Source: Monosiga brevicollis MX1 (lineage: Eukaryota; Opisthokonta; Choanoflagellata; Craspedida; Salpingoecidae). From it: 64,000 nucleotides of DNA. The stretch covers positions 271,690 to 335,689 of the forward strand of contig NW_001865065.1 in NCBI RefSeq assembly GCF_000002865.3, written 5' to 3'. The position numbers were made by a program, and so were the translations under genes. The notes beneath the pieces were generated by a model. It did not search any database, was not told where the DNA came from, and saw only the letters and a list, made by a program, of their open reading frames with translations. Below, one piece after another: positions 1 to 64,000 of this stretch; position 1 is the first letter of the stretch; every line of letters begins with the position of its first letter.

Positions 1-3000
1 CCATGATCATCGTTCAGCCCGATAATGGCCAATCCCAGATCATAGTGTGCATCCATGCTCGTATCGTCCGGATCGGTCACAACAGAACGACCATGCGGGA
101 CAATGGGCGCGCACAGACGCGTCGCACTTCCGGTTGAGGCTGCAGAGTACTGTAGAACCAGCACTCGGTTCATGATGCCGCGCGCACCGTCAAGAACTAG
201 CTCACGATCGACAAACTGGCCAAAGACACTGCCCGAAGGTGTACCATGCTTGGACGTGAGGTCGCCAGCAGCGCAGCCCAGTTGAGCATCATAGGTCCCA
301 CAGATGGAGGCCGCGTTGATCTCATCTGGATTGAAGACAGTGGTGAGTGATGCTGGGTTATCACATGAGGTAGCATCGCCAATGTACCAGGCCGTCAAGA
401 TGGACGCGTCAGTCAGTGACAGGCGCACTGAAATCTGAAGCTCGGATAAGACGTCATCGTACAAGGGCTCAAAAACCACCTCGCCAGTGAATGGCGCTTC
501 AGCATCGTCAAAGACGGCGTGTGCACCGGGTTGCGTTACAAAAGCTGGGTCACCGCCGGCCACGGTAGCAGCAGGGCGCAAGTTGGCACACACAAAAGGC
601 TTGTTGCGATAAGCCTCGTAGGGTGCGGCAAGGATAGCCGAACCAAGGAGCGTGAATGCGCGGCCCGCCACGGTGGCTGGACCGTAGAGGGACAAGAAGC
701 GGTCAGTGTAAACGTGTTGCATCTCGACCAAGTCTTCAGCCGTGGTGAAGCGGCCGGAAAAATCACCGATGGCGCAGTTGTCATCCGATTGAAAGCGCAG
801 GCTACTGCAGGTAGCCTTGGCAAAGGGGTTATACATGTTGCCGCCCGTAGAGCACGTCAGCTCAACCACGTCATCTGCGTTGGCTTGCGCCAATGCCCCC
901 GCCTGCAAAATCTGCAGACGGTCAATGCCAGCGAGGTCGTACGCATCCAGCTTGATCTGAAGGGGGGCCATGGGGCCATTCTGGGACATGGTCACATTGA
1001 CGGTGATGCCCGACTGCACGACGACACCGTAGGCCACGCGGTCCTGCAAAGGCGTCAGGGTGCCGCAAGCCACGCGTGAGCTGGCTGCAAAGTCGTTGTA
1101 CACGACAATGCTTTTGCCAGCCAATTCGGTCCAGGGCAGGTTCATGTCCGTGAACGAATACCGGTGGCGTCCCCTTGTCAAGCTGGTTAGATACCCATGC
1201 TTGCCACTCATGTCTCCGTAGCCACAGGTAGTGTGCGTTGCATCCTGACCCGGCGTACACTCGGCTGCGCCTGTTTGCGCCCAGACGTCCCTGGCCTGAG
1301 CGCAACCGCAATCGCCGTTTGCCTCGTTCAGGGACCACGCAACACTCCCACCCGAGACGCGCTGGGTCAGGTCCAGCGTCACGAAGACTTCATCCGTGGT
1401 CCAGAAGCGCGGGCGGCTAAAGTGAGCCACGCCGGCCACGGAGCCATGGAGCTTTGCACTGATGGTATCGTAGGGCCCAGTGGCGCGAATGTTAGCGCAG
1501 CTGATTTTGGCAGTGCCGCTGTTTACGAGAGCCAAAGCGCGGCCCACAATACTGTGCTGGCCGAAGAGCGTGATGTCGTTATCCACCAGGCTCATGCTGG
1601 CCACGTACTTTCCGATATCAGAGTTGTACACGGGGGTGGAGAAGCTGCCGTGTTTGCCTCGCAAATCACCGGCCGCGCAAGCGCTGGGTACCGACTGACT
1701 GCAGCTCCCGGTTCCGGCACCCGTGGGCGCGAATACATCGCCCGTATCCGCGCACATGGCCGTCGAGAGACCAGCGCCGTCAGCCAGTGTCGCCACGGCT
1801 GTCTCGACCACGCGCAGGCCGGCATTGGTGTATGTCCACGACCCACTGGCCACGTACATTTCCGCGGACACGCTCACGGGGTTTGTGGGGCCGTCTTGCG
1901 TAAACGTGACCAATCCTCGGACGTTGCCCAGGTCAAAGTAGGCCTCGGCTACGCGTGGCATCGGGGCCTCAACCAGCAGAGGCGCACACTGCACCGTGCT
2001 CCCCACCTGCAGGACCAGCGTTTTTCCTGACACCGAAGCCGACCCGCGCAGGGGTAGATCTGGATCTTGGAACACGCTTCGAGCCGTGGAGCTTGAGTCG
2101 ATGACCAAGTTGCCATGCTTCTCGGACAAAGCACCGACGTCGCACAGGACTGATCCCAGAGGTTGGCCCGCGACAAGGTCTGCACAAGGCTGCGTCGAAG
2201 AGCTTTGCGCAAGCTCGGCGCATACAGCGGCCGAGGGCTCGGAAAAGTTGGCGTGCAGGCGCACTGCATACGAGGAGCTGGTACTCAGCACGACGTCGTC
2301 AAAACACGCCAGTGCCTCGCAAGTGCCATTGGCGTTGCAGCTGACTTTGGCCTGCAAAAGCACAGCGGATGAGCCCGTGCCGGCGCAGGAGCCCGCCACG
2401 AGTTGGGCCCACATGCCATCTGCCAGCAATCGAAGCGAGTCATCTCGCAACGTCATGCGGAGACAAGAAAGGCGGCGCTCGCTTGCAATCAAAAGCGTGG
2501 CTGAGCCCGAGGGCGCATCATAAGCATACTCGGATTCAGTGAAGGCGGGGACGGTAGCTGTGAAATCGCCCGAGAGGTGCGTGACCGGCCGCCAGGGGCC
2601 GGGTCCAGCCACGGTTGTTGCTGCAGCACATGCGCTGGCATTGTAAGATTCGTCAGCCACAAACCAGGAGATGGCAGAGATTTGAGCGATGGGCGCCCGC
2701 AGAGCCACCTGGACCGTGGTGGGCGTTAATGGATAGGCGGTCGCGGATGGCTCCAGGCCCGCTGCAGCTGAGGGCTGCGTAAGTGTGACGGTGCCACTCA
2801 AGTAGCCATCAAAGGAAGCTCGTACACGGCGGGTTGGTACAGTGGCAGCCCAAGTAATGTTACCGCACGTTAGGGGGACGTCATTTTGAAGCAATACGAC
2901 TGATCGGCCCACGACAGAGTGGGCTGAGAAGAGCGAAAGGGTGTGGTCCAAAAGACCCTGTTGGTATTGCACTTCGTCAAAGGCGCCGTGTCGCCCACTA

Positions 3001-3300
3001 ATGTTACCCATGGCGCACAGCGTGGCATCATCGGCGGCACAGGTTGAGCCAATGGTCAACGGGTCATACATACGCCCCACGTAAGAGCGACCACAAGGCT
3101 CAGCCACGCTGGCCGGACCCACGGGCTGGGCATAGATGGCAAGCTTGTACATGGCGTTGGAGTTGACGTTGAGGTCCTCAATGTTCACGCGCACAGACAC
3201 GGGTGCATCGGCTGTCAACTGCTCGAAGTAAATGTGTCCCGAGATGCCCTTGCCCATGAGGTGAGCCTCGGCTTCAAGTTTGATCGAGGAGATGGGGTGG
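1..3300 (-). repeat. Tandem Cu/Zn-SOD-like protein repeats within the giant gene
   Basis: At least seven protein repeats of about 150 residues recur every 430-515 bp. Each carries a core like C-x-x-GDL-x-x-KHG followed about 25 residues later by a strand such as HSIVGRALAL. These match the GDLGNV and HCIIGRTLVV segments of SOD1. Cores lie near 250, 765, 1212, 1667, 2125, 2565 (degenerate) and 3000. Each unit also begins with a strand pair like GxVxGxVxFxQ. The paired HVH copper ligands of SOD1 are not evident in any unit. The His equivalent to SOD1 H120 is kept only in the units near 1630 and 2950. The array is similar in concept to described SOD-repeat proteins, but looks catalytically degenerate. 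Confidence 0.75.
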
Positions 3301-6300
3301 ATGCGTCCCGCTGTCAGGTTCAGATGCGCGTCCACTGGTAAATCTGCGCGCGGCAGGATGGCAGGGGCCTGCTTGGCGGCCTGGGGGAGGCGGCAGCAAA
3401 GTGCGTACACTGGCTCGCCAAGCAGGGACTCGCTACGCTCGGCGACGCCAAAAAGCGGCTCGGAGGCCAAGTTGTACGAGCGCAGAATGTAAGCATACGT
3501 CGGATTGGGGCGCACGTCCTCAAATATGGAGAGATTGCTACGCGAAACAGTGTTGGCCACAAGCCCCGCAAAGGCCGGGACCTCGGAAGCCGAGGCAAGC
3601 GTATTGGTCCAGCCCACTGTCGCGGCTCCGCTCGTCGCGTTAGGCCAGCTAGCCCGCACCTCCGCGGCACTGCATAGGGTCAGCGCCACGTTTCGGCAAG
3701 TGGATGCAGCCTCCCACCACGTGCAGCCAGCCTGGCCATCCGCACCACAGCCAATCTGCTGAATGCGCGGGCGGGTGAGAAGCGCAGGCGCCTTTCGGGC
3801 CATGAGTGTGGCGGGGGAAAAGCCGGTATTGGTGTCCTCTTGCGCGTCTTGGCGCACCGCAAGGGCCTCAACACCCTGATCAGGATACAGCACCGGGTTG
3901 TCGTTGATATCAATCAAGCGCACGGTTGTCATGGCCGCTGGGCTCTGAAATTGCTCCGTGTCCGTCACTGTCACGTAAATGTAGCGCAGGCCGCCGTCAA
4001 ACGCTTCTGCTTGGTTGGCATACGTGATTGTTTGCAGCAGCGCAACGTATTGCGCAATCGTGGCGGTTCCAGACAGGGTCAAAATCGGTGCGAGGCTGTT
4101 GTGCACGACAGAGATGCCCGAAGAACTAGCCAGCGCGGCATCCCAGGCCAAAACCTCTTGTCCACAATTGGCGGATGCTTCGGCGTAGACCTGGGCGCCC
4201 AACAGCTGTTGGCTGTTGCTTGAGTCGCTCACATACATATCCTCGTTGAAGATGTGCACTGCCTGCCCTCCCTCCACGAAGCGGTGGGGCCGCAAGTTGT
4301 TGCGGCCGGGCGCCTTGCCGTTGAGGTCAATGATGGGTGGGAGGCCAATGCTTGCCGTTGAGAGATACACGGGCGATGCGCCTTCGGAGGTCTCGTCCTG
4401 CAGGACAAAGTTGATGGTGCGAGCCTGGTTCAGGGCGGTGGGCAATACAACGGGTGCAGCCGTGGTTGTGGTGGCGTTTCCAAAGACATCATCGTCGTCA
4501 TCACCGGTGGTGTTGGTGCTGACATTGGCCAACGGGAAAACGTACTCCACCCGGCGCAAGGCTGCCTGAAAGAAGGCCAGGGGCAACACGGTCGCGTTGC
4601 GTGGTCGAAACACCAGGGTGGCAGGGCCTGCGCGTTCAACGGTGAGGTTGACAGGCAGGAATGACTCATTGAAAAGGAGCCACTCGTAGTCGATGACGCT
4701 ACTGACGGAAACGGTGGCCGCTCGCAGAACGGTGGAATCGGCGTCATCAATCACGGCGCTGGGCGCCAGCGTGACTGGGCTTCCAAGGTCTTCGTACAGC
4801 ATAAAGGCCTCATAGGCATTGCTGCCAAAGTCCACTTGCGGAGGGTCATCAGCCAATTGCACACGGACCTCGGTGGTGCTGATCTCGCCGAGACGGTCCT
4901 CGTCGCGGGCCTGAAAGTTGATGACGCGAGCTGTTGGGTTTGGTTCGTCGGCATCGTTGAAGTAGCGGAGGGTAGGGAGCACGGCAGCAAAGATGGTGAG
5001 CGGATGGCGTTCATTAGTGGGTGAATAGATGCGGATGGTGGAGGTGTCAGCCGTGGCGATCGTTTCGGCCGTGAGCGGAGAGTCGTCGACATTGACAACA
5101 ATGCGCTCGGCATCGCCATCCAAGCGGTTGGTAAGGGTCACAGTAATCTCTTCAATGCTGATGCCGTCGAGGTAGTTGAGACCAACATAGGAGTCGTTGA
5201 CCAAGAGCACGCCTTGAACGTTGCCTTCCAGAAACGTGGTGGCGTAGTCTCCACCGTCCTCGGTGAGCAAAATGTTGGGCAAGTCACCGCTCTGATACAC
5301 ATCCATGGCCGCGGTGGCAATATGCTGGCTGTATGGCCCGGTGTGGTAGTACGTGGACGTGTCCGCACCCGACAAACCAGCGAGATCCTCGCCGTTGGAC
5401 ATGTCCCAAGCACGGACAAGCAAGTAGGGCTTGATGGAAGCAGGCAAATACTCGCCCGCGGCATTGATTTCCGTGTTGAAGTTTGGGTTGGGCTGGTATC
5501 GAATGCGACAGTCATGGGCGAGCAGAGTGGCAAAGGTTGAGCTGGGCTCTGTGACTTGGCGCTGCAGGACCGTGTCATAGCCACCGTCAAAGAAAAACCA
5601 GGACCAGTCATCAGCCGACGCGGCGAGGACATCATTGGCACCAAGTCCACGGGTATCGCAAGTCCAGGACCACACACCCTCACTCTGAAACAGACCCACG
5701 ACGGCCACGCCCATGGTGCCGTTCACAATGAGGTTCGTGTCAACGTCTGTGACAAAATACTGATATTCTACCACGTTGGGCAGAGGGTTGGTGTCAATGC
5801 GCAGCAGGTCAATGGCAGCAAAGCCCTTGCTGCGTCCAATGTCAGCAGGAGGGTCCTCGTCCTCAAACATGTAGGGAGCGACGATGCCATCCTCAAGAAT
5901 GGGAGCGTCGTTGATGGCCTCGACCTCCAGGGAGCCGGTGGCATGATAGGCACCGGCAGCGCCCGTCGCATCACTGGCCAATGCCCAGACAACCAATACC
6001 GTGCCGTGATAGTCAGCGTCACCGTAGAACCGAAAATTGGTGGGTGCGGCCGCCGAGCCGGTGGGAACGAGGCGGGGAAAGTTTGAACCCAACGCGATCC
6101 AGTCGGAGGCACCGGGCAAGCGGTACTCAAAGCGACCGTTTGATTGATTGGCCCCAAGAAAGGCGAGGCGCGAGGGCATGGCGGGCCGAAGGCCCACGCT
6201 CACCGTTTCATACTGGTGCTCAAAAAGGATGGTGGCCATGTCATGCATATTGAGAATTTGGCAGCGACCAAGGGTGTCCTCCTCCTGGGAAGCCAGCGCC

Positions 6301-9300
6301 ACGCGATAGTCCTGGCGAAAGCGGAGGTAGGCTGCATCGTAGATGGCCTGGGCGGCCAGCAAGGTCTTGGACCCGTTGAGAAGCAGACCCGACGCATTGA
6401 GGTTGCAAGCATCTAGAGTGGGTCGGTCGCGCACGTCAACCAAAATCACGACAGTGGGGTCAAAGGCATCATAAAGCTCGAGTACAGTCGCGTTGACGAG
6501 GGGAATGCGTAGTTCCACGATCGGGTACAGGGCGTCAAGGGTGGCCGGGTCCGAAACGTTGTAAATGACGCTCGAATTGATGGTGCCATCGACGCTGACA
6601 ATCTCTCGGAGGCTGGCATCAAAATCAATGCGCAGGGTGTCGTTGACGAAGGCATAGACGCGGATGGGGTCAGTGGCGTTGGAGGCGGGTCCCGGCAAGC
6701 CAGTGGTAGCGTTGGCACCGAGCGTGGTCGGAAGAAGCGTGGTGGTACTGAGAACGGATAGAAGGTCGACGATTTCCGTGACCACGGGGGCTGAAAAGTT
6801 GAAGCAGGGAAACTCGCGGGGGGTCTCCACCACGGTGGTAGCAGCGCTGGTGGAATTGCTGGGGCAGGTAATGCACTGCCGGTCAGAGGTCGCGGTGGGA
6901 GCAGCCACCTCGTAGTCGTCGCCCAGCGCACAAGGCCCCGTGACGTTGATGCACGCGCGGTCCGTGGTGGGTGTGGGTGCCTGGACCTGGTACTGCTCGG
7001 CAGTACATACGGTGAGATCCGTGCACACGCGGCGGCGAATGCGAGTTTCTGCCTGCGACTCAAACTCGTCAGCAGCACAGGTGACGGGCACTCGGGTGAT
7101 GCTGCGGAAGATGCGGCTCGCTGGACGAGGGCTGTACGCGTAAGCGCCATCGAGACTGTCGCGTGCCGTAATGTTGGGGTCGACATAACCCTGCGAAGCC
7201 TGCGCCGCCGCGGTCAAGGCGCCACCGTTAATCACTGGGATGGTCGAGTCGACAATCATAACTGTTCTGTTGATGGGTTCGGCTTCGTTGAATGCCATAT
7301 CTCGGACGCTGTAGACTACCGTGAATGTGCTAAAGGCCGGGGCTCCGGTGTCCACGCGTCCGGCCGAGTTGACGCGAGAGGGGCGTGTCACACCACTGTA
7401 GGTGAAGCCGTTGAGGTCGTTCTGGTCAAGGGCATCATAAGCGGTGGCCCCGGGATCAATCCAAGTGGTGGCGCCCTCCCACGTGCAGAATTCGCCACAT
7501 GTGTCGGTGGTCGTGAGGGTGAGAACGGGGGGCTGGGTGTCAACAATCACAACGACGCGGTCTTTGCGGCTCTGCGTATCCTGGCGACCACTGGGGTCAC
7601 GCACGCTGTACTTGAGGGTCCAGCGGGTGCCAGCTGGGGCCATGGAGGTGACGGCGTTGAAGTTAGTCAGGCCACAGCCAGTGCTTTTGATGCAATTGCC
7701 AGCCTGGCGAACGGAGATGAGGCTGACATCATTTGAGAGATCACCGTAATATTCGTCCGTGGCAATGGCCCACGGATCGTAAAAAAAGGAGGCACCTTCC
7801 AGATTGATGGTGGCGTTACCAACGAGTTGAAGATCAGGTGCCTTGCTGTCATCCACGGTGACGTAGCGCACCACCTGACGGGCGGAGACACCGTTGTTAT
7901 CTTCGACCGAGTAGCGAATCGTAAACGTAGCAGGGAGGATGGAGGGGCGCATGTCGACTTCGCTGTTGACAAACATCGAGGCCGTGAGGTCACCATCCAC
8001 GATATCTTCGGCGGTGGCACCTCGGGGGCACCAGCGACACAGGGCGTTGGCGGTGCATTCATTTTCCGAGAGGTGGTCGAAGCACGGGTGCGTGGTCAGG
8101 ATGCAAGCGTCGTTGATCCACTGGCAGCCAGAGCTGGCACGCGCCTCGCAGTAGGCCTTGGCCTGCGCGTCGTTGAGACTGCCCCCGTCTTGCGGCTCAA
8201 GACAGACGTTGTTTTCGGGCTGAACACCACAGTAGGTGTCAACGTACTGCTCGCCTGCTTCGACGGTGATGCGTTGCGGGCCACAGAGGTTGATGAGGGG
8301 CGGCTTGGTGTCCTTGACAATGAGGAGGCGGGAGACAGTGCCAGGACTGGTGCTGACGCGATCGAGCGCGACATAAGTGATGGTGAGGTTTTTGACATCC
8401 TTGTTGTTGAGAACAAGACGGCCATCAACAAAGTCACCGTCGGGAATGAGGCGGCAAATGTCGCCCGGATTACCAAGGAATGTAATTGACCCATCGTCCT
8501 CGACTTGGATGTCGCATTCAGCGCCGAGGTAGAGGAGATCTCCATCGACCGTGTCGGTGCCAGTTGCACCGGGGTCAATAAACTCGTCACCACCCTCCAA
8601 TTCCATGACTGAGTTGCCACAGAGGCTCACCTGAGGCACATTGGTGTCCTCAACTATCACAAGGCGCTCGCAGGAGCTGAGGCCCAGTGCGTTGCGCGCG
8701 GCAATCTGCGCTGCGGTGGTATCTTCCCAAAGGCAGGTGGGGTTGGCGTCGCTGGCCGTTCTATATCGGATGGTATAATTGCCCATGCGATAGGTGATGC
8801 CAGGCAGGCTGTCATAGCCAGGGACGGAAAAGGGCTGGTTGGTGGGCACGGGGGCCACGGCTCGGTCCACAAAGTCGCCCGCATCGATATCGGTGCCGGG
8901 GTCAGGGCAGGCATTGATCAGGCGCACACGCCGAGTCAGAGTGTTGGTTTGGCAGAGTGTCTCATCCCCGGCCACGCTCGAGGCACACACCGCGGTAGGA
9001 GCTGTGATGGAGCAGGAACCTGCGGAGTTGCAGTTGAGGGGAATGCCACTCACGCGGACATTCAGCCCATTGTTGGATTTGGAGTTGACTCGTGCGCAAA
9101 AAGGGGTCACAGGTGCACTGTTGGAGCAGAGCGTGGCCAACGTGAGAGGCACACCTCCCGACACGTGCGTAATAGGATCGCCCTCAATGTAGATTGTGTC
9201 TGCGAGCCAAAGCGAGAACGACATGGGGTGAGGACAGCGGCCGATCGCGGGTGGAAGGTTTGCCCATGGTCGGGCGGATGGAAAAAGACGAGGCAAGGGA

Positions 9301-9428
9301 TGAACGAAGAGAAGGCAGCGCCACCAACCAGCATGGCAGCCAAGCGGTGCCGAAATCAGAGCCAGAGCGGCTAGCAGCACCAATCGCGGCCTGTGCACGC
9401 CGGACGCGGCAACGCCGGGCCGCGGCAT
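1..9428 (-). CDS. Giant secreted/surface protein: DUF5011-like, cadherin-like and SOD-like repeats (3' partial)
   Basis: One minus-strand frame is open without a stop from about 9340 to the left edge, so the protein exceeds 3,000 residues and its C-terminus lies outside the window. The predicted start is ATG at 9428. It opens a typical signal peptide (hydrophobic LVLLAALALISA, cleavage near GCHA). A phase-1 intron at 9328-9200 then joins exon 1 to DTIYIEGD. Order of parts: DUF5011/bacterial-Ig-like units with the pattern E-G-x-x-(F/Y)-x-DPGA-T-A-x-D near 8600-7200; a TNFR-like cysteine stretch near 7080-6860; cadherin/CSPG-like beta-sandwich segments with INDAP and DINDNP linkers near 5950-3900; then seven or more Cu/Zn-SOD-like units from about 3300 to 1. 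Many N-glycosylation sites occur. A 9.2 kb exon without introns is unusual beside its intron-dense neighbours. Function unknown; an extracellular adhesive or matrix role is inferred. Confidence 0.85.
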   Translation of the reverse strand, partial: MPRPGVAASGVHRPRLVLLAALALISAPLGCHAGWWRCLLFVHPLPRLFPSARPWANLPPAIGRCPHPMSFSLWLADTIYIEGDPITHVSGGVPLTLATLCSNSAPVTPFCARVNSKSNNGLNVRVSGIPLNCNSAGSCSITAPTAVCASSVAGDETLCQTNTLTRRVRLINACPDPGTDIDAGDFVDRAVAPVPTNQPFSVPGYDSLPGITYRMGNYTIRYRTASDANPTCLWEDTTAAQIAARNALGLSSCERLVIVEDTNVPQVSLCGNSVMELEGGDEFIDPGATGTDTVDGDLLYLGAECDIQVEDDGSITFLGNPGDICRLIPDGDFVDGRLVLNNKDVKNLTITYVALDRVSTSPGTVSRLLIVKDTKPPLINLCGPQRITVEAGEQYVDTYCGVQPENNVCLEPQDGGSLNDAQAKAYCEARASSGCQWINDACILTTHPCFDHLSENECTANALCRWCPRGATAEDIVDGDLTASMFVNSEVDMRPSILPATFTIRYSVEDNNGVSARQVVRYVTVDDSKAPDLQLVGNATINLEGASFFYDPWAIATDEYYGDLSNDVSLISVRQAGNCIKSTGCGLTNFNAVTSMAPAGTRWTLKYSVRDPSGRQDTQSRKDRVVVIVDTQPPVLTLTTTDTCGEFCTWEGATTWIDPGATAYDALDQNDLNGFTYSGVTRPSRVNSAGRVDTGAPAFSTFTVVYSVRDMAFNEAEPINRTVMIVDSTIPVINGGALTAAAQASQGYVDPNITARDSLDGAYAYSPRPASRIFRSITRVPVTCAADEFESQAETRIRRRVCTDLTVCTAEQYQVQAPTPTTDRACINVTGPCALGDDYEVAAPTATSDRQCITCPSNSTSAATTVVETPREFPCFNFSAPVVTEIVDLLSVLSTTTLLPTTLGANATTGLPGPASNATDPIRVYAFVNDTLRIDFDASLREIVSVDGTINSSVIYNVSDPATLDALYPIVELRIPLVNATVLELYDAFDPTVVILVDVRDRPTLDACNLNASGLLLNGSKTLLAAQAIYDAAYLRFRQDYRVALASQEEDTLGRCQILNMHDMATILFEHQYETVSVGLRPAMPSRLAFLGANQSNGRFEYRLPGASDWIALGSNFPRLVPTGSAAAPTNFRFYGDADYHGTVLVVWALASDATGAAGAYHATGSLEVEAINDAPILEDGIVAPYMFEDEDPPADIGRSKGFAAIDLLRIDTNPLPNVVEYQYFVTDVDTNLIVNGTMGVAVVGLFQSEGVWSWTCDTRGLGANDVLAASADDWSWFFFDGGYDTVLQRQVTEPSSTFATLLAHDCRIRYQPNPNFNTEINAAGEYLPASIKPYLLVRAWDMSNGEDLAGLSGADTSTYYHTGPYSQHIATAAMDVYQSGDLPNILLTEDGGDYATTFLEGNVQGVLLVNDSYVGLNYLDGISIEEITVTLTNRLDGDAERIVVNVDDSPLTAETIATADTSTIRIYSPTNERHPLTIFAAVLPTLRYFNDADEPNPTARVINFQARDEDRLGEISTTEVRVQLADDPPQVDFGSNAYEAFMLYEDLGSPVTLAPSAVIDDADSTVLRAATVSVSSVIDYEWLLFNESFLPVNLTVERAGPATLVFRPRNATVLPLAFFQAALRRVEYVFPLANVSTNTTGDDDDDVFGNATTTTAAPVVLPTALNQARTINFVLQDETSEGASPVYLSTASIGLPPIIDLNGKAPGRNNLRPHRFVEGGQAVHIFNEDMYVSDSSNSQQLLGAQVYAEASANCGQEVLAWDAALASSSGISVVHNSLAPILTLSGTATIAQYVALLQTITYANQAEAFDGGLRYIYVTVTDTEQFQSPAAMTTVRLIDINDNPVLYPDQGVEALAVRQDAQEDTNTGFSPATLMARKAPALLTRPRIQQIGCGADGQAGCTWWEAASTCRNVALTLCSAAEVRASWPNATSGAATVGWTNTLASASEVPAFAGLVANTVSRSNLSIFEDVRPNPTYAYILRSYNLASEPLFGVAERSESLLGEPVYALCCRLPQAAKQAPAILPRADLPVDAHLNLTAGRIHPISSIKLEAEAHLMGKGISGHIYFEQLTADAPVSVRVNIEDLNVNSNAMYKLAIYAQPVGPASVAEPCGRSYVGRMYDPLTIGSTCAADDATLCAMGNISGRHGAFDEVQYQQGLLDHTLSLFSAHSVVGRSVVLLQNDVPLTCGNITWAATVPTRRVRASFDGYLSGTVTLTQPSAAAGLEPSATAYPLTPTTVQVALRAPIAQISAISWFVADESYNASACAAATTVAGPGPWRPVTHLSGDFTATVPAFTESEYAYDAPSGSATLLIASERRLSCLRMTLRDDSLRLLADGMWAQLVAGSCAGTGSSAVLLQAKVSCNANGTCEALACFDDVVLSTSSSYAVRLHANFSEPSAAVCAELAQSSSTQPCADLVAGQPLGSVLCDVGALSEKHGNLVIDSSSTARSVFQDPDLPLRGSASVSGKTLVLQVGSTVQCAPLLVEAPMPRVAEAYFDLGNVRGLVTFTQDGPTNPVSVSAEMYVASGSWTYTNAGLRVVETAVATLADGAGLSTAMCADTGDVFAPTGAGTGSCSQSVPSACAAGDLRGKHGSFSTPVYNSDIGKYVASMSLVDNDITLFGQHSIVGRALALVNSGTAKISCANIRATGPYDTISAKLHGSVAGVAHFSRPRFWTTDEVFVTLDLTQRVSGGSVAWSLNEANGDCGCAQARDVWAQTGAAECTPGQDATHTTCGYGDMSGKHGYLTSLTRGRHRYSFTDMNLPWTELAGKSIVVYNDFAASSRVACGTLTPLQDRVAYGVVVQSGITVNVTMSQNGPMAPLQIKLDAYDLAGIDRLQILQAGALAQANADDVVELTCSTGGNMYNPFAKATCSSLRFQSDDNCAIGDFSGRFTTAEDLVEMQHVYTDRFLSLYGPATVAGRAFTLLGSAILAAPYEAYRNKPFVCANLRPAATVAGGDPAFVTQPGAHAVFDDAEAPFTGEVVFEPLYDDVLSELQISVRLSLTDASILTAWYIGDATSCDNPASLTTVFNPDEINAASICGTYDAQLGCAAGDLTSKHGTPSGSVFGQFVDRELVLDGARGIMNRVLVLQYSAASTGSATRLCAPIVPHGRSVVTDPDDTSMDAHYDLGLAIIGLNDDH

Positions 9429-11535
9429 GAGGCGTGGTTTTGGCGCACAGCAAAGCAGCTGCAGCGCGCAATCAAACTCGAGCTGCCGAAGGGACGAGTC
9501 AGCGCAAGTGCCTGACACGAGTAATGGGTAGCCACACACGGGCTAGTCCTGCGGTGTGTTCAGGCACTCAAAATCGCTGTGCATCCAGGAAGAATTGGGA
9601 ACGTGCAACAGCGGGTCAGAGGAAGGTTGTTGCGGACCACTGTCGCAAGCAAGCACGCCAGGGGGCAGGAATAAGCACGTCCACCCAGGAGCAGACAAGA
9701 CGTCGCGGGCAGCCCCGGGAATTGGGGGCGTGGTGTTTGCTTTGTCGAGTAGTTGAGGGAGCTCGGTCACTCGAGCGCTGGGCGCAGAAACCCAGACGAT
9801 GGCATTGGTGAGTCGATGCCTTTTGATATGGTGTTGCAATCGGTGCGTTTCTGGTCCTCGGAGGTGTGTGGTTGCACAAACGGGAGAGCGGCTCCTCGAG
9901 GTCCTGACCGTGGGGGCAGAAAGCAGGGGGGGGGAAAGGGGGCAAGTGGTACAGAATCGCACAAGACAAGGGGATGAGCCGGGTCCGTTCAAGCATTGAC
10001 GTGAGCGCGTCAAAGCGCCAGTTGATGGATGATGTGGTTCTGGGCGCGTGATGAGCCGTTGGCATCGCACGCCTCAAGGCAAAACCCAGACCACGGCCAA
10101 GAGGACGGAGACGAAGAAAACAACCAAGGATGACCACGCCAACGTGCACCGTGCCTTGGGTGACCGGTTAAAAGTCTGGTCGGCCCCGAAAGCTGGCACG
10201 ATGACGCGACGACGACGGGGGCGGAGCGCGCGACACACTCACCGCGCACGTCAGAGAGAGAGAGGAGGGGAAGAGAGTGAATGAGTTGAGAGATAAGGGT
10301 GTCAGATGAAGTAGGAGTCAGAGGAAGGATGAGTTCTGGGGCGTTGTAGCAGAGGAGCGATGCGATGTCAAGAGCGGATTTAAGGGTAGAAAAAGCGGAT
10401 TTCAGAGATGCGATGCGATGGTGGTTATACACCAAGAGACGCTTAAATGACGCATGCTTTTCTCAGAGACGCCTCACGAAAACAGCTTATTGTTCAGACA
10501 ATGGTTTCAGTGCGGCTGTCTGCCAGCCTTCAGCACCTGCCAAGCTGGAAGAGAGATGAAGCGTGAATTCTGTTACACTTCAAGTCCACTGAACGCGGAA
10601 AGGGTTAGGGGATGTCACCCAAAACGTTAGTGTGTTACATCCCATGTATACTGGAATCATGATGATGATCCAATGATCGGAAACGGATCATGCCCAATGA
10701 TGTTCTCGACCTGATGATGAGTTCAGGTAGAGGTCGAGACACACGGGCGGCGGGCTAGCGACTCGCCACTGGTCAACCGGGGGGAGGGGTCTTCAGGGCT
10801 TCCAAAAAGGTGGCGACGACCGTCCGTTCATTGCCTTGCGTAGGTCTTCGTCCGCCTGCTGTCAGCGGGGATTTCACATGGTAGCAACGCGTCTGACATC
10901 TTGGATTTTGTCAGACGGCATTGCATCTGACAATATAATCTGACAACATTGTGCTCGGTGGGGGTAAAAAACAAACGAGTTTCCAGACGGAAAGCTATCC
11001 CCAAACGCAGGAACGTTCCGAGCGTCTTGACAGAGCCTAGTTCCACAGAACTCCTCTTTCATGACATGTTCAAGCCCGGCCGTCGATATCACCACGTATC
11101 AATACATAAACTCGGCAAGCAAACATTATCATCACGACGTAAGCCAATCAAGAATCAACATAAACCTCGGCGCGTATATATCCCACTAGAAGGTGCAGCA
11201 GGAGCCTACGGATGGGTGTGCGCCCAACTCCTATCTTGTCCAAGCCTATGGTGTTGCATGCAACCGCTTCATTCCGTTTTTGCTTTCGTTTTTGCTTTCT
11301 TTTTTTTTGTTTTATTTTCCCAACGAGCGAGCTCCACGGCTGCCGTTTTGATCCACCGCTTCAATCGGTTGCGGATCAAGTGGTGTGCCGTCGTCCCTGT
11401 CCGCCGCCGCTGGTCCAACGAGGACCCGGTCGCCGGAAGTTCACAGAGTCAAGCGGCTTCACTCACACAGGCATTAGCACCTTGGCGCTCGAGCGCACAA
11501 GTGTGTCAAGCAGCAACCCCACCCCACACTCCACA
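9429..11535. promoter_or_regulatory. Divergent intergenic region between the two giant surface genes
   Basis: This 2.1 kb spacer separates two genes transcribed away from each other, so it should hold both promoters. The long open frames in it have shadow-like composition and no recognisable domain. It contains a G run near 9930, AG-rich sequence near 10250-10280, a polypyrimidine tract at 11280-11320, and a cluster of TCTGACA motifs near 10890-10945. No TATA box could be assigned with confidence. Confidence 0.5.
10890..10945. repeat. Inverted and direct TCTGACA motif cluster
   Basis: CGTCTGACA at 10890-10898 is mirrored by its perfect inverse at 10909-10917, giving 9-bp arms and a 10-nt spacer. 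Two further direct TCTGACA copies follow at 10926-10932 and 10939-10945. Four copies within 56 bp in a divergent promoter region suggest a transcription-factor site; the factor is unknown. Confidence 0.55.
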
Positions 11536-14500
11536 ATGGCAGTGCGGTCGGTGTTGGTGGCCCTGGTGGCTTTGATGGCCGCTGTGGCCATGGCCGAAGT
11601 GCCGCGCATCCGCGTCTCGCAAACCCAGTTCTCCATGGACGAGGGTATGGCGGTGCAAATCACGTTCTCCCTGACTCAGCCCTTCGTTTGCCCTCCCGAT
11701 GAGGAATGTACCGTCACGGTGGCCCTCACCAATGCCCACCCGGACTCGCTCTACCTCGAGACGTGCCACGTCAAGTGGCAGCAACACGAATGGCACCAAG
11801 ATCGTGTCATCCAAGTTCGTGCCACCGAAGACTTTGTGGACGACGCTGGTGCGTGTTTGTGTCCCCCCCCCCTGTTTCGGTTTGGATCCTTCCACACTCT
11901 TTTGCCAGCTTCTCACATCCTTTTTTGGACGGCTATTGAATGCAACATTTGCTCTTTTGCTCATGAACAGAGGAAACCTTCCTCCTCATCACCGAGCCTG
12001 CCGTCTCCAACTCCAAGTTTTACACCCAGTTCAACCCTGCTGATATTCAGTTTACCACCAAGCAGCGCCCCACCGCCGCCTGCTCCGCCACCGGCGATCC
12101 CCACTGTACGCTTCGTGTGCCTCACATCTCTCCCTGTCAACATTTGCCGAGTTCTTGCTGTGCATCCTTTTGCTCATGTCCATTCCACCGATGATGTTAT
12201 GCCAACCTGTCCCCCCCCGCTCCTCGATCTGGCAGATCGCACCTTTGACGGTCGCTACTATCACATTCGCCCCAACGGCAAGGTCGTGTTTTACAAGTCA
12301 AAGGCCGAAAACCGTGTTTTTGAGGTGCAGACGGACATGTACCGCTTCAATGGTCGCCCCGCCGTCCAGTGTGGTCTTGCTGCGCGTGAGGGCAACGATG
12401 TCGTCGTTATTAGCTGGTGCGCCACCGGTCACAACATTGAATATCGCCTCTCCTGTGGATCGACCGAGTGCGATCAGGGCAAGTGGCCCCGCGTTGGCGT
12501 GACGAGCAGCTCCAATCCCACGTACACCATCGACTTTAAGTCTGGTGCCCAGGTCAAGTTTGACGTCCATTACTGGAGCGCCATCGGCCGCCGCTACATG
12601 AACCTGTACGTCAAGGCCCCCGGCGTGGATAAGGGTCTTACTGCTGGTGTATGTGGCAACAACGACAACAACAACAATAACGACGTTGCGGTTGGTCATG
12701 ATCAGTGGATCGAGAACCTGGCCACCCTCAGCAGCGAGCAGCGCACCCTCGAAACCGACCTCTTCAACTGGTACCCGGACCGTAACAACCTGGAGACATC
12801 TCCATATTACGCTGATGCCGAGGCTTGCCCCGTGCCCGCGGATCCCTTTATCCGCCCCATCCTCAACCAACCCGACGTGGAGGACATTACCGACCTGCTC
12901 AAGGACAAGCGTGTCACCAACGACGACAACCTTCTGGAGGGACTCGACTTTAACCTTGACGATTTTGTCCTCGTCAACCCCAACCTGAATCGCGCCGAGG
13001 CCCTCCTTCGTTGCGAGACAATCCGATCCAGCCTCGTGGCCCAGGCCTGCGTCGATAAGTTCCCCAACCTGGATCTCCAACCCTTTATTGAGAATTGCGC
13101 AGAGGATCTCGTCGCCACGGGCGGTGACAACGAGTTTATTGAGGTGGCCGTCGCGGATTTGCAAGACGAATGCGCCGACCTCGGCAACCGAAACATGTCC
13201 ACCTGGGAACTGGACAACAACGGCGAGCGCGTCCCCTCCAAGGACCTCCAAAATGTCATGTGCCCCACCTCCACGGAACAGCCCTGCTCTGGCAACGGCC
13301 AGTGCGTCGAGACCAAGTGCCACTGCAACGCGGGCTTCCTCGGCGCCGACTGCTCCGTCAACCCGAGCTTGCCCCCCGTCGTTGAGTCGGCGGATCGTCC
13401 TCTCTGCGATGGCCGTGGTCTGCTCGGCTGCGACATTGAGGTGGCGATCATCGGCTCCAACTTTTACTCGAACGGCTCCAACGTTCGCTGCATGTTTGGC
13501 GACCAAGTCACGTCCGGAACCGTCCTCGGCTCGGTGGAGGTGCGCTGCCGCCTGCCCACGAACCAGCACCGCTCGGCGCCTGCGCGCAGCGTTCCCCTTC
13601 GTGTGTCCACGGATGGTGGCCAAACCTACTCTGCCCTGAACCCGGCCGTCACCTACACCTGGTATGACTCTGTGTGTGAGATTTGCAACGCCACCAGCTG
13701 CTCCCCCAACCCAGCCTCGTGCTTTATTGATGGTCAATGCTACGTGGCCGAACATGCCCGCCCCGACAACGTCTGCCAGCGCTGCAAGCCCGCCTTGGCG
13801 CAAACGGCCTGGAGCTACGACCACTCGGCCAACACGGCATCATGCGGTCCCGTCTTTGCCGCTGGCTCGTACACGGGCCTCATTGTTGCCTCGGCCGTGG
13901 CTGACACTCTCCTCGTCACCGTCGATGCCACCAACCCCCTACTTCAGTCAGACCCGAGCCACGTCATCACCTACTCGATTCAGGAGGGCGACGACGCTGA
14001 GTACTTTAAGATCGACCCCACCAGCGGCGAGGTTCGCCTGACGCAGGACATTGTCGTGAGCGAGTCCTTTGCCCTTAGCTTCCGGGGTTACATGATTGTC
14101 GTCGCCACCGACGAGCAGGGCCAAACCGCCTACGTCCCCGTGCACGTGCGCCTCCTGGCCGCCAACGAGCAGCCCCTGTTCGCTCGCGATACGCTCAACT
14201 TTACCTTCCCCGAGTCCACGCAGCCCGGTTACACGATTGGTCAGATCACCGCCACCGATACGGACGCCTTCTCCAACCTCGAGTACGCTTTCATTGTGCA
14301 GGAGGCCGGCTTTGCGGGCGCCGTCACCGTGAACCGTACCACGGGCCAGGTCACGCTGAACCAGGCTCTCAACTACGAAGAGAAGAGTCACTACCGCTTT
14401 GAGCTTCAGGCCCGCGACGACGGCGGTGCTTCCGACTTTGTTGAGGTGCGCTTTTTCGTCACGGATGTCAACGAAGCCCCCACCGACATTCTGATCAACT

Positions 14501-17172
14501 CGACTCAAGTCCCGGAGAACGGCGTGGACGTTCTTGTCGGTGTCCTCTCTGCCGTGGACGAGGACTTTGTTGACAGCCACACCTTTACCGTCCTTGCTGG
14601 TGACTTTGCCGTTGCTGACGGCAAACTCTACACAACCAAAGCTTTTGACTACGAGAACCCCGCTGAGCGTCAGACCTCTGTGACCCTGCGCGCCACCGAC
14701 AAGGGGGGCCTCACCTTTGACAAGACGCTGACCATCACCATCACCAACGTCAACGAGCCGCCCACCGACATCACGCTTGATCAGACCACCTTCGCGGAGA
14801 CGCAGATGCGTCCCGGAGAGGATCTGGCCATCATTACCGTGACAGACCCGGATGTGAATGATGTCATTGCTTGTGCCCTGGTTGACGATGATGAGGGTCG
14901 TTTTGCCGTTCTGGGGCAAGTGCTGAAGCTCGTCAAGGCCTTCAACTACGAGGCCGCCGCCGCGCATGCCCTCACCATTGCCTGCTTTGATGAGGCAGGC
15001 GCACAGGTTGATCGCTCGTTTGTTATCACGGTCACGGACGAACAAGAGGCTCCCCAAAACATTGTTCTCAACCAAGTTGTTGTGGCTGAGGATGCTCCCG
15101 TGGGCACTAAGGTCGGTGTCATCACCGCCGAGGATCAAGACGCTGATGCTGGTGCCATGACCTTTGCCATGGCCGATCCTGAAGCGCCCTTTGAGCTCAA
15201 GAACACCCAGTGTGGTCTTGCTGCGGGCCGCATGGTGTGCAGCGTTGACGTCTTTACCACTGGGCCCCTGGACGCCGATCTTGATGGTGGAGTCATGTCC
15301 ATCCTCGTCCGAGCCACCGACAACAACGACATGGCTGCCATGAAGGAGCTGCAGCTCAAGGTTGAGAATGTGAATGAACCTCCCTCGGGTCTCAACTGGG
15401 TTGGTCAGACTCCCACTGTGCGTGAGGATGCCGCTGACGGTGCCGTTGTCGGCCGTCTCGTGGTGGCCGATGAGGACGCCGTCAACGCCGAGAACTCACC
15501 TCGCTACACCTTTGAGCTGCTCAACACGGACGGCGTGTTTGGCTTCCGTACCACGTCCAACGCCGACGCCCGCCGCCGCAGCAGCAGCAACGCCAACCGC
15601 GTCGAAGCTTATGCCGCCGAGGTTGTGTTGCTGGACCACAGTCTGCTCAACGCCGAAACCATGCAGGGCTACATGCTCTCCGTCCGCGTCACGGACGAGG
15701 GCGGTCTGTCAGCGGCTTTGGACGCACCCATCACCATTGAGGACGAGCCCCTGCGCGTTGTGTTCAAGGCCACCAATCTGGCCGTGGCCGCGGTCGCAGA
15801 GAACGAGCCTGCGCAGACCGTTGTGGGACAACTTGCGGTTGCCGGCCTCAATGCCGGCCAGAGTGCCACCTCCTTTGCTTTGGCTAGTTCCTCTCACCAT
15901 GCCGATGCGTTTGTGGTCCGCGGTCAAACGCTGCGCACCCTGCGTCCCATCGACGCCGAGTACGAGTTCACTTTGGCCAAGATCCTTGTGGCGTTTACGC
16001 TCAACACGGGCGAAACCAAGCAGAGCTACGTTGAAGTGGCCGTCACCGACGTGGCCGAGCCTGCCGCCTTTTACAAGACGCCCCATCTGCACTCGGGTTC
16101 ACCCGACACGGACGTGCGCATCAACCAGACAAGCCCCGCCAACGACCTCATGTCCTTCTTTGCCCTCGACCCAGAAGGTGACGCTTTTACGTTGAGCGTC
16201 TCGAGCAACAATGACGCTTTGACCGATATTTTGAGCATTGATCAACAACCGGGCAGCCAGCAACACGTCCTCTCACTCTTGAGCGCCCCTACCCAGGCCA
16301 GCCTGCGCCCGGGCAACTACAAGGTGACGATCACAGCCAAGTCGTCTGACGGTTTGGAGTCTTCGCATCAGCTGACGCTCCGCGTGGCTGGCTCGGCTGA
16401 TCCCGATGCCGCCCGCGACGCCTCCACCGGCACTGGCAGCAACAGCCAGGCTAGTACGGGCATGATTGGCGTTATTGTTGGTTGCGTGGCCGGTCTTCTC
16501 CTGGTCGTGCTCGTTGTTCTCGTTGTCCTGCGCCGCCGCCAGCGTCGCGTCACCATGGATGCCAAATCAACTTTCCAGCACAACGAGGCATTTGATAATC
16601 CCACATTTGTGGATGCCCAGCAGACGGTGGCCTTTGTGCCCGGCGTGTCTAACCCCCTTTATGAGTGGTATGCTCCCGATCTCACGCGCCAAGACGCCGC
16701 GGGCGAGCTCACCGATCGCCCCGATGGCGCCTTTGTCGTCCGCGACTCAAAGGCTACGCCCGGCTGGCACATTCTTGGCGTCAAGGCCGGCAATCAGGTC
16801 TTGCACGAGAAGATTCGCCGGGATGAGGAAGGCCTGTACGAGCTGGTCCCATCAAACAACGAACCCCAGCCCGCCTTTTACTCGCTGCCCGATTTGATTC
16901 ACTACTATGGCAGTCAACGCGAGGAGGTGCCGTTTACTCTGGACTTTTCTGGCTTTAGCAACCCCATGTACGCAGTGGTTGCCACCTCAGCCGGCGAGTC
17001 TTCCAGCAATGGTCACTATGCTGCTGCCGGTCCTTGGATGCGGGATATGAACGCGCCCATGGTGCCCCTCAAGGAATCACAGATGCACGCTGTCCAGCAG
17101 CTGGCCGGTGGCGAGGACATTTACACCAATGCCCAGGAAGCCAACGAAGCCCTTTCCAGCACGCTGGCCTAA
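11536..17172 (+). CDS. Cadherin-SH2 receptor (vWD, EGF, IPT, cadherin repeats, TM, SH2)
   Basis: Predicted exons are 11536-11848, 11971-12105 and 12236-17172, both introns in phase 1, giving about 1,794 residues. ATG 11536 opens a signal peptide ending near AMAEVP. Splicing recreates the vWD opening GDPHYRTFDGRYYHI at about resid 145. An EGF-like module (CSGNGQC...CHCNAGFLGADC) follows near 495, then an IPT/TIG-like fold near 530-615 and a Cys-rich segment near 617-685. About eight cadherin or cadherin-like repeats (687-1540) end in linkers such as DVNEAP and NVNEPP with DxD/DxDA motifs. The transmembrane helix is near 1558-1582. The tail carries an SH2 domain at about 1626-1708 with its phosphotyrosine-binding Arg in FVVRDS (about R1652), flanked by NPxY-like sites (NPLYEWY, NPMYAVV). 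It likely couples adhesion to tyrosine-kinase signalling. Confidence 0.93.
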   Translation: MAVRSVLVALVALMAAVAMAEVPRIRVSQTQFSMDEGMAVQITFSLTQPFVCPPDEECTVTVALTNAHPDSLYLETCHVKWQQHEWHQDRVIQVRATEDFVDDAGACLCPPPLFRFGSFHTLLPASHILFWTAIECNICSFAHEQRKPSSSSPSLPSPTPSFTPSSTLLIFSLPPSSAPPPPAPPPAIPTVRFVCLTSLPVNICRVLAVHPFAHVHSTDDVMPTCPPPLLDLADRTFDGRYYHIRPNGKVVFYKSKAENRVFEVQTDMYRFNGRPAVQCGLAAREGNDVVVISWCATGHNIEYRLSCGSTECDQGKWPRVGVTSSSNPTYTIDFKSGAQVKFDVHYWSAIGRRYMNLYVKAPGVDKGLTAGVCGNNDNNNNNDVAVGHDQWIENLATLSSEQRTLETDLFNWYPDRNNLETSPYYADAEACPVPADPFIRPILNQPDVEDITDLLKDKRVTNDDNLLEGLDFNLDDFVLVNPNLNRAEALLRCETIRSSLVAQACVDKFPNLDLQPFIENCAEDLVATGGDNEFIEVAVADLQDECADLGNRNMSTWELDNNGERVPSKDLQNVMCPTSTEQPCSGNGQCVETKCHCNAGFLGADCSVNPSLPPVVESADRPLCDGRGLLGCDIEVAIIGSNFYSNGSNVRCMFGDQVTSGTVLGSVEVRCRLPTNQHRSAPARSVPLRVSTDGGQTYSALNPAVTYTWYDSVCEICNATSCSPNPASCFIDGQCYVAEHARPDNVCQRCKPALAQTAWSYDHSANTASCGPVFAAGSYTGLIVASAVADTLLVTVDATNPLLQSDPSHVITYSIQEGDDAEYFKIDPTSGEVRLTQDIVVSESFALSFRGYMIVVATDEQGQTAYVPVHVRLLAANEQPLFARDTLNFTFPESTQPGYTIGQITATDTDAFSNLEYAFIVQEAGFAGAVTVNRTTGQVTLNQALNYEEKSHYRFELQARDDGGASDFVEVRFFVTDVNEAPTDILINSTQVPENGVDVLVGVLSAVDEDFVDSHTFTVLAGDFAVADGKLYTTKAFDYENPAERQTSVTLRATDKGGLTFDKTLTITITNVNEPPTDITLDQTTFAETQMRPGEDLAIITVTDPDVNDVIACALVDDDEGRFAVLGQVLKLVKAFNYEAAAAHALTIACFDEAGAQVDRSFVITVTDEQEAPQNIVLNQVVVAEDAPVGTKVGVITAEDQDADAGAMTFAMADPEAPFELKNTQCGLAAGRMVCSVDVFTTGPLDADLDGGVMSILVRATDNNDMAAMKELQLKVENVNEPPSGLNWVGQTPTVREDAADGAVVGRLVVADEDAVNAENSPRYTFELLNTDGVFGFRTTSNADARRRSSSNANRVEAYAAEVVLLDHSLLNAETMQGYMLSVRVTDEGGLSAALDAPITIEDEPLRVVFKATNLAVAAVAENEPAQTVVGQLAVAGLNAGQSATSFALASSSHHADAFVVRGQTLRTLRPIDAEYEFTLAKILVAFTLNTGETKQSYVEVAVTDVAEPAAFYKTPHLHSGSPDTDVRINQTSPANDLMSFFALDPEGDAFTLSVSSNNDALTDILSIDQQPGSQQHVLSLLSAPTQASLRPGNYKVTITAKSSDGLESSHQLTLRVAGSADPDAARDASTGTGSNSQASTGMIGVIVGCVAGLLLVVLVVLVVLRRRQRRVTMDAKSTFQHNEAFDNPTFVDAQQTVAFVPGVSNPLYEWYAPDLTRQDAAGELTDRPDGAFVVRDSKATPGWHILGVKAGNQVLHEKIRRDEEGLYELVPSNNEPQPAFYSLPDLIHYYGSQREEVPFTLDFSGFSNPMYAVVATSAGESSSNGHYAAAGPWMRDMNAPMVPLKESQMHAVQQLAGGEDIYTNAQEANEALSSTLA

Positions 17173-17813
17173 TTCTGTGCGTTTGACTCTTGGTGGATTT
17201 AATGTCTGCGGGGCGCTTGGCCACGCCAGCTCAATGAGTTGGTCGAGCTGTAGTCTCCACTCTTATTTGATCGACGACGGTGGCAAATGCCGCCTGGATT
17301 TTGTGCCGTTTTCCTGTTTTCCTGTTTTTTTTTTTAGTTTTGAAGTTTTTAATCGTTTTCTGTGTGGGCTGCTCCTTCTGTGATGGAGCTTGTACTGCTC
17401 CTTTTTGTTTGAAGCCTTGTCACTTCTGTGCTTTGCGTCTGGCTTACGTTTTCTTTGCTCAACGCCGACTCCCCATGTCAAGGTGTGCTCTAGCCAAGCT
17501 AACGCGCAGCGCGGATTGCCCGCCTTGGCCCACCTTTCTTTGTTTGCTCGCGTGCCGTGTTGTTGCTGCTCCGACTTTTTTCCCGCTCAGTTTCTTGATA
17601 GCTCTTTGCCAGGGAGTCTGGCGAAAGATGGTGGTTGTTCAAGTGCACAAGCGTGCTAAAATTGATGCTATCTCGGGAAGCTGCGCTCGAACGAATGGAT
17701 GCCAGACTTGGTTATGGTTGCTTTCAATTGTGTTGGTACAGCTGAAGTTTATAAATTGCGCTCGGCGCTTAATCGTGCAAGGAAACGGAAATAAAGGAGG
17801 AACCTGGACCGGC
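17173..17813. other. Shared 3' region between convergent genes
   Basis: This interval lies between the stop of the cadherin-SH2 gene and the stop of the oppositely oriented TPR gene. It is T-rich, shows no convincing gene, and holds a plus-strand AATAAA at 17790-17795 that could end the receptor transcript. Confidence 0.5.
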
Positions 17814-19604
17814 TTATTCTGCCGAGTTGCTTTGCAGTTCACGCAAAAGCTCATGGATGTGCTCCAACACATCAGGACGCTCGCATTCCTGTGCAAGGTA
17901 GACTTGTTCCGCGTGCTGTAGAGTCTTGAGGGCTTCTGGATCTTTTTGCAAATACAGCGCCCAGCCAAAGAGGTACCAAACCTAGGTATCAGCGCGGGAA
18001 GAGTGAGTACCCATGGGTGAGGCCAGGAAGTCGATGACATGAAAAGCGCACCTGCATAATTTGCTCATCTTCCTCCAGGAGGTGCGCCGCCACTTCGACC
18101 GCAAGTTGATATTGCTCCATCTCAATCAGAAGCTTGCAGGTGTTGATGCGCAACTCATAGGGTGGAATGGCAGCAGGGGCAGCGGCATCGTCGTCGACAT
18201 CCATGGCTTCACCCGCACCCTGCTGATCAGCGTCACCGTTCAGAGGGTACCACCACACGGCCAGGGAGCGATTTAGTAGCTCCCATGCCTGGTCTGGCTG
18301 CGACATGCTCATGTGAATTGAGCTCAGCGTCTAAGAACAGTTAGTTGAGAAACAATCATGCCACACCAGGGGGAGCAATTTGAGTTGGTGGCGGCGTGTC
18401 CTGTACGGGACAAGGCGGGTGAAAAGGGAAAAAAATACAAGCATACTAAACAGACCTGTAATGCTTCAATGTTGGTTGGGTCATAAGCTAGTGCCTTGTC
18501 CATGAGAGCCAAACAAGTATCCTGGGCCTCGTCTTCCTCACACAAGTCGGTGAGATAGACTTCTGCCAGAGAGCAAAAGGCCGCAGAAATGTCCTCGTGC
18601 AGTCCTTTGATCTCCTCTGGATCAGCGCCTGGCTTGCTTGCCACCTGACAGGTTGCGGAACAACGGGCTGAGTCAAGGCCTTTTCCTGACTCGATTAGGC
18701 AGAACAGGCATCCAATGCAAGTGAAGACGCACGTTGGCTTCGTATTCAGCCATGAGCTGAATGCCCGCAGACAGCATATCCGCAGCCTCTTGACCCGAGG
18801 ACAGCTAGAGCAGATGTCATCCGATCGCAGAAAGAAAAAAAAAATCAGCACTCGGGGTGACACTCTGCCGCAGGAGAATCGGTGACTGCGTCGAACTTTA
18901 ATAAGCCTTTACCTGGCCCAGGTACATGTACTTGCTCCAGCCATTGTGCGGCTCAATTTCGACGCATTTGCGCAAATCAGCATAGGCTTCCGCTGCATGA
19001 TCAAGGCTGAGGTTGATGACAGCCCGAAACTCAAGCGCCTAAAGAAGTGGGAGGAAGGGCTAGGCATGAGCTGCTTCGCAGAAACTTGCTCCCAGGAGCC
19101 GTTTCGCGAGGACGAAAAGATGAGGCCGGGAAGATTCACCTCGGTGTTGAGCGGGTCCTGCGCCAACGCACGCGTTACAAATTGAAGTGCCACATCTGGA
19201 TTGGTTGACTGCAAAGACTCAGCCTACGGCCCAGTACGGAGGAGGTCGATGGTGAGTGGATGCACCATCAAGCGAGGCGCCTTGCTTCTTATGTACCTGA
19301 GAAAGAAGGGCGTCAATGCTGTGTTGTGGCTCATGAACTTGGGCACCGCGCATCTCCTGCTCGGCACGGCGCGCTGATGCTCGCTCCTTGAAAGCCTGCT
19401 TTGGGTCACCTGGCCCACGTGTCAAACGGATCAGACAACAACCGTCACAAGCAAGGAGGCTCGGGACATATCACGCTCGCCAAGGCACCACCACGATTCT
19501 GAAAAACAAACAATGCATGTGCGTTGTCCATGGCCATAGCATGACGTACGTCGTGAGCTGCCTTTGCCCTTGGCCCGACCGCCACCGCCACCGCGCTCTG
19601 CCAT
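17814..19604 (-). CDS. TPR protein, Acl4-like ribosomal protein L4 chaperone
   Basis: Eight exons are predicted on the minus strand: 19604-19550, 19409-19297, 19223-19140, 19038-18913, 18804-18733, 18644-18456, 18330-18052 and 17981-17814. All phases are consistent, giving about 361 residues. The start MAERGGGGGRAKGKG is basic and low complexity. A conserved SIDALL segment follows, then TPR units ending in ALAQDPLNTE, KCVEIEPHNG and KALAYDPTNIE. The signature YMYLGQLSSGQEA and the C-terminal VWYLFGWALYL match the fungal Acl4 family, which escorts newly made RPL4 (uL4) to the nucleus. Assignment to Acl4 rather than another TPR family rests on remembered alignment. Its stop is convergent with the receptor gene. 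Confidence 0.8.
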
Positions 19605-20141
19605 CTTGATGGATCAAAAAAGTTGAAAAAAAAAAAAGAAAAAAGAAAAAAAGAAAACGCAAGGCGAACGTGATTGCGTTGTTGTAAAACACTGTTGTAA
19701 ACGCTTGTTCAACACCGCTTCGGCAGTAGCTTACATGCATGCATGCAGGTTGGTCGAGAGCAAGGGCACGACCCGGAAATGATCCTACGGTGCGTGACTC
19801 TCGACTCATGGATTGGGCAGGTCTGTCCCAAAAAGGCTAGCAGGAGTTGAATCGTGTCACATCCTTACGTGATTGTGGGCTGTAGCCAAGCCAAAAGATG
19901 GTTGAAAGCTGGTCGCTGGGGCGCGGTGACATTCCACTGCTTGTGGGGTGCCAAGACACGGCGGGGAGGGGCAAGTCGACATGAGATCCGGTGCTCGTTG
20001 AGCTTCATGGTGCGCCTTGGGCATTAACCAAGCTGCCCGGGCCACGGTCAGTTGGTGTACCGGTCGAGTCAGCCGTCGAGCGCCGACCGATCAAGCGACC
20101 ACGCAATCTGGCCGACGGCGACGACTACCCCAGCCCCAAAT
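19605..20141. promoter_or_regulatory. Divergent spacer between TPR gene and small receptor gene
   Basis: No gene was recognised here. An A-rich tract at 19620-19658 lies just upstream of the minus-strand TPR start. The rest is unremarkable and presumably holds both promoters. Confidence 0.4.
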
Positions 20142-21362
20142 ATGACGAGTAGCACATTGGTGGGTCAGCCAAGCCGGCTGCTGCTGCTGCTGCTGCTGCT
20201 TTCAACAGGACTCTTGGCTGTTGGTCATGCTCAAAGTACCACCACACTGCCCCTCTCAGAGGGGTTTCCCGGCGCATGTACCGCGCGGTGTTCGTCTTAC
20301 GAGGCGTCTGCGCCATCTGCCCTGGCCTGCCAAGCAGCCTGCACCCAGCCGACGACCTGTCTCACAACCTGTGACGAAGCCTATGAGCACGGCACAAACG
20401 TGCATACAGCATGTTTTGATGGCTGTGCGCTTGGACGCTGCACCTCCGCCTGTGAGGAGGCCAACTGCACCCTTGTCCATCAAGCATGGTCTTGCCCCGC
20501 CCAAGCCGGCAGCACCGGGCTTCCCTCCACTACTTCCAAGGCGACCAACTCGAGCACCGCTTTCGAGCTGCAGGATTACGGTGCGCTCTGAGCACGTCCG
20601 CTGTCTCATTGTATCCCATTGCTCGCTCATCCTCATCCCGTTGTGTGACACCCGTATTTAGTCTTAATCGTCGCCCTGGTGCTGTCCGTCGTCTTGTTGG
20701 GTGCCATTGTCGCCATGATCATTCTTTTTTGCCAACATCGACAACGGCAAGACTCTTCCTTGGAGAAGAATAACGATGACGTGGAAGCCGCCAAGGATGG
20801 CGCCGCATATCCATCCAAAGCTGCGTCGTCCAATTGTAACGTGTCAGCGGCTGGCATAGGACTCGCTTCGCTGGCCGCGCTCGAAAGCCAGCTGGAGCTG
20901 CTGCAACCTCGACATAGCAATGCTTTGCCACGACGTTCAAAAGCTGGGATTAGCGCCGGGGTCAAGCCACGGGCCATACCTCGACGCGGAAAGCTTGCCC
21001 AGCATGCTCTCGTGGCCGCCGAGGAGGGAGACGTGTCCCCCGCAACTTCCCACACCGAGCCCGAGCTGGTGGGCGGTGGCTTTATTGACGATGAAGCCGT
21101 CTCCGCCCTCTATTCACGGCCCACCCCACGTCGTCAACGCATCGTGTATGCCTCTCTTGCACAACTCCGGGCCCGGCCCAGCTCTGCCGGTAGCATGCGC
21201 ATCATTGGTTCAAACGACGAGCAGTCTGCATGCGAATACGCTGACGTTGACTTTCAGCGCACAGCAGAGCTGGCAGACGCCATCGACGCCATTCCCGAGC
21301 GGCGTGCCCCACCCCACCCCGGCACTCGACTGTCGACGGCAGCAACCACAACTACAACATGA
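20142..21362 (+). CDS. Small single-pass receptor with ITIM-like cytoplasmic motif
   Basis: Two exons (20142-20580 and 20662-21362, phase 1) give about 379 residues. ATG 20142 starts a signal peptide whose poly-leucine core is encoded by a CTG run and which ends near VGHA. The ectodomain is about 115 residues with some 14 cysteines, followed by a Ser/Thr-rich stalk. The intron falls just before the transmembrane helix (LIVALVLSVVLLGAIVAMII), which is followed by a basic stop-transfer. The tail of about 200 residues contains IVYASL (Y about 309), a match to the ITIM pattern (I/V/L)xYxx(L/V), and EYADV 30 residues later. This would allow SH2 recruitment after phosphorylation. No ectodomain family was recognised; orphan receptor is the safest call. 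Confidence 0.72.
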
Positions 21363-21617
21363 CCGGACACGCAGGCCCTGCAGAATTGTAAATTTCCTGG
21401 TTGTCGCCTGGAGCGTGAAAGCCTCCGTTGTACACAGCTGCTTTAATTTGACTGCTTGCTTGCTCTTGTGGCACCAAAGGACGGCGACACTCCCCCAGGG
21501 GTGCAGCCCTTCTGAATCGAAACAACCAGATACAAAGCCTCCAGGTACTGTTGCAGCACCTTCCGGGCAGATGGCCGAACCAAGTCAAGACACACTCACA
21601 CACACACACACACACGC

Positions 21618-21672
<55 letters not shown>

Positions 21673-21937
21673 ATCATTTACACACAAATTGTCAGACTTT
21701 TGAACCATTTCACGCTTTCCACGTGTCGAACGACGAGGGAGGTGACGGCGAGAATTTGGCAGCGTGTGCAGAACGGCATTGGCGTGTTACTACGAGGCAC
21801 CACAGTTGTTATATCGTGATTGAACATCACGGCAATATACGACTCTCGGGAGTTGAGCAACTGGCACGGTCGACGTTGGGTGGGGTGCGCAGGCTGAGCG
21901 ACTTCACCACGCACAAGTCCGCACTCGACACTTGATC
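21363..21937. promoter_or_regulatory. Spacer upstream of DDX52 with CA microsatellite
   Basis: No gene was recognised. The interval holds the 3' end of the small receptor gene and the presumed DDX52 promoter, with a long CA repeat in between. Confidence 0.4.
21597..21671. repeat. CA dinucleotide microsatellite
   Basis: Nearly pure CA repeat of about 75 bp with two CG interruptions, located about 270 bp upstream of the DDX52 start codon. Confidence 0.97.
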
Positions 21938-24847
21938 ATGTCTCAAAACGATGCGTTTCACATGCTCACGGCGGGCCTTCGCGTCCGTCGGCCAGCCTCA
22001 AGCACCGGCATGGTAGGATAAAGTGTGACCAGCCACCTGCACTGATTTATGGGAACAGAGTGTGCGCGTCTCATCCTCTGCACATTTCTGGCGTTCAGGC
22101 TGCACAGCGAGGCAAAAAGTCGTCCATGTTCACCCTTGACACTACAACGGCTGACACAGAGTACGTCCGGCCAACGCCTTTGGTCTCTCAACGAACGTTT
22201 GCGCCGTATTTGTGGTGTATTCACTACGCCTCGCGCCATCACAGCTCTTCCCAAGAGGACGTTGCCGCATTGCGTAAGCGCCACCGCATTCATGTGCGTG
22301 GCAGCGACGTCCCCGCACCTGTCACGAGCTTTGCCCAACTGGGAAAGCCTGCTGCGGGCCCTGCTGCCAGCTCAGGGCTGCTCCAGGCACTGACTGAGTT
22401 TTTCAAGGAACCCAGTCCCATCCAGGTCAGTCGGTCTTGATTTGGCGGACGCCCACATCTCAATTTACCTGATAATTTGGCCGATGCTGTGCACGTTTTA
22501 CAGATGCAAGCTATTCCAGCGCTTCTGTCCAACCGCGATGTTGTTGGCGTCGCTCCTACTGGTCCGTCCTCACCGTGATGCCATGGTCCGGCTGTTTTTC
22601 TTGTTTCGTGTACAGCCCAACACCTCTAACTCTTTGGTTTGCTTTTCATGCAGGCTCCGGTAAAACCCTGGCCTTTGCAGTACCCATGATGCAGCTCTTG
22701 CAGGCCCCAAAGGAGGAAGGCTTCCGCTGTTGTATTTTGGCTCCCACTCGAGAACTGGCAGCTCAGGTGCGATCGTGACTCCTTCTTTGCCCAAGTGTAC
22801 TCGTGGTGTGCTGACAAGCTGCTTCTACTTTACATGCGCTCTTTTTGCTCGGTCAGATCAAGCGCGAACTGGATCTGCTCAACACCCACTTGCACTTGAA
22901 GATTAGCCTTCTCACCAAGGCCCGGGCCGCTTCAGGCAGCCTGACGTCAAGCAAAAAACATGGTTGGTGGCCTGGTTGCCCCAAAATGATCCCGGTCTGT
23001 CCAAAGGTTTTGCTCAAGCTCACTTGGTGTATGCGTGCTCGCCCAGACATCTTGGTGGCCACCCCCATGCGTTTGGTACATGCTTTGCAGCACAAATTGG
23101 TGGATTTGAGCGCCGTGCGCTGGCTTGTTGTTGATGAGGCCGATCGGCTCTTCGAAAATGGCTTTGAACAGCAGGTATCCTCGCCCCGTCCCCGGCTCTC
23201 TGGTCCCGGCCCGCCACCCATCAACCCCAACTGATTGCCTGGCGTGTGTTGGTGCCCGGTGCGTTAGATCGATGAGGTGATTGCTGCCTGTTCTCACAAA
23301 AAGCGCCGCATTGCTCTCTTCAGTGCCACCATGGTTCGTTATTGCTGTCACGAATGACCCTCGATACACTTGCCGTGCACTGCTTTGTGTGTCTGACTCA
23401 TATGACGTGCTTGCCCTCTAGCCTGAACGTGTCGAGACGTTGGCCCAGACAGTACTGCATGATTACGTCCGGTAGGTCTTGGGTCACCCCGCCTCGAGTT
23501 TCCACCTCAACGTCTTGCTCAAAGCGGTTTGTACCCTCCATTGACCTGTAGCATTGTCGTGGGTGCGGCAAACGCTGCCAACCAGGACGTTGAACAAGAG
23601 TTGAAGTTTGTGGGCAGTGAAGAAGGCAAAATGACTGCCATTCGTCAGATGCTGCAGGTTTGCGTCTCGTCATCTTTCATGGTGCCTTCTGACCGAAAGC
23701 TTCCCTGCCAGTATCTTGGAACAGCGCTTGACTCATGTCTTTCTTTGCGTGTCCCCCTCGTGCAGACGGGCCTGCAGCCACCCGTACTCATTTTCGTGCA
23801 GTCCAAGTCGCGAGCGCAGCAGTTGTTTGAGGAGCTGGTGTACGAAAATGTCAACGTCGACGTGATCCACGCTGACCGCACACAGCAGCAGCGCGATGAA
23901 GTTGTCAAGCGCTTCCGTGAAGGCCAAGTTTGGGTTCTTATTTGTACCGACCTCATGGGCCGTGGTGTTGATTTCAAGGTCAGTGTTCAACTGTTCTCGT
24001 CAGAAATCCCACTTGCTGTTTCGCTCATCCTCCCTGCACGGACACAGGCGGTTAATGTCGTCATCAACTATGACTTTCCCCCCAACGCCACTGAATACAT
24101 CCATCGTGTTGGTACGTGACTTTGTGTTCAAGTCCATCCCGTGACCTTTCGATGTGTCCTGTTTCGCTTTGCGCTTGCTCACCACATGCTAATACAGGTC
24201 GTACCGGTCGTGCTGGCCATCGGGGCCGTGCCGTGACATTTTTTACCGTTGATGACCGACCCATGCTGCGCAAGTACGTTGTGATGGTTTGCACTGACAT
24301 CGATGTCGACACCGCCGCCATGCGTCAGCGAAGCAAGGCTTAAACGTTCTGCCTCTCATTCACGGACTTTTTCTGCAGCATTGCCAACGTGGTCAAAGCG
24401 TCTGGATCGGAAGTGCCAGAGTGGATGCTCAAGCTCAAGAAAACGGAAAAGTTGGTCTTTCGATCCATTTGTAGTTTCCGTGCGATATTGATTGTCCGTC
24501 TTGTCAAGTGCTGTTGGGGTGTTTTTCTGACCCGTGTTGCGCTGGATTGTTTGCGGTCGTGGTAAAGGCAACGGTCCCGTCAGATTGAGCGTGCGCCAGT
24601 CAGCAGCAATCCCAACGTCCAGGCTGCCGACAAGAAGACCAAGGCCAAGCGGGCGCAAAAGTACGTTGCCACGGCCTCCCCATGTTGGTCATGAGGCATG
24701 AGGGTTATTTTGCATTGTTTCACATTGACTTGGCTGATTGACTCTGACTCGTCTTGACATAGGGCGAGCGATGCCGGTGCCGCGCCTCCGAAGAAGGGAA
24801 AGCATCGCTCTACGACACGGGGCAGCACCAAGGGGGCGTCCGCCTAG
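21938..24847 (+). CDS. DDX52: DEAD-box RNA helicase DDX52/Rok1
   Basis: Fifteen exons: 21938-22012, 22099-22425, 22504-22561, 22654-22766, 22857-22962, 23047-23174, 23268-23333, 23422-23471, 23552-23657, 23766-23978, 24048-24111, 24198-24273, 24379-24450, 24568-24660, 24763-24847. All phases agree and give about 543 residues. The N-terminus [13 protein letters not shown] resembles human DDX52. Helicase motifs in order: Q motif with [23 protein letters not shown] (I), APTRELA (Ia), TPMRL (Ib), VDEADRLFE (DEAD, II), FSATM (III), VFVQSK (IV), [12 protein letters not shown] (V) and HRVGRTGRAG (VI). [14 protein letters not shown] is diagnostic of DDX52/Rok1, which acts in 18S rRNA processing of the nucleolar small-subunit processome. 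The C-terminus is a short basic tail. With 14 introns it is the second most intron-dense gene of the window. Confidence 0.96.
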
Positions 24848-24997
24848 GCGACTACCGTGCCTCACAGCTTTAAATTTTACCTCCCTTTGCCGCTACAATC
24901 GAGTGCTTTAGAAAAGTACCGACATACGACTTTAAACTTGAAATTTCGTGGCAAACAAAGTCAATCAGGAGAGATGAAAGACAAGCTGGCTGGCTGC

Positions 24998-26737
24998 TCA
25001 GCTATTGGGGGCTGTACCATCCGTCTGATGTCGCAGCGCCTGCAGCTTGAGCTGGAGAATCCGCTTTTTGCGCACTTGTACCTGTTCTCGCAGTGCATCT
25101 ACAGATGCTTGAAGTGCCTCTTGCGGCTTGGAACGTTTTGCTTCGGGCGGTGTACCCGTGCGTGTTGGAACAGACTCGGGACGAGTGGTAGCACGGTGGA
25201 CTGGGCTACGTTGTCGCGCTCGTAAAGCTGAGACGGTGGTGGTACCGGACTGATTGGTGCTGCGCAGATCTGCGATAGCCGCCCGGGCCATGGCTCGGAC
25301 GTGCGGGGGCGTTGCCATACCGTCTTCATGCTCCACATCAGGCTCAGGACTGTCCCAGCGACTGCGCTGTCGAGGCTCAGCACCGTACGGATCCATCTGG
25401 TCCTCCTCGCTGCTGACCTGATGGTCGAGGCGAGACCGAGAGCGGTGTTCGGATGAGCTGGTACCTGCCCAGTCAGACCGTGCATGACGACGACGAGCGC
25501 GACGGGCGCGCTGAATGCCCTGGCGCTCCTCGTCACTGTCAATTGATTCATGATCAGAGAGGGTATCAAGACCGTCGAGGCCGCGCGGGACGTCGCGCGA
25601 GGTCTGGTGACCCCATCCGGCGGGATTGAGGCGCGACTTGCGACGTCGGCGCTCGGCCATGGTGCTTCGATGTTCATCTGCGGCCTGAGCTGCAAGTTCG
25701 GCCCGGTGAGCTTCTGCATCAACATGTGAGTGCTGACGTAGCACGTCTTGCACAAGATGCAGGTAGCGACGGGCATCGCGGTGGCGAGTGTGGGAGGGGG
25801 GTTCATAGCGTGCGTGTTGGTCGTAAGCAATCATGTCCAGGGGTGATTGGGCAAAGGCCACAAACTCGTGAAGAAAATGGTCGGTATGACGAAACAAGAA
25901 CGGCTCCAGCATGGGATGTACCAGCGCGGTGCTGCGAAAATCGACGCGCTGTAACAGGGACTGCACATAGTTTAGGACAAAGGCTGCGTTGTGAGGCCCC
26001 ACAAGGACTCGCAGCTCCCGTTCCAACCAGGGTGTGACACGTCGCAGTGCATCAGGGTGCGAAAACGATGCTGGGCCAATATCGCGAAGGCGGCGCTGCA
26101 GTGTGGGGTCGTACTCTGGTTGGACCCGTAAACGAGCTGCGTACACGGCCTGTCGACGCTGTTCGGCTGCAGCTACACGTGGGCGCAGCGGGCGATCAGA
26201 TCGAGTGCGAGCTGCAGCACGGCGGGAAGATTGCCACCGACTGTAAGCACTATCAATGCGCCCAGAAGGCCTGGATTTGCTGGCTGCAGGCGTGGGCAGC
26301 CGATAACAGTCAAAGAGGTCGGCTGAGCGAATATTATGCAGAATGGCGCCAAAAGGCTTTTTGCACAAGGGGCAGCTCGGGTTGACTTCAGACCACAGCC
26401 GAATGCACTCAAAGCAGAAAGCATGGAAGCATTGATCAGTCAGTGCACGATCCGTCATCTCCGTCAAGCAGATGGGGCAAGCCTCCAGCTCGGGCTCGTC
26501 TGCTTCTGCTTCCGACTCGGGCTTTTCTGGTATCGGTTGAGGCTCGTATGTTTGGGTGGCTTCAGATGTAGGTTGATGCGAGGCCATGGCGGGTGCTGCT
26601 GCAGCCTCCTCCATCCCTTTGAGTGCTGGTATGTGATAATTGGTTGCAACAGTATCGCTCGGCTCGGGTTCGGGATGAACGACTGCATTGTCGTCGGTGA
26701 GCGCGGCATCGTCGACGCGCGGCATCGTCGCCGACAT
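24998..26737 (-). CDS. TOPORS-like RING-finger E3 ligase
   Basis: A single uninterrupted exon encodes 579 residues from ATG 26737. An acidic N-terminus precedes a C3HC4 RING at about 87-126 (CPICLTEMTDRALTDQCFHAFC...CPLC) and the adjoining FGAILHNIRSADLFDCY segment. Downstream, LRRVTPWLERELRVLVGPHN and PFLFRHTDHFLHEF match the second conserved block of TOPORS, a nuclear ubiquitin/SUMO E3 that binds topoisomerase I. The C-terminal half is Arg/Ser-rich and ends in a likely coiled coil (VDALREQVQVRKKRILQLKL). Absence of introns contrasts with DDX52, whose stop is only 150 bp away in convergent orientation. Confidence 0.88.
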   Translation of the reverse strand: MSATMPRVDDAALTDDNAVVHPEPEPSDTVATNYHIPALKGMEEAAAAPAMASHQPTSEATQTYEPQPIPEKPESEAEADEPELEACPICLTEMTDRALTDQCFHAFCFECIRLWSEVNPSCPLCKKPFGAILHNIRSADLFDCYRLPTPAASKSRPSGRIDSAYSRWQSSRRAAARTRSDRPLRPRVAAAEQRRQAVYAARLRVQPEYDPTLQRRLRDIGPASFSHPDALRRVTPWLERELRVLVGPHNAAFVLNYVQSLLQRVDFRSTALVHPMLEPFLFRHTDHFLHEFVAFAQSPLDMIAYDQHARYEPPSHTRHRDARRYLHLVQDVLRQHSHVDAEAHRAELAAQAADEHRSTMAERRRRKSRLNPAGWGHQTSRDVPRGLDGLDTLSDHESIDSDEERQGIQRARRARRRHARSDWAGTSSSEHRSRSRLDHQVSSEEDQMDPYGAEPRQRSRWDSPEPDVEHEDGMATPPHVRAMARAAIADLRSTNQSGTTTVSALRARQRSPVHRATTRPESVPTRTGTPPEAKRSKPQEALQASVDALREQVQVRKKRILQLKLQALRHQTDGTAPNS

Positions 26738-27075
26738 AACGGTCTCAAAACCGAGCAGATTAATCGAGCACGATAGGTCCTACCGCCTGCTATTCAACAC
26801 GATCCGACGGCACATATCACCATGTTCGGTACCCATCGCTTCAGCCACGTCCACCAGAAAAAAAACCAAGAGGCGCACACGAGGCGCTGCCGGATTCAAC
26901 TCCAGCCTCAAGCAAAGAAAGTGAAAAAATAAAAATAAAATGACGAAAGCAGTGACCTTTGTAACAACTGATAGGTTTCATCTGACATTTTATATTGTGC
27001 AACAGGTGTGTAAAACAGGTGTTGTTGTTGGATGTTGCGTCTGCTCGAGCGGTCCAGTCCAGACCATCGCGCTGG

Positions 27076-27170
<95 letters not shown>

Positions 27171-27742
27171 TGGCTCGCACCCTTGCTCGGCTGGGAGAGG
27201 TCTGCTTTGAACGATCGTGCAAGGCCGGTTGATTGTAATGGGATCTGGATCGCCAGTGTGTTCAGACTTTAGAGTTGTAAACTGTTGTCGGTCGCACACA
27301 GACAGGCTCGTGTCTCACCTCGACGCATCATCAACGATTGGGTTCTTTGAACATAGAGCGGGCCCTTTTCACTGTGAAACGTCCCAGTCAGCACCGGCAA
27401 CGGGGTATGTATCCCTGACTGTGTGTGTCGCATCCGCCCCAGTATTTTATGTTGCCATCTTTGCTCTCATATCCATGCTTGTTGCTTGCCGATATCTGCT
27501 GGCCCGACAGTTTGCCCCTCTCACGCGCCTGACATTGACTGACCAAGCGTCCTGCGCCAAGGTGATGAAGCTGGGCGAGATGTACATTTTTTTTGGTGTC
27601 GCAGCGCAACCAATGGCCTGGGTCACTTTGCCTTCGTGACATGCATTTGTCTCACTGACCTCCACTTGACTCCCTGCTTTCCCTCTCGCAGTTTCCAGAG
27701 TCTGACGTGCACAGCCGTGTCGACACCCTCAACCCCCTTGCC
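26738..27742. promoter_or_regulatory. Divergent spacer between TOPORS-like and F-BAR genes
   Basis: No gene recognised in 1 kb. It holds a long CT repeat in the middle and presumably both promoters. Confidence 0.4.
27076..27168. repeat. CT dinucleotide microsatellite
   Basis: Imperfect CT repeat of about 93 bp with a few CC/TT interruptions, in the divergent spacer. Confidence 0.97.
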
Positions 27743-30700
27743 ATGGCCTCCGGTGGCAAGCCCAGTTGGGGTCTTGATCTCTGGGTTCGTTCTGGTGCTT
27801 CCCGATTGCGAACATTGACCCGTGCATGGCCTGATCATGTCACCTCACCTTTGCCCAGGACCAAGAAAAGACCATCTTCGAGCGCGTGGACCATGGCATT
27901 GAGTTTTTTAACAACTGCCGCCATCTGATCCAAGCTCAAGCCGCCCTCGAGGCTCACTATGCCAAAGAACTTCAGTGTGTTCCATTCTGCCCATCTGCTC
28001 CAAGCCTGCAGCCTGACACTCAGAGCCATCTTTTTTTTTTTCTTTCTTTCGTAGGAAGCTCATTAAGCAATATGGTGACCTTAAGCAAGACTGTGGTGGT
28101 GAAGAAAGGTATGTCGACTTGCAAGAAGGCTTGGCGCTCGAGAGACCAAGCAAGGCTCATGCTGCTTCATCCTTGTGACATGGCGATGTGGACAGCTCCA
28201 TGATGAAGGCCTGGCGCACGGTACTTGAGCAGCTCGATGCCATTGGCAAGCAGCACGAACTGCGGGCCGAGGATCTCAACACGCAGGTTGGCCTTGCGTT
28301 GAGTGCCTGTTTCGTCCAGAGAATCCTTTCCCGTCTGCTCTTTTTAACCAGCCCACCCTCTTTTGCAGTGTGCGGACAAAATGAAGATCGTGGTCAGCGA
28401 GCACCGAAACACTCGCAAGACAGTGGCCAGTGAACTCTCAAAAGCCTCGGTTGGTCTGCCCATCTGAGAACACGTACTGTCAACCACTTCGCCGCCGATA
28501 CGGGGTATTCAATCCCGACACACTTACGCCTGGTTTTCGAACCGTACCTTGTCGTCAGAAAAAACTATCTTCTGCACGCGGCAAGTATGAAGCAGTTCGC
28601 AAGGACTACGAACGCCGTCAGCGCGACGCCATTGCAGCAAAAAACAAGCTCGAGCAAGCTGAAGACGAGTCAAAAATGACAGAGGCCAAGATTATGAAGG
28701 TTTGTGTCACCCCAACGCATGGTTGGCTTCAGTTGCCTGAATTTCAAGCTTACAATCAGTTGTGCTGGGGCAGCTGAAAGACGACATGGACAAAGCGCAC
28801 CGGGAGTGTGGCACTGCAAAGGAGAACCACGAGCTCTCAGTCGTTGAGTTTAATCTCGCCCAAAAGCAATTTTACCAAGACGAGCAAGCCCGGCTCTTTG
28901 ACGTGTGTAAAAGTTTGGCTCATTCGCTTCGGCAGCAGTTTGTTGTGGCAGCAGTTTGTTGTCTCTAGCGCTGACCGCACGTGCGCTCGATTCGCTCCTT
29001 GGTCATTGCAGCGCCTCCAGGAGAGCGACTTGCAGCGAACTACAGAGCAAGTTGATTTTCTTCGTGTAGGTCCAATTGTCAAACCTGTTCTTTTTTTTGT
29101 TTTGTTTTGTTTTGTTTTGTGTTTGTTGTTGACCCACAGGCCGCATTTTGAGTTTGAAAGTACATGCTAACCTGAACTATTGCATCAAATCAGCTGTATA
29201 CCAAAGCCCTCCGCTGCTCTCTGCCCATCATGACCAGCTGCATTGACACGATGGATCTCGAGCTGCAAGCAGTGGACGCGGTCAGTAGTTCACGGTGCTG
29301 TCCGCTTCCGAGCCGACGGTGGCATGCTACTTTGCTCACTCTCGGCCTGTAATTGTACTGCAGTCGTCAGACGTGCATCTTTTCTGTGCCAATATGAAGT
29401 CTGGCATTGAGATTCCTGGCGACATTGATGCTTCCGCAGCCGTGAGTGCCGCTGAACCTGGCCTGACCATGGGGCGCTCTCTTTCGGTGGTGCTGCATGA
29501 AGTTTGCTGTTGGCAGGCCTCTTTTGTTGACACATCAAACCTTCTTGTGATTTTAGAAAATTGCGGCCACGGCGGGTGTGACTGTGCAGCAGGTCAACCA
29601 GCGTCGTGTCCTGAAGCACAAACTGTTCAAAACCACGAGTCGCAAGAAAGTGCGTGGCCACCGACTCAAATTTGTTTGCCCTTCGTTGATGCGGTTTGCT
29701 CACTGTTCAACACGGACATGACGATGGTCGCGCATCGCAGGATGCAATCCGTGATGACTTTGGCCATCTGCCACCGGAGCAGCGACGCAAGGCTATTCAG
29801 AAAAAGGTGAGTGGTGGGCCGCCTGTGCTGTCGGGCACTCTTGGGCGCTGCTAATTCCATTGTGGCACATTTTGTATAGATCTCCGAGTTGCAGGAACAA
29901 CATGACAAGGCCGAGAAGAGCATCATGGCCACGCAAAAGACAATTGACCTATACCGTGACCAGCCCCAGTTTGGTGACGCCAAAACAATTGCTGCCGCCG
30001 AGGGTGAAATATCCGGATTGGAGAAGGAGCGCGAAAAGCTGGCGGTATGCCTTGTGCAAGGGCCAGTTTGGATGATCGCCCCGATATTTTGCACTGGCTG
30101 GTTGCGCCCTCACTTGCATCGCCACGCGCAGAACGAGCTATACAAGTTTCAGCTGTATCTATGCACCATTGACAAAAGCGAGCCCCCAGTGCCTCCCACG
30201 GGTACGTTGTTTCGATGTTGGGGGCAGGAAGATCAAGGGAGACATTGCTGCGTTTGTTGTATCAAAATTGCGACCTTTCACACTTGCTCACTTGAATTCT
30301 TGCGTGTGTGCAGGCTACAAGGAGGTCACGGCCATGCTGGTTGGTCACCGTCATGACAGTTGAAGCTCCTGCTTTTCCTTTGTTGTTCTTACGTGTTTGC
30401 TCGTGTCCCGTGTCTTTGGTTGAACAGGGGGATGAGGATAATATCTCTGTCATGAGCCACGTATGTACCTACCCAATGGTCGATCTTTTTTTTTTGGCAT
30501 GCTGACTCGCTTATCCCAGGAAGTGGCATCTCACTTGCTGTGCACACATCGATGGCACGAACGTGTAGGATAGCTACGCTTCGGGGCATAGCCACAACCC
30601 ATTCCCTTCGCCCGCTCAAGCCAGTCCGAGCGCTGCAGCCGCCGCACCAGACGCCAACTCTTTTGCTGTTCGTTGTTTTTGCACCACCGCCCAATGCTCG

Positions 30701-31240
30701 AAACACGGGTCTTGCCCTGACGCCAGGTTATCCACTCGACCTCTAGGCCCCTGTTTCGCAACAGGCGGAGGGTGACGATGAGGATGACTTTGACAACTGG
30801 AGTGATGAAGATGAGGGCCAGGTCATGGCCGACCCGCTGGCCGAATCCACTGCCGCCGATCCAGCTCCTCCCCCGGCTGCGCCGGCTGTTGATGCTGTAC
30901 GTTTGAACCGCTGCCTCAGTGCGGTGACAAACTTGCTACTCGGTGGCACCGAGACACGCTGACAACCTCTTTTTTTTTTTTTTTTTTTTTTTTTTGGTGG
31001 TTTTCTTTTTCTTTTTTTTCCTTTTTTTTTCTTGTCAATTCTTAGGTACCCACGGTTGGGACAGCACGAGCTCTCTACGACTTTCCCGGCACAAACCCTG
31101 GTGAAATGGCCATGCAGGCCAACGAGGAGTTGCAGGTTGTCGCATTAGATGATGGCTCCGGCTGGGTTCGTGTGCTCAAGAACGGGGCTCAAGGCTACTG
31201 TCCGGCCTCCTACATTGAGATGACCTCCTCTGACTCTTGA
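27743..31240 (+). CDS. TOCA/CIP4-family F-BAR, HR1, SH3 adaptor
   Basis: Eighteen exons: 27743-27784, 27859-27974, 28055-28108, 28196-28286, 28369-28449, 28559-28699, 28774-28902, 29012-29065, 29194-29280, 29364-29441, 29557-29649, 29741-29806, 29880-30044, 30132-30201, 30314-30339, 30428-30460, 30747-30896, 31046-31240. Total about 556 residues. The start SWGLDLW plus DQEKTIFERVDHGIEFF matches the F-BAR opening of CIP4/FBP17/TOCA-1. F-BAR spans about 8-290. A HR1-type coiled coil includes DDFGHLPPEQRRKAIQKK, nearly the CIP4 consensus, which binds Cdc42-GTP. An acidic stretch (DDEDDFDNWSDEDEG) leads to a C-terminal SH3 (ALYDFPGTNPGEM...GWVRV...GYCPASYIE). The family curves membranes and recruits N-WASP/WAVE actin nucleators. 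One acceptor (30747 or 30765) is ambiguous but in frame either way. The last intron contains a 25-nt T run. Confidence 0.93.
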
Positions 31241-31686
31241 GTATCCCCGCCAAGTTTGCAACAGAACACAAACACGGCATTCTGAGCTGCCACGATGGCA
31301 GTCTCGCGACTTGTGCTGATGATTGCTTTTGTTGTGTTGGCTTGCCGTCCTGCGCACCGCTATTATTTGCAAATGGGGTGTTTGTTTGTTTGTTGGTTTT
31401 TTTTTTTTTTTGGACAATTATTGCCTGTTGTTGTCGTTACTGTGGTCCCCCTGAGACCTGACCTAGTCGCGCGCATGTGGCCAGCAAGCACCGTAAAGTT
31501 CTTTTTTTCTTTGTCGTGAGGCTCACGCCTATACAGTCTGTTATTGGCTTGCTGACCCAGGAAATTGATTCTTGACCATGCAAATTGATGCAGTGAATAC
31601 AATTGCAAGTGACTGGTGACTAGAGATCACCAAAAACGCCTCAAGCCATCAAACGCAGCACGCGAGAAAATCTCTTGCACAAGCGA
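31241..31686. other. Convergent 3' region between F-BAR and NKAP genes
   Basis: No gene recognised. It holds the 3' untranslated parts of both flanking genes and a T-rich tract near 31395-31410. Confidence 0.45.
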
Positions 31687-33231
31687 TTACATGCGGTCGA
31701 GGCGCATGTCGGCTTGACGCTGACCCTTGGACAGCAGTTCGCGAAAGTCGGACATGATTGAGTTTTCGCGCTTGGCACGCTCTTCCTGGTGGCGAATGGC
31801 CACGGTTCGACGGGCGTCGGCATCCAAAATCTGGTTCTCCTTTCGCAAACGCACGGCTTCCATGCGTCGGTTCCTGTGATCAACGATCCCAGAACAAGCA
31901 GACCGTGAGCGGTGCTTGAACATTGCAGAATGAAAAACACGAGTAGAAGGAGAAACGCGAGCAAACAGGAGCAAAACGAACCTGCTGCCCGACATGATAA
32001 AACCTTGGTCCTCAAAGGTGGCAATCTCGTCTGACGTCAAACCGATTTCACCACGACGCGGAATACGCTTGCCTTCTTCAATGTATGCCAACATGTTTTC
32101 ACCCTCGCCCGCCAAAAGCGCACCACCGAGATCGCGACGCTTGAGTTGTGCTTTGGTAAATGGCTCTGGGCCAATCACCTCGTCTTCACTCTCGTCTGAA
32201 TAATCGTCGTGGTCGTCCGCCGGTACCACGGCCTTTGCACTTGCCTCTGCACCAATTGCACACGGAGAATAGACCGTTGGATCAGCGAGAGAACGGTGGG
32301 ACGGCAACAACAGTGAAGTACACCTGAACATCCGCAGACGACAAGGAGCTTCTGCGCCTGACATCGGGCACAGAGCGGCAGCACTCGTGAATTTCATACC
32401 TGGTTCAACCCACTCATCCTCAGAAGCTGAGCGACTATCTGAGCTATCTGAGCTGTCACGACGGCGTCTTGACTTTTTCGACTTTTTCGACTTTTTCGAC
32501 CGCTTTTCCTTCTTATGCTTCTTCTTGTCACGCTTGCGCTGCCGACGCTCCGCCTCGACTTCGCTGTCTGAATCATCGCTGGAATACACATGGTGCCGAC
32601 CTACGAAAAAAAGCAAATGTGTAGTCAAAGTAACGGCAGCACCTCGCATGGCTCTCATGAGCTCATGGGCAAGGACCGGGCACGTCGAAAACGTACGGCG
32701 ACGGTCGTCTTCACTGTCATCATCAATCTTTTCTGGGGGGGTTGGGGAAGGGGCCCATACGCCCGTCACAATTTTTTCTGCTAGCTCAGCCCGCTTAAGG
32801 CGGCGCTGCTCGAGAAACGCTTCATCCACTACAAGCACGCGCAGCAAGCCAGTGAGAAGTTCGTGTAGATGAAGATGCAGGCGCCCAGCCAACCTACCGT
32901 CACCTCGACGACCGCCGCCGCCACCTCCACGCCCACGAAACTCGGAAGGTGGGCCACTGTGGTAGGATTCGCGGCGCGGTTCAGCACCTCGACGCCGGTC
33001 GTCGTCATAAGGCCGACGATCCCGACCGTAGTCGCGGCGGTCTCGGTCGTCGCGGCGGTCTCGGTCATCGCGGCGGTCTCGGTCGTCGCGGCGGTCTCGG
33101 TCATCGCGGCGATATCGGTCATCGCGACGGTCTCGGCTATATTCCCGTCGCTCATGGTCACGACTACGGCCTCGGTCACGACTGTCACGACGACCCGCCT
33201 CGCGACGGTCGTCATCCAACCCCGGCGGCAT
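31687..33231 (-). CDS. NKAP: NKAP family nuclear protein
   Basis: Five exons (33231-32898, 32828-32697, 32600-32400, 32246-31982, 31873-31687) give about 372 residues. The N-terminus is an Arg/Asp repeat region (RRDDRD units) followed by a GGGGGG stretch. Next come [19 protein letters not shown] and [10 protein letters not shown], a Lys-rich low-complexity part, and acidic [13 protein letters not shown]. The C-terminal SynMuv-type domain is highly conserved: [56 protein letters not shown], ending [16 protein letters not shown]. Animal NKAP is a nuclear RNA-binding and corepressor protein linked to splicing and Notch/NF-kappaB regulation. A longer in-frame N-terminus up to 33360 exists; ATG 33231 was preferred because the upstream residues do not resemble the family. 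Confidence 0.93.
33031..33130 (-). repeat. 18-bp tandem repeat coding RRDDRD in NKAP
   Basis: Five or so copies of an 18-bp unit encode successive Arg/Asp hexapeptides in NKAP exon 1. Copies differ by a few silent or conservative bases. Confidence 0.85.
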
Positions 33232-33379
33232 ATTGTCCACGCTCGACCCCGTGGTTACAAGCACCCACAAACGTGTTCTAACCAGCACTTCCGCACCCCC
33301 GCCAAAGCCCTTGCGTCGGCCGAAGCGGAGATCAAGTGTCGCTCCAAACAGGAGCCACAACAGTCACGAGCGTGAGAAC

Positions 33380-33472
<93 letters not shown>

Positions 33473-33877
33473 GACGACTGTCGACGTCGCCCTCAAAAAA
33501 AAAAAAATAAATAAAATAAAATCGTTCAGAGAGTGTACTAGCGCAAGGAGAAGCGAGAGAGGGAAAGCAAACACCTTCTAAAAGAGTACAAAAGATTAAG
33601 CTTTATAGTGAGAATCAGAGATGGCGCGACAAACAAACGCCAGAACCAGAGAGAACGTCAGCGCTGTGCGTGACCATGAATACATGTAAAGTGAGGAATT
33701 TGTTACACTTCCGTTCACGCGGTGTTTTTGAACGTTTTTTTTTTGTTTTTTTTTCTGGCGAACGAAACGACTTGTGTGCTTCTGATTTGAGGCCGGACGG
33801 CGAGTGTGTGGGGGGGCCGGGGTATTGGCGCTCGTTGCCTCTGTTTCTGCTGGGGATAGATAGACTGTTGGATCAGC
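33232..33877. promoter_or_regulatory. Divergent promoter region of NKAP and CLPTM1
   Basis: This 646 bp spacer separates two divergent start codons. It contains a long GA repeat, A- and T-runs near 33495 and 33737, and no recognisable gene. Confidence 0.5.
33384..33470. repeat. GA dinucleotide microsatellite
   Basis: Pure AG/GA repeat of about 87 bp, 150 bp upstream of the NKAP start and 410 bp upstream of CLPTM1. Confidence 0.98.
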
Positions 33878-36124
33878 ATGAGTGAGAATGGCGAGACGGC
33901 AGTCATGCCTGTCAATGAGGCGGCTGCTGGTTCGGCCGAGTCTGGGGCAGAGCAGGAGTCAACCGCTGACGTGGCTCAGGCTGAGGCACCGCAGCAGCGC
34001 ATGTCTTGGTTTGAGATTGTGCGTCAGATGGCTATTCAGCTCGTAATTTTCTGGTCCATTCAAGGCCTCTTCAACGGCAATTTTCTTGGCAGCCCCAGCT
34101 CTCAGAACATCACCGCGGGCAACGTGACCATGCCACCCGCCAACTTGAGCGGAGGCGCATACTATCCCCTCTTAACTTTTGGCGATCAACTTAGCTTGCA
34201 GATTTTTGTGAGCGAAGAATCAGACTTTTCGACCGCACAGCGTGCATCAGCTCAACCCACTTGGGCATTACCCAAGCTGCAATATGGTGATTGGACCGCT
34301 GGCCCGGAGAAGGACGGTGTCTTTTCCATTGACCTGCAGCAAGACATGGCACCGCTGCTCGCTAACAATGGTTCCCTGTATGTGCATGCCTCCCTCCAAC
34401 GCGTGGCATGCAGCACCACCACGGCTCGCGAACGCTGCACTCCTGCTGAGCTGCGCTTTACGGATCGTCTGATCCGCTTTTTCCCACCCCCCACTGCCTC
34501 GACCAAGCACAACCTTTTGAGTGGTGCCCCAGCTACCGAGGTCGTGTCCACACCAGCAGCAACGACCGACCATGAGAAAGCTCTCTGGATACCCTATTGG
34601 CACGAAAACATCACCGTGGCTTTGCTGACGGATCAAACCCCACTTCACCCACGCCAGCTTACCCCCGAGTTGACATCCCTCGTGTCCTTCAACGAAAGCT
34701 CCCATACTTTTGCCCCGACGTTTCACGTTGATCGCTTCTGGGAGCTGAGCACCGATCGGTATCCGCTCAATACGACGACGCCCACCGTGCCTTTGCGACT
34801 GCGCTTTGTGCCCGTGTCCCTCCTTCGGTGGCAGTTTCAAGCGCAAATGCAGAAGAGCTTTGATATGCAAACCGCCTTTGGCACGTCGACCGAAGCACAG
34901 AGCGAGTCCATGAAACGCATGTTCATTGAAACCAACCCGTGGTACTTGGGCTTGACCATGGTCGTGTCTCTCCTCCACACCATCTTTGACTGCCTCGCGT
35001 TTAAAAATGATATTCAGTTTTGGCAACAACGTAAAAGCATGGAGGGACTCTCCCTTCGCGCCATCCTCATTAGCCTGGCTACACAGGTCATCATCTTCCT
35101 CTATCTTCTGGACCGGGTGAGTGGGCTGGACATGCAACTCCCAAACTGTCGCCTGATAGCCAGTGCAAGGGGAGGGACGAGAGCTGCGAGTGTGGCTTTA
35201 GACGGGTTTGACTGCGTACCAGTGTCTTTTGCATGTCATGATTGAGTTGCCCCGTATCGATGGCTTGAAATTGTAGGAGGCATCCTGGATGGTCGTTATC
35301 AGCTCGGGCGTTGGTCTTTTGATCCAGGCTTGGAAGATCACCAAGGCTTCGGATGTTGAGGTGTGGCGGCCCTCATCAATGCGTTGCAGTTCATGCCCTG
35401 TTTTCCTCTCTTACCTTCTCTGGTGCTCACTCTGCCCCATGGCTGGCATGCTTCGATACACATTAGATTCGCTATGTCCGCGGCATTCTGCCATATCCGG
35501 TGCTGCACGACAAAGCAGACTATGCTTCCACGACGCGCAAATACGACGAGCTAGCCTGGAAATACCTGTCCTGGGTGTTGTACCCATGCTTGGGAGGCTA
35601 TGCCATCTATAGCCTGGTGTACGAGGAACACAAGGGCCTGTACAGCTTCACCGTGGGCGTCTTGGCTGGCGCCGTCTACGTGTTTGGTCAGTCAAAACTT
35701 GATTTCTGCATCATGGTACCTCTGATGAAAAGCTGACTCGAAACCCGTGCGCCTTTTTCTTCTTTTTCTTTTTTCCCCGATAGGATTTATCACGCAAACA
35801 CCGCAGCTCTTCATCAACTACAAGCTGCAGAGCGTGGCCCACATGCCTTGGCGCATGATGATTTATCGCTTCCTAAACACCATCATTGATGACCTTTTTG
35901 CCTTTATCATCCACATGCCCACGGCTCACCGCATTGCCTGCTTTCGCGATGACATCATCTTTTTGATCTATCTCTACCAACGCTGGATCTATCGCGTCGA
36001 TCATTCGCGCAAGGGTGACTATGATACAGGTGAAGGCGGTGAAGAGCCTTCCTCGACCACGCCCGCCGTACCGGCCTCGAGCGCTCCGCGAGCACTGCCG
36101 GCTGCTGAGAAAAAGGCGCAGTAG
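33878..36124 (+). CDS. CLPTM1: CLPTM1 family multi-pass membrane protein
   Basis: Four exons (33878-35116, 35277-35360, 35467-35686, 35784-36124) give about 627 residues. An acidic N-terminal tail precedes a first transmembrane helix (MAIQLVIFWSIQGLF) and a large luminal domain with several NxS/T sites. The C-terminal half carries about five more helices and the family signatures FKNDIQFWQQRKSMEGLS, KYLSWVLYP, YSLVYEEHKGLYS, GFITQTPQLFINYKL, LNTIIDDLFAFII and RDDIIFLIYLYQRWIYRVD. Human CLPTM1 retains GABA-A receptor subunits in the ER, and the related CLPTM1L is a lipid scramblase; a conserved ER role is inferred. The long first exon suggests intron loss or late intron gain in the 3' half. 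Confidence 0.96.
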
Positions 36125-36295
36125 GCTATTTTGGAACCCTGATTCTTTTTTACCGACTGATAATCTCGAGAAAATTTCATCAGAGCAAAACTTGAAACGC
36201 TGATGGGCAAGATTAAGTTCATACATATATTGCAGATTGGCACAGCGCTGGGCCAAAAGGTGTTATCTGACCAGCGTGTATGGTACGGCCTCTAG

Positions 36296-39256
36296 TCAGT
36301 TCAAATGCATCCAGGCGCGCATGGCCGCAATAATGCTGGCATCACGGTGCACACGGGTGTAGCCGGATTGATCGTAGCCCACGGAGGCATTGTTATAGGC
36401 AGGCATGTACGGAACGCTGCGGCATCCATCGCAAGTGGTGGTGCAGAGACTGCAGTCTGATTTACCGTCGGGAATGCCCTCGGAGTTGTTGTACCACCAA
36501 AAGGAGGAAAGAACCATGCGCAATGGGTAATCGTTGTCATTGTCATCCGCACCGGGTGGACTAGCATTGGAACAGGTGGTTGAATAGGGTATGAATCAAG
36601 CAGTCTGATCAGCCATGCCAGTGCCAGGTGGCAGCAGGGACACCAACCTGTTGAAGAGCTCGACTTCAAATTGGCGATGCTGGTCGGCATTTTCACAATC
36701 CTTGATCAAAACGCAGCCTGCACTGCCCATATCACGGGAGGTTGAACCCGGATTTTGCTGGTCGGCATCATCGTTTTGGATGGCAGATCGTGTCTTGTTG
36801 ATGGTACAGGTACCCAACTCCGGCTCTTTGGGATAGCCCGAATTCCAAATTTTGATCTATTGATGTGCAACGGACCAAGGTTGGAACTTTGAGGTGCGGA
36901 CCTGCTTGAGTTCTGCGTGCATGAGAGACGGCAGCCACGTACACACCTTGTCAATGTCCGTATCACTGAGGCCCTGCGCACGCAGGGCATCAACAAGACC
37001 AGCGCCATAGTTGTAGCCCGAGCTGGGATCGCACATTAGCATATCGCTCTCGCCTCCAAGAAGAATCTGCATGCATTTCCAGGGCAAGCCAGCAATCGAG
37101 TGACCTTGCAGCAGAGGGAGGCTAGTCTTCAAGCTGAGGTTGGACTGAAAGGAGCTGTTCCCATGGCATACCTCAAGCCAAGCAACAAAGTCATCGGGCA
37201 AAGCACCACCCATGTTGCGCGCAAGTTTGGCAAAGATGGCCGCCAGGTCGGGAGGCTGGATGTGCTTTGCAGCGTCGACACGAAAGCCGCTGAAGCCAAT
37301 GGACAGCAAGTCGGTCATGTAGTCGGCAATGCGTTCTTGCACGTTGTCCCGCTCCGTGTTGAGATCAGTGAGACCTGTCAACCAGCCGGCGTTGAGGTCC
37401 AAAGGGTCGGTCCAGGAGTTCAGCGCCCGCTCGCAATGAAAGTCGGTCGGGCCATACCTGATGCATGCCAAGCAAGTGGTGAAAACAAAAGAGGGTATTG
37501 CGGAATCGAGCAGTGCTGCTGCAATGACATTTCATCTCAAAACAAAAAGGGGGGGGATCTTGACATACATCGCGGCTGGAAACTCTTGCGAGGGCGGCAA
37601 GTTGGTGTTGTTGCTATGAAAGTAATTAAAGTCCTGTTGCACGCATGATGGCCGAGGCAATTAGCAAATGCGAGTTGAGAAAGAATATTACCCAGCAACG
37701 ATGGCACAACGGCGCCGAGGGGCTTGTTTCCAAGCTGTTTGGTACAGCGGATTCTAGTTTGCTGACCTGAGTATAGTAAGGACTCGGATCAGAGGCGGAG
37801 GAGGTTTTGGCGGGCCAGTATGTACAACTGCTGCCGCTGGCACTGCGATGGGTGGGCCAAGCATCATTGCCGCCACCCGTCATGTGATTGACGACGGCAT
37901 CGGCGTAGAGTCGCACCCCCATACGACGACATGTTGTAATCAGACTCCGCAGATCGTCACGGCTACCCATTCGACCCTGCAAGCGGTACGAGACGGGTTG
38001 GTACATAAAGTACCACGGGTTCAGGTCACTGTGCCAAGGCGGCGGGCAACAGGCATGGGTGTCAGGATGCGCTGGCACAACGAGTGCGATGGAGGCGGGT
38101 GCTGCACAATGTCGCTTTTGCAACAAAAGTGGGCATACTTTTGGAAGGGTTGAGAGCTCATAACCTGCTCTTGTGGCGGGAAGACCTTGGCACCAGCGTA
38201 TCCGGCCTTGGCAAGGAATGCACATTCTTGTTCGATAGCTCTACAGCGATGAGGGGGCAGAGAAAGCACCGTGCAGTGATGGGAAGGCTTTAGCAGGCAT
38301 ATGCCCAAAAGTCGTCCAACGCAAGACGGGCACGAGCAAATTGGGCAGCGCTTGAGAGTGGGTCATACTGGTGGGGCCAACCGAAGAACTCCACAATGGC
38401 GCCTTTCTGGCCATTGCGGTAGTCTCCGGCGAGCGAAGGCAGAGGGGCATTGTTCCAGCGGAAATCCAGAGGCTCGAGGCGAAGGACAGCACCGTCACTT
38501 GCTTCGAGACGAAGCTCGAGCGGAGTGGTGTAGCGAGTCGCGTCCGCGGCAAAAGTAAGGTTGCTGGTCTTGGATCCATTGACGTACAGGACGACGGTGG
38601 CGCTGGGATCGCGATGGAGGTAGCGGATGGTGACGGTTGCCTTTTGATAAGATGTGTCAGTGTAGACGATGTGAGCAGCACCGACAAGGCGATCGTAGTC
38701 TTGGTAGCCGGGCTGATAAAAGGAGCTATTGCGGGGCGGGGTCACCCAGCGGCGTTGCTCGAACTCATCAGGAGTGGTGATGTTGTTGCCTGTGTCGTGC
38801 GCAAGGGACCAACGAGACGGTGAGAAAGCCAGGAAATGACAGAAGATTCCTCGGTGAATTTTTCAACTGGTTCAGCGCGGTCAACCAGCGCGACAACGGA
38901 CCCGAACACTGGTTGTCGTTGTACGTCTGGCAGCCAGGCAATGGATCCGGGCCGGGGGCCGGGGGCACCGGGGGCGGGGGTGGAGGAGGGGGCGTAGGGC
39001 CCGGCGGAGCAGGCGGCGACGGAGGGGCTGGAGGCGACGGCGGAGCAGGACCACCAGCCGGGAAAAAACACCACGGCAGGTTGGAGGGATTAGGATTGAC
39101 GGGTTGCCAGCAGCAGCCCTTGGCCTGGCAGCCCTGTTGGTTGATACCGCTGTAGCCACAATCCACCTTTTGACTGACGGTACAATTAGCAGCAGCCTCT
39201 ACCAGCCCCGATCCAGACACGACGAGAAGCACGCCAACCAAGAGCAACTTGATCAT
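36296..39256 (-). CDS. Secreted alpha-amylase (GH13) with N-terminal trefoil domain
   Basis: Nine exons: 39256-38902, 38789-38369, 38240-38139, 38028-37767, 37633-37569, 37457-37172, 37066-36902, 36856-36648, 36560-36296, about 709 residues. ATG 39256 begins a signal peptide (LLLVGVLLVVSGSGLVEA). A P-type trefoil follows (CTVSQKVDCGYSGI...GCCW...PWCFF), then a Pro-rich linker. The second exon encodes a beta-rich segment (TPPRNSSFYQPGYQDY). The catalytic barrel has GAIVEFFGWPHQ, NPWYFMYQPVSY, ADAVVNHM, GFRVDAAKH (nucleophile Asp), FVAWLEILLGGE (acid/base Glu) and QNDDADQQNPGS in place of the usual NHDN (third Asp). It would cleave alpha-1,4-glucans outside the cell or in the food vacuole. Exon 1/2 joining uses a GTCCGT donor and is the least certain junction. 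The gene is convergent with CLPTM1 (171 bp between stops). Confidence 0.9.
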
Positions 39257-40006
39257 CAGCGGCTGCCGAAGCTGCCCCGAAGCGCGCCGGCGCAGATGCC
39301 CAACCATGATGACCCGTGCCACAATTTCAAAATCAAACACGGGACACCACACACCACACTCCAACGTGAGATCGCCCACACGCTCAGATCCGGTTCAACA
39401 TACACGAAGAAGGGATAACAACGTGACACAAGAGCGAAATCACCACACGCATGAAAGGCAAAAGCCACACATGGGGGACAAAGATCCCACACACACGCAC
39501 AAACCATACCAGGTACCAGTTCACACACAACAGAGATCCTTCTGTAAGGATGAGTTATACTGGATAAAGTTGTCGGCTTCGAGTTTTTCACGAAGTGATT
39601 CTGAGAATCAAATCTTTTTGGCGAATGCAGTCAGAATAACTAAATTTGTTGGGTGGCGAGTTGTAACCATCACACATTCAGGAAACAAGGTGAAGGACTT
39701 ATTGATGTAATATTAAGACTTTTAGTGGTTTTGATATTAAGTCCCAGCTTAGTTTGTGATGCTCTGTCTGTAGTTATTGTCGTTAACCTGCACTTGTGGT
39801 ATTTCGTCATCCACACCCCTTTCTGCTCTCGCTCCATTTTCCTCTCTCTCTCTCTGCTGCTGCTGCTGCTTTCATCGCTGCTGCTGCTGCCTGCCTGCTT
39901 TCATCGCTGCTGCTGCTGCCGTCGCTGCAGTTGACCCGTTCGTCGCCAGTTGCCAGTCAAGAAATAGGTGGTGGCATAGGTTGAGGGTCAAGCGACATCG
40001 CGCAAG
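39257..40006. promoter_or_regulatory. Divergent spacer between amylase and patatin-like genes
   Basis: No gene recognised. The right part holds a CTG/GCT-rich duplicated tract 75-160 bp before the patatin start. Confidence 0.4.
39849..39930. repeat. CTG trinucleotide-rich duplicated tract
   Basis: CT repeats at 39841-39854 run into CTG runs. A block of the form TTTCATCG(CTG)4-5CTGCC occurs twice. It lies just upstream of the patatin-like start codon and is probably untranslated. Confidence 0.8.
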
Positions 40007-41474
40007 ATGGCTGCGCAAGCGCTATGGGCTATCATGCTCGATATGATCGAGCGTGTTGTGGGACCGTACGTTCCCAGACATCTCGCTCAACGACTCATCT
40101 GACCGACGACCCCCTCACACCGACTCTTTGTCTTCTGCGGTTTTCTGCCCATGCGTCTCTTGGATAGGTATCGTGAAGCTAGCGCCACCCCACGCAAGAA
40201 CTCGCGGCTGCGAGGCTCCTCCGACCTGCTTGGCATCACCGCCAGCAGCCGCAGGGCGCCGCTACCCCCACCCCCCTTTGTCCCAGACCGGCGTCAAGAG
40301 GGTCAACGCCCGTTGTACCTCGACAACTCGTCTGATGCCAACAGCCATGGCTGTCGCATTCTGGCTCTGGACGGCCTTGGAGCCAACGTCATCTTTCACA
40401 TCTCCCTCCTCTGCCGTCTACTTGCGCAGGAACCCGAGTTTGACGAACAGCCCGATGTCTATGTCGGTTCCTCGCTCGGCGCCGTCACCGCGCTCATGCT
40501 GGCCTACGGCTACTCGAGCCGGCAGGTGGCGCAGCTCTACGAACACGAGATGGAGCAACATCTCAGCTGGCTTCCGACCGGCTTCAACTGGCGTATTGTG
40601 GCCCCATTCTGGAACTCACACAGCGACCATGCCAAGGAGGCCTTTTTGCGTCGCTGCTTTGGTCAAGCCACGCTGCGCGACTGTCAGCATTGGGTGGCCG
40701 TGGCCGCCTTTGATCTCGCGGGCAGCCCGGATGAGCAGGAATTGCCTTCCCCACAACCAACGCGTCATTGGCAACCTACAATCCTGACCAACCTGCCCCG
40801 CGGGCGGGGTGCACACGAACCCGACCTCGACTTGCCACTTGTTGAAGTTGCCATGCGCGCCACCGCCACCCCAACCTACTATGCCATCCATAACGTAAGA
40901 CTTTGTCTGCCCAAGTCCTCTGCATCGCCCTTTCTGTCAACTCAAGCCCATCTGCACCGCCCGTCCCGTGTCGTTGGTTGTTGCATCGCTTGCCCCTGAC
41001 CCACCCGACCATGCTTGTGTGATATATTTTTCCGGATAGAACCACATTGACGGAACTGTGTTCGCGGCCAACCCCTCCCTGTCGGGCATGGCGCGGGTTT
41101 TGGCTGCGTTCCCTGCCCTGAGTGTGCGAGATGTTTCCGTTCTTTCGCTCGGTGGTGCCGTCTCGCGGCAATATGCTTTTTCCGCCAACCTGGACTGGGG
41201 CGTCTGGCAATGGCTTCCTTGGATCCTCAAGCTGCTAAACAATGCTACCGCGGACGCTTGCAATAACAACATGCAACAGGTCCTGCAAGACCGTTATCTG
41301 CGACTACAGCCCCCTGCTATCCCCAATCTACGTTACGACCACGCCGATAGGTATGGTCAGGACCCCTGGCATTTTGGCAGCTTGTCTACCTCACAGACTT
41401 TGTTCGCCGCCCACAGCCCACCGTTCTTTGCACCGCTCATCCTGCCTGTCTTTGCTTCAATGGGCTCCTGTTAG
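40007..41474 (+). CDS. Patatin-like phospholipase
   Basis: Exons 40007-40065, 40168-40894 and 41040-41474 give about 406 residues. After a basic Ser/Pro-rich region the patatin core begins with CRILALDGLGANVIFHISLL, where the usual GGGxRG oxyanion loop is altered. The nucleophile elbow VGSSLGA fits GxSxG, and NHIDGTVFAANP carries the catalytic-dyad Asp in a DG motif. It is therefore probably an active Ser/Asp lipid acyl hydrolase. No signal peptide is evident, though MAAQALWAIMLDMIERVVG could be a short membrane anchor. The 3' end is uncertain: the frame reads to a stop at 41474, but a donor at 41351 with acceptor AG at 41473-41474 would extend the protein to about 41628, and the AATAAA lies beyond that. 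Confidence 0.8.
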
Positions 41475-42040
41475 TGTGCCCATCTTTCGTCGAGAAGCAG
41501 CAGACACGCCCCTTGCACCCCTGCGAGCCTGGCTTGGCCGATATTGGCGCCCTTCGAAGACCCAAGCCTCGGTCAGCTCTTCAACAACGCCAACCCGAGA
41601 TCCTTGCCCTGTGATTGCTGTTGCATGACGAGCAGGATTGGATGGACTACGAACTCGATTGTAGCCATTCTAAATCAGAGCAATAAAGGTCAAACTAAGC
41701 AGCACCATCGATCAACAAACCCCGCCTTGACGACCCTATAATAACATGATATATCCTAATAATTGAACAATGATACCGCACAGGCTCTGGCAGCAGCATC
41801 CCACATCTTTGTACATCATGAACACCACCAACAAATTAAAAAACAAAACAGACCATCACCAGTCCTGGCAAAGCCACACACCCAAAGCCTTTGGCCCGAC
41901 CGCACGAATCTTCTTCCATCGTATGCACATTGGCTGCCAAGTCATGGCGTAAAGCGCTAAAGCGGATCAAAATCTACACAAGCCACGAATGAATGACCAC
42001 GGGCGGGGTTTGACAGGATACTCGAACAAGTGAGTTTCGC
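41475..42040. other. Convergent 3' region between patatin-like and NEK genes
   Basis: It probably includes the 3' UTR or an alternative last exon of the patatin-like gene (to about 41628), then A-rich sequence with no recognisable gene. Confidence 0.4.
41682..41687 (+). promoter_or_regulatory. AATAAA polyadenylation signal
   Basis: Canonical AATAAA about 210 bp downstream of the patatin-like stop codon, in the correct orientation. Confidence 0.5.
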
Positions 42041-44559
42041 TCAGCGTCGCTCATAGCGTTGGTCTCGTGTGCCAAGCCAGTTGTGTAAACGAGCTGGCTG
42101 CTCCGACCGTGGCGTAAAGGGTTTCCGTCCAATCCGCGGCGAAAGGCCTTCACCCACTTCTCCTCCGTTGTTGGGTCGAAGTTGGCCACCCCAGGCCGGG
42201 CTGTTGCGCCGTGGTATTAGCGGTGAGCTGCGTGGAGAGAGACCACCACCCAGCATGCCGGCTGCGCCCAGGGCCCGCATTTGTGGTGAGGCCCATTGAA
42301 GGTGGGGCCGCTGTCGTCGATCCTCCATGGCTGCCGGATCACTGAAGCTGCGCGGCTTAGTTGCAGGCCGACGCGCAGCGGTCGGGGTGATGGGCAGGGG
42401 GTGAACAACCTTGGCAGGGGGTGACCCGCCCAGTGGCACGTGGTGGGGTGCCGCGCCTGGGTCCGAGTATTGTCTGTCGCTGAGCCGCGAGCGACGGCGA
42501 TCCTGCTGGCCCTCGAGGCGCGCAGGTATCTGCGGGCCCGCGTCATTCAAAAGGCTATCCAAAACATGTGCGGTTGGTAGATTGGGCGCTGATTTGCGGG
42601 GCAGTCGAGGCGAAGCTCCTGGGGACGCTTGTTGGCGACGACCCAAATGATCAACGTGTGGCGTCACCTCAGGGGCCGGTGCAGCCAGAGCTTTTGTGGT
42701 GTTCACCTGAAGCGAGGGATGCGGGCCATGAGGTGAAGCTCAGGGAAAAAACACTTCCTGGCATGGATAACCAATGAGTACAGGCTAAACGCAAGCTTAC
42801 TGGTGAAGTTGATGCTGCGTCCTCTGCGCCCACATCATCAAGCACCAGGATGTCAGGGGACGCTGGCCGCGAGGGCTCGGCAGGGGGGGCCATCGCAGAG
42901 GGTGGCACATTGGTGGCCCGGACTAGAGACTTGGCCAAAGCTCGAGCCTCACGATGGGCTTCTCTCAAGAATGTGCGCTTGAGAATTTCGGAAGCAGTCG
43001 GACGTTGACTGGCATCAACTAGCAGCATGTCCGAAACCAAGGCCGGAAAGTCCAAGCTATAGCGCTTGGGGATGTGCTGATCGTGGTGGCCTGAGAAGCA
43101 TAGAGTGCAGGGAAGCACGCGGTCATCCCCACACCCAAACGAAGAGCTGGCGAAGATTGTCTTGGAATCCTGTCACGCACCGTGTTTGATCTTGCGTACA
43201 AGGGATTGCATATCATAAGCCATAAAGGCAGGTCGCAGGCTGAGCATTTCATACAAAACTGGAGCGAGCATCAACAACCACCATGATCCAAGGTAAGACA
43301 GGCTCAAAAAAAAAAATAAAAAAAAGGGTCGAGTGTGCGCAGGCACAATTCTCGCTCACCACAGCCCAGCGCCCAGATATCTGCTTTCTGTCCATCTAAG
43401 GCAAAGAGACGTGGCAAGGGAGAATTCGACCATGAGCGACACGCAGACGATCGTGCAGTGCCTCGGCGGGCAGCTAGAAGACCTGATTCAGTTGGATGCA
43501 TCCTCATCGTAGGCCTTACAGATTTCACCACGACAAATCTCCGGGGACATGTTCATGGGGGTGCCGACGGGAGTGCGAGTGGTGCGTTCTGCAGGGGCTA
43601 CAGCGTTGTGGGGCAAGATGCGCGAAATGCCAAAGTCACCGAGCTTGACAACGTCATTTGTCTGCACATGGGAATCCGTCAAAGGATAATTTGGGGTGAG
43701 AGCTGGGGGAGAGGGCAAGGACGATCACGATAACAAAGATGCTCGAGCAGAGCGGGCAAGTACCGTAATGAAGAGATTGCCAGTTTTGATGTCGCGATGG
43801 AGAATGCCGCGTTTGTGAAGATAGGCCACGGCGTCAGTAGCCTGGACAAACCAGGTGCGAAGAAGAGCCTCATCGAAAAACTCGTGACGATACTTGCGAC
43901 GGGCGATACGTTCGCTCAAATCGCCACCCGAGCAAAATTCCATTAGGCTACATCACCAATGTAGAGCGCGTGCATGTGAGCATGTGAGAATGAAGAGGCG
44001 AACAAAGACACCCGAGAGGCGGCCCCGTCTGAATTGTGTGCAATGTTTCAAGCAGCGAACCACTTACATGGTGACTGTTGTCAGTCCAAAGGGCGTGAGC
44101 ACAAAGACCCCGGTACAAATCATGAGACGGTGAGCGTGGCAAAGGCTGGACCCAAATACAACACGTCAAAGTCATCCACGAAACGAGAAGGGGTAGACCC
44201 ACCCAGTTTGGCGCTGCTCTTGATCACGTCGTGGTAGCCAACGATAAAAGGGTGCTTCACCTTGCTCAAGACATGGGCTTCGTTGAGGGCATCTTCCAAG
44301 TCCTGCCGATTGAAGCATTTGATGGCCTTTGCGACGAAAATTTCGCCAGTGTGCCGGTGCTGGACCGTCCATGCCTGCCCAAAGGAGCCCTGACAAAACC
44401 AAATCGAGCGCGCAAGATCAAGCAAAGCGACACTCGATGTCATCAGGCGGCAATGAGAGTGGGCAAACGGACCTTGCCCAGGAGCTTGAGACGTTCAAAG
44501 TCTTCCAAGCCACGAGGCGCCCGGCCGGCCCGGGTCGTGGGTTCCGGAGTGAGCATCAT
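42041..44559 (-). CDS. NEK (NIMA-related) serine/threonine kinase
   Basis: Eight exons: 44559-44473, 44389-44160, 43947-43764, 43661-43520, 43395-43360, 43258-43181, 43090-42801, 42706-42041, about 570 residues. The N-terminal kinase domain shows LLGKGSFGQAW (glycine loop), FVAKAIK (Lys), EAHVLSKVKHPFIVGYHD, MEFCSGGDLSERI, LHRDIKTGNLFI (HRD), KLGDFGISR (DFG), VGTPMNMSPEI and ADIWALGCVLYEM. All catalytic residues are present. The pattern CxGGDL and LGDFGISR places it in the NEK family. The C-terminal 280 residues are Pro/Ser/Arg-rich without a recognised domain and contain many SP sites. NEKs act in mitosis and cilia or flagella. The intron at 44159-43948 is supported by phase, but a strong internal donor (GTAAGT near 44070) might mean an extra small exon. 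Confidence 0.9.
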
Positions 44560-46001
44560 TGTATCTAGATCCCGGTCGCCATGGGCAAGACAATTTTGGG
44601 GTGCGGCAGTCAACAGCTGGTCACAACAAAAAAGGTGGCAAAGCAAATATCAGTCTTGCTCAGGACACAAGGCACGGCCGCAAGCACGAGTATCCAAGAG
44701 ATTGGGTGGTATCGCAGAAGGAGTAGATATCAAGCTGGGCAGGAGGCGAAAGCCACGAAGCCCCAACCCAATCGCTGAAAGAGCCAGACAGAAGGAGGAG
44801 CGACACGTCTGGCTCCACCAAATACAATCAAACATGAACGTACCAAATTCAGGCCTGCCGCCCAGAAACCATTAATACCAGCCGCGATTCACCCTGGACG
44901 CCCGATCGAGAGGGGCAAAAGCCCAACGCTCCCCCACCTCAGCCCCCGTCGTCGTCACAGAGAGCGAGCGCGCGCGAGAGAGAAAAGAGAGAGAGGAACG
45001 CAGAAAAAAAAAAAATGCGTCATCACTCGAACCATTTTTTTCTTTTTTTTGACAAAAAGCACAGTAACGAACAACGTAAGAACCAGGGATAGTGGCAAGA
45101 TCAAAAACGTATGGAGAGATGAGGATCAGCTGCTGATTTACTTGGGTCAATTTGTAGCCAAATCTTTACGGGTTTCAGAGGGATGTCACCAGTTTGCAGT
45201 CAATTGCAGAGAGAGATGGTGAAGGGGAAAGAGACTTTTGGTGACTTGGAAGGCGTCCATCTCCGACGCTCCGACACCTCATGGTGGCCCGAACCCGGAT
45301 GGCCCCGCCATGTCGAACACGGCTGCTGGCAGAGCAGGTTCAGCTGACCTGTGATGGCACAAACGTAGACCGGAAAAAGCAGCGACAACGCCACACACCG
45401 CCACGTTGATCGTTTTTGGCCCGTTGGCAAGGAAGATGGGGTGTTTATGCCATACGCGTCCCTTGGGCGTTCTGTAGTCAAAGGCTTTCTTCAGATCGCG
45501 CCACACAATTTCTCGTAATGTGTGTTCGAGGCAAATCGAGTCGACACTGTTGGTAGGAGGGGAGAGGATATGCTGCTGCTTGTTAATGATGAAGCCTGTG
45601 TCAGAGACTAAACATGCTCGCTCTCCGGCGTCGCCAACGGTTGGTGTCAGCATCGAGTGTGTATGGTTTCCCTGTTTGCTCATCCATTAACCTTTGTCAG
45701 GCCTTTGGAGGTGACCATCCCTTGCTGCCTTTGCTTCACTTTGAACCGTTGCTTGCCAAAGCTCCCCTTACACGCAAACAAGCTTTGCAACTGATGTCGC
45801 ACAGAAGCATGTGACAGATTCTTAAAAGGTCAAAATTCGATGCATCAACTACGGCGAGCACGAAGAACGAAAACACCGTTGACACGGCATGCCAGTGAGC
45901 AAACCGACAGGACGCATCACAAATGGATGGAAAGTAATCGACTGCGTTTTAAGGCACGATGCCGAGAGCCGGCTGGGCAGGCGACAAGCCAGTTGCCAAG
46001 C
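44560..46001. other. Intergenic region with one doubtful small ORF
   Basis: This 1.4 kb between two minus-strand genes contains A/T runs near 45003-45050, GA/CG-rich sequence at 44955-44997, and a doubtful 134-codon frame described separately. Nothing else was recognised. Confidence 0.4.
45279..45683 (-). CDS. Hypothetical small protein with one hydrophobic segment
   Basis: A 134-codon minus-strand frame whose latter half looks coding: LREIVWRDLKKAFDYRTPKG and HKHPIFLANGPKTINVAVCG, followed by a short hydrophobic stretch (INVAVCGVVAAFSGL). The first part may be intron, because a good acceptor (CTCCTACCAACAG) lies just before SVDSICLEH. If so, the true start is in an unidentified upstream exon. 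It resembles small mitochondrial membrane subunits in size and composition, but I do not recognise a family. Confidence 0.35.
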   Translation of the reverse strand: MSKQGNHTHSMLTPTVGDAGERACLVSDTGFIINKQQHILSPPTNSVDSICLEHTLREIVWRDLKKAFDYRTPKGRVWHKHPIFLANGPKTINVAVCGVVAAFSGLRLCHHRSAEPALPAAVFDMAGPSGFGPP

Positions 46002-46942
46002 TCAAAAGGGAGGGGGCTGATTGCCCTTGCTGTCGCTTTCCGAGGCAAGAGCAGCGGCCTGGTAGCCCCCATTGCTGGGCAAAGTTTCGTACCCGGTCCC
46101 GGATGGCTTGGACGAGCCGCCGCTGTTACCGAGCAAAGGTGCGCTGGGGCTGGTCTCCGATGTGGGCTGCGCACCGAGATGGAATCGTGAGAACATCCAG
46201 GTGCAAAGAAAGATCTGCATGTACATGAAATACTGGTAGCCCAAGCTCATGAGCATGAGGAAAACGCTCCAGCCGCTACACGTGGATGTAACCGTGCAGG
46301 CACCAGGCACGCCAGGTCAAGACCGTGAGTTTTGACAAAGCAGACAACAGATCGCGCCCAAGCAAGAAGAAGGGACGGGTGGAATGCGATCGATGGAATC
46401 GAGGGCAGGCAATGACGCACTCTTTGCAAAAATCGTCGTGCTTGGGCGAAAAGGTGGACTGGCAGTTGTCTTTGCTGGAGAGCGTGCCATTTATCATTGA
46501 GATGTACTGCAGCATGTAGAGCTGGATGGCCGCATACATGATGATGAAAACGGGATCCTGCACAATGATTGTCAAAACAAGCATCCGTGTTGAGTTGAAG
46601 CACACCAATCAAAGGCCAAAGCATGCGGGGAAATGCTGTCATTGTATGACGGACCGTGGCCATGAGGCCGTAGATTGCGATGCAAGGGAGGAGCATGAGG
46701 GAAAGCGCAATGTACTGGACGGCACTGAAGAGGAGAAAGTAGCCAATGAGGATCTGCAGGCCAGCAATGAGGACGCCAAGCTTGAGGACCATGCCCAGGC
46801 GACCCTCAAGCTGAAAGCGCGGGACTGCGCTGCGCGTCAGCATCAGCGTGGCCCCGAGTGCAATCACCAGCATGCCCGAGCTCAAAAAGGGCACCGCGAT
46901 GCGGTTGAAATTTTGCATCTTGCTTGCACCATCCTGATCCAT
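46002..46942 (-). CDS. Multi-pass (about five-helix) membrane protein, unknown family
   Basis: Three exons (46942-46604, 46557-46421, 46275-46002) give about 249 residues. Hydrophobic helices: FLSSGMLVIALGATLML, LKLGVLIAGLQILIGYFLLF, IALSLMLLPCIAIYGLM, a less strong VFIIMYAAIQLYMLQYI, and VFLMLMSLGYQYFMYMQIFL. The loop before the last helix has an N-glycosylation site (NGT) and two Cys. The cytoplasmic-looking tail is Ser/Gly-rich with YETL, a Yxx-hydrophobic sorting motif, and ends QPPPF. The topology hints at a lysosomal/endosomal or tetraspan-type protein, but the CCG of tetraspanins is absent. The start ATG 46942 was chosen as first in-frame Met. Confidence 0.75.
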
Positions 46943-47592
46943 GTTGGCGGTCGAAATGGGCAACCACCTTTACGCGTTCCCAAGCGTTTGTTACAAATAG
47001 CACCCGTGTGTACAATCACCGAAAGCGTGAGGCGCGCGCGACCCGATGGCAGTCAGTGCCAGTCCTGCTCCGTTCGACCGACTGTTGAAAAGATGGAGTA
47101 AAGCACACACACACACACACATGCACACACTAAGCGGGTTGAAGAATGTCATCAAAAAAAGGTTACACAGGGGCTGGGCAGTGGGGAAGAAGGCCTGGTG
47201 AAGCAATCGATTGGAAGGGAATGGAGGGGGGGGTCAACTCGATTGGTTATGGTCAACCAATGACGGATGGAACGGGCGAGCGCACTCGGTGCGACATTAC
47301 TCGCTCTTCCAGGACATTCACAGATGAAGAGGAAACAAATTTTTAGAAACAAAAAGAAGAGCGCTGGCAACGGACGAGCGCATGAATCGTGTCCAAGCCA
47401 CGGCGAGCAGAGCAAGCCAAACTGAGCCATCTGGCCTACATGCACTACACACGACGCAAGAGCAACGGAACAAGGTTCAGCCAAGAGGCTCGTTAAGTTG
47501 TCCGGGTTGATGGAGCAGTAGTAGCCGGCGGTGCTTGCTATTTCCAACGAGTTGAGACAATATTGAGTCAGACGAAATAAAAATGCACATCA
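46943..47592. promoter_or_regulatory. Spacer upstream of the multi-pass protein gene
   Basis: It includes an AC repeat (47104-47120) about 160 bp upstream of the minus-strand start and the 3' region of MED31. No gene recognised. Confidence 0.4.
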
Positions 47593-48371
47593 TCAATTGC
47601 CCATCAACATATCATACATTTCGCCATCTATGATCTCGCTCAAAACACCAGCGAACACACGGAGCCGTTTTTGGGCCACGGCTCGATTGCGCGTCTCGCC
47701 GTCCGAGCCAGGGGCAGCACGCTTGATGTGACTAAAGGCATAATGCAGGAGCTGCTGATTCTCGATGCGCGCAATGGTGCTCTCCGTGGCCAGGCTTGCC
47801 CGAAACTCGGCCGAGTGAAGCAGCTCAAGATACTCCAAGCACGCTGGAAAGGTCAAGTAGGGTCGATATTCCGGCTCCCGCCAGTACTCAAGATACCGCA
47901 GGTAGTTGAGAAAAGCATCATCCTGCAGATAGCCTTCGAAAGCCAGGACTATCAAGACGCACGTGGGCAACGAACAGGCCCAGCCCACCCCGAAAACGCC
48001 AGTGGATATGACCCAGAGTCCACCACCATCCGAGGTTCAACAGGCCGTGATTCAAGAAGCAAAAGCAAGCAGACATTGAGTCGAAGCATATGAAACCATC
48101 ATTGGCCGGATACAAAGACACAAAGACGCGGTAGCTGGCCGCGGGGGAATGTCGAGTGCGCGCTGATGAATCGAACGTACACTGTAGATAGCGTGGGTTG
48201 CCCAAGCATTGAACAAACTCGAGCTCAACCGCAAACCTAGCCGGACAGGCGAAAAAAAAGGCCGCAGCGCTAAGAACATGATCCGCAACAAACTCGACGT
48301 CTCATCAGAAAAAAAGGCTCTCCCACAGACTCAAGCACACACCTGTCCTCATCAGACGTCGGAGCCGCCAT
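47593..48371 (-). CDS. MED31: Mediator complex subunit 31
   Basis: Three exons (48371-48343, 48236-48181, 47948-47593) give 146 residues. The spliced N-terminus MAAPTSDEDRFAVELEFVQC continues LGNPRYLQFLAFEGYLQDDA, matching the MED31/Soh1 consensus (ELEFVQCLANPxYLxFLAxxGYF). Then FLNYLRYLEYWREPEYRPYL, PACLEYLELL and QQLLHYAFSHIKR complete the family core. The C-terminal 45 residues are divergent. MED31 sits in the middle module of Mediator and bridges transcription factors to RNA polymerase II. Joining across both introns recreates the family sequence exactly, which makes the model reliable despite a 10-codon first exon. Confidence 0.96.
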
Positions 48372-49820
48372 GTTGTTGGCCACTGCCGCCGACCGGTCGA
48401 AGCTTAAAGAACACAAAACGAAAAAATAAAAAAATGAAAAAATGAAAAACTCGGTTTTTAAAAAAAGCTGACAACAAGTGGGAAAATTATCAGAAATTAT
48501 TGGAAAATTTGGGGAAAATTGAAAAGAGCATTTGGGCAACCGATGCGAGCCCCGCGGCGAGCAATCGCGGCGCGACTTGCGACGCTGGCTGGTGCGCCCA
48601 GGTAGTTGAACAGCAAGCCAGAGCCGAGCCTTTGACCGACCAGACAGGTTTAAATTGCCGTATACTTGTCATTTAACAATGTTGGCACTTTATGTGGCTT
48701 TTCGTTTCCTTTATGGCTTTGGACAGGACTTATACTTTTTTCTCCTAATGAAACGGTACGTCTGCTAGACAAACACGGCGTGAAGAAAGGGTACATGGCC
48801 CATCGACGACAACAAGGGTGTGCCTTCTCCTTCCTGCCGTGAGCACAGCTGCAAGCAAGAAAAACCAGCATTGATCCTTTGTAACAAGTTGTTTATGGCG
48901 AGCTAGGGCGCACGCAGGCGAGTAGTTGAGTTGAATGTGTGAGCGGGTCAAATCTCAGTTGTTGCCTTTTCATCCAGGCGCAGCCCACCGTCAGTATAAC
49001 ACCACTCATGGGGTGCCTAGGCGCGATTGAATGTCAAGTCACAGCTGCTGCCTTTTCTCATCCAGGAGGCCCAGACCGCCGCCGCCGTTTGCGCGATCCA
49101 GTCCACCTCAATTTGTCGACAAAGCAACAGACCGTTTCCCGCCAAAACAAGAGCACAACAATTCTGAATCACTAAAATAGTAAAAACATTACCCAAACAA
49201 TTCATATCCATCTCAAGCCGTTGATGTTTGTTGTAACGGTTTTTTTTGACGCACTTCCCGCCCAAGCGCACTGAATCTCTTGGTCTCCACATCCACACAC
49301 ACACACACACACATGCTATACACACACACACACGAGTGAGACGCACTTGGAGCTCCCGCCCTGCTACACACACACATAGACAGACCTCCCTGACCCTCCC
49401 CTCTCTCTCTCTTTCTCTCTCTCTCGCTCACTTCTCACTTCTCGCTCTCTTCGTGACCCCATTCGGCGCCTTTTTTTTTGTGTGTCTGACGAGAGACGAG
49501 GTTTTGGCGCCGGTTTGCGCGCCAATTTTCACAGACACACACACACACACACTCACTCACTCTCACACACACACACAGAGCGACGCCCTGGGGGTGGCAC
49601 TTGTCCGTGCGCGCGTCTCGGTGGGAAAGCCTCACTGTGCCACTGTGCCACTGTTGCATTTGTGTTCCTTGCTTTGGTCCAGCCGGGGCCGCCGCCAATG
49701 TGCTGCATTTCCACTGACCTTCCCACTGCACGATTGAACCACGGGCGACGTTGCCTCAGGTTCATTTCTCCGCGGTCTGCCACTGAATAGCATTTGACCG
49801 CTTGACCATCAAACACCAGC
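48372..49820. promoter_or_regulatory. Divergent spacer between MED31 and the pseudokinase gene
   Basis: This 1.45 kb region has A/T-rich sequence near MED31 (48410-48530), an imperfect duplication of about 55 bp (48928-49085), and CA/CT microsatellites at 49292-49333, 49400-49440 and 49534-49577. No convincing gene was found. Confidence 0.45.
49292..49577. repeat. Cluster of CA and CT microsatellites
   Basis: CA runs at 49292-49312, 49319-49333 and 49534-49577 with a CT run at 49400-49440, ending about 245 bp before the pseudokinase start codon. Confidence 0.9.
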
Positions 49821-51917
49821 ATGGAATCTTCGGATCAACTTTTGCCGGCTCCGCTGCGGTCATCGCCGCGGACGCTGCGCCGTCGCATTTCAAGCCAGGC
49901 TCACTCCACCCCCGCGAGCAAGAGCCAGCGCACCAAGTCACAGACCCCAATCGCCAACGACCGGGTGCGCCGGCCCCTGCAGCTTGAAGAAGCCGGCGTG
50001 ATGGCCGGCCGTGACGAGTCCATTCACAATAAATCTCCGACCGTGGCAATGACGGCAGCCACCTCGAGTCATGCACCGGCCCAGGCCAGCTCAAGCGCCT
50101 CCACCGCTTCCGTTTCCGCCGTGCTTCCCTCGCGCTCGGCTCATCGCAGCCTTTCACTCTCGGACGTGGCCCAGCGGGCTCCTGCGCTTCCGGTCGTCGA
50201 CCGCTTTAGTCCCCGCCGGCCCGATCGACCCAAGCCACAACTCGCTTCCAATGGCGAGGAAGCCCCTGCTGCGCACCGCCGCTTGGAAACCACCCCTGAT
50301 ACGGTCGAGCCCCAAAATGCAACCCCCGCCACGAATCGCCCTCGCCGTCTCGGTCTCCGCTGCAACCTGACCAGCCTCTTTGATGCCGCTGCATCCACCG
50401 AAGACTCGTGTGAGCTGTCCACACGTGATGCCGACCGCCGTCCTGTTCCTGTCCACGTATCACACCGCAATCAAAGTCAGCACCAGCCCACGCAAGCTCC
50501 GGCCGCATCGCCCGTCAGGCAAGCCACCGCGGTGCCTCCGGCACTGCTGCAGCGCTTGGGCAGCATGGCACACCTGGGCTACGATGCGCAGCTCCAGTCT
50601 CCCGTCATCATTCGCAACTATGCAACCACCCATCAGGGTGTTGACCCTCGATTCCTCCACGAGGTTCAGATGCTGCGCGAGGTCAAGCACCCCAATTTGC
50701 TGACAGGGCTGCAGATCTATACCCAGGCCGATGCGGCTTACATCTCCTTACCCATCGTCGACTACGACCTCAGTGAAGCCATCTCTCTGATCCACCATCC
50801 TGGTCGGGAGTGGTGCCAACAAAGCCACGTCTTGGCTGATCATTACCTCCATCAGATCCTGGCCGGCCTTGCGCATCTTCACGAGCGCCTCATCGTTCAC
50901 AGGTCAGACTGCCGGCGTGTAGTGGCGCTCTTCATGGCTTTGCATGTCCCATCCATGAACAACCGTTTGAATGCTCCATCACCTCACCATGCATACGTGT
51001 GGCCGTCCTGCATTTGACAACCTGCATCTACTTAGCGATCTGCGGCCCGAAACCATCCGTGTAAGCTGCACGCACCATGTGCGGATCGGAGGCCTGGCCG
51101 CTGCTCAACGCTTACCAACCGCACAAAGTTGGCCCCTTGGCCTCAACAAAGTACACCGTTGGTATCAACCTCCAGAGTTTCTGCTCGGTCATCCAACGCG
51201 CAGCCCAGCCCTTGACATCTGGGCAGTTGGTGCAGTGTACGCGCATCTGCTCACGGGGGTAAGACCATCGCTCCAGCCGCCTTCTTCGACCTGTGACCTC
51301 GAGTCTTCCTTGTCATCCCTCACCAACTCGGTCCTGACCATACCCGCAGCACACGTTGTTTCCCCTGGACTCGCAAATTGCTCAGCTGTTTGCCATCTTC
51401 CGCTGCCTGGGCACCCCAACATCCGAGGTCAGCACAAGTGGTCCCCGGTGTAGCGCTTGGCTGTTGTGTGGCAGCAGCTTGTGCCGATTCTAATTCTGCC
51501 GGCCTCTAATGATTTGGCAGACGTGGCCGGACGTGGAGCGTTTGCCGTATTATCAGACCGTGTTCCCTTCTTGGCGTCCTCGTCCGTGGTCTGTCTGTCT
51601 GGCACGCCAGGTGCTACCATATCAAGCGCATCTTTTGGACGTGCGTACCTCGTAGTTTTGTGCTAGCATTTGTTTCAGACTTGACTTACCGTTCAGCTTT
51701 TAGCAGCGTGGCCAGTAACTCATGCTCGTGCATTAATATTGCGCTGGACCATATGCAGGGATTGCTGCGGTTGGATCCGGCGCAACGCGCCTCGGCTCGT
51801 GAGCTGCTTCGCTCTTTGAGCGATGTTGTACCCGAGGAGCTTCAAGTGGCTAATTTTGCCGAGCACATGCGCTTTCGAGCCGCCCGCGCAGCCGGCCCCA
51901 TGCTCTCGGCTCACTGA
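49821..51917 (+). CDS. CMGC/CDK-like pseudokinase
   Basis: Five exons (49821-50902, 51036-51258, 51350-51427, 51521-51640, 51759-51917) give about 553 residues. The first 260 residues are Ser/Pro/Arg-rich and disordered. The kinase-like part shows FLHEVQMLREVKHPNLL (alpha-C and beta-4), YLHQILAGLAHLHERLIVH, then, after splicing, HSDLRPETIR in place of HRDLKPxN, and VRIGGLAA in place of DFG. HRWYQPPEFLLGHPTRSPAL and DIWAVGAVYAHLLTG match the CDK-type APE/DxW region, and TLFPLDSQIAQLFAIFRCLG with TWPDVERLP match CDK insert sequences. The beta-3 Lys appears replaced (VIIRNY). Loss of Lys, catalytic-loop Asn and DFG Asp predicts no phosphotransfer; a scaffold role is inferred. The host gene is intact, so it is not a pseudogene. 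Confidence 0.82.
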
Positions 51918-52103
51918 GTGACCCTGTTATTGTGTTTGATTGTACAAATGTCGCGTAAACAAGCCGGCTCACATGTTGAAATTCTTTGTGCACATGTGTA
52001 CGCGCACGTGGGATTGAATCCTTGTGCACGGCGTCGCTCTTGTCTCCTCTTCTCCCTTCCAATCCGAGTTCAGACTGACAATTGAAGGAAACAGCCCTTT
52101 GCC

Positions 52104-52109
52104 AATAAA
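52104..52109 (+). promoter_or_regulatory. AATAAA polyadenylation signal
   Basis: Canonical AATAAA 187 bp after the pseudokinase stop, only about 80 bp before the sialidase start codon, so terminator and promoter of these tandem genes nearly overlap. Confidence 0.55.
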
Positions 52110-52152
52110 AAGAAAAAAAAAACATCAACAAGACTTTCTTTTTGCATTTTTC

Positions 52153-52180
52153 GCACACACACACACACACACACACACAC
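52153..52180. repeat. CA microsatellite abutting sialidase start
   Basis: Pure CA repeat of 28 bp ending 8 bp before the predicted ATG of the sialidase gene. Confidence 0.95.
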
Positions 52181-52188
52181 TGATTTAC

Positions 52189-53957
52189 ATGATGAGCATG
52201 GTGGTGCATGTTAGGATGCGAGTGCCAGCCATTTGGCTGGCAGTGCTCCTCTGCTTGGGCACGATCTTGGTGAAACAGGCTGTGGCAACTCCACATCTTC
52301 AGGTTGGTGAATAAGAGGCACGCTCGACGATCAGTTTTACCACTGCTGAAAGTTTTGTCGCATGCCCACACTGGCTTCACATTGGGCCGTGTATGCACGA
52401 GTGTCGTGCTTGCGTGTACGTGCATCTTAATCGGCTCCTGCTTGGCTTAGACGGTCTTTGAGGGTGGCAAAGAGGGGTACTTTTGCTACCGTATCCCATC
52501 CCTCGTGCAACTTGGTCCCGGTACGGGCGGCGCTTGGGCGAGATCATGCAGGCGACGCACGTGCAGTCCTCACAGTGACACTTTTGCTTGCCCCAGACTC
52601 GTACATTGCCTTTGCCGAAGGGCGCAAATTCTCGTGTGAAGATCATGGTTGGAATGACATTGTGGCCAAAACCAGCAGCGATGGAGGGCAAACGTGGTCA
52701 GCGCTGGCCGTGGTGTACGGTGAATCCTCGACCAAGGCGAACATCACCATAGGCAACCCCGCGCCCGTTGTGCTCCATGATGGGACCCTTTTGCTCGTTT
52801 TCTGCCGCAACAACCAGGCCATGCTGCTTCTCAATAGCACTGATGGTGGCCAAACGTGGGGCGGCTTTCGTGATGTGAGCGCCGGCATCGTCGACCCCAC
52901 TTGGCCTTTCTTTGCCACCGGTTCGTCGCGGTGGCACCAAGCCCCGCAACTGCGCTTCCCCAGCATACATTTAGCCACTGATGCGGTGCTGTTGCCACTT
53001 GTTAGGTCCGCCGGGCAGTATTCAGTTGCATACTGGTCGAATCTTGGTGCCCGCCGATCATACAAGTACGCCTGATCGTCCCACAGTGACATCTTTTTTT
53101 TTCTTTTTTTAATCTTGGCACAGGGCCACGGGTTGATCGATGTGTGTTGCTCCTTCACAGGCGGGTCAACTCAGTCCATGGCCATTTATAGCGACGACTA
53201 TGGTCAAACGTGGACTCGAGGTGCTATGATTCCCGACGGAAACGAATGCCAGGCTGTGGAACTGCCCGATGGTACCGTTATGATGAACATGCGTACCTCG
53301 CAAGCTCATCGTCAGGTCGCGTTTTCCAAGGATGGTGGCGCCACATGGAGCGATCCCGTTGTGACGGTCAACGGAACGGTTTGCGAAGGCTCGACGATCA
53401 TGCTGCCCGACTCGACAGGTGCGTGTACAGCTTGCAACAACGAGCTCTGCCCCTTTGCTGTGCGTTCATCTTGGCAACCATCCCCTCCCTGCGTAGGCAC
53501 TCTTGTCCAGTCCTTTCCCAATTCCAACGATCGTGCCAATGTCAGCATTCAGGTTCGTGTAGAGTCAAGCCGCTGCTTTGACTTCATCTTTTTCTCGTGT
53601 TGGGATCTTGGTTCCCAGCGAGGGAATCGCGTGACCGCAGATTTTGGCTCGCTCACTGCGCGTCCTGTGGGGTCCCTGGTGCACATGCCTGGGCGCGCGT
53701 CTGCACAGACTTCGACGGACGGCCTGTCATGGGGCAACTCAATTCAGGTACGGCAACTGTTGAAAGGGAGAGCGGGCCATGAAGCAGTACAGTGCAGGCG
53801 CGCGCCATGCATGACATGGCTTTTTGTGTTTTAGGTGTACGCTGGATCAAGCGCCTACTCCTCACTGCAGCAGGCGAACAATAACACGGCTGTAGCTCTG
53901 CTGTTGGAGATGGATAGCTACCAAAAAATTGCCTTTGCCATGGTCTCACTCGTTTGA
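52189..53957 (+). CDS. Secreted sialidase (GH33-like)
   Basis: Seven exons: 52189-52302, 52451-52520, 52597-53046, 53161-53418, 53497-53552, 53619-53747, 53835-53957, about 399 residues. The N-terminus has a signal peptide (IWLAVLLCLGTILVKQAVA). GYFCYRIPSL is the (F/Y)RIP motif bearing the first Arg of the sialic-acid triad, followed by AFAEGRK. Asp boxes (SxDxGxxW) are SSDGGQTW, STDGGQTW, SDDYGQTW, SKDGGATW and a shorter STDGLSW. The C-terminus VYAGSSAYSSL holds the likely nucleophile Tyr, then ALLLEMDSYQKIAFAMVSL closes the propeller. It should release terminal sialic acids outside the cell or in food vacuoles. The exon 3/4 junction is the weakest; an in-frame stretch near 52920-52975 could be an unspliced short intron. 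Its stop is 90 bp from that of PSMD5. Confidence 0.88.
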
Positions 53958-54047
53958 AAAATTGATCAATTGTGCTTTGACCTCCAGGCAACCCCTATGT
54001 CACAACCTACAGCTTGATTGATGCAAACCAACGGAGAGGGCCCTTTT

Positions 54048-56702
54048 TTATGCGGCCTCATCAGCAATGGCCACGCGCGCTTCAACTGGGACTGAGAAAG
54101 GCCCGTCGCGCAACACGCCGCGCAGGGCCAGCCGATCTTCGGCACTCAGCTCGCCCGCACCGTGCTCGACGAGAAGCTGTGTCAATTTGCAAGGCATGTG
54201 CATAAGATGGGATCAGGCGTCTCATCATTACACCGTTGCGTGGGGTTGCCTGGTCGAGTTTACTCAACAGACCTGGACAGCGTTATACTTTGCTAAACGT
54301 CCTGCGTGAAGTTCGGGATGACGCTGGTCGAGCAAATATTCCAGCATGCCCGGCACGTTCAAAAGTTCCTGCTTGCATGCCCACGCCCCGTCCCAGAAAT
54401 CCCGCGGTGAGGTGAACAGAAAAGCAATGGTTGCAAATCTTGTTCACAGTACTTGACTTGCCTGACGTGCCCAGGCCAAAGTGAAGAGGGAGCCAAGCAG
54501 TGCGAGGGCAACGGCACTTTGCTCCGGAAAGGAAGAGGCAGCGGCTTCAAACACAGATGCACAGACTTTGCGTCCTAATGTGATATTGGTGGTATGAGAA
54601 ATGATTCTGTTGCGGTCATCGTGATACGGGGACAATTCCCAGACTCAAGCAACCAAGTGAGAGAACCAACCCTGGGCCGCTTCAAGTACCGGACCAAGGG
54701 CCTCGGGCTCCTAAACAGTCCACCATCCATTTATATGACAGACGCATGTTGAGGACAGTGCACGATATGGGACTGCGCGGCGCGACTGGAGGCTGGCTGA
54801 CTTGTACTTACAGCTCGAAGGATGGTGTCTGCCAGCTGTGAGTACAGCTTAACCTGGAAGTTGCATATGGGGGCGTGTGAGTTCAGAAGCGCAGATTCCG
54901 CAGTGCCGCCGACTGGACGAGCAGCGTTGGTTGGAGAACAGACCTTGAGCTCGTAACGAGCGTGCAAAAGGTGGTGAGCGTAACGATCACGTAATGCTTG
55001 AGCTTTGCCGTCTTGGAGCAAAAGCTGACACAATGTGGTCTGGCGCAGGCATTGTGTCCAAGCACCCAGTGCTGCATGCTGCTCTCAAAGCGTCGGAGCA
55101 GCAGGCCTGTGGTGAGTAGGCACGTCGGCACAAAGGGTTGATGCGCGTACGTACCAAGATGGTAGTATCGCTTGAGTCCATGGCGACCGCAAAGGCATTG
55201 AGCAAGCCATAGCGTGCATCCCAGTCGGTAAAGTCCAGCTACAGGATCCCATGCATAACAAAGGTGTTTTGTAAGAGACGTTTGTGGGTAAACCGTGCGA
55301 GCGCTTTGCAACGAATACCTACCTCTTGTGATGCAGCCAGCGTCGCCAAAAAATCAAAGGTTACGGGCTATAGAGTGCCAAGGACCATGGATGGCAGTCA
55401 AATTAGCCATGCCAGAGCGCAAAACATGTCAATATCTGCTCCAAGGTGCGCAAGGGATTGTGGCATGACAGACCAATAGCATGTTCTGAAAGGGGTTGGC
55501 GGCGCCCTTGGGCGTGAGTGGTAACAATAGTGCATCAAGGACAGTGGGGGTAGAGAGCCATGTGCATGCTGCGTCACAGGCTGTCAAGAGCTTGAGGCTT
55601 TCGACAACATTGAGCTGGACCAGGATGTCATCCGATTGCGTGTAACAGTCCAACGCCGCCTGGAGCACGCCAGTGCCTAGGACGGCTTTGAAACATGCCT
55701 CATTGTGGCCTGCGAGCGTAGCGTAGAGGTGGAAAATACGAAGGCGCGCTTCAGGTGAAGGGGCGTCGAGCAGCCGGGTGACCAGGGTTGCTTGGCACAC
55801 CCAGGCCAAAAGAGCAGCTTGTGACTGGGCCTAAGAACAAACCCGACCCATCCGTTGCATTTTGTCTTGTGAGCAGAAAGAAGGGCAGAAGAGGAACAAC
55901 ATGTGACCTGAGAACCAAGGCAAACGCTTACTAAGAGGAGGAGGCGAGATGCCGCCGAGGCTACCGCCAGATCCTCTTCGTGCAACAGCAACGCCGTCTG
56001 CTCAAGCTGGGGGGTTTGCTCCAGCTATATCAAGCGTGGAGCCCGCAGCGTTGAATGGTGAAAGCAGGCAAAATGACGAGGCTCGGCTACGGCACAAAGC
56101 TAGAAGCGTCGGGAAATGAGGGGGTACAACGCACCGTTTGGGCAGGCGGAGCAGCTTCGGCCACGATCGTGGCCAAAGCTTCAATGGTATGCTGGCGGAT
56201 GTGAGGTGCCCGGCAAGCCAACAGGCGACTGTGTGCGGCCTGAAAGGTGCAAACGATTTGCAGCACGGTGACACATCACTCACGGATTGTTGGAAGCAGG
56301 AGCTCACGCGGCGTCAACCCACTTGAACGGCGGCCTGGGTGAGATCACGGGCGTCGGGTTGCAAGAGTGCGCGGAGGAGCGCTTGATCGGCAACTCGAAA
56401 CGCCTCTGACGCCGTTTCAGCCAGGACAGCCATGGCGGAGAGCGCCACGGGTTGTGGTTCCCCTGCGCCGACCCAACTAGCGACGATGGTCAGCTGTTCA
56501 AGGAGTAGATTGACGACACACTGCTGGCCAAAGGGGGTTCTTACCGGCCATGCTTGTTCAAGGACGCCTCAACGAGGTGAAGGGCAGCGACGATGGCGTT
56601 GAGATTTTGAAGCGACTGACCGCTGCTTGCCTCACCCGTGACGCCAGCAGCAAGCTCGACGGCCGCTTGCAACGCCACATCCAGCTCAACCTGCGTCGCC
56701 AT
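54048..56702 (-). CDS. PSMD5: 26S proteasome assembly chaperone PSMD5 (S5b)
   Basis: Fourteen exons: 56702-56545, 56476-56323, 56239-56135, 56024-55932, 55830-55474, 55367-55323, 55238-55151, 55106-55066, 55024-54944, 54853-54812, 54710-54671, 54574-54462, 54368-54273, 54176-54048. Total about 513 residues, close to human PSMD5 (504). It is an ARM/HEAT-type alpha-solenoid. Matching segments are EARLRIFHLYATLAGHNEAC, ILVQLNVVESLKLLTAC, LAWARQELLNVPGMLEYLLD, LAKYNAVQ and the terminal LRDGPFSVPVEARVAIADEA, which mirrors the human EGPYYV...TTAVEGAE ending. PSMD5 binds the Rpt1-Rpt2-Rpn1 module during base assembly of the 19S particle. The segment 54943-54854 could be retained in frame; splicing it out gives the better family length. 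One intron has a GC donor. Confidence 0.88.
54369..54461 (-). other. GC-AG intron in PSMD5
   Basis: The exon ends CGTCAG and the intron begins GCAAGT, the classic non-canonical GC donor context. It ends GCAAGCAG. No GT donor in a compatible phase was found, and the join reproduces the family sequence AWARQELLNVPG without gap. Confidence 0.7.
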
Positions 56703-56741
56703 GTCTGCGCTGATGGTCCTGTTGGTGATACTCTGGCTAGG

Positions 56742-56776
<35 letters not shown>

Positions 56777-56825
56777 GCGTCTTCTCATCNCACGTCAGGA
56801 AAAGGCAACTAGCACTCGTCTCCCA

Positions 56826-56865
<40 letters not shown>

Positions 56866-57498
56866 GATGCAGCAGCCTCTCTCTATTATGTGACGGTGTA
56901 GATTAGCTCCGCCCAGCTACTACCAAACCTGTGCCAACACGAGGCCTCCTCTTTTTTTTATGGCGCCTCCTGCATCCGACGCCGGGGCCTCCTCCTCCTC
57001 TGAGCGCGCCGTTCCTGTCGGAACAGGTCGTTGTTTATCTTCCAAGAATGGAATGACGTGGCCCAATGACGCTTTTTGTGAAGCGGAACTGCTGTTGTGA
57101 ATTTGTTTTTGCTATGGCTCCTATGGACGCTGGACTCCCCCTCCCCACTTCAGACATCCCGCACCTTCGGTCGCCAAGAGGTGTGGCCAATTCCGGCGCC
57201 GCATTCTGAGTCTCTTTATGCTGGTCGGCCAATGTTGATGTTTATGGCCAGCGAGAACCCAGCCAGACAGGAAGAGGTTCGTACCGTCTGGAGCACATGA
57301 TACTGACACTAGGCGGGAAGGGGGGCGCCAACCAAATCGAGCGGTTCAGGGCGCGCTTCAAGATAGTCTTGCAAAGCATTCTGCATTTGCTAACGCTGAG
57401 AACCGCCGCCATAGGTGAAACGCAATATTGTCTCATGAGTTGTTGCTCTTGCTACCTCCTTCCACGTCAGCAACCACGAGCTTTGTGGTGTGGTGTTT
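56703..57498. promoter_or_regulatory. Divergent spacer between PSMD5 and the orphan gene
   Basis: It contains a GT/CA inverted microsatellite pair with one undetermined base, and possibly an unrecognised 5' exon of the orphan gene: the frame is open upstream to a fair acceptor at 57470. Confidence 0.4.
56744..56863. repeat. GT and CA microsatellites in inverted arrangement
   Basis: A GT run (56744-56773) and a CA run (56827-56863) face each other across about 53 bp containing the single N at 56790. On the minus strand the first lies about 42 bp upstream of the PSMD5 start. Confidence 0.95.
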
Positions 57499-60411
57499 CG
57501 CATGTTACCCGCGCATTCGTGGACCAATTGCACCCTCTCGTCCAAGGTCCTTCCTACGTTCTCTGAGCTTGAGGATTGGCTCTCCCGGCAAAAACATTAC
57601 TCTCAACCTACTGCCATGGAGCTGGTAAGCAGATGTCATCTACCCGCTGGTACAGCGCCAATGCAGCCACAGTGCAAAATCAGCGAGCACCTTCTATCTC
57701 ATCCCGTGCTTGTGCTACAGAACGACGCGCTCGAAAGCGTGAAGGAGATGCTAAGGCAGCTGGAGGGCCCTCCCACATCCCTGGATTCAAAGACGGCTGA
57801 CGAGCTGGCACGCCTGGGTCTGATGATTGGCGGGTTCGAGCCGGCCATTGGCGTGAAAAACATCCAGGAGGACGTCACACGCCTTCCTGTTTCCCTTGCC
57901 ATAGAATGGGCCAAGGCTGTTTGTGCAGACCCCACCAAGCTACGTCTTGCCTTGAACCGCATCAGTCAGATGCGCGGCAAACAAAGTTCCGAAGACGATT
58001 CCAAACTGCCCGAGATCCCTGTCATCCTTCACCGGTTTGCTCGACCACCTTGCATCAAGAAGGTTGGGCTAGTCAAAGCGAATCGAATCAAGGCAAACCC
58101 ACCCCGTGAGCCGTGCATCGTGAGCAACGATGATGCTACAGCGCCGCTTCGTTTCAACTGCATCGACAGCTGCACCAATGACAACTGTGGCGAGCCGTGC
58201 TGCATCACGACGGGCATCTCTACACAGACCATACGCAACGACATGTCGTCACTGATGACAGCCCACCGTGCCCTTCACCTGGATATCGTGCGCGCGCTCC
58301 TGGTCGTCAGTCTGGAGGACGAGAGTTTATTGACGGAAGCGGAGGAGACGGAGGCCGAAGAAGTATGGGAGGGATCGCCAGAACTGACCCAGGCGCAAGC
58401 CCGCATGGCTATCGTGGCGACGTCAGAGCGCGCTTATGAGATACTGGCTTCCGCAGACATGCTCTGGCCTATCCCCACCTGTTTTTGGTGTGATGAAGAT
58501 CAGTTACCAGCGGTCGATTGCCGCGCTGTGGTTTCTGAGGAAAATGGCCCCAAGAACGAATTTGTGCACAAGGTCATTCAACCGGTGAATGCCACGCTGC
58601 TGCAGATGTGCGAGCACGCCATGGCCCTCACACCACAGTGGAAGCCCTGTAGCTTCTGGTTGCACGCTGCAGCCGAGCCGATTGACTTGATGTGGCGTCC
58701 AGCTCAGCCCACCCGACCCGCGCAGGTCATCTACATTGCTCTGAGTGCATTGGCAGAGTTCATTGCGGAGTGTTACGTTGACAACCGTCACGATGCACAC
58801 CACGGCGACTTGGACGCCCTACTTGTCGTTGAGGAGGCCATTTGGCGCTTGTGTGACGGCAAGGCCACCGAGCTATCTTCCGCTGTAGCCATTGAGCTTG
58901 GCTTCCGCGGAGTGGTCCTCGCTCAGGCGGATGCCCGTCTCCTGGCGCGCGCGCTGCGACTTCCCTCCCTGTGGGAGTGGGAGGGCTATGACGAGTGTTT
59001 ATATATGGCTGCAAAGGGACTATGTGAAGACGCTGGTCATCTTGAAATGCGCCCGTCTCGACGCAATACGGGCGTGCGCAGTGTCATCGTCTACTGCGAT
59101 CGGAGTCTGTGTGCAGCCGCACCCGCCCAGGGATTCGACAGCAGCGTGAGCGCCGAGGATAAGTACATTATCGAGGTTGGCGAACGGATGCTTGCATCCG
59201 ACAGAGCTTCACTTGAAGAAGAAACACGCGGGCGCGACGGCCCTTCTGCTCAGACATCGTTGGAGACAGGATTTTACAACGAGCGCACCGAGATTTTGCG
59301 GAAGCGGCGCTACATCCTTCGGCCGCTGTCCTGCTCTTCTGATAATGAGATCGCCATCACGGCTCAAGATATGGTCCAAAAGCCTCCCGACATGGAGCCC
59401 GGTAGTGTGTTGTCGTCGGAGCTGGCCAAGGTGTTGCCTCTGTTTGCCAAGCGGGAGACTGTTGAACAGTTTGCCGGTTTCGCCGCGACGTTGGACGGGG
59501 CTTCAAAAGCATTGGACTTTCTGACCGCTGAGGCCAGCAAGGCTAGCGTGGAAGCGCATGAGCTGATCGGACGGGTGCAGCACAGTTTGGTACAGCGACC
59601 GCGCCTCAGCTTGACGTGCGGGTCGGCGGCTCTTCAGATTCACGGCATGAACAAGCAGCAGGCCAGTGACCTGGATGAGCTCTTGCGCAACGATCTCTTT
59701 GGCGAGGCGCTGGCGGTTTGGACTTCGTGCCAGCTGCGACGGACCATCTTTGAGCGCACCAACGAGCATGTGCCTCTGCTAGCAACGAGTACCCTGCTCG
59801 TTGTTCCGTCGCCTTATCCCACGTTGTCACGTCCCCTTCAAGGCCCTTGTCCAGGCACCGTTGTGCCACCGCTACCAACACACGATGTGCAGCTGACGAT
59901 CATCAACTTGGGTCGGTCCAGCATCAACCGCGCGCTTGGTACCCAGCTTGCACTCACGGTTAAGAAGGGGCTGGACGTGCTACGCACGGCTCAAGGGCGT
60001 CGTACGAGTTACATTGTGTGGTTTGTTGACAACAACAGGCCATTCCGCTTTGATCTGGCCATTGTTCGTGAGCAGTGCGGTGGAAGCTTGCGACAAGACG
60101 AGGCACATCGATGGGGACGGACGCTGCTGGCTGCCTGGTCTTCCTTGCTGTCGCAGGTCGAGCTGGAAGTGACGGATGTGGAGGATGAGTTGAGCTCGAC
60201 CCCGCTGGCCGGGCTGGGGGTGCGGGCCAGCTCGGAAGCGGCGAAGCGGTTGCTTGTCGTGACATGGCATCATGACTTTGCGCGCGAGGCTGAGGCTGCG
60301 GCTCTACGCATGCTACATACCATGTGGGTCTCGCAAAACTGCGAGGTGAACTTGCGTCTTCATGCGTCGTGGAATGATAGCGGCTGCTGGGAGGTGAAAA
60401 CCTGCTCGTAA
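57499..60411 (+). CDS. Large orphan protein, function unknown
   Basis: Exons 57499-57624 and 57721-60411 (intron with GTAAGC donor and CTACAG acceptor) give about 938 residues; reading through the intron also stays in frame. ATG 57499 is the first Met of the open frame, but a 5' exon may be missing because the frame is open to an acceptor-like site at 57470. No domain was recognised. Features seen: two Cys clusters (CIDSCTNDNCGEPCC and CFWCDEDQLPAVDC) that could bind metal, an acidic patch (LTEAEETEAEEVWE), no signal peptide or transmembrane helix, and a mostly helical composition. It is probably soluble and intracellular. The 2.7 kb exon without introns resembles the giant surface genes rather than the housekeeping genes here. 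Confidence 0.75.
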   Translation, partial: RMLPAHSWTNCTLSSKVLPTFSELEDWLSRQKHYSQPTAMELVSRCHLPAGTAPMQPQCKISEHLLSHPVLVLQNDALESVKEMLRQLEGPPTSLDSKTADELARLGLMIGGFEPAIGVKNIQEDVTRLPVSLAIEWAKAVCADPTKLRLALNRISQMRGKQSSEDDSKLPEIPVILHRFARPPCIKKVGLVKANRIKANPPREPCIVSNDDATAPLRFNCIDSCTNDNCGEPCCITTGISTQTIRNDMSSLMTAHRALHLDIVRALLVVSLEDESLLTEAEETEAEEVWEGSPELTQAQARMAIVATSERAYEILASADMLWPIPTCFWCDEDQLPAVDCRAVVSEENGPKNEFVHKVIQPVNATLLQMCEHAMALTPQWKPCSFWLHAAAEPIDLMWRPAQPTRPAQVIYIALSALAEFIAECYVDNRHDAHHGDLDALLVVEEAIWRLCDGKATELSSAVAIELGFRGVVLAQADARLLARALRLPSLWEWEGYDECLYMAAKGLCEDAGHLEMRPSRRNTGVRSVIVYCDRSLCAAAPAQGFDSSVSAEDKYIIEVGERMLASDRASLEEETRGRDGPSAQTSLETGFYNERTEILRKRRYILRPLSCSSDNEIAITAQDMVQKPPDMEPGSVLSSELAKVLPLFAKRETVEQFAGFAATLDGASKALDFLTAEASKASVEAHELIGRVQHSLVQRPRLSLTCGSAALQIHGMNKQQASDLDELLRNDLFGEALAVWTSCQLRRTIFERTNEHVPLLATSTLLVVPSPYPTLSRPLQGPCPGTVVPPLPTHDVQLTIINLGRSSINRALGTQLALTVKKGLDVLRTAQGRRTSYIVWFVDNNRPFRFDLAIVREQCGGSLRQDEAHRWGRTLLAAWSSLLSQVELEVTDVEDELSSTPLAGLGVRASSEAAKRLLVVTWHHDFAREAEAAALRMLHTMWVSQNCEVNLRLHASWNDSGCWEVKTCS

Positions 60412-61302
60412 ACATTTGAGAGAGCTTGACAATCTAATGTCATGCTACTTGGAAGCTGTCGATGGGCATTGCATCTGGCGTTTTGTGGCATCGAGTTTTG
60501 AAGGTCTGTTGCGAACCCAACCCATGCGCCTTCAACAACGGCCTATATGATGACGGTGGTCTTATGTTCGTCTACACCAAAGTCCTGTCGCAGCCTATTT
60601 TTGTAATCAGCTCCGTATCATTCCCACACACTTGCCGAATACATGGCATTCGATTGGGGTTGTGAGGTTGGCTGACAGTGATTTATTTCCATGTCAATTG
60701 ATTCCATAAGTGAGATGCACGTGTGATCCCCGAGGATTCCTGAGTCATAGTTCACTTTTTAGCACGGGAGTGAGTCGAGCGCTTGGGGCTTGGTGCACCC
60801 TGGTCGCGAGCTGACTGCTCAATTTGTCGCTCAGCAGATAGCCTCCAAAAGCGCACTTTCATGTCAGTCAGCCGGCTTCGTGACTGAGAATGGCTTGATC
60901 TTGAACAGATTCACTTCATTGCACGCGTAGCACAAACATGACACGATGATATCAATCCCGCACCTACTCGGCATTTGTCAAGCCAGGTGCACAATCATGA
61001 ACGTGATGTCTGCAAAGCAGCAACAAAAGGAGGATCATGCGACGCACGATTTAGGTGAAGTGATGAAGTTGTCAAGAGCCAGATCGTTTTCTCAAATTGG
61101 GTGGATGGCACATTCGCAAGTGATTTTTATTATTATTGCGGTCGATGGCATTATAGAGGGCAGCGCCCGTGAAACAGGATTCAAGATGATAGAGCAGATA
61201 GTGGTGTTTAGAAACACCGGTTTTGGTAGTGTAAAGAGGTTAATAAAAAGTAAAAGGCGCTCAGGTTGAGCTGCCGGTCACGTTGGTCACGCTGCGCGCA
61301 AT
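60412..61302. other. Intergenic region downstream of orphan and H2B genes
   Basis: No gene recognised in about 890 bp. Its right end holds the H2B 3' stem-loop and, on the minus strand, an AATAAA at 61131-61126. Confidence 0.45.
61203..61218 (-). promoter_or_regulatory. Histone-type 3' stem-loop of H2B
   Basis: In mRNA sense the site reads GGTGTTTCTAAACACC: a 6-bp stem, 4-nt loop (TCTA) and 6-bp stem, 85 nt after the H2B stop. It has the 16-nt geometry, GG...CC closing pairs and U-Y-U-N loop of the histone mRNA stem-loop; the fourth stem pair is G-C rather than Y-R. The 5' flank CCAAAACC also resembles the animal CCAAA flank. Confidence 0.75.
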
Positions 61303-61665
61303 TTACTTGCTGCTGGTGTACTTGGTGACGGCCTTGGTGCCCTCAGAGACGGCGTGCTTGGCCAGCTCACCGGGGAGCAAGAGGCGGACGGCAGTCTGGA
61401 TCTCGCGGGACGAGATGGTAGACTTGCCGTTGTACTTGGCCAGACGGGACGACTCGTTGGCAATGCGCTCAAAGAGGTCGTTGACGAACGAGTTGAGGAT
61501 GGACATGGCCTTGGAGGAGACACCGGTATCAGAGTGCACCTGCTTCAGGACCTTGAAGATGTAGATGGAGTAAGACTCCTTGCGGCGCTTCTTGCGACCC
61601 TTCTCGCCGACGGCCTTGGCCTTGCCGGCCTTCTTCTCGCCCTTCTTGGAAGCCTTGGGAGGCAT
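61303..61665 (-). CDS. H2B: Histone H2B
   Basis: Single exon of 120 residues from ATG 61665. After a Lys-rich tail ([20 protein letters not shown]) the core reads [79 protein letters not shown] and [14 protein letters not shown]. This is near-identical to animal H2B, including the ubiquitin-acceptor Lys in AVTKYTSSK. It lacks introns and is paired head to head with H3, the usual arrangement for replication-dependent histone genes. Context and the 3' stem-loop support replication-dependent expression. A spurious longer frame extends upstream to 61827 but is promoter sequence. Confidence 0.99.
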
Positions 61666-62537
<872 letters not shown>

Positions 62538-62647
62538 GCGTCTCATTCCTCTTTGACGATGGACAAAGGCATGTGACCAAGGCCTGTCTCTTTGAGAGCA
62601 GCAGCCGTGGTGCCACTGCCACTTGATCTTTTGCACCAACTATCAAA

Positions 62648-62653
62648 AATAAA
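62648..62653 (+). promoter_or_regulatory. AATAAA polyadenylation signal beside H3 stem-loop
   Basis: AATAAA lies 111 nt after the H3 stop and only 3 nt before the stem-loop, so both 3'-end signals are present. Confidence 0.5.
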
Positions 62654-62656
62654 CCC

Positions 62657-62672
62657 GGTGTTTTTAAACACC
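62657..62672 (+). promoter_or_regulatory. Histone-type 3' stem-loop of H3
   Basis: GGTGTTTTTAAACACC: 6-bp stem, TTTA loop, 6-bp stem, 120 nt after the H3 stop. Stem sequence is identical to that downstream of H2B; the loop differs only at its second base, which is the variable Y of the known consensus. Confidence 0.78.
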
Positions 62673-63083
62673 ACACAATTCCCATATCATCCCAGACACC
62701 TTTGTGTGTGTTCAGCCCTCTGTAAGGGCTGGTAGCATCAAGGTCGAAGTAGTTAACAGTGTGCCATTCATCGTGTGAATAAACCCCCCTTGATCTGAAA
62801 CCGTCAGGGTCGGCATAATGTTAAAGCGAGGTTGAACAGGCGTCGAGACCAAGTGGAGATGTTGGAGCTGTTCTAAGGGCGGGTCCATTCATGACCTTTG
62901 GTTTGCACTCGCGATAATACTCTCACTGTCAATACCCCTTGCACTCAAAAAAGCTCGCTGATACTCTTCTCCCGCATCAAATGCCCACCTCTCTCTTTCC
63001 ACTTGTCTCATCTTTCTGCTTGCTACGTCGAATGACGTTGTGTGTGTGTAAAAGTGTGTGTAAAAACTACTACTGGTAGTGAA

Positions 63084-63085
<2 letters not shown>

Positions 63086-63153
<68 letters not shown>
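63086..63153. repeat. GT dinucleotide microsatellite
   Basis: Pure GT repeat of about 68 bp ending about 135 bp before the F-box gene start. Confidence 0.98.
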
Positions 63154-63154
<1 letters not shown>

Positions 63155-63287
63155 AGCCTGTTGGTCATTTTGCGCAGGACGGGGCGGGTGTTTGGCCGTC
63201 GGCATTTGGAATAGTGGACGTGGATTGTCGTTTGCTGGCGGGGCTTGGCGAGGTGGGTGGTGGAGGTGGTGGAGAACAGTCGGGGAC

Positions 63288-64000
63288 ATGGCTGCCGAAA
63301 GCCTGGATCACTTTCGCCAAACTTGGCTGGCCGAGTTGCAGGGGCAGCGGCGTGTCTCGGGCCGGTTTACCACCACTGCCAGTGCCCCGGTCGCTGCGCC
63401 AAACGCTGCTGCGCGAGAGCTACCACCCAAACGCAGTAAAGGTCACACCTCGCCACCGCGGGGTCCAGACATTGCAGCCGTTGCGCCCGCCCCACAACCA
63501 CGCCCCTGGCAAGCCACGGCGCAATCCGAGACGCTGCGCGCCCTGATCGACGATCTGAATGATGACATTGAAGACGCCATCTTCGATGATCAGCTGCCCC
63601 GCGAGGTAGCCTTGCTCGTCTTCCGCTACTTGTCCATCCCCGACCTCGGCACCTGTGCCCGCGTGAGTCGGCAATGGCGTGAGATGGTGGAATCTGATGA
63701 ACTCTGGGTGCACTTTGCCGTCGAGCTGGGCCTGGCTTCCGACCCAGAGGAGACACCTCCAGCAGAAGGCTGGAAAAACTTGGTTCGACGTTACACCCTG
63801 TATAGACGCGAACGCCAACGACGCTGGCGCGAGCTGCTAGCCACGTACACCGACATGGACCGTCACCTTCGCTTTACCAATCGCCCCGTCGCCGCCGTGG
63901 CCATCAGTTCAGATTGTATTGCCGGTGCCGTGTCCACGATCAAAGTCGGCGCTGCCCAGTTGTCCCTGGCAGTTTGGTCTACTCACTCACTTGAAGCGCG
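63288..64000 (+). CDS. F-box protein, 5' partial (continues past right edge)
   Basis: The frame opens at ATG 63288 and is uninterrupted to the window end, giving at least 237 residues. The N-terminal 95 residues are Pro/Ala/Arg-rich. An F-box follows at about 103-150: DQLPREVALLVFRYLSIPDL, GTCARVSRQWREMVESDEL, WVHFAVELG. A basic helix (RRERQRRWRELLATYTDMDR) then leads into RPVAAVAISSDCIAGAVS, which looks like the start of a beta-propeller (WD40-type) but is cut off. F-box proteins recruit substrates to SCF (Skp1-Cullin-F-box) ubiquitin ligases. Whether this is an FBXW-type protein must be decided from sequence beyond the window. Confidence 0.85.
   Translation, partial: MAAESLDHFRQTWLAELQGQRRVSGRFTTTASAPVAAPNAAARELPPKRSKGHTSPPRGPDIAAVAPAPQPRPWQATAQSETLRALIDDLNDDIEDAIFDDQLPREVALLVFRYLSIPDLGTCARVSRQWREMVESDELWVHFAVELGLASDPEETPPAEGWKNLVRRYTLYRRERQRRWRELLATYTDMDRHLRFTNRPVAAVAISSDCIAGAVSTIKVGAAQLSLAVWSTHSLEA

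What the first reader, a model, noticed from the sequence alone, without database searches (positions are those of the whole stretch)
1..9428. Giant protein joining DUF5011-like, cadherin-like and SOD-like repeats
The sequence shows a single frame open for more than 9 kb, with a signal peptide, bacterial-Ig-like units with DPGA-TA-D signatures, cadherin-like linkers and at least seven SOD-like units in tandem. SOD-repeat proteins and DUF5011 proteins are each known, but I know of no described protein combining them. This is the best candidate in the window for an undescribed extracellular system.
Basis: partly seen in the sequence, partly recalled or inferred. Interest (0 to 1): 0.8.

Follow-up and report, generated by a model that had tools for sequence, protein, structure and literature searches.

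The report
Copper-dead SOD-repeat receptor with SH2 tail
A choanoflagellate, a single-celled relative of animals, carries a giant surface protein in which six superoxide-dismutase-like barrels that have lost their copper-binding residues sit outside the cell on a tyrosine-signalling tail, which suggests that an antioxidant enzyme fold was reused as part of a receptor.

The parts
9329..9428 (-). exon 1: ATG and signal peptide (P0001 residues 1-33)
   Evidence: sequence; agrees with gene model P0001; second-highest hydropathy window at residue 17
9200..9328 (-). in-frame intron of 129 nt, GT...AG
   Evidence: 43-codon offset between the open frame and P0001; GT and CAG at its ends
7095..8672 (-). 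N-terminal block of DUF5011/HYR-type Ig-like units (P0001 about 210-735)
   Evidence: Pfam PF16403; alignments to P0002, P0004, P0006
6765..7067 (-). Cys-rich stretch (P0001 about 745-845), unclassified by Pfam
   Evidence: sequence; no Pfam family at E<=1 here
3861..5342 (-). cadherin_5/calsyntenin-C-like stretch (P0001 1320-1813); weak
   Evidence: 26-29% identity to P0008 and P0012, which carry Cadherin_4/5, Big_9 and CLSTN_C; own Pfam scan empty; structure model failed, pLDDT 37
2844..3287 (-). SOD unit 1 (P0001 2005-2152)
1968..2843 (-). SOD unit 2, interrupted by an insert (about 2169-2627)
   Evidence: complementary half matches of 0.6 and 32 bits; low-pLDDT insert at model residues 218-375
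1470..1967 (-). SOD unit 3 (P0001 2445-2610), best Pfam match
1035..1469 (-). SOD unit 4 (P0001 2611-2755)
   Evidence: HMM 37.5 bits
555..1034 (-). SOD unit 5 (P0001 2756-2915)
   Evidence: HMM 34 bits
75..554 (-). SOD unit 6 (P0001 2916-3075)
   Evidence: HMM 29 bits
1..74 (-). continuation; the rest lies outside the window at contig C30 about 267142-271689: DUF5011-like units near 271089-271391 and 269631-270011, transmembrane helix 269109-269177, tyrosine repeats about 267.4-268.6 kb, SH2 267199-267435
   Evidence: locus L009, P0001, genome searches
11212..17172 (+). divergent neighbour: EGF, TIG, cadherin repeats and C-terminal SH2, with a sub-cut-off VWD match
   Evidence: its FSNPMYA motif fits JGI gene model 11339 as described in PMC3082566

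Best explanation
A type I transmembrane, kinase-less receptor. The roughly 3,900-residue ectodomain joins DUF5011/HYR Ig-like stalks with six SOD barrels that have lost copper and serve as a binding or spacing scaffold instead of an enzyme. When a ligand or a neighbouring surface clusters the protein, receptor tyrosine kinases or Src-like kinases phosphorylate acidic-flanked tyrosines in the 79-residue tail repeats. The C-terminal SYK-like SH2 domain then binds phosphotyrosine on the same or a neighbouring tail, so receptors assemble with each other and with other SH2 proteins. Supported by computation: gene continuity, domains, SOD fold, loss of copper ligands, transmembrane segment, tyrosine repeats, SH2 with the FLVR arginine. 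Inferred: ligand binding, phosphorylation, and self-binding of the SH2 domain.
For: One open frame with DUF5011 on both sides of the SOD array. One clear hydropathy peak besides the signal peptide (3.04 at residue 3939). Pfam SH2 E 3.2e-7, over its cut-off; best solved match SYK, E 3e-13 for a chain with two SH2 domains, FLVR aligned to SYK FLIR. 16 of 20 tail tyrosines before the SH2 have two or more D/E in the four residues before them, against 11 of 135 in the ectodomain (P 2e-11; by unique motif 10 of 14 against 11 of 135, P 2e-7). 50 N-glycosylation sequons and 94 Cys in the 3,903-residue outside against 3 and 2 in the 620-residue inside fit this topology. No copper-ligand histidine in any unit but Cys pairs kept. 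SOD fold. Same body plan (DUF5011, transmembrane segment, tyrosine motifs, SH2) in other loci: 8 of 18 DUF5011 loci, this one included, have a same-strand SH2 within 8 kb downstream, expected 0.012 per locus (tails of the seven others). A kinase-tailed and an SH2-tailed receptor share a 4.3-kb stretch at 97.7% DNA identity. In print: M. brevicollis RTKB2 tail repeats of about 80 aa are phosphorylated and then bind an SH2 domain (PMC3584944, passages); RTKC8 kinase appears to prefer hydrophobic -1 and acidic +1 around Tyr (PMC10263333, passages), which 7 of 20 tail tyrosines have against 6 of 135 in the ectodomain.
Against: No ligand, expression or phosphorylation data. The tail joins the SH2 exon only across an intron proposed by the gene model. 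A degenerate repeat copy with a stop lies in that gap, so the join could be a modelling or assembly choice. Two of 18 DUF5011 loci carry kinases, and eight show neither SH2 nor kinase by Pfam within 8 kb. No match to the repeat part of the tail was found outside this gene, so it is not the published RM2 by sequence. Tyrosine is not more frequent in the tail than outside (3.5% against 3.4%). In PMC3584944 a complex of RTKB2 tail and MbSrc1 was not detected by co-immunoprecipitation in cells.
Confidence: 0.55

Rival explanations
1. A membrane-anchored extracellular superoxide dismutase (an ordinary CSRP/SOD4) with extra adhesive domains: copper in the SOD units removes superoxide at the cell surface.
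For: A six-unit Cu-only-SOD-type array like those of many animal CSRPs; oyster CSRP is an active SOD (PMC13017621).
Against: 0 of 24 copper-ligand positions are His and E110 is lost in every unit, while two other genes in this genome keep intact sites in at least nine units.
Confidence: 0.04
2. A giant adhesin whose ectodomain matters mechanically (prey capture, attachment, matrix), the tail being only a cytoskeletal or turnover anchor.
For: Size, HYR/DUF5011 and weak calsyntenin-like modules; HYR might be adhesive (PMC10263333).
Against: Tail tyrosine motifs and SH2 recur across DUF5011 receptors and this SH2 keeps its FLVR arginine.
Confidence: 0.25
3. The SOD array is a decaying copy of a CSRP gene captured by a DUF5011-SH2 receptor and has no role of its own.
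For: Weak unit scores (0.6-62 bits against 121-180 for units with intact sites in the paralogues), all copper ligands lost, one unit split by an insert; no SOD units at ten other DUF5011 loci.
Against: The frame stays open through the array and the disulphide Cys are kept in 6 of 6 units; the model predicts confident barrels outside the insert; Cu-less CSRPs are expressed in arthropods and tardigrades (PMC13017621).
Confidence: 0.12
4. An assembly or gene-model artefact joins separate genes.
For: The SH2-tail join rests on one gene model across a degenerate repeat; whether that model comes from an independent assembly is not known.
Against: SOD, DUF5011 on both sides and the transmembrane segment lie in one uninterrupted frame; DUF5011-transmembrane-SH2 recurs, in six other loci within one single frame.
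Confidence: 0.04

Closest known systems
[quoted passage not shown] SOD4/CUSR), reviewed in PMC13017621
   Same: Tandem extracellular Cu-only-SOD-type barrels (most animal members six, by the review) with conserved disulphides; Cu-less members are known.
   Different: No copper site in any unit, embedded in a 4,580-aa receptor with DUF5011, transmembrane segment, tyrosine repeats and SH2; of 120 CSRP-type hits listed (316 found, length-limited) none shows SH2 or DUF5011 in its precomputed domains.
M. brevicollis receptor tyrosine kinases RTKB/RTKC (PMC3584944, PMC10263333)
   Same: Cys-rich and HYR-type ectodomain, single transmembrane helix, tail repeats of about 80 aa with acidic-flanked tyrosines (RTKB2 RM2).
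   Different: No kinase domain; SH2 at the C terminus; tail repeat not matched elsewhere in the genome; SOD array.
Transmembrane cadherin-SH2 protein, JGI model 11339 (PMC3082566), apparently the divergent neighbour
   Same: Predicted transmembrane protein with SH2; no kinase domain in its Pfam scan.
   Different: Cadherin/EGF/TIG ectodomain, no SOD or DUF5011 match.
Other M. brevicollis DUF5011-transmembrane-Tyr motif-SH2 proteins (C12, C21, C38, C41, C47 x2, C55; this report)
   Same: Same order: DUF5011, transmembrane segment, tyrosine motifs, one or two SH2.
   Different: No SOD units: an HMM that gives the giant 263 bits has no match better than E 0.33 in the ten loci fetched (the Sod_Cu search missed the giant's own units and is no evidence). 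Different tyrosine motifs, such as YDQPNA, YEEPVVQ, YQQPGG.

Membership tests
CSRP/SOD4 (Cu-only SOD repeat protein) | four or more tandem SOD-fold repeats | tested here: met
   six units by HMM; model and PDB matches (the VIA rows cover units 1 and 3)
CSRP/SOD4 (Cu-only SOD repeat protein) | conserved intramolecular disulphide in each repeat | tested here: met
   both Cys present in 6 of 6 units (split unit 2 read as U2+U3); the bond itself was not tested
CSRP/SOD4 (Cu-only SOD repeat protein) | intact Cu site (four His) in at least some repeats; Cu-less members are accepted in the review | tested here: not met
   0 of 26 letters at the four columns over seven pieces, two gaps; 0 of 24 read as six units
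CSRP/SOD4 (Cu-only SOD repeat protein) | E110/D113 signature (many but not all members) | tested here: not met
   E in 0 of 6 units; D in 4 of 6
CSRP/SOD4 (Cu-only SOD repeat protein) | absence of Zn site and of loop VII | not tested
   -
DUF5011 / Bact_surface_Ig-like (PF16403) | Pfam match over curated cut-off | tested here: met
   102 bits, cut-off 27, five stretches
SH2 domain proteins | Pfam SH2 over cut-off and FLVR arginine | tested here: met
   30.8 bits, cut-off 21; FLVR aligned to SYK FLIR
SH2 domain proteins | phosphotyrosine binding | not testable with these tools
   needs a binding assay
M. brevicollis receptor tyrosine kinase | tyrosine kinase domain | tested here: not met
   no kinase family at E<=1 in P0001; no listed kinase match at C30 262-290 kb (that list is cut)
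Cadherin (PF00028) | cadherin domain | tested here: not met
   no cadherin family at E<=1; only indirect similarity via P0008 and P0012

The most novel reading that the evidence does not exclude
The CSRP/SOD4 fold was turned, in a unicellular relative of animals, from a copper enzyme into the ligand-recognition part of a phosphotyrosine receptor. The receptor is a substrate and SH2 partner for kinase receptors with related DUF5011/HYR ectodomains, giving a two-component system of a kinase receptor and a kinase-less SH2 receptor built on shared ectodomains.
Probability: 0.35. Interest if true: 0.8.

Novelty: new variant of a known kind. Interest (0 to 1): 0.6.

Why it matters
It links two families treated separately in the papers seen here: the SOD-repeat proteins, implicated in tadpole tail regeneration (PMC13017621 passages), and the very large phosphotyrosine network of choanoflagellates. 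If the array is a binding module, Cu-less CSRPs in animals (tardigrades, insects) may have recognition roles too. The DUF5011-Tyr-SH2 receptors, and the near-identical ectodomain on a kinase and on an SH2 tail, make a concrete and testable question about how kinase-less receptors arose before animals.

Tried and rejected
Other giants with the SOD array: a search with residues 1960-3080 as query returned only P0001 itself among 1,355 scored candidates; candidates outside 0.55-1.75 of 4,580 aa and distant relatives are not covered. Fold of the middle part (P0001 1280-1995): the model failed (mean pLDDT 37.4, three sequences), so no fold is claimed. The published RM2 repeat: a tail query had no match outside this gene over its repeat part, only over its SH2 part, so common descent with RM2 is not shown; RM2 itself was not fetched. 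NCBIfam gave only sub-cut-off matches. The genome-wide Sod_Cu search found ten matches in two other genes and missed the giant's own units, so it is not used as evidence of absence; one search was run for that instead. Which animal CSRP repeat each unit resembles: five of six units scored best with the R1 or R2 profile, the two positions that mostly lack HxH (7 and 4 of 34 proteins with it), one with R3 (34 of 120 listed proteins used); R1/R2 profiles carry fewer histidines, so this is only a hint. The VIA second look covered units 1 and 3; units 2 and 4-6 rest on HMM and model confidence. An active extracellular SOD was considered and rejected because no copper ligand remains. The count used lists copied by hand (37 of 37; 19 of 114, those on contigs near DUF5011 loci; 4 of the listed matches). 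Manning 2008 and a second paper looked up by DOI are not held, so earlier description of HYR-SH2 receptors cannot be excluded. Novelty in print was checked only by ten listing searches, passages of six papers and one full section.

Full report
Where it is. The window is G000:C30:271690-335689 of a 39.5-Mb, 57-contig genome. It is Monosiga brevicollis: a second gene of the same genome (contig C42, 929,013 bases) is 100% identical to MONBRDRAFT_37745 of M. brevicollis MX1 on a contig of the same length.

The observation. The minus-strand frame opens at ATG 9428 and runs off the window. On neighbouring DNA (L009) it stays open to contig position 268631, 4,162 codons in all. A gene model in the protein database, P0001 (4,580 aa, source hidden, contig recorded as 614,053 bases against 605,470 for C30), matches every residue of the window part from residue 35 on, with one offset of 43 codons: a 129-nt GT...AG intron after the signal peptide. 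Pfam on P0001 gives PF16403 (102 bits), Sod_Cu (65 bits) and SH2 (30.8 bits), all over their cut-offs.

Relatives. The C42 gene is a classical CSRP: its search gave 316 proteins, 120 listed, at 32-43% identity except the self-hit; most of those that bear a name are animal proteins (cusr, SOD4, molluscan and arthropod SOD-like). In the precomputed domains of those 120, only PF00080 appears, apart from one with an EGF domain. The review of CSRPs (PMC13017621; outline, passages and section 8 read) describes 4-12 repeats, Cu-less repeats and wholly Cu-less CSRPs; its main text does not hold the words choanoflagellate or Monosiga. A 2023 paper (PMC10416458, one passage) reports SOD4 members in choanoflagellates. 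So SOD repeats in this group are known. Their presence in a receptor with DUF5011 and SH2 was not seen in the listings.

The part outside the window. After more DUF5011-like units come a transmembrane helix (P0001 3938-3960; hydropathy 3.04, the only strong peak) and a 620-residue tail with 22 tyrosines, 20 of them before the SH2. A 237-bp tandem repeat (3.6 copies) encodes EDTYDTV, EDVYDGV and EELYLAQ motifs. Two or more acidic residues precede 16 of these 20 tyrosines, against 11 of 135 in the ectodomain. The copies are not independent; counted by unique motif it is 10 of 14 (P 2e-7). The tail ends in an SH2 domain whose best solved match is SYK (E 3e-13, a chain with two SH2 domains) with the FLVR arginine kept. 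Between the first stop and the repeats the DNA holds a degenerate repeat copy with a stop; the gene model removes it as an intron. This join is the weakest link.

A family of such receptors. Genome searches found 37 PF16403 matches, grouped into 18 loci, 114 SH2 matches and 169 kinase matches (lower bounds by the tool's own statement, and the kinase listing is cut). An SH2 lies on the same strand within 8 kb downstream in 8 of 18 DUF5011 loci, this one included; a kinase in 2 of 18; neither in 8 of 18. The naive expectation is 0.012 SH2 per locus, binomial P 1e-11, ignoring clustering of SH2 genes. I fetched ten of the other loci: all seven with a downstream SH2 show a transmembrane segment followed by tyrosine motifs; six of the seven hold DUF5011, transmembrane segment and SH2 in one frame, while in the C55 locus the SH2 lies in another frame beyond a withheld stretch. 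In the two C33 loci Pfam gives no SH2, but by eye one tail ends in an SH2-like GSYLIRH stretch. The C55 and C38 loci share a 4.3-kb stretch at 97.7% DNA identity; C55 carries tyrosine motifs and SH2, C38 a tyrosine-kinase tail. None of the ten loci has SOD units by an HMM that gives the giant 263 bits (best E elsewhere 0.33).

How it most likely works. In M. brevicollis, RTKB2's tail repeats of about 80 residues are phosphorylated in vitro and then bind the MbSrc1 SH2 domain, although no complex was found by co-immunoprecipitation in cells (PMC3584944, passages). RTKC8, a kinase with HYR ectodomain, appears to prefer a hydrophobic residue before and an acidic one after the tyrosine (PMC10263333, passages); 7 of the 20 tail tyrosines fit, against 6 of 135 outside. 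I therefore propose a kinase-less receptor: ectodomain clustering, phosphorylation of the tail by kinases in trans, and SH2 binding to its own or a neighbour's tail. The SOD array would be scaffold or ligand-binding surface, in the spirit of what the review suggests for Cu-less CSRPs by comparison with oyster dominin. All functional steps are inferred.

Neighbourhood. The divergent gene at window 11212-17172 encodes cadherin repeats and a C-terminal SH2. [quoted passage not shown] A further SH2 match lies at C30:265771 on the other strand, so three SH2 matches fall within 23 kb.

Limits. No expression, interaction or selection data; no orthologue of the giant was found; the middle region is unmodelled; whether P0001 comes from an independent assembly is not known; the key 2008 survey of M. 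brevicollis tyrosine-kinase signalling could not be read.

Noticed in passing
L019 (C55:2281000-2290500) and L021 (C38:697500-706499): A 4.3-kb stretch 97.7% identical in DNA encodes the same DUF5011 ectodomain on a tyrosine-kinase tail (C38) and on a tyrosine-motif plus SH2 tail (C55): apparently a recent swap of signalling tails.
   Followed up: partly
L012 (C18:310000-319900): Another SOD-repeat gene, apparently split over four frames, with 16 SOD-unit matches over 10 bits (some may be halves split by introns), six of them over 100 bits, and a hydrophobic segment near its end; perhaps more repeats than the 12 reported for Capsaspora.
   Followed up: partly
P0110 (EukProt, jgi/Bigna1): A Sod_Cu repeat protein with five matched stretches; its label suggests Bigelowiella (recalled), which would lie outside the opisthokonts, where the review places CSRPs.
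   Followed up: no
L022 and L023 (C33:521.5-544.5 kb): Two DUF5011-transmembrane genes 98.3% identical over 4.85 kb; one tail ends in an SH2-like GSYLIRH stretch that Pfam did not report.
   Followed up: no
window 11212-17172: Divergent cadherin-SH2 gene; with the giant and an SH2 match at C30:265771 this gives three SH2 matches in 23 kb.
   Followed up: partly
P0006 (EukProt transcript, 2,897 aa): TSP1-like repeats by eye, 17 PF16403 stretches, a hydrophobic segment by eye and a tyrosine-rich tail without an SH2 match: the DUF5011 plus tyrosine-tail plan exists in another eukaryote of unstated name.
   Followed up: no
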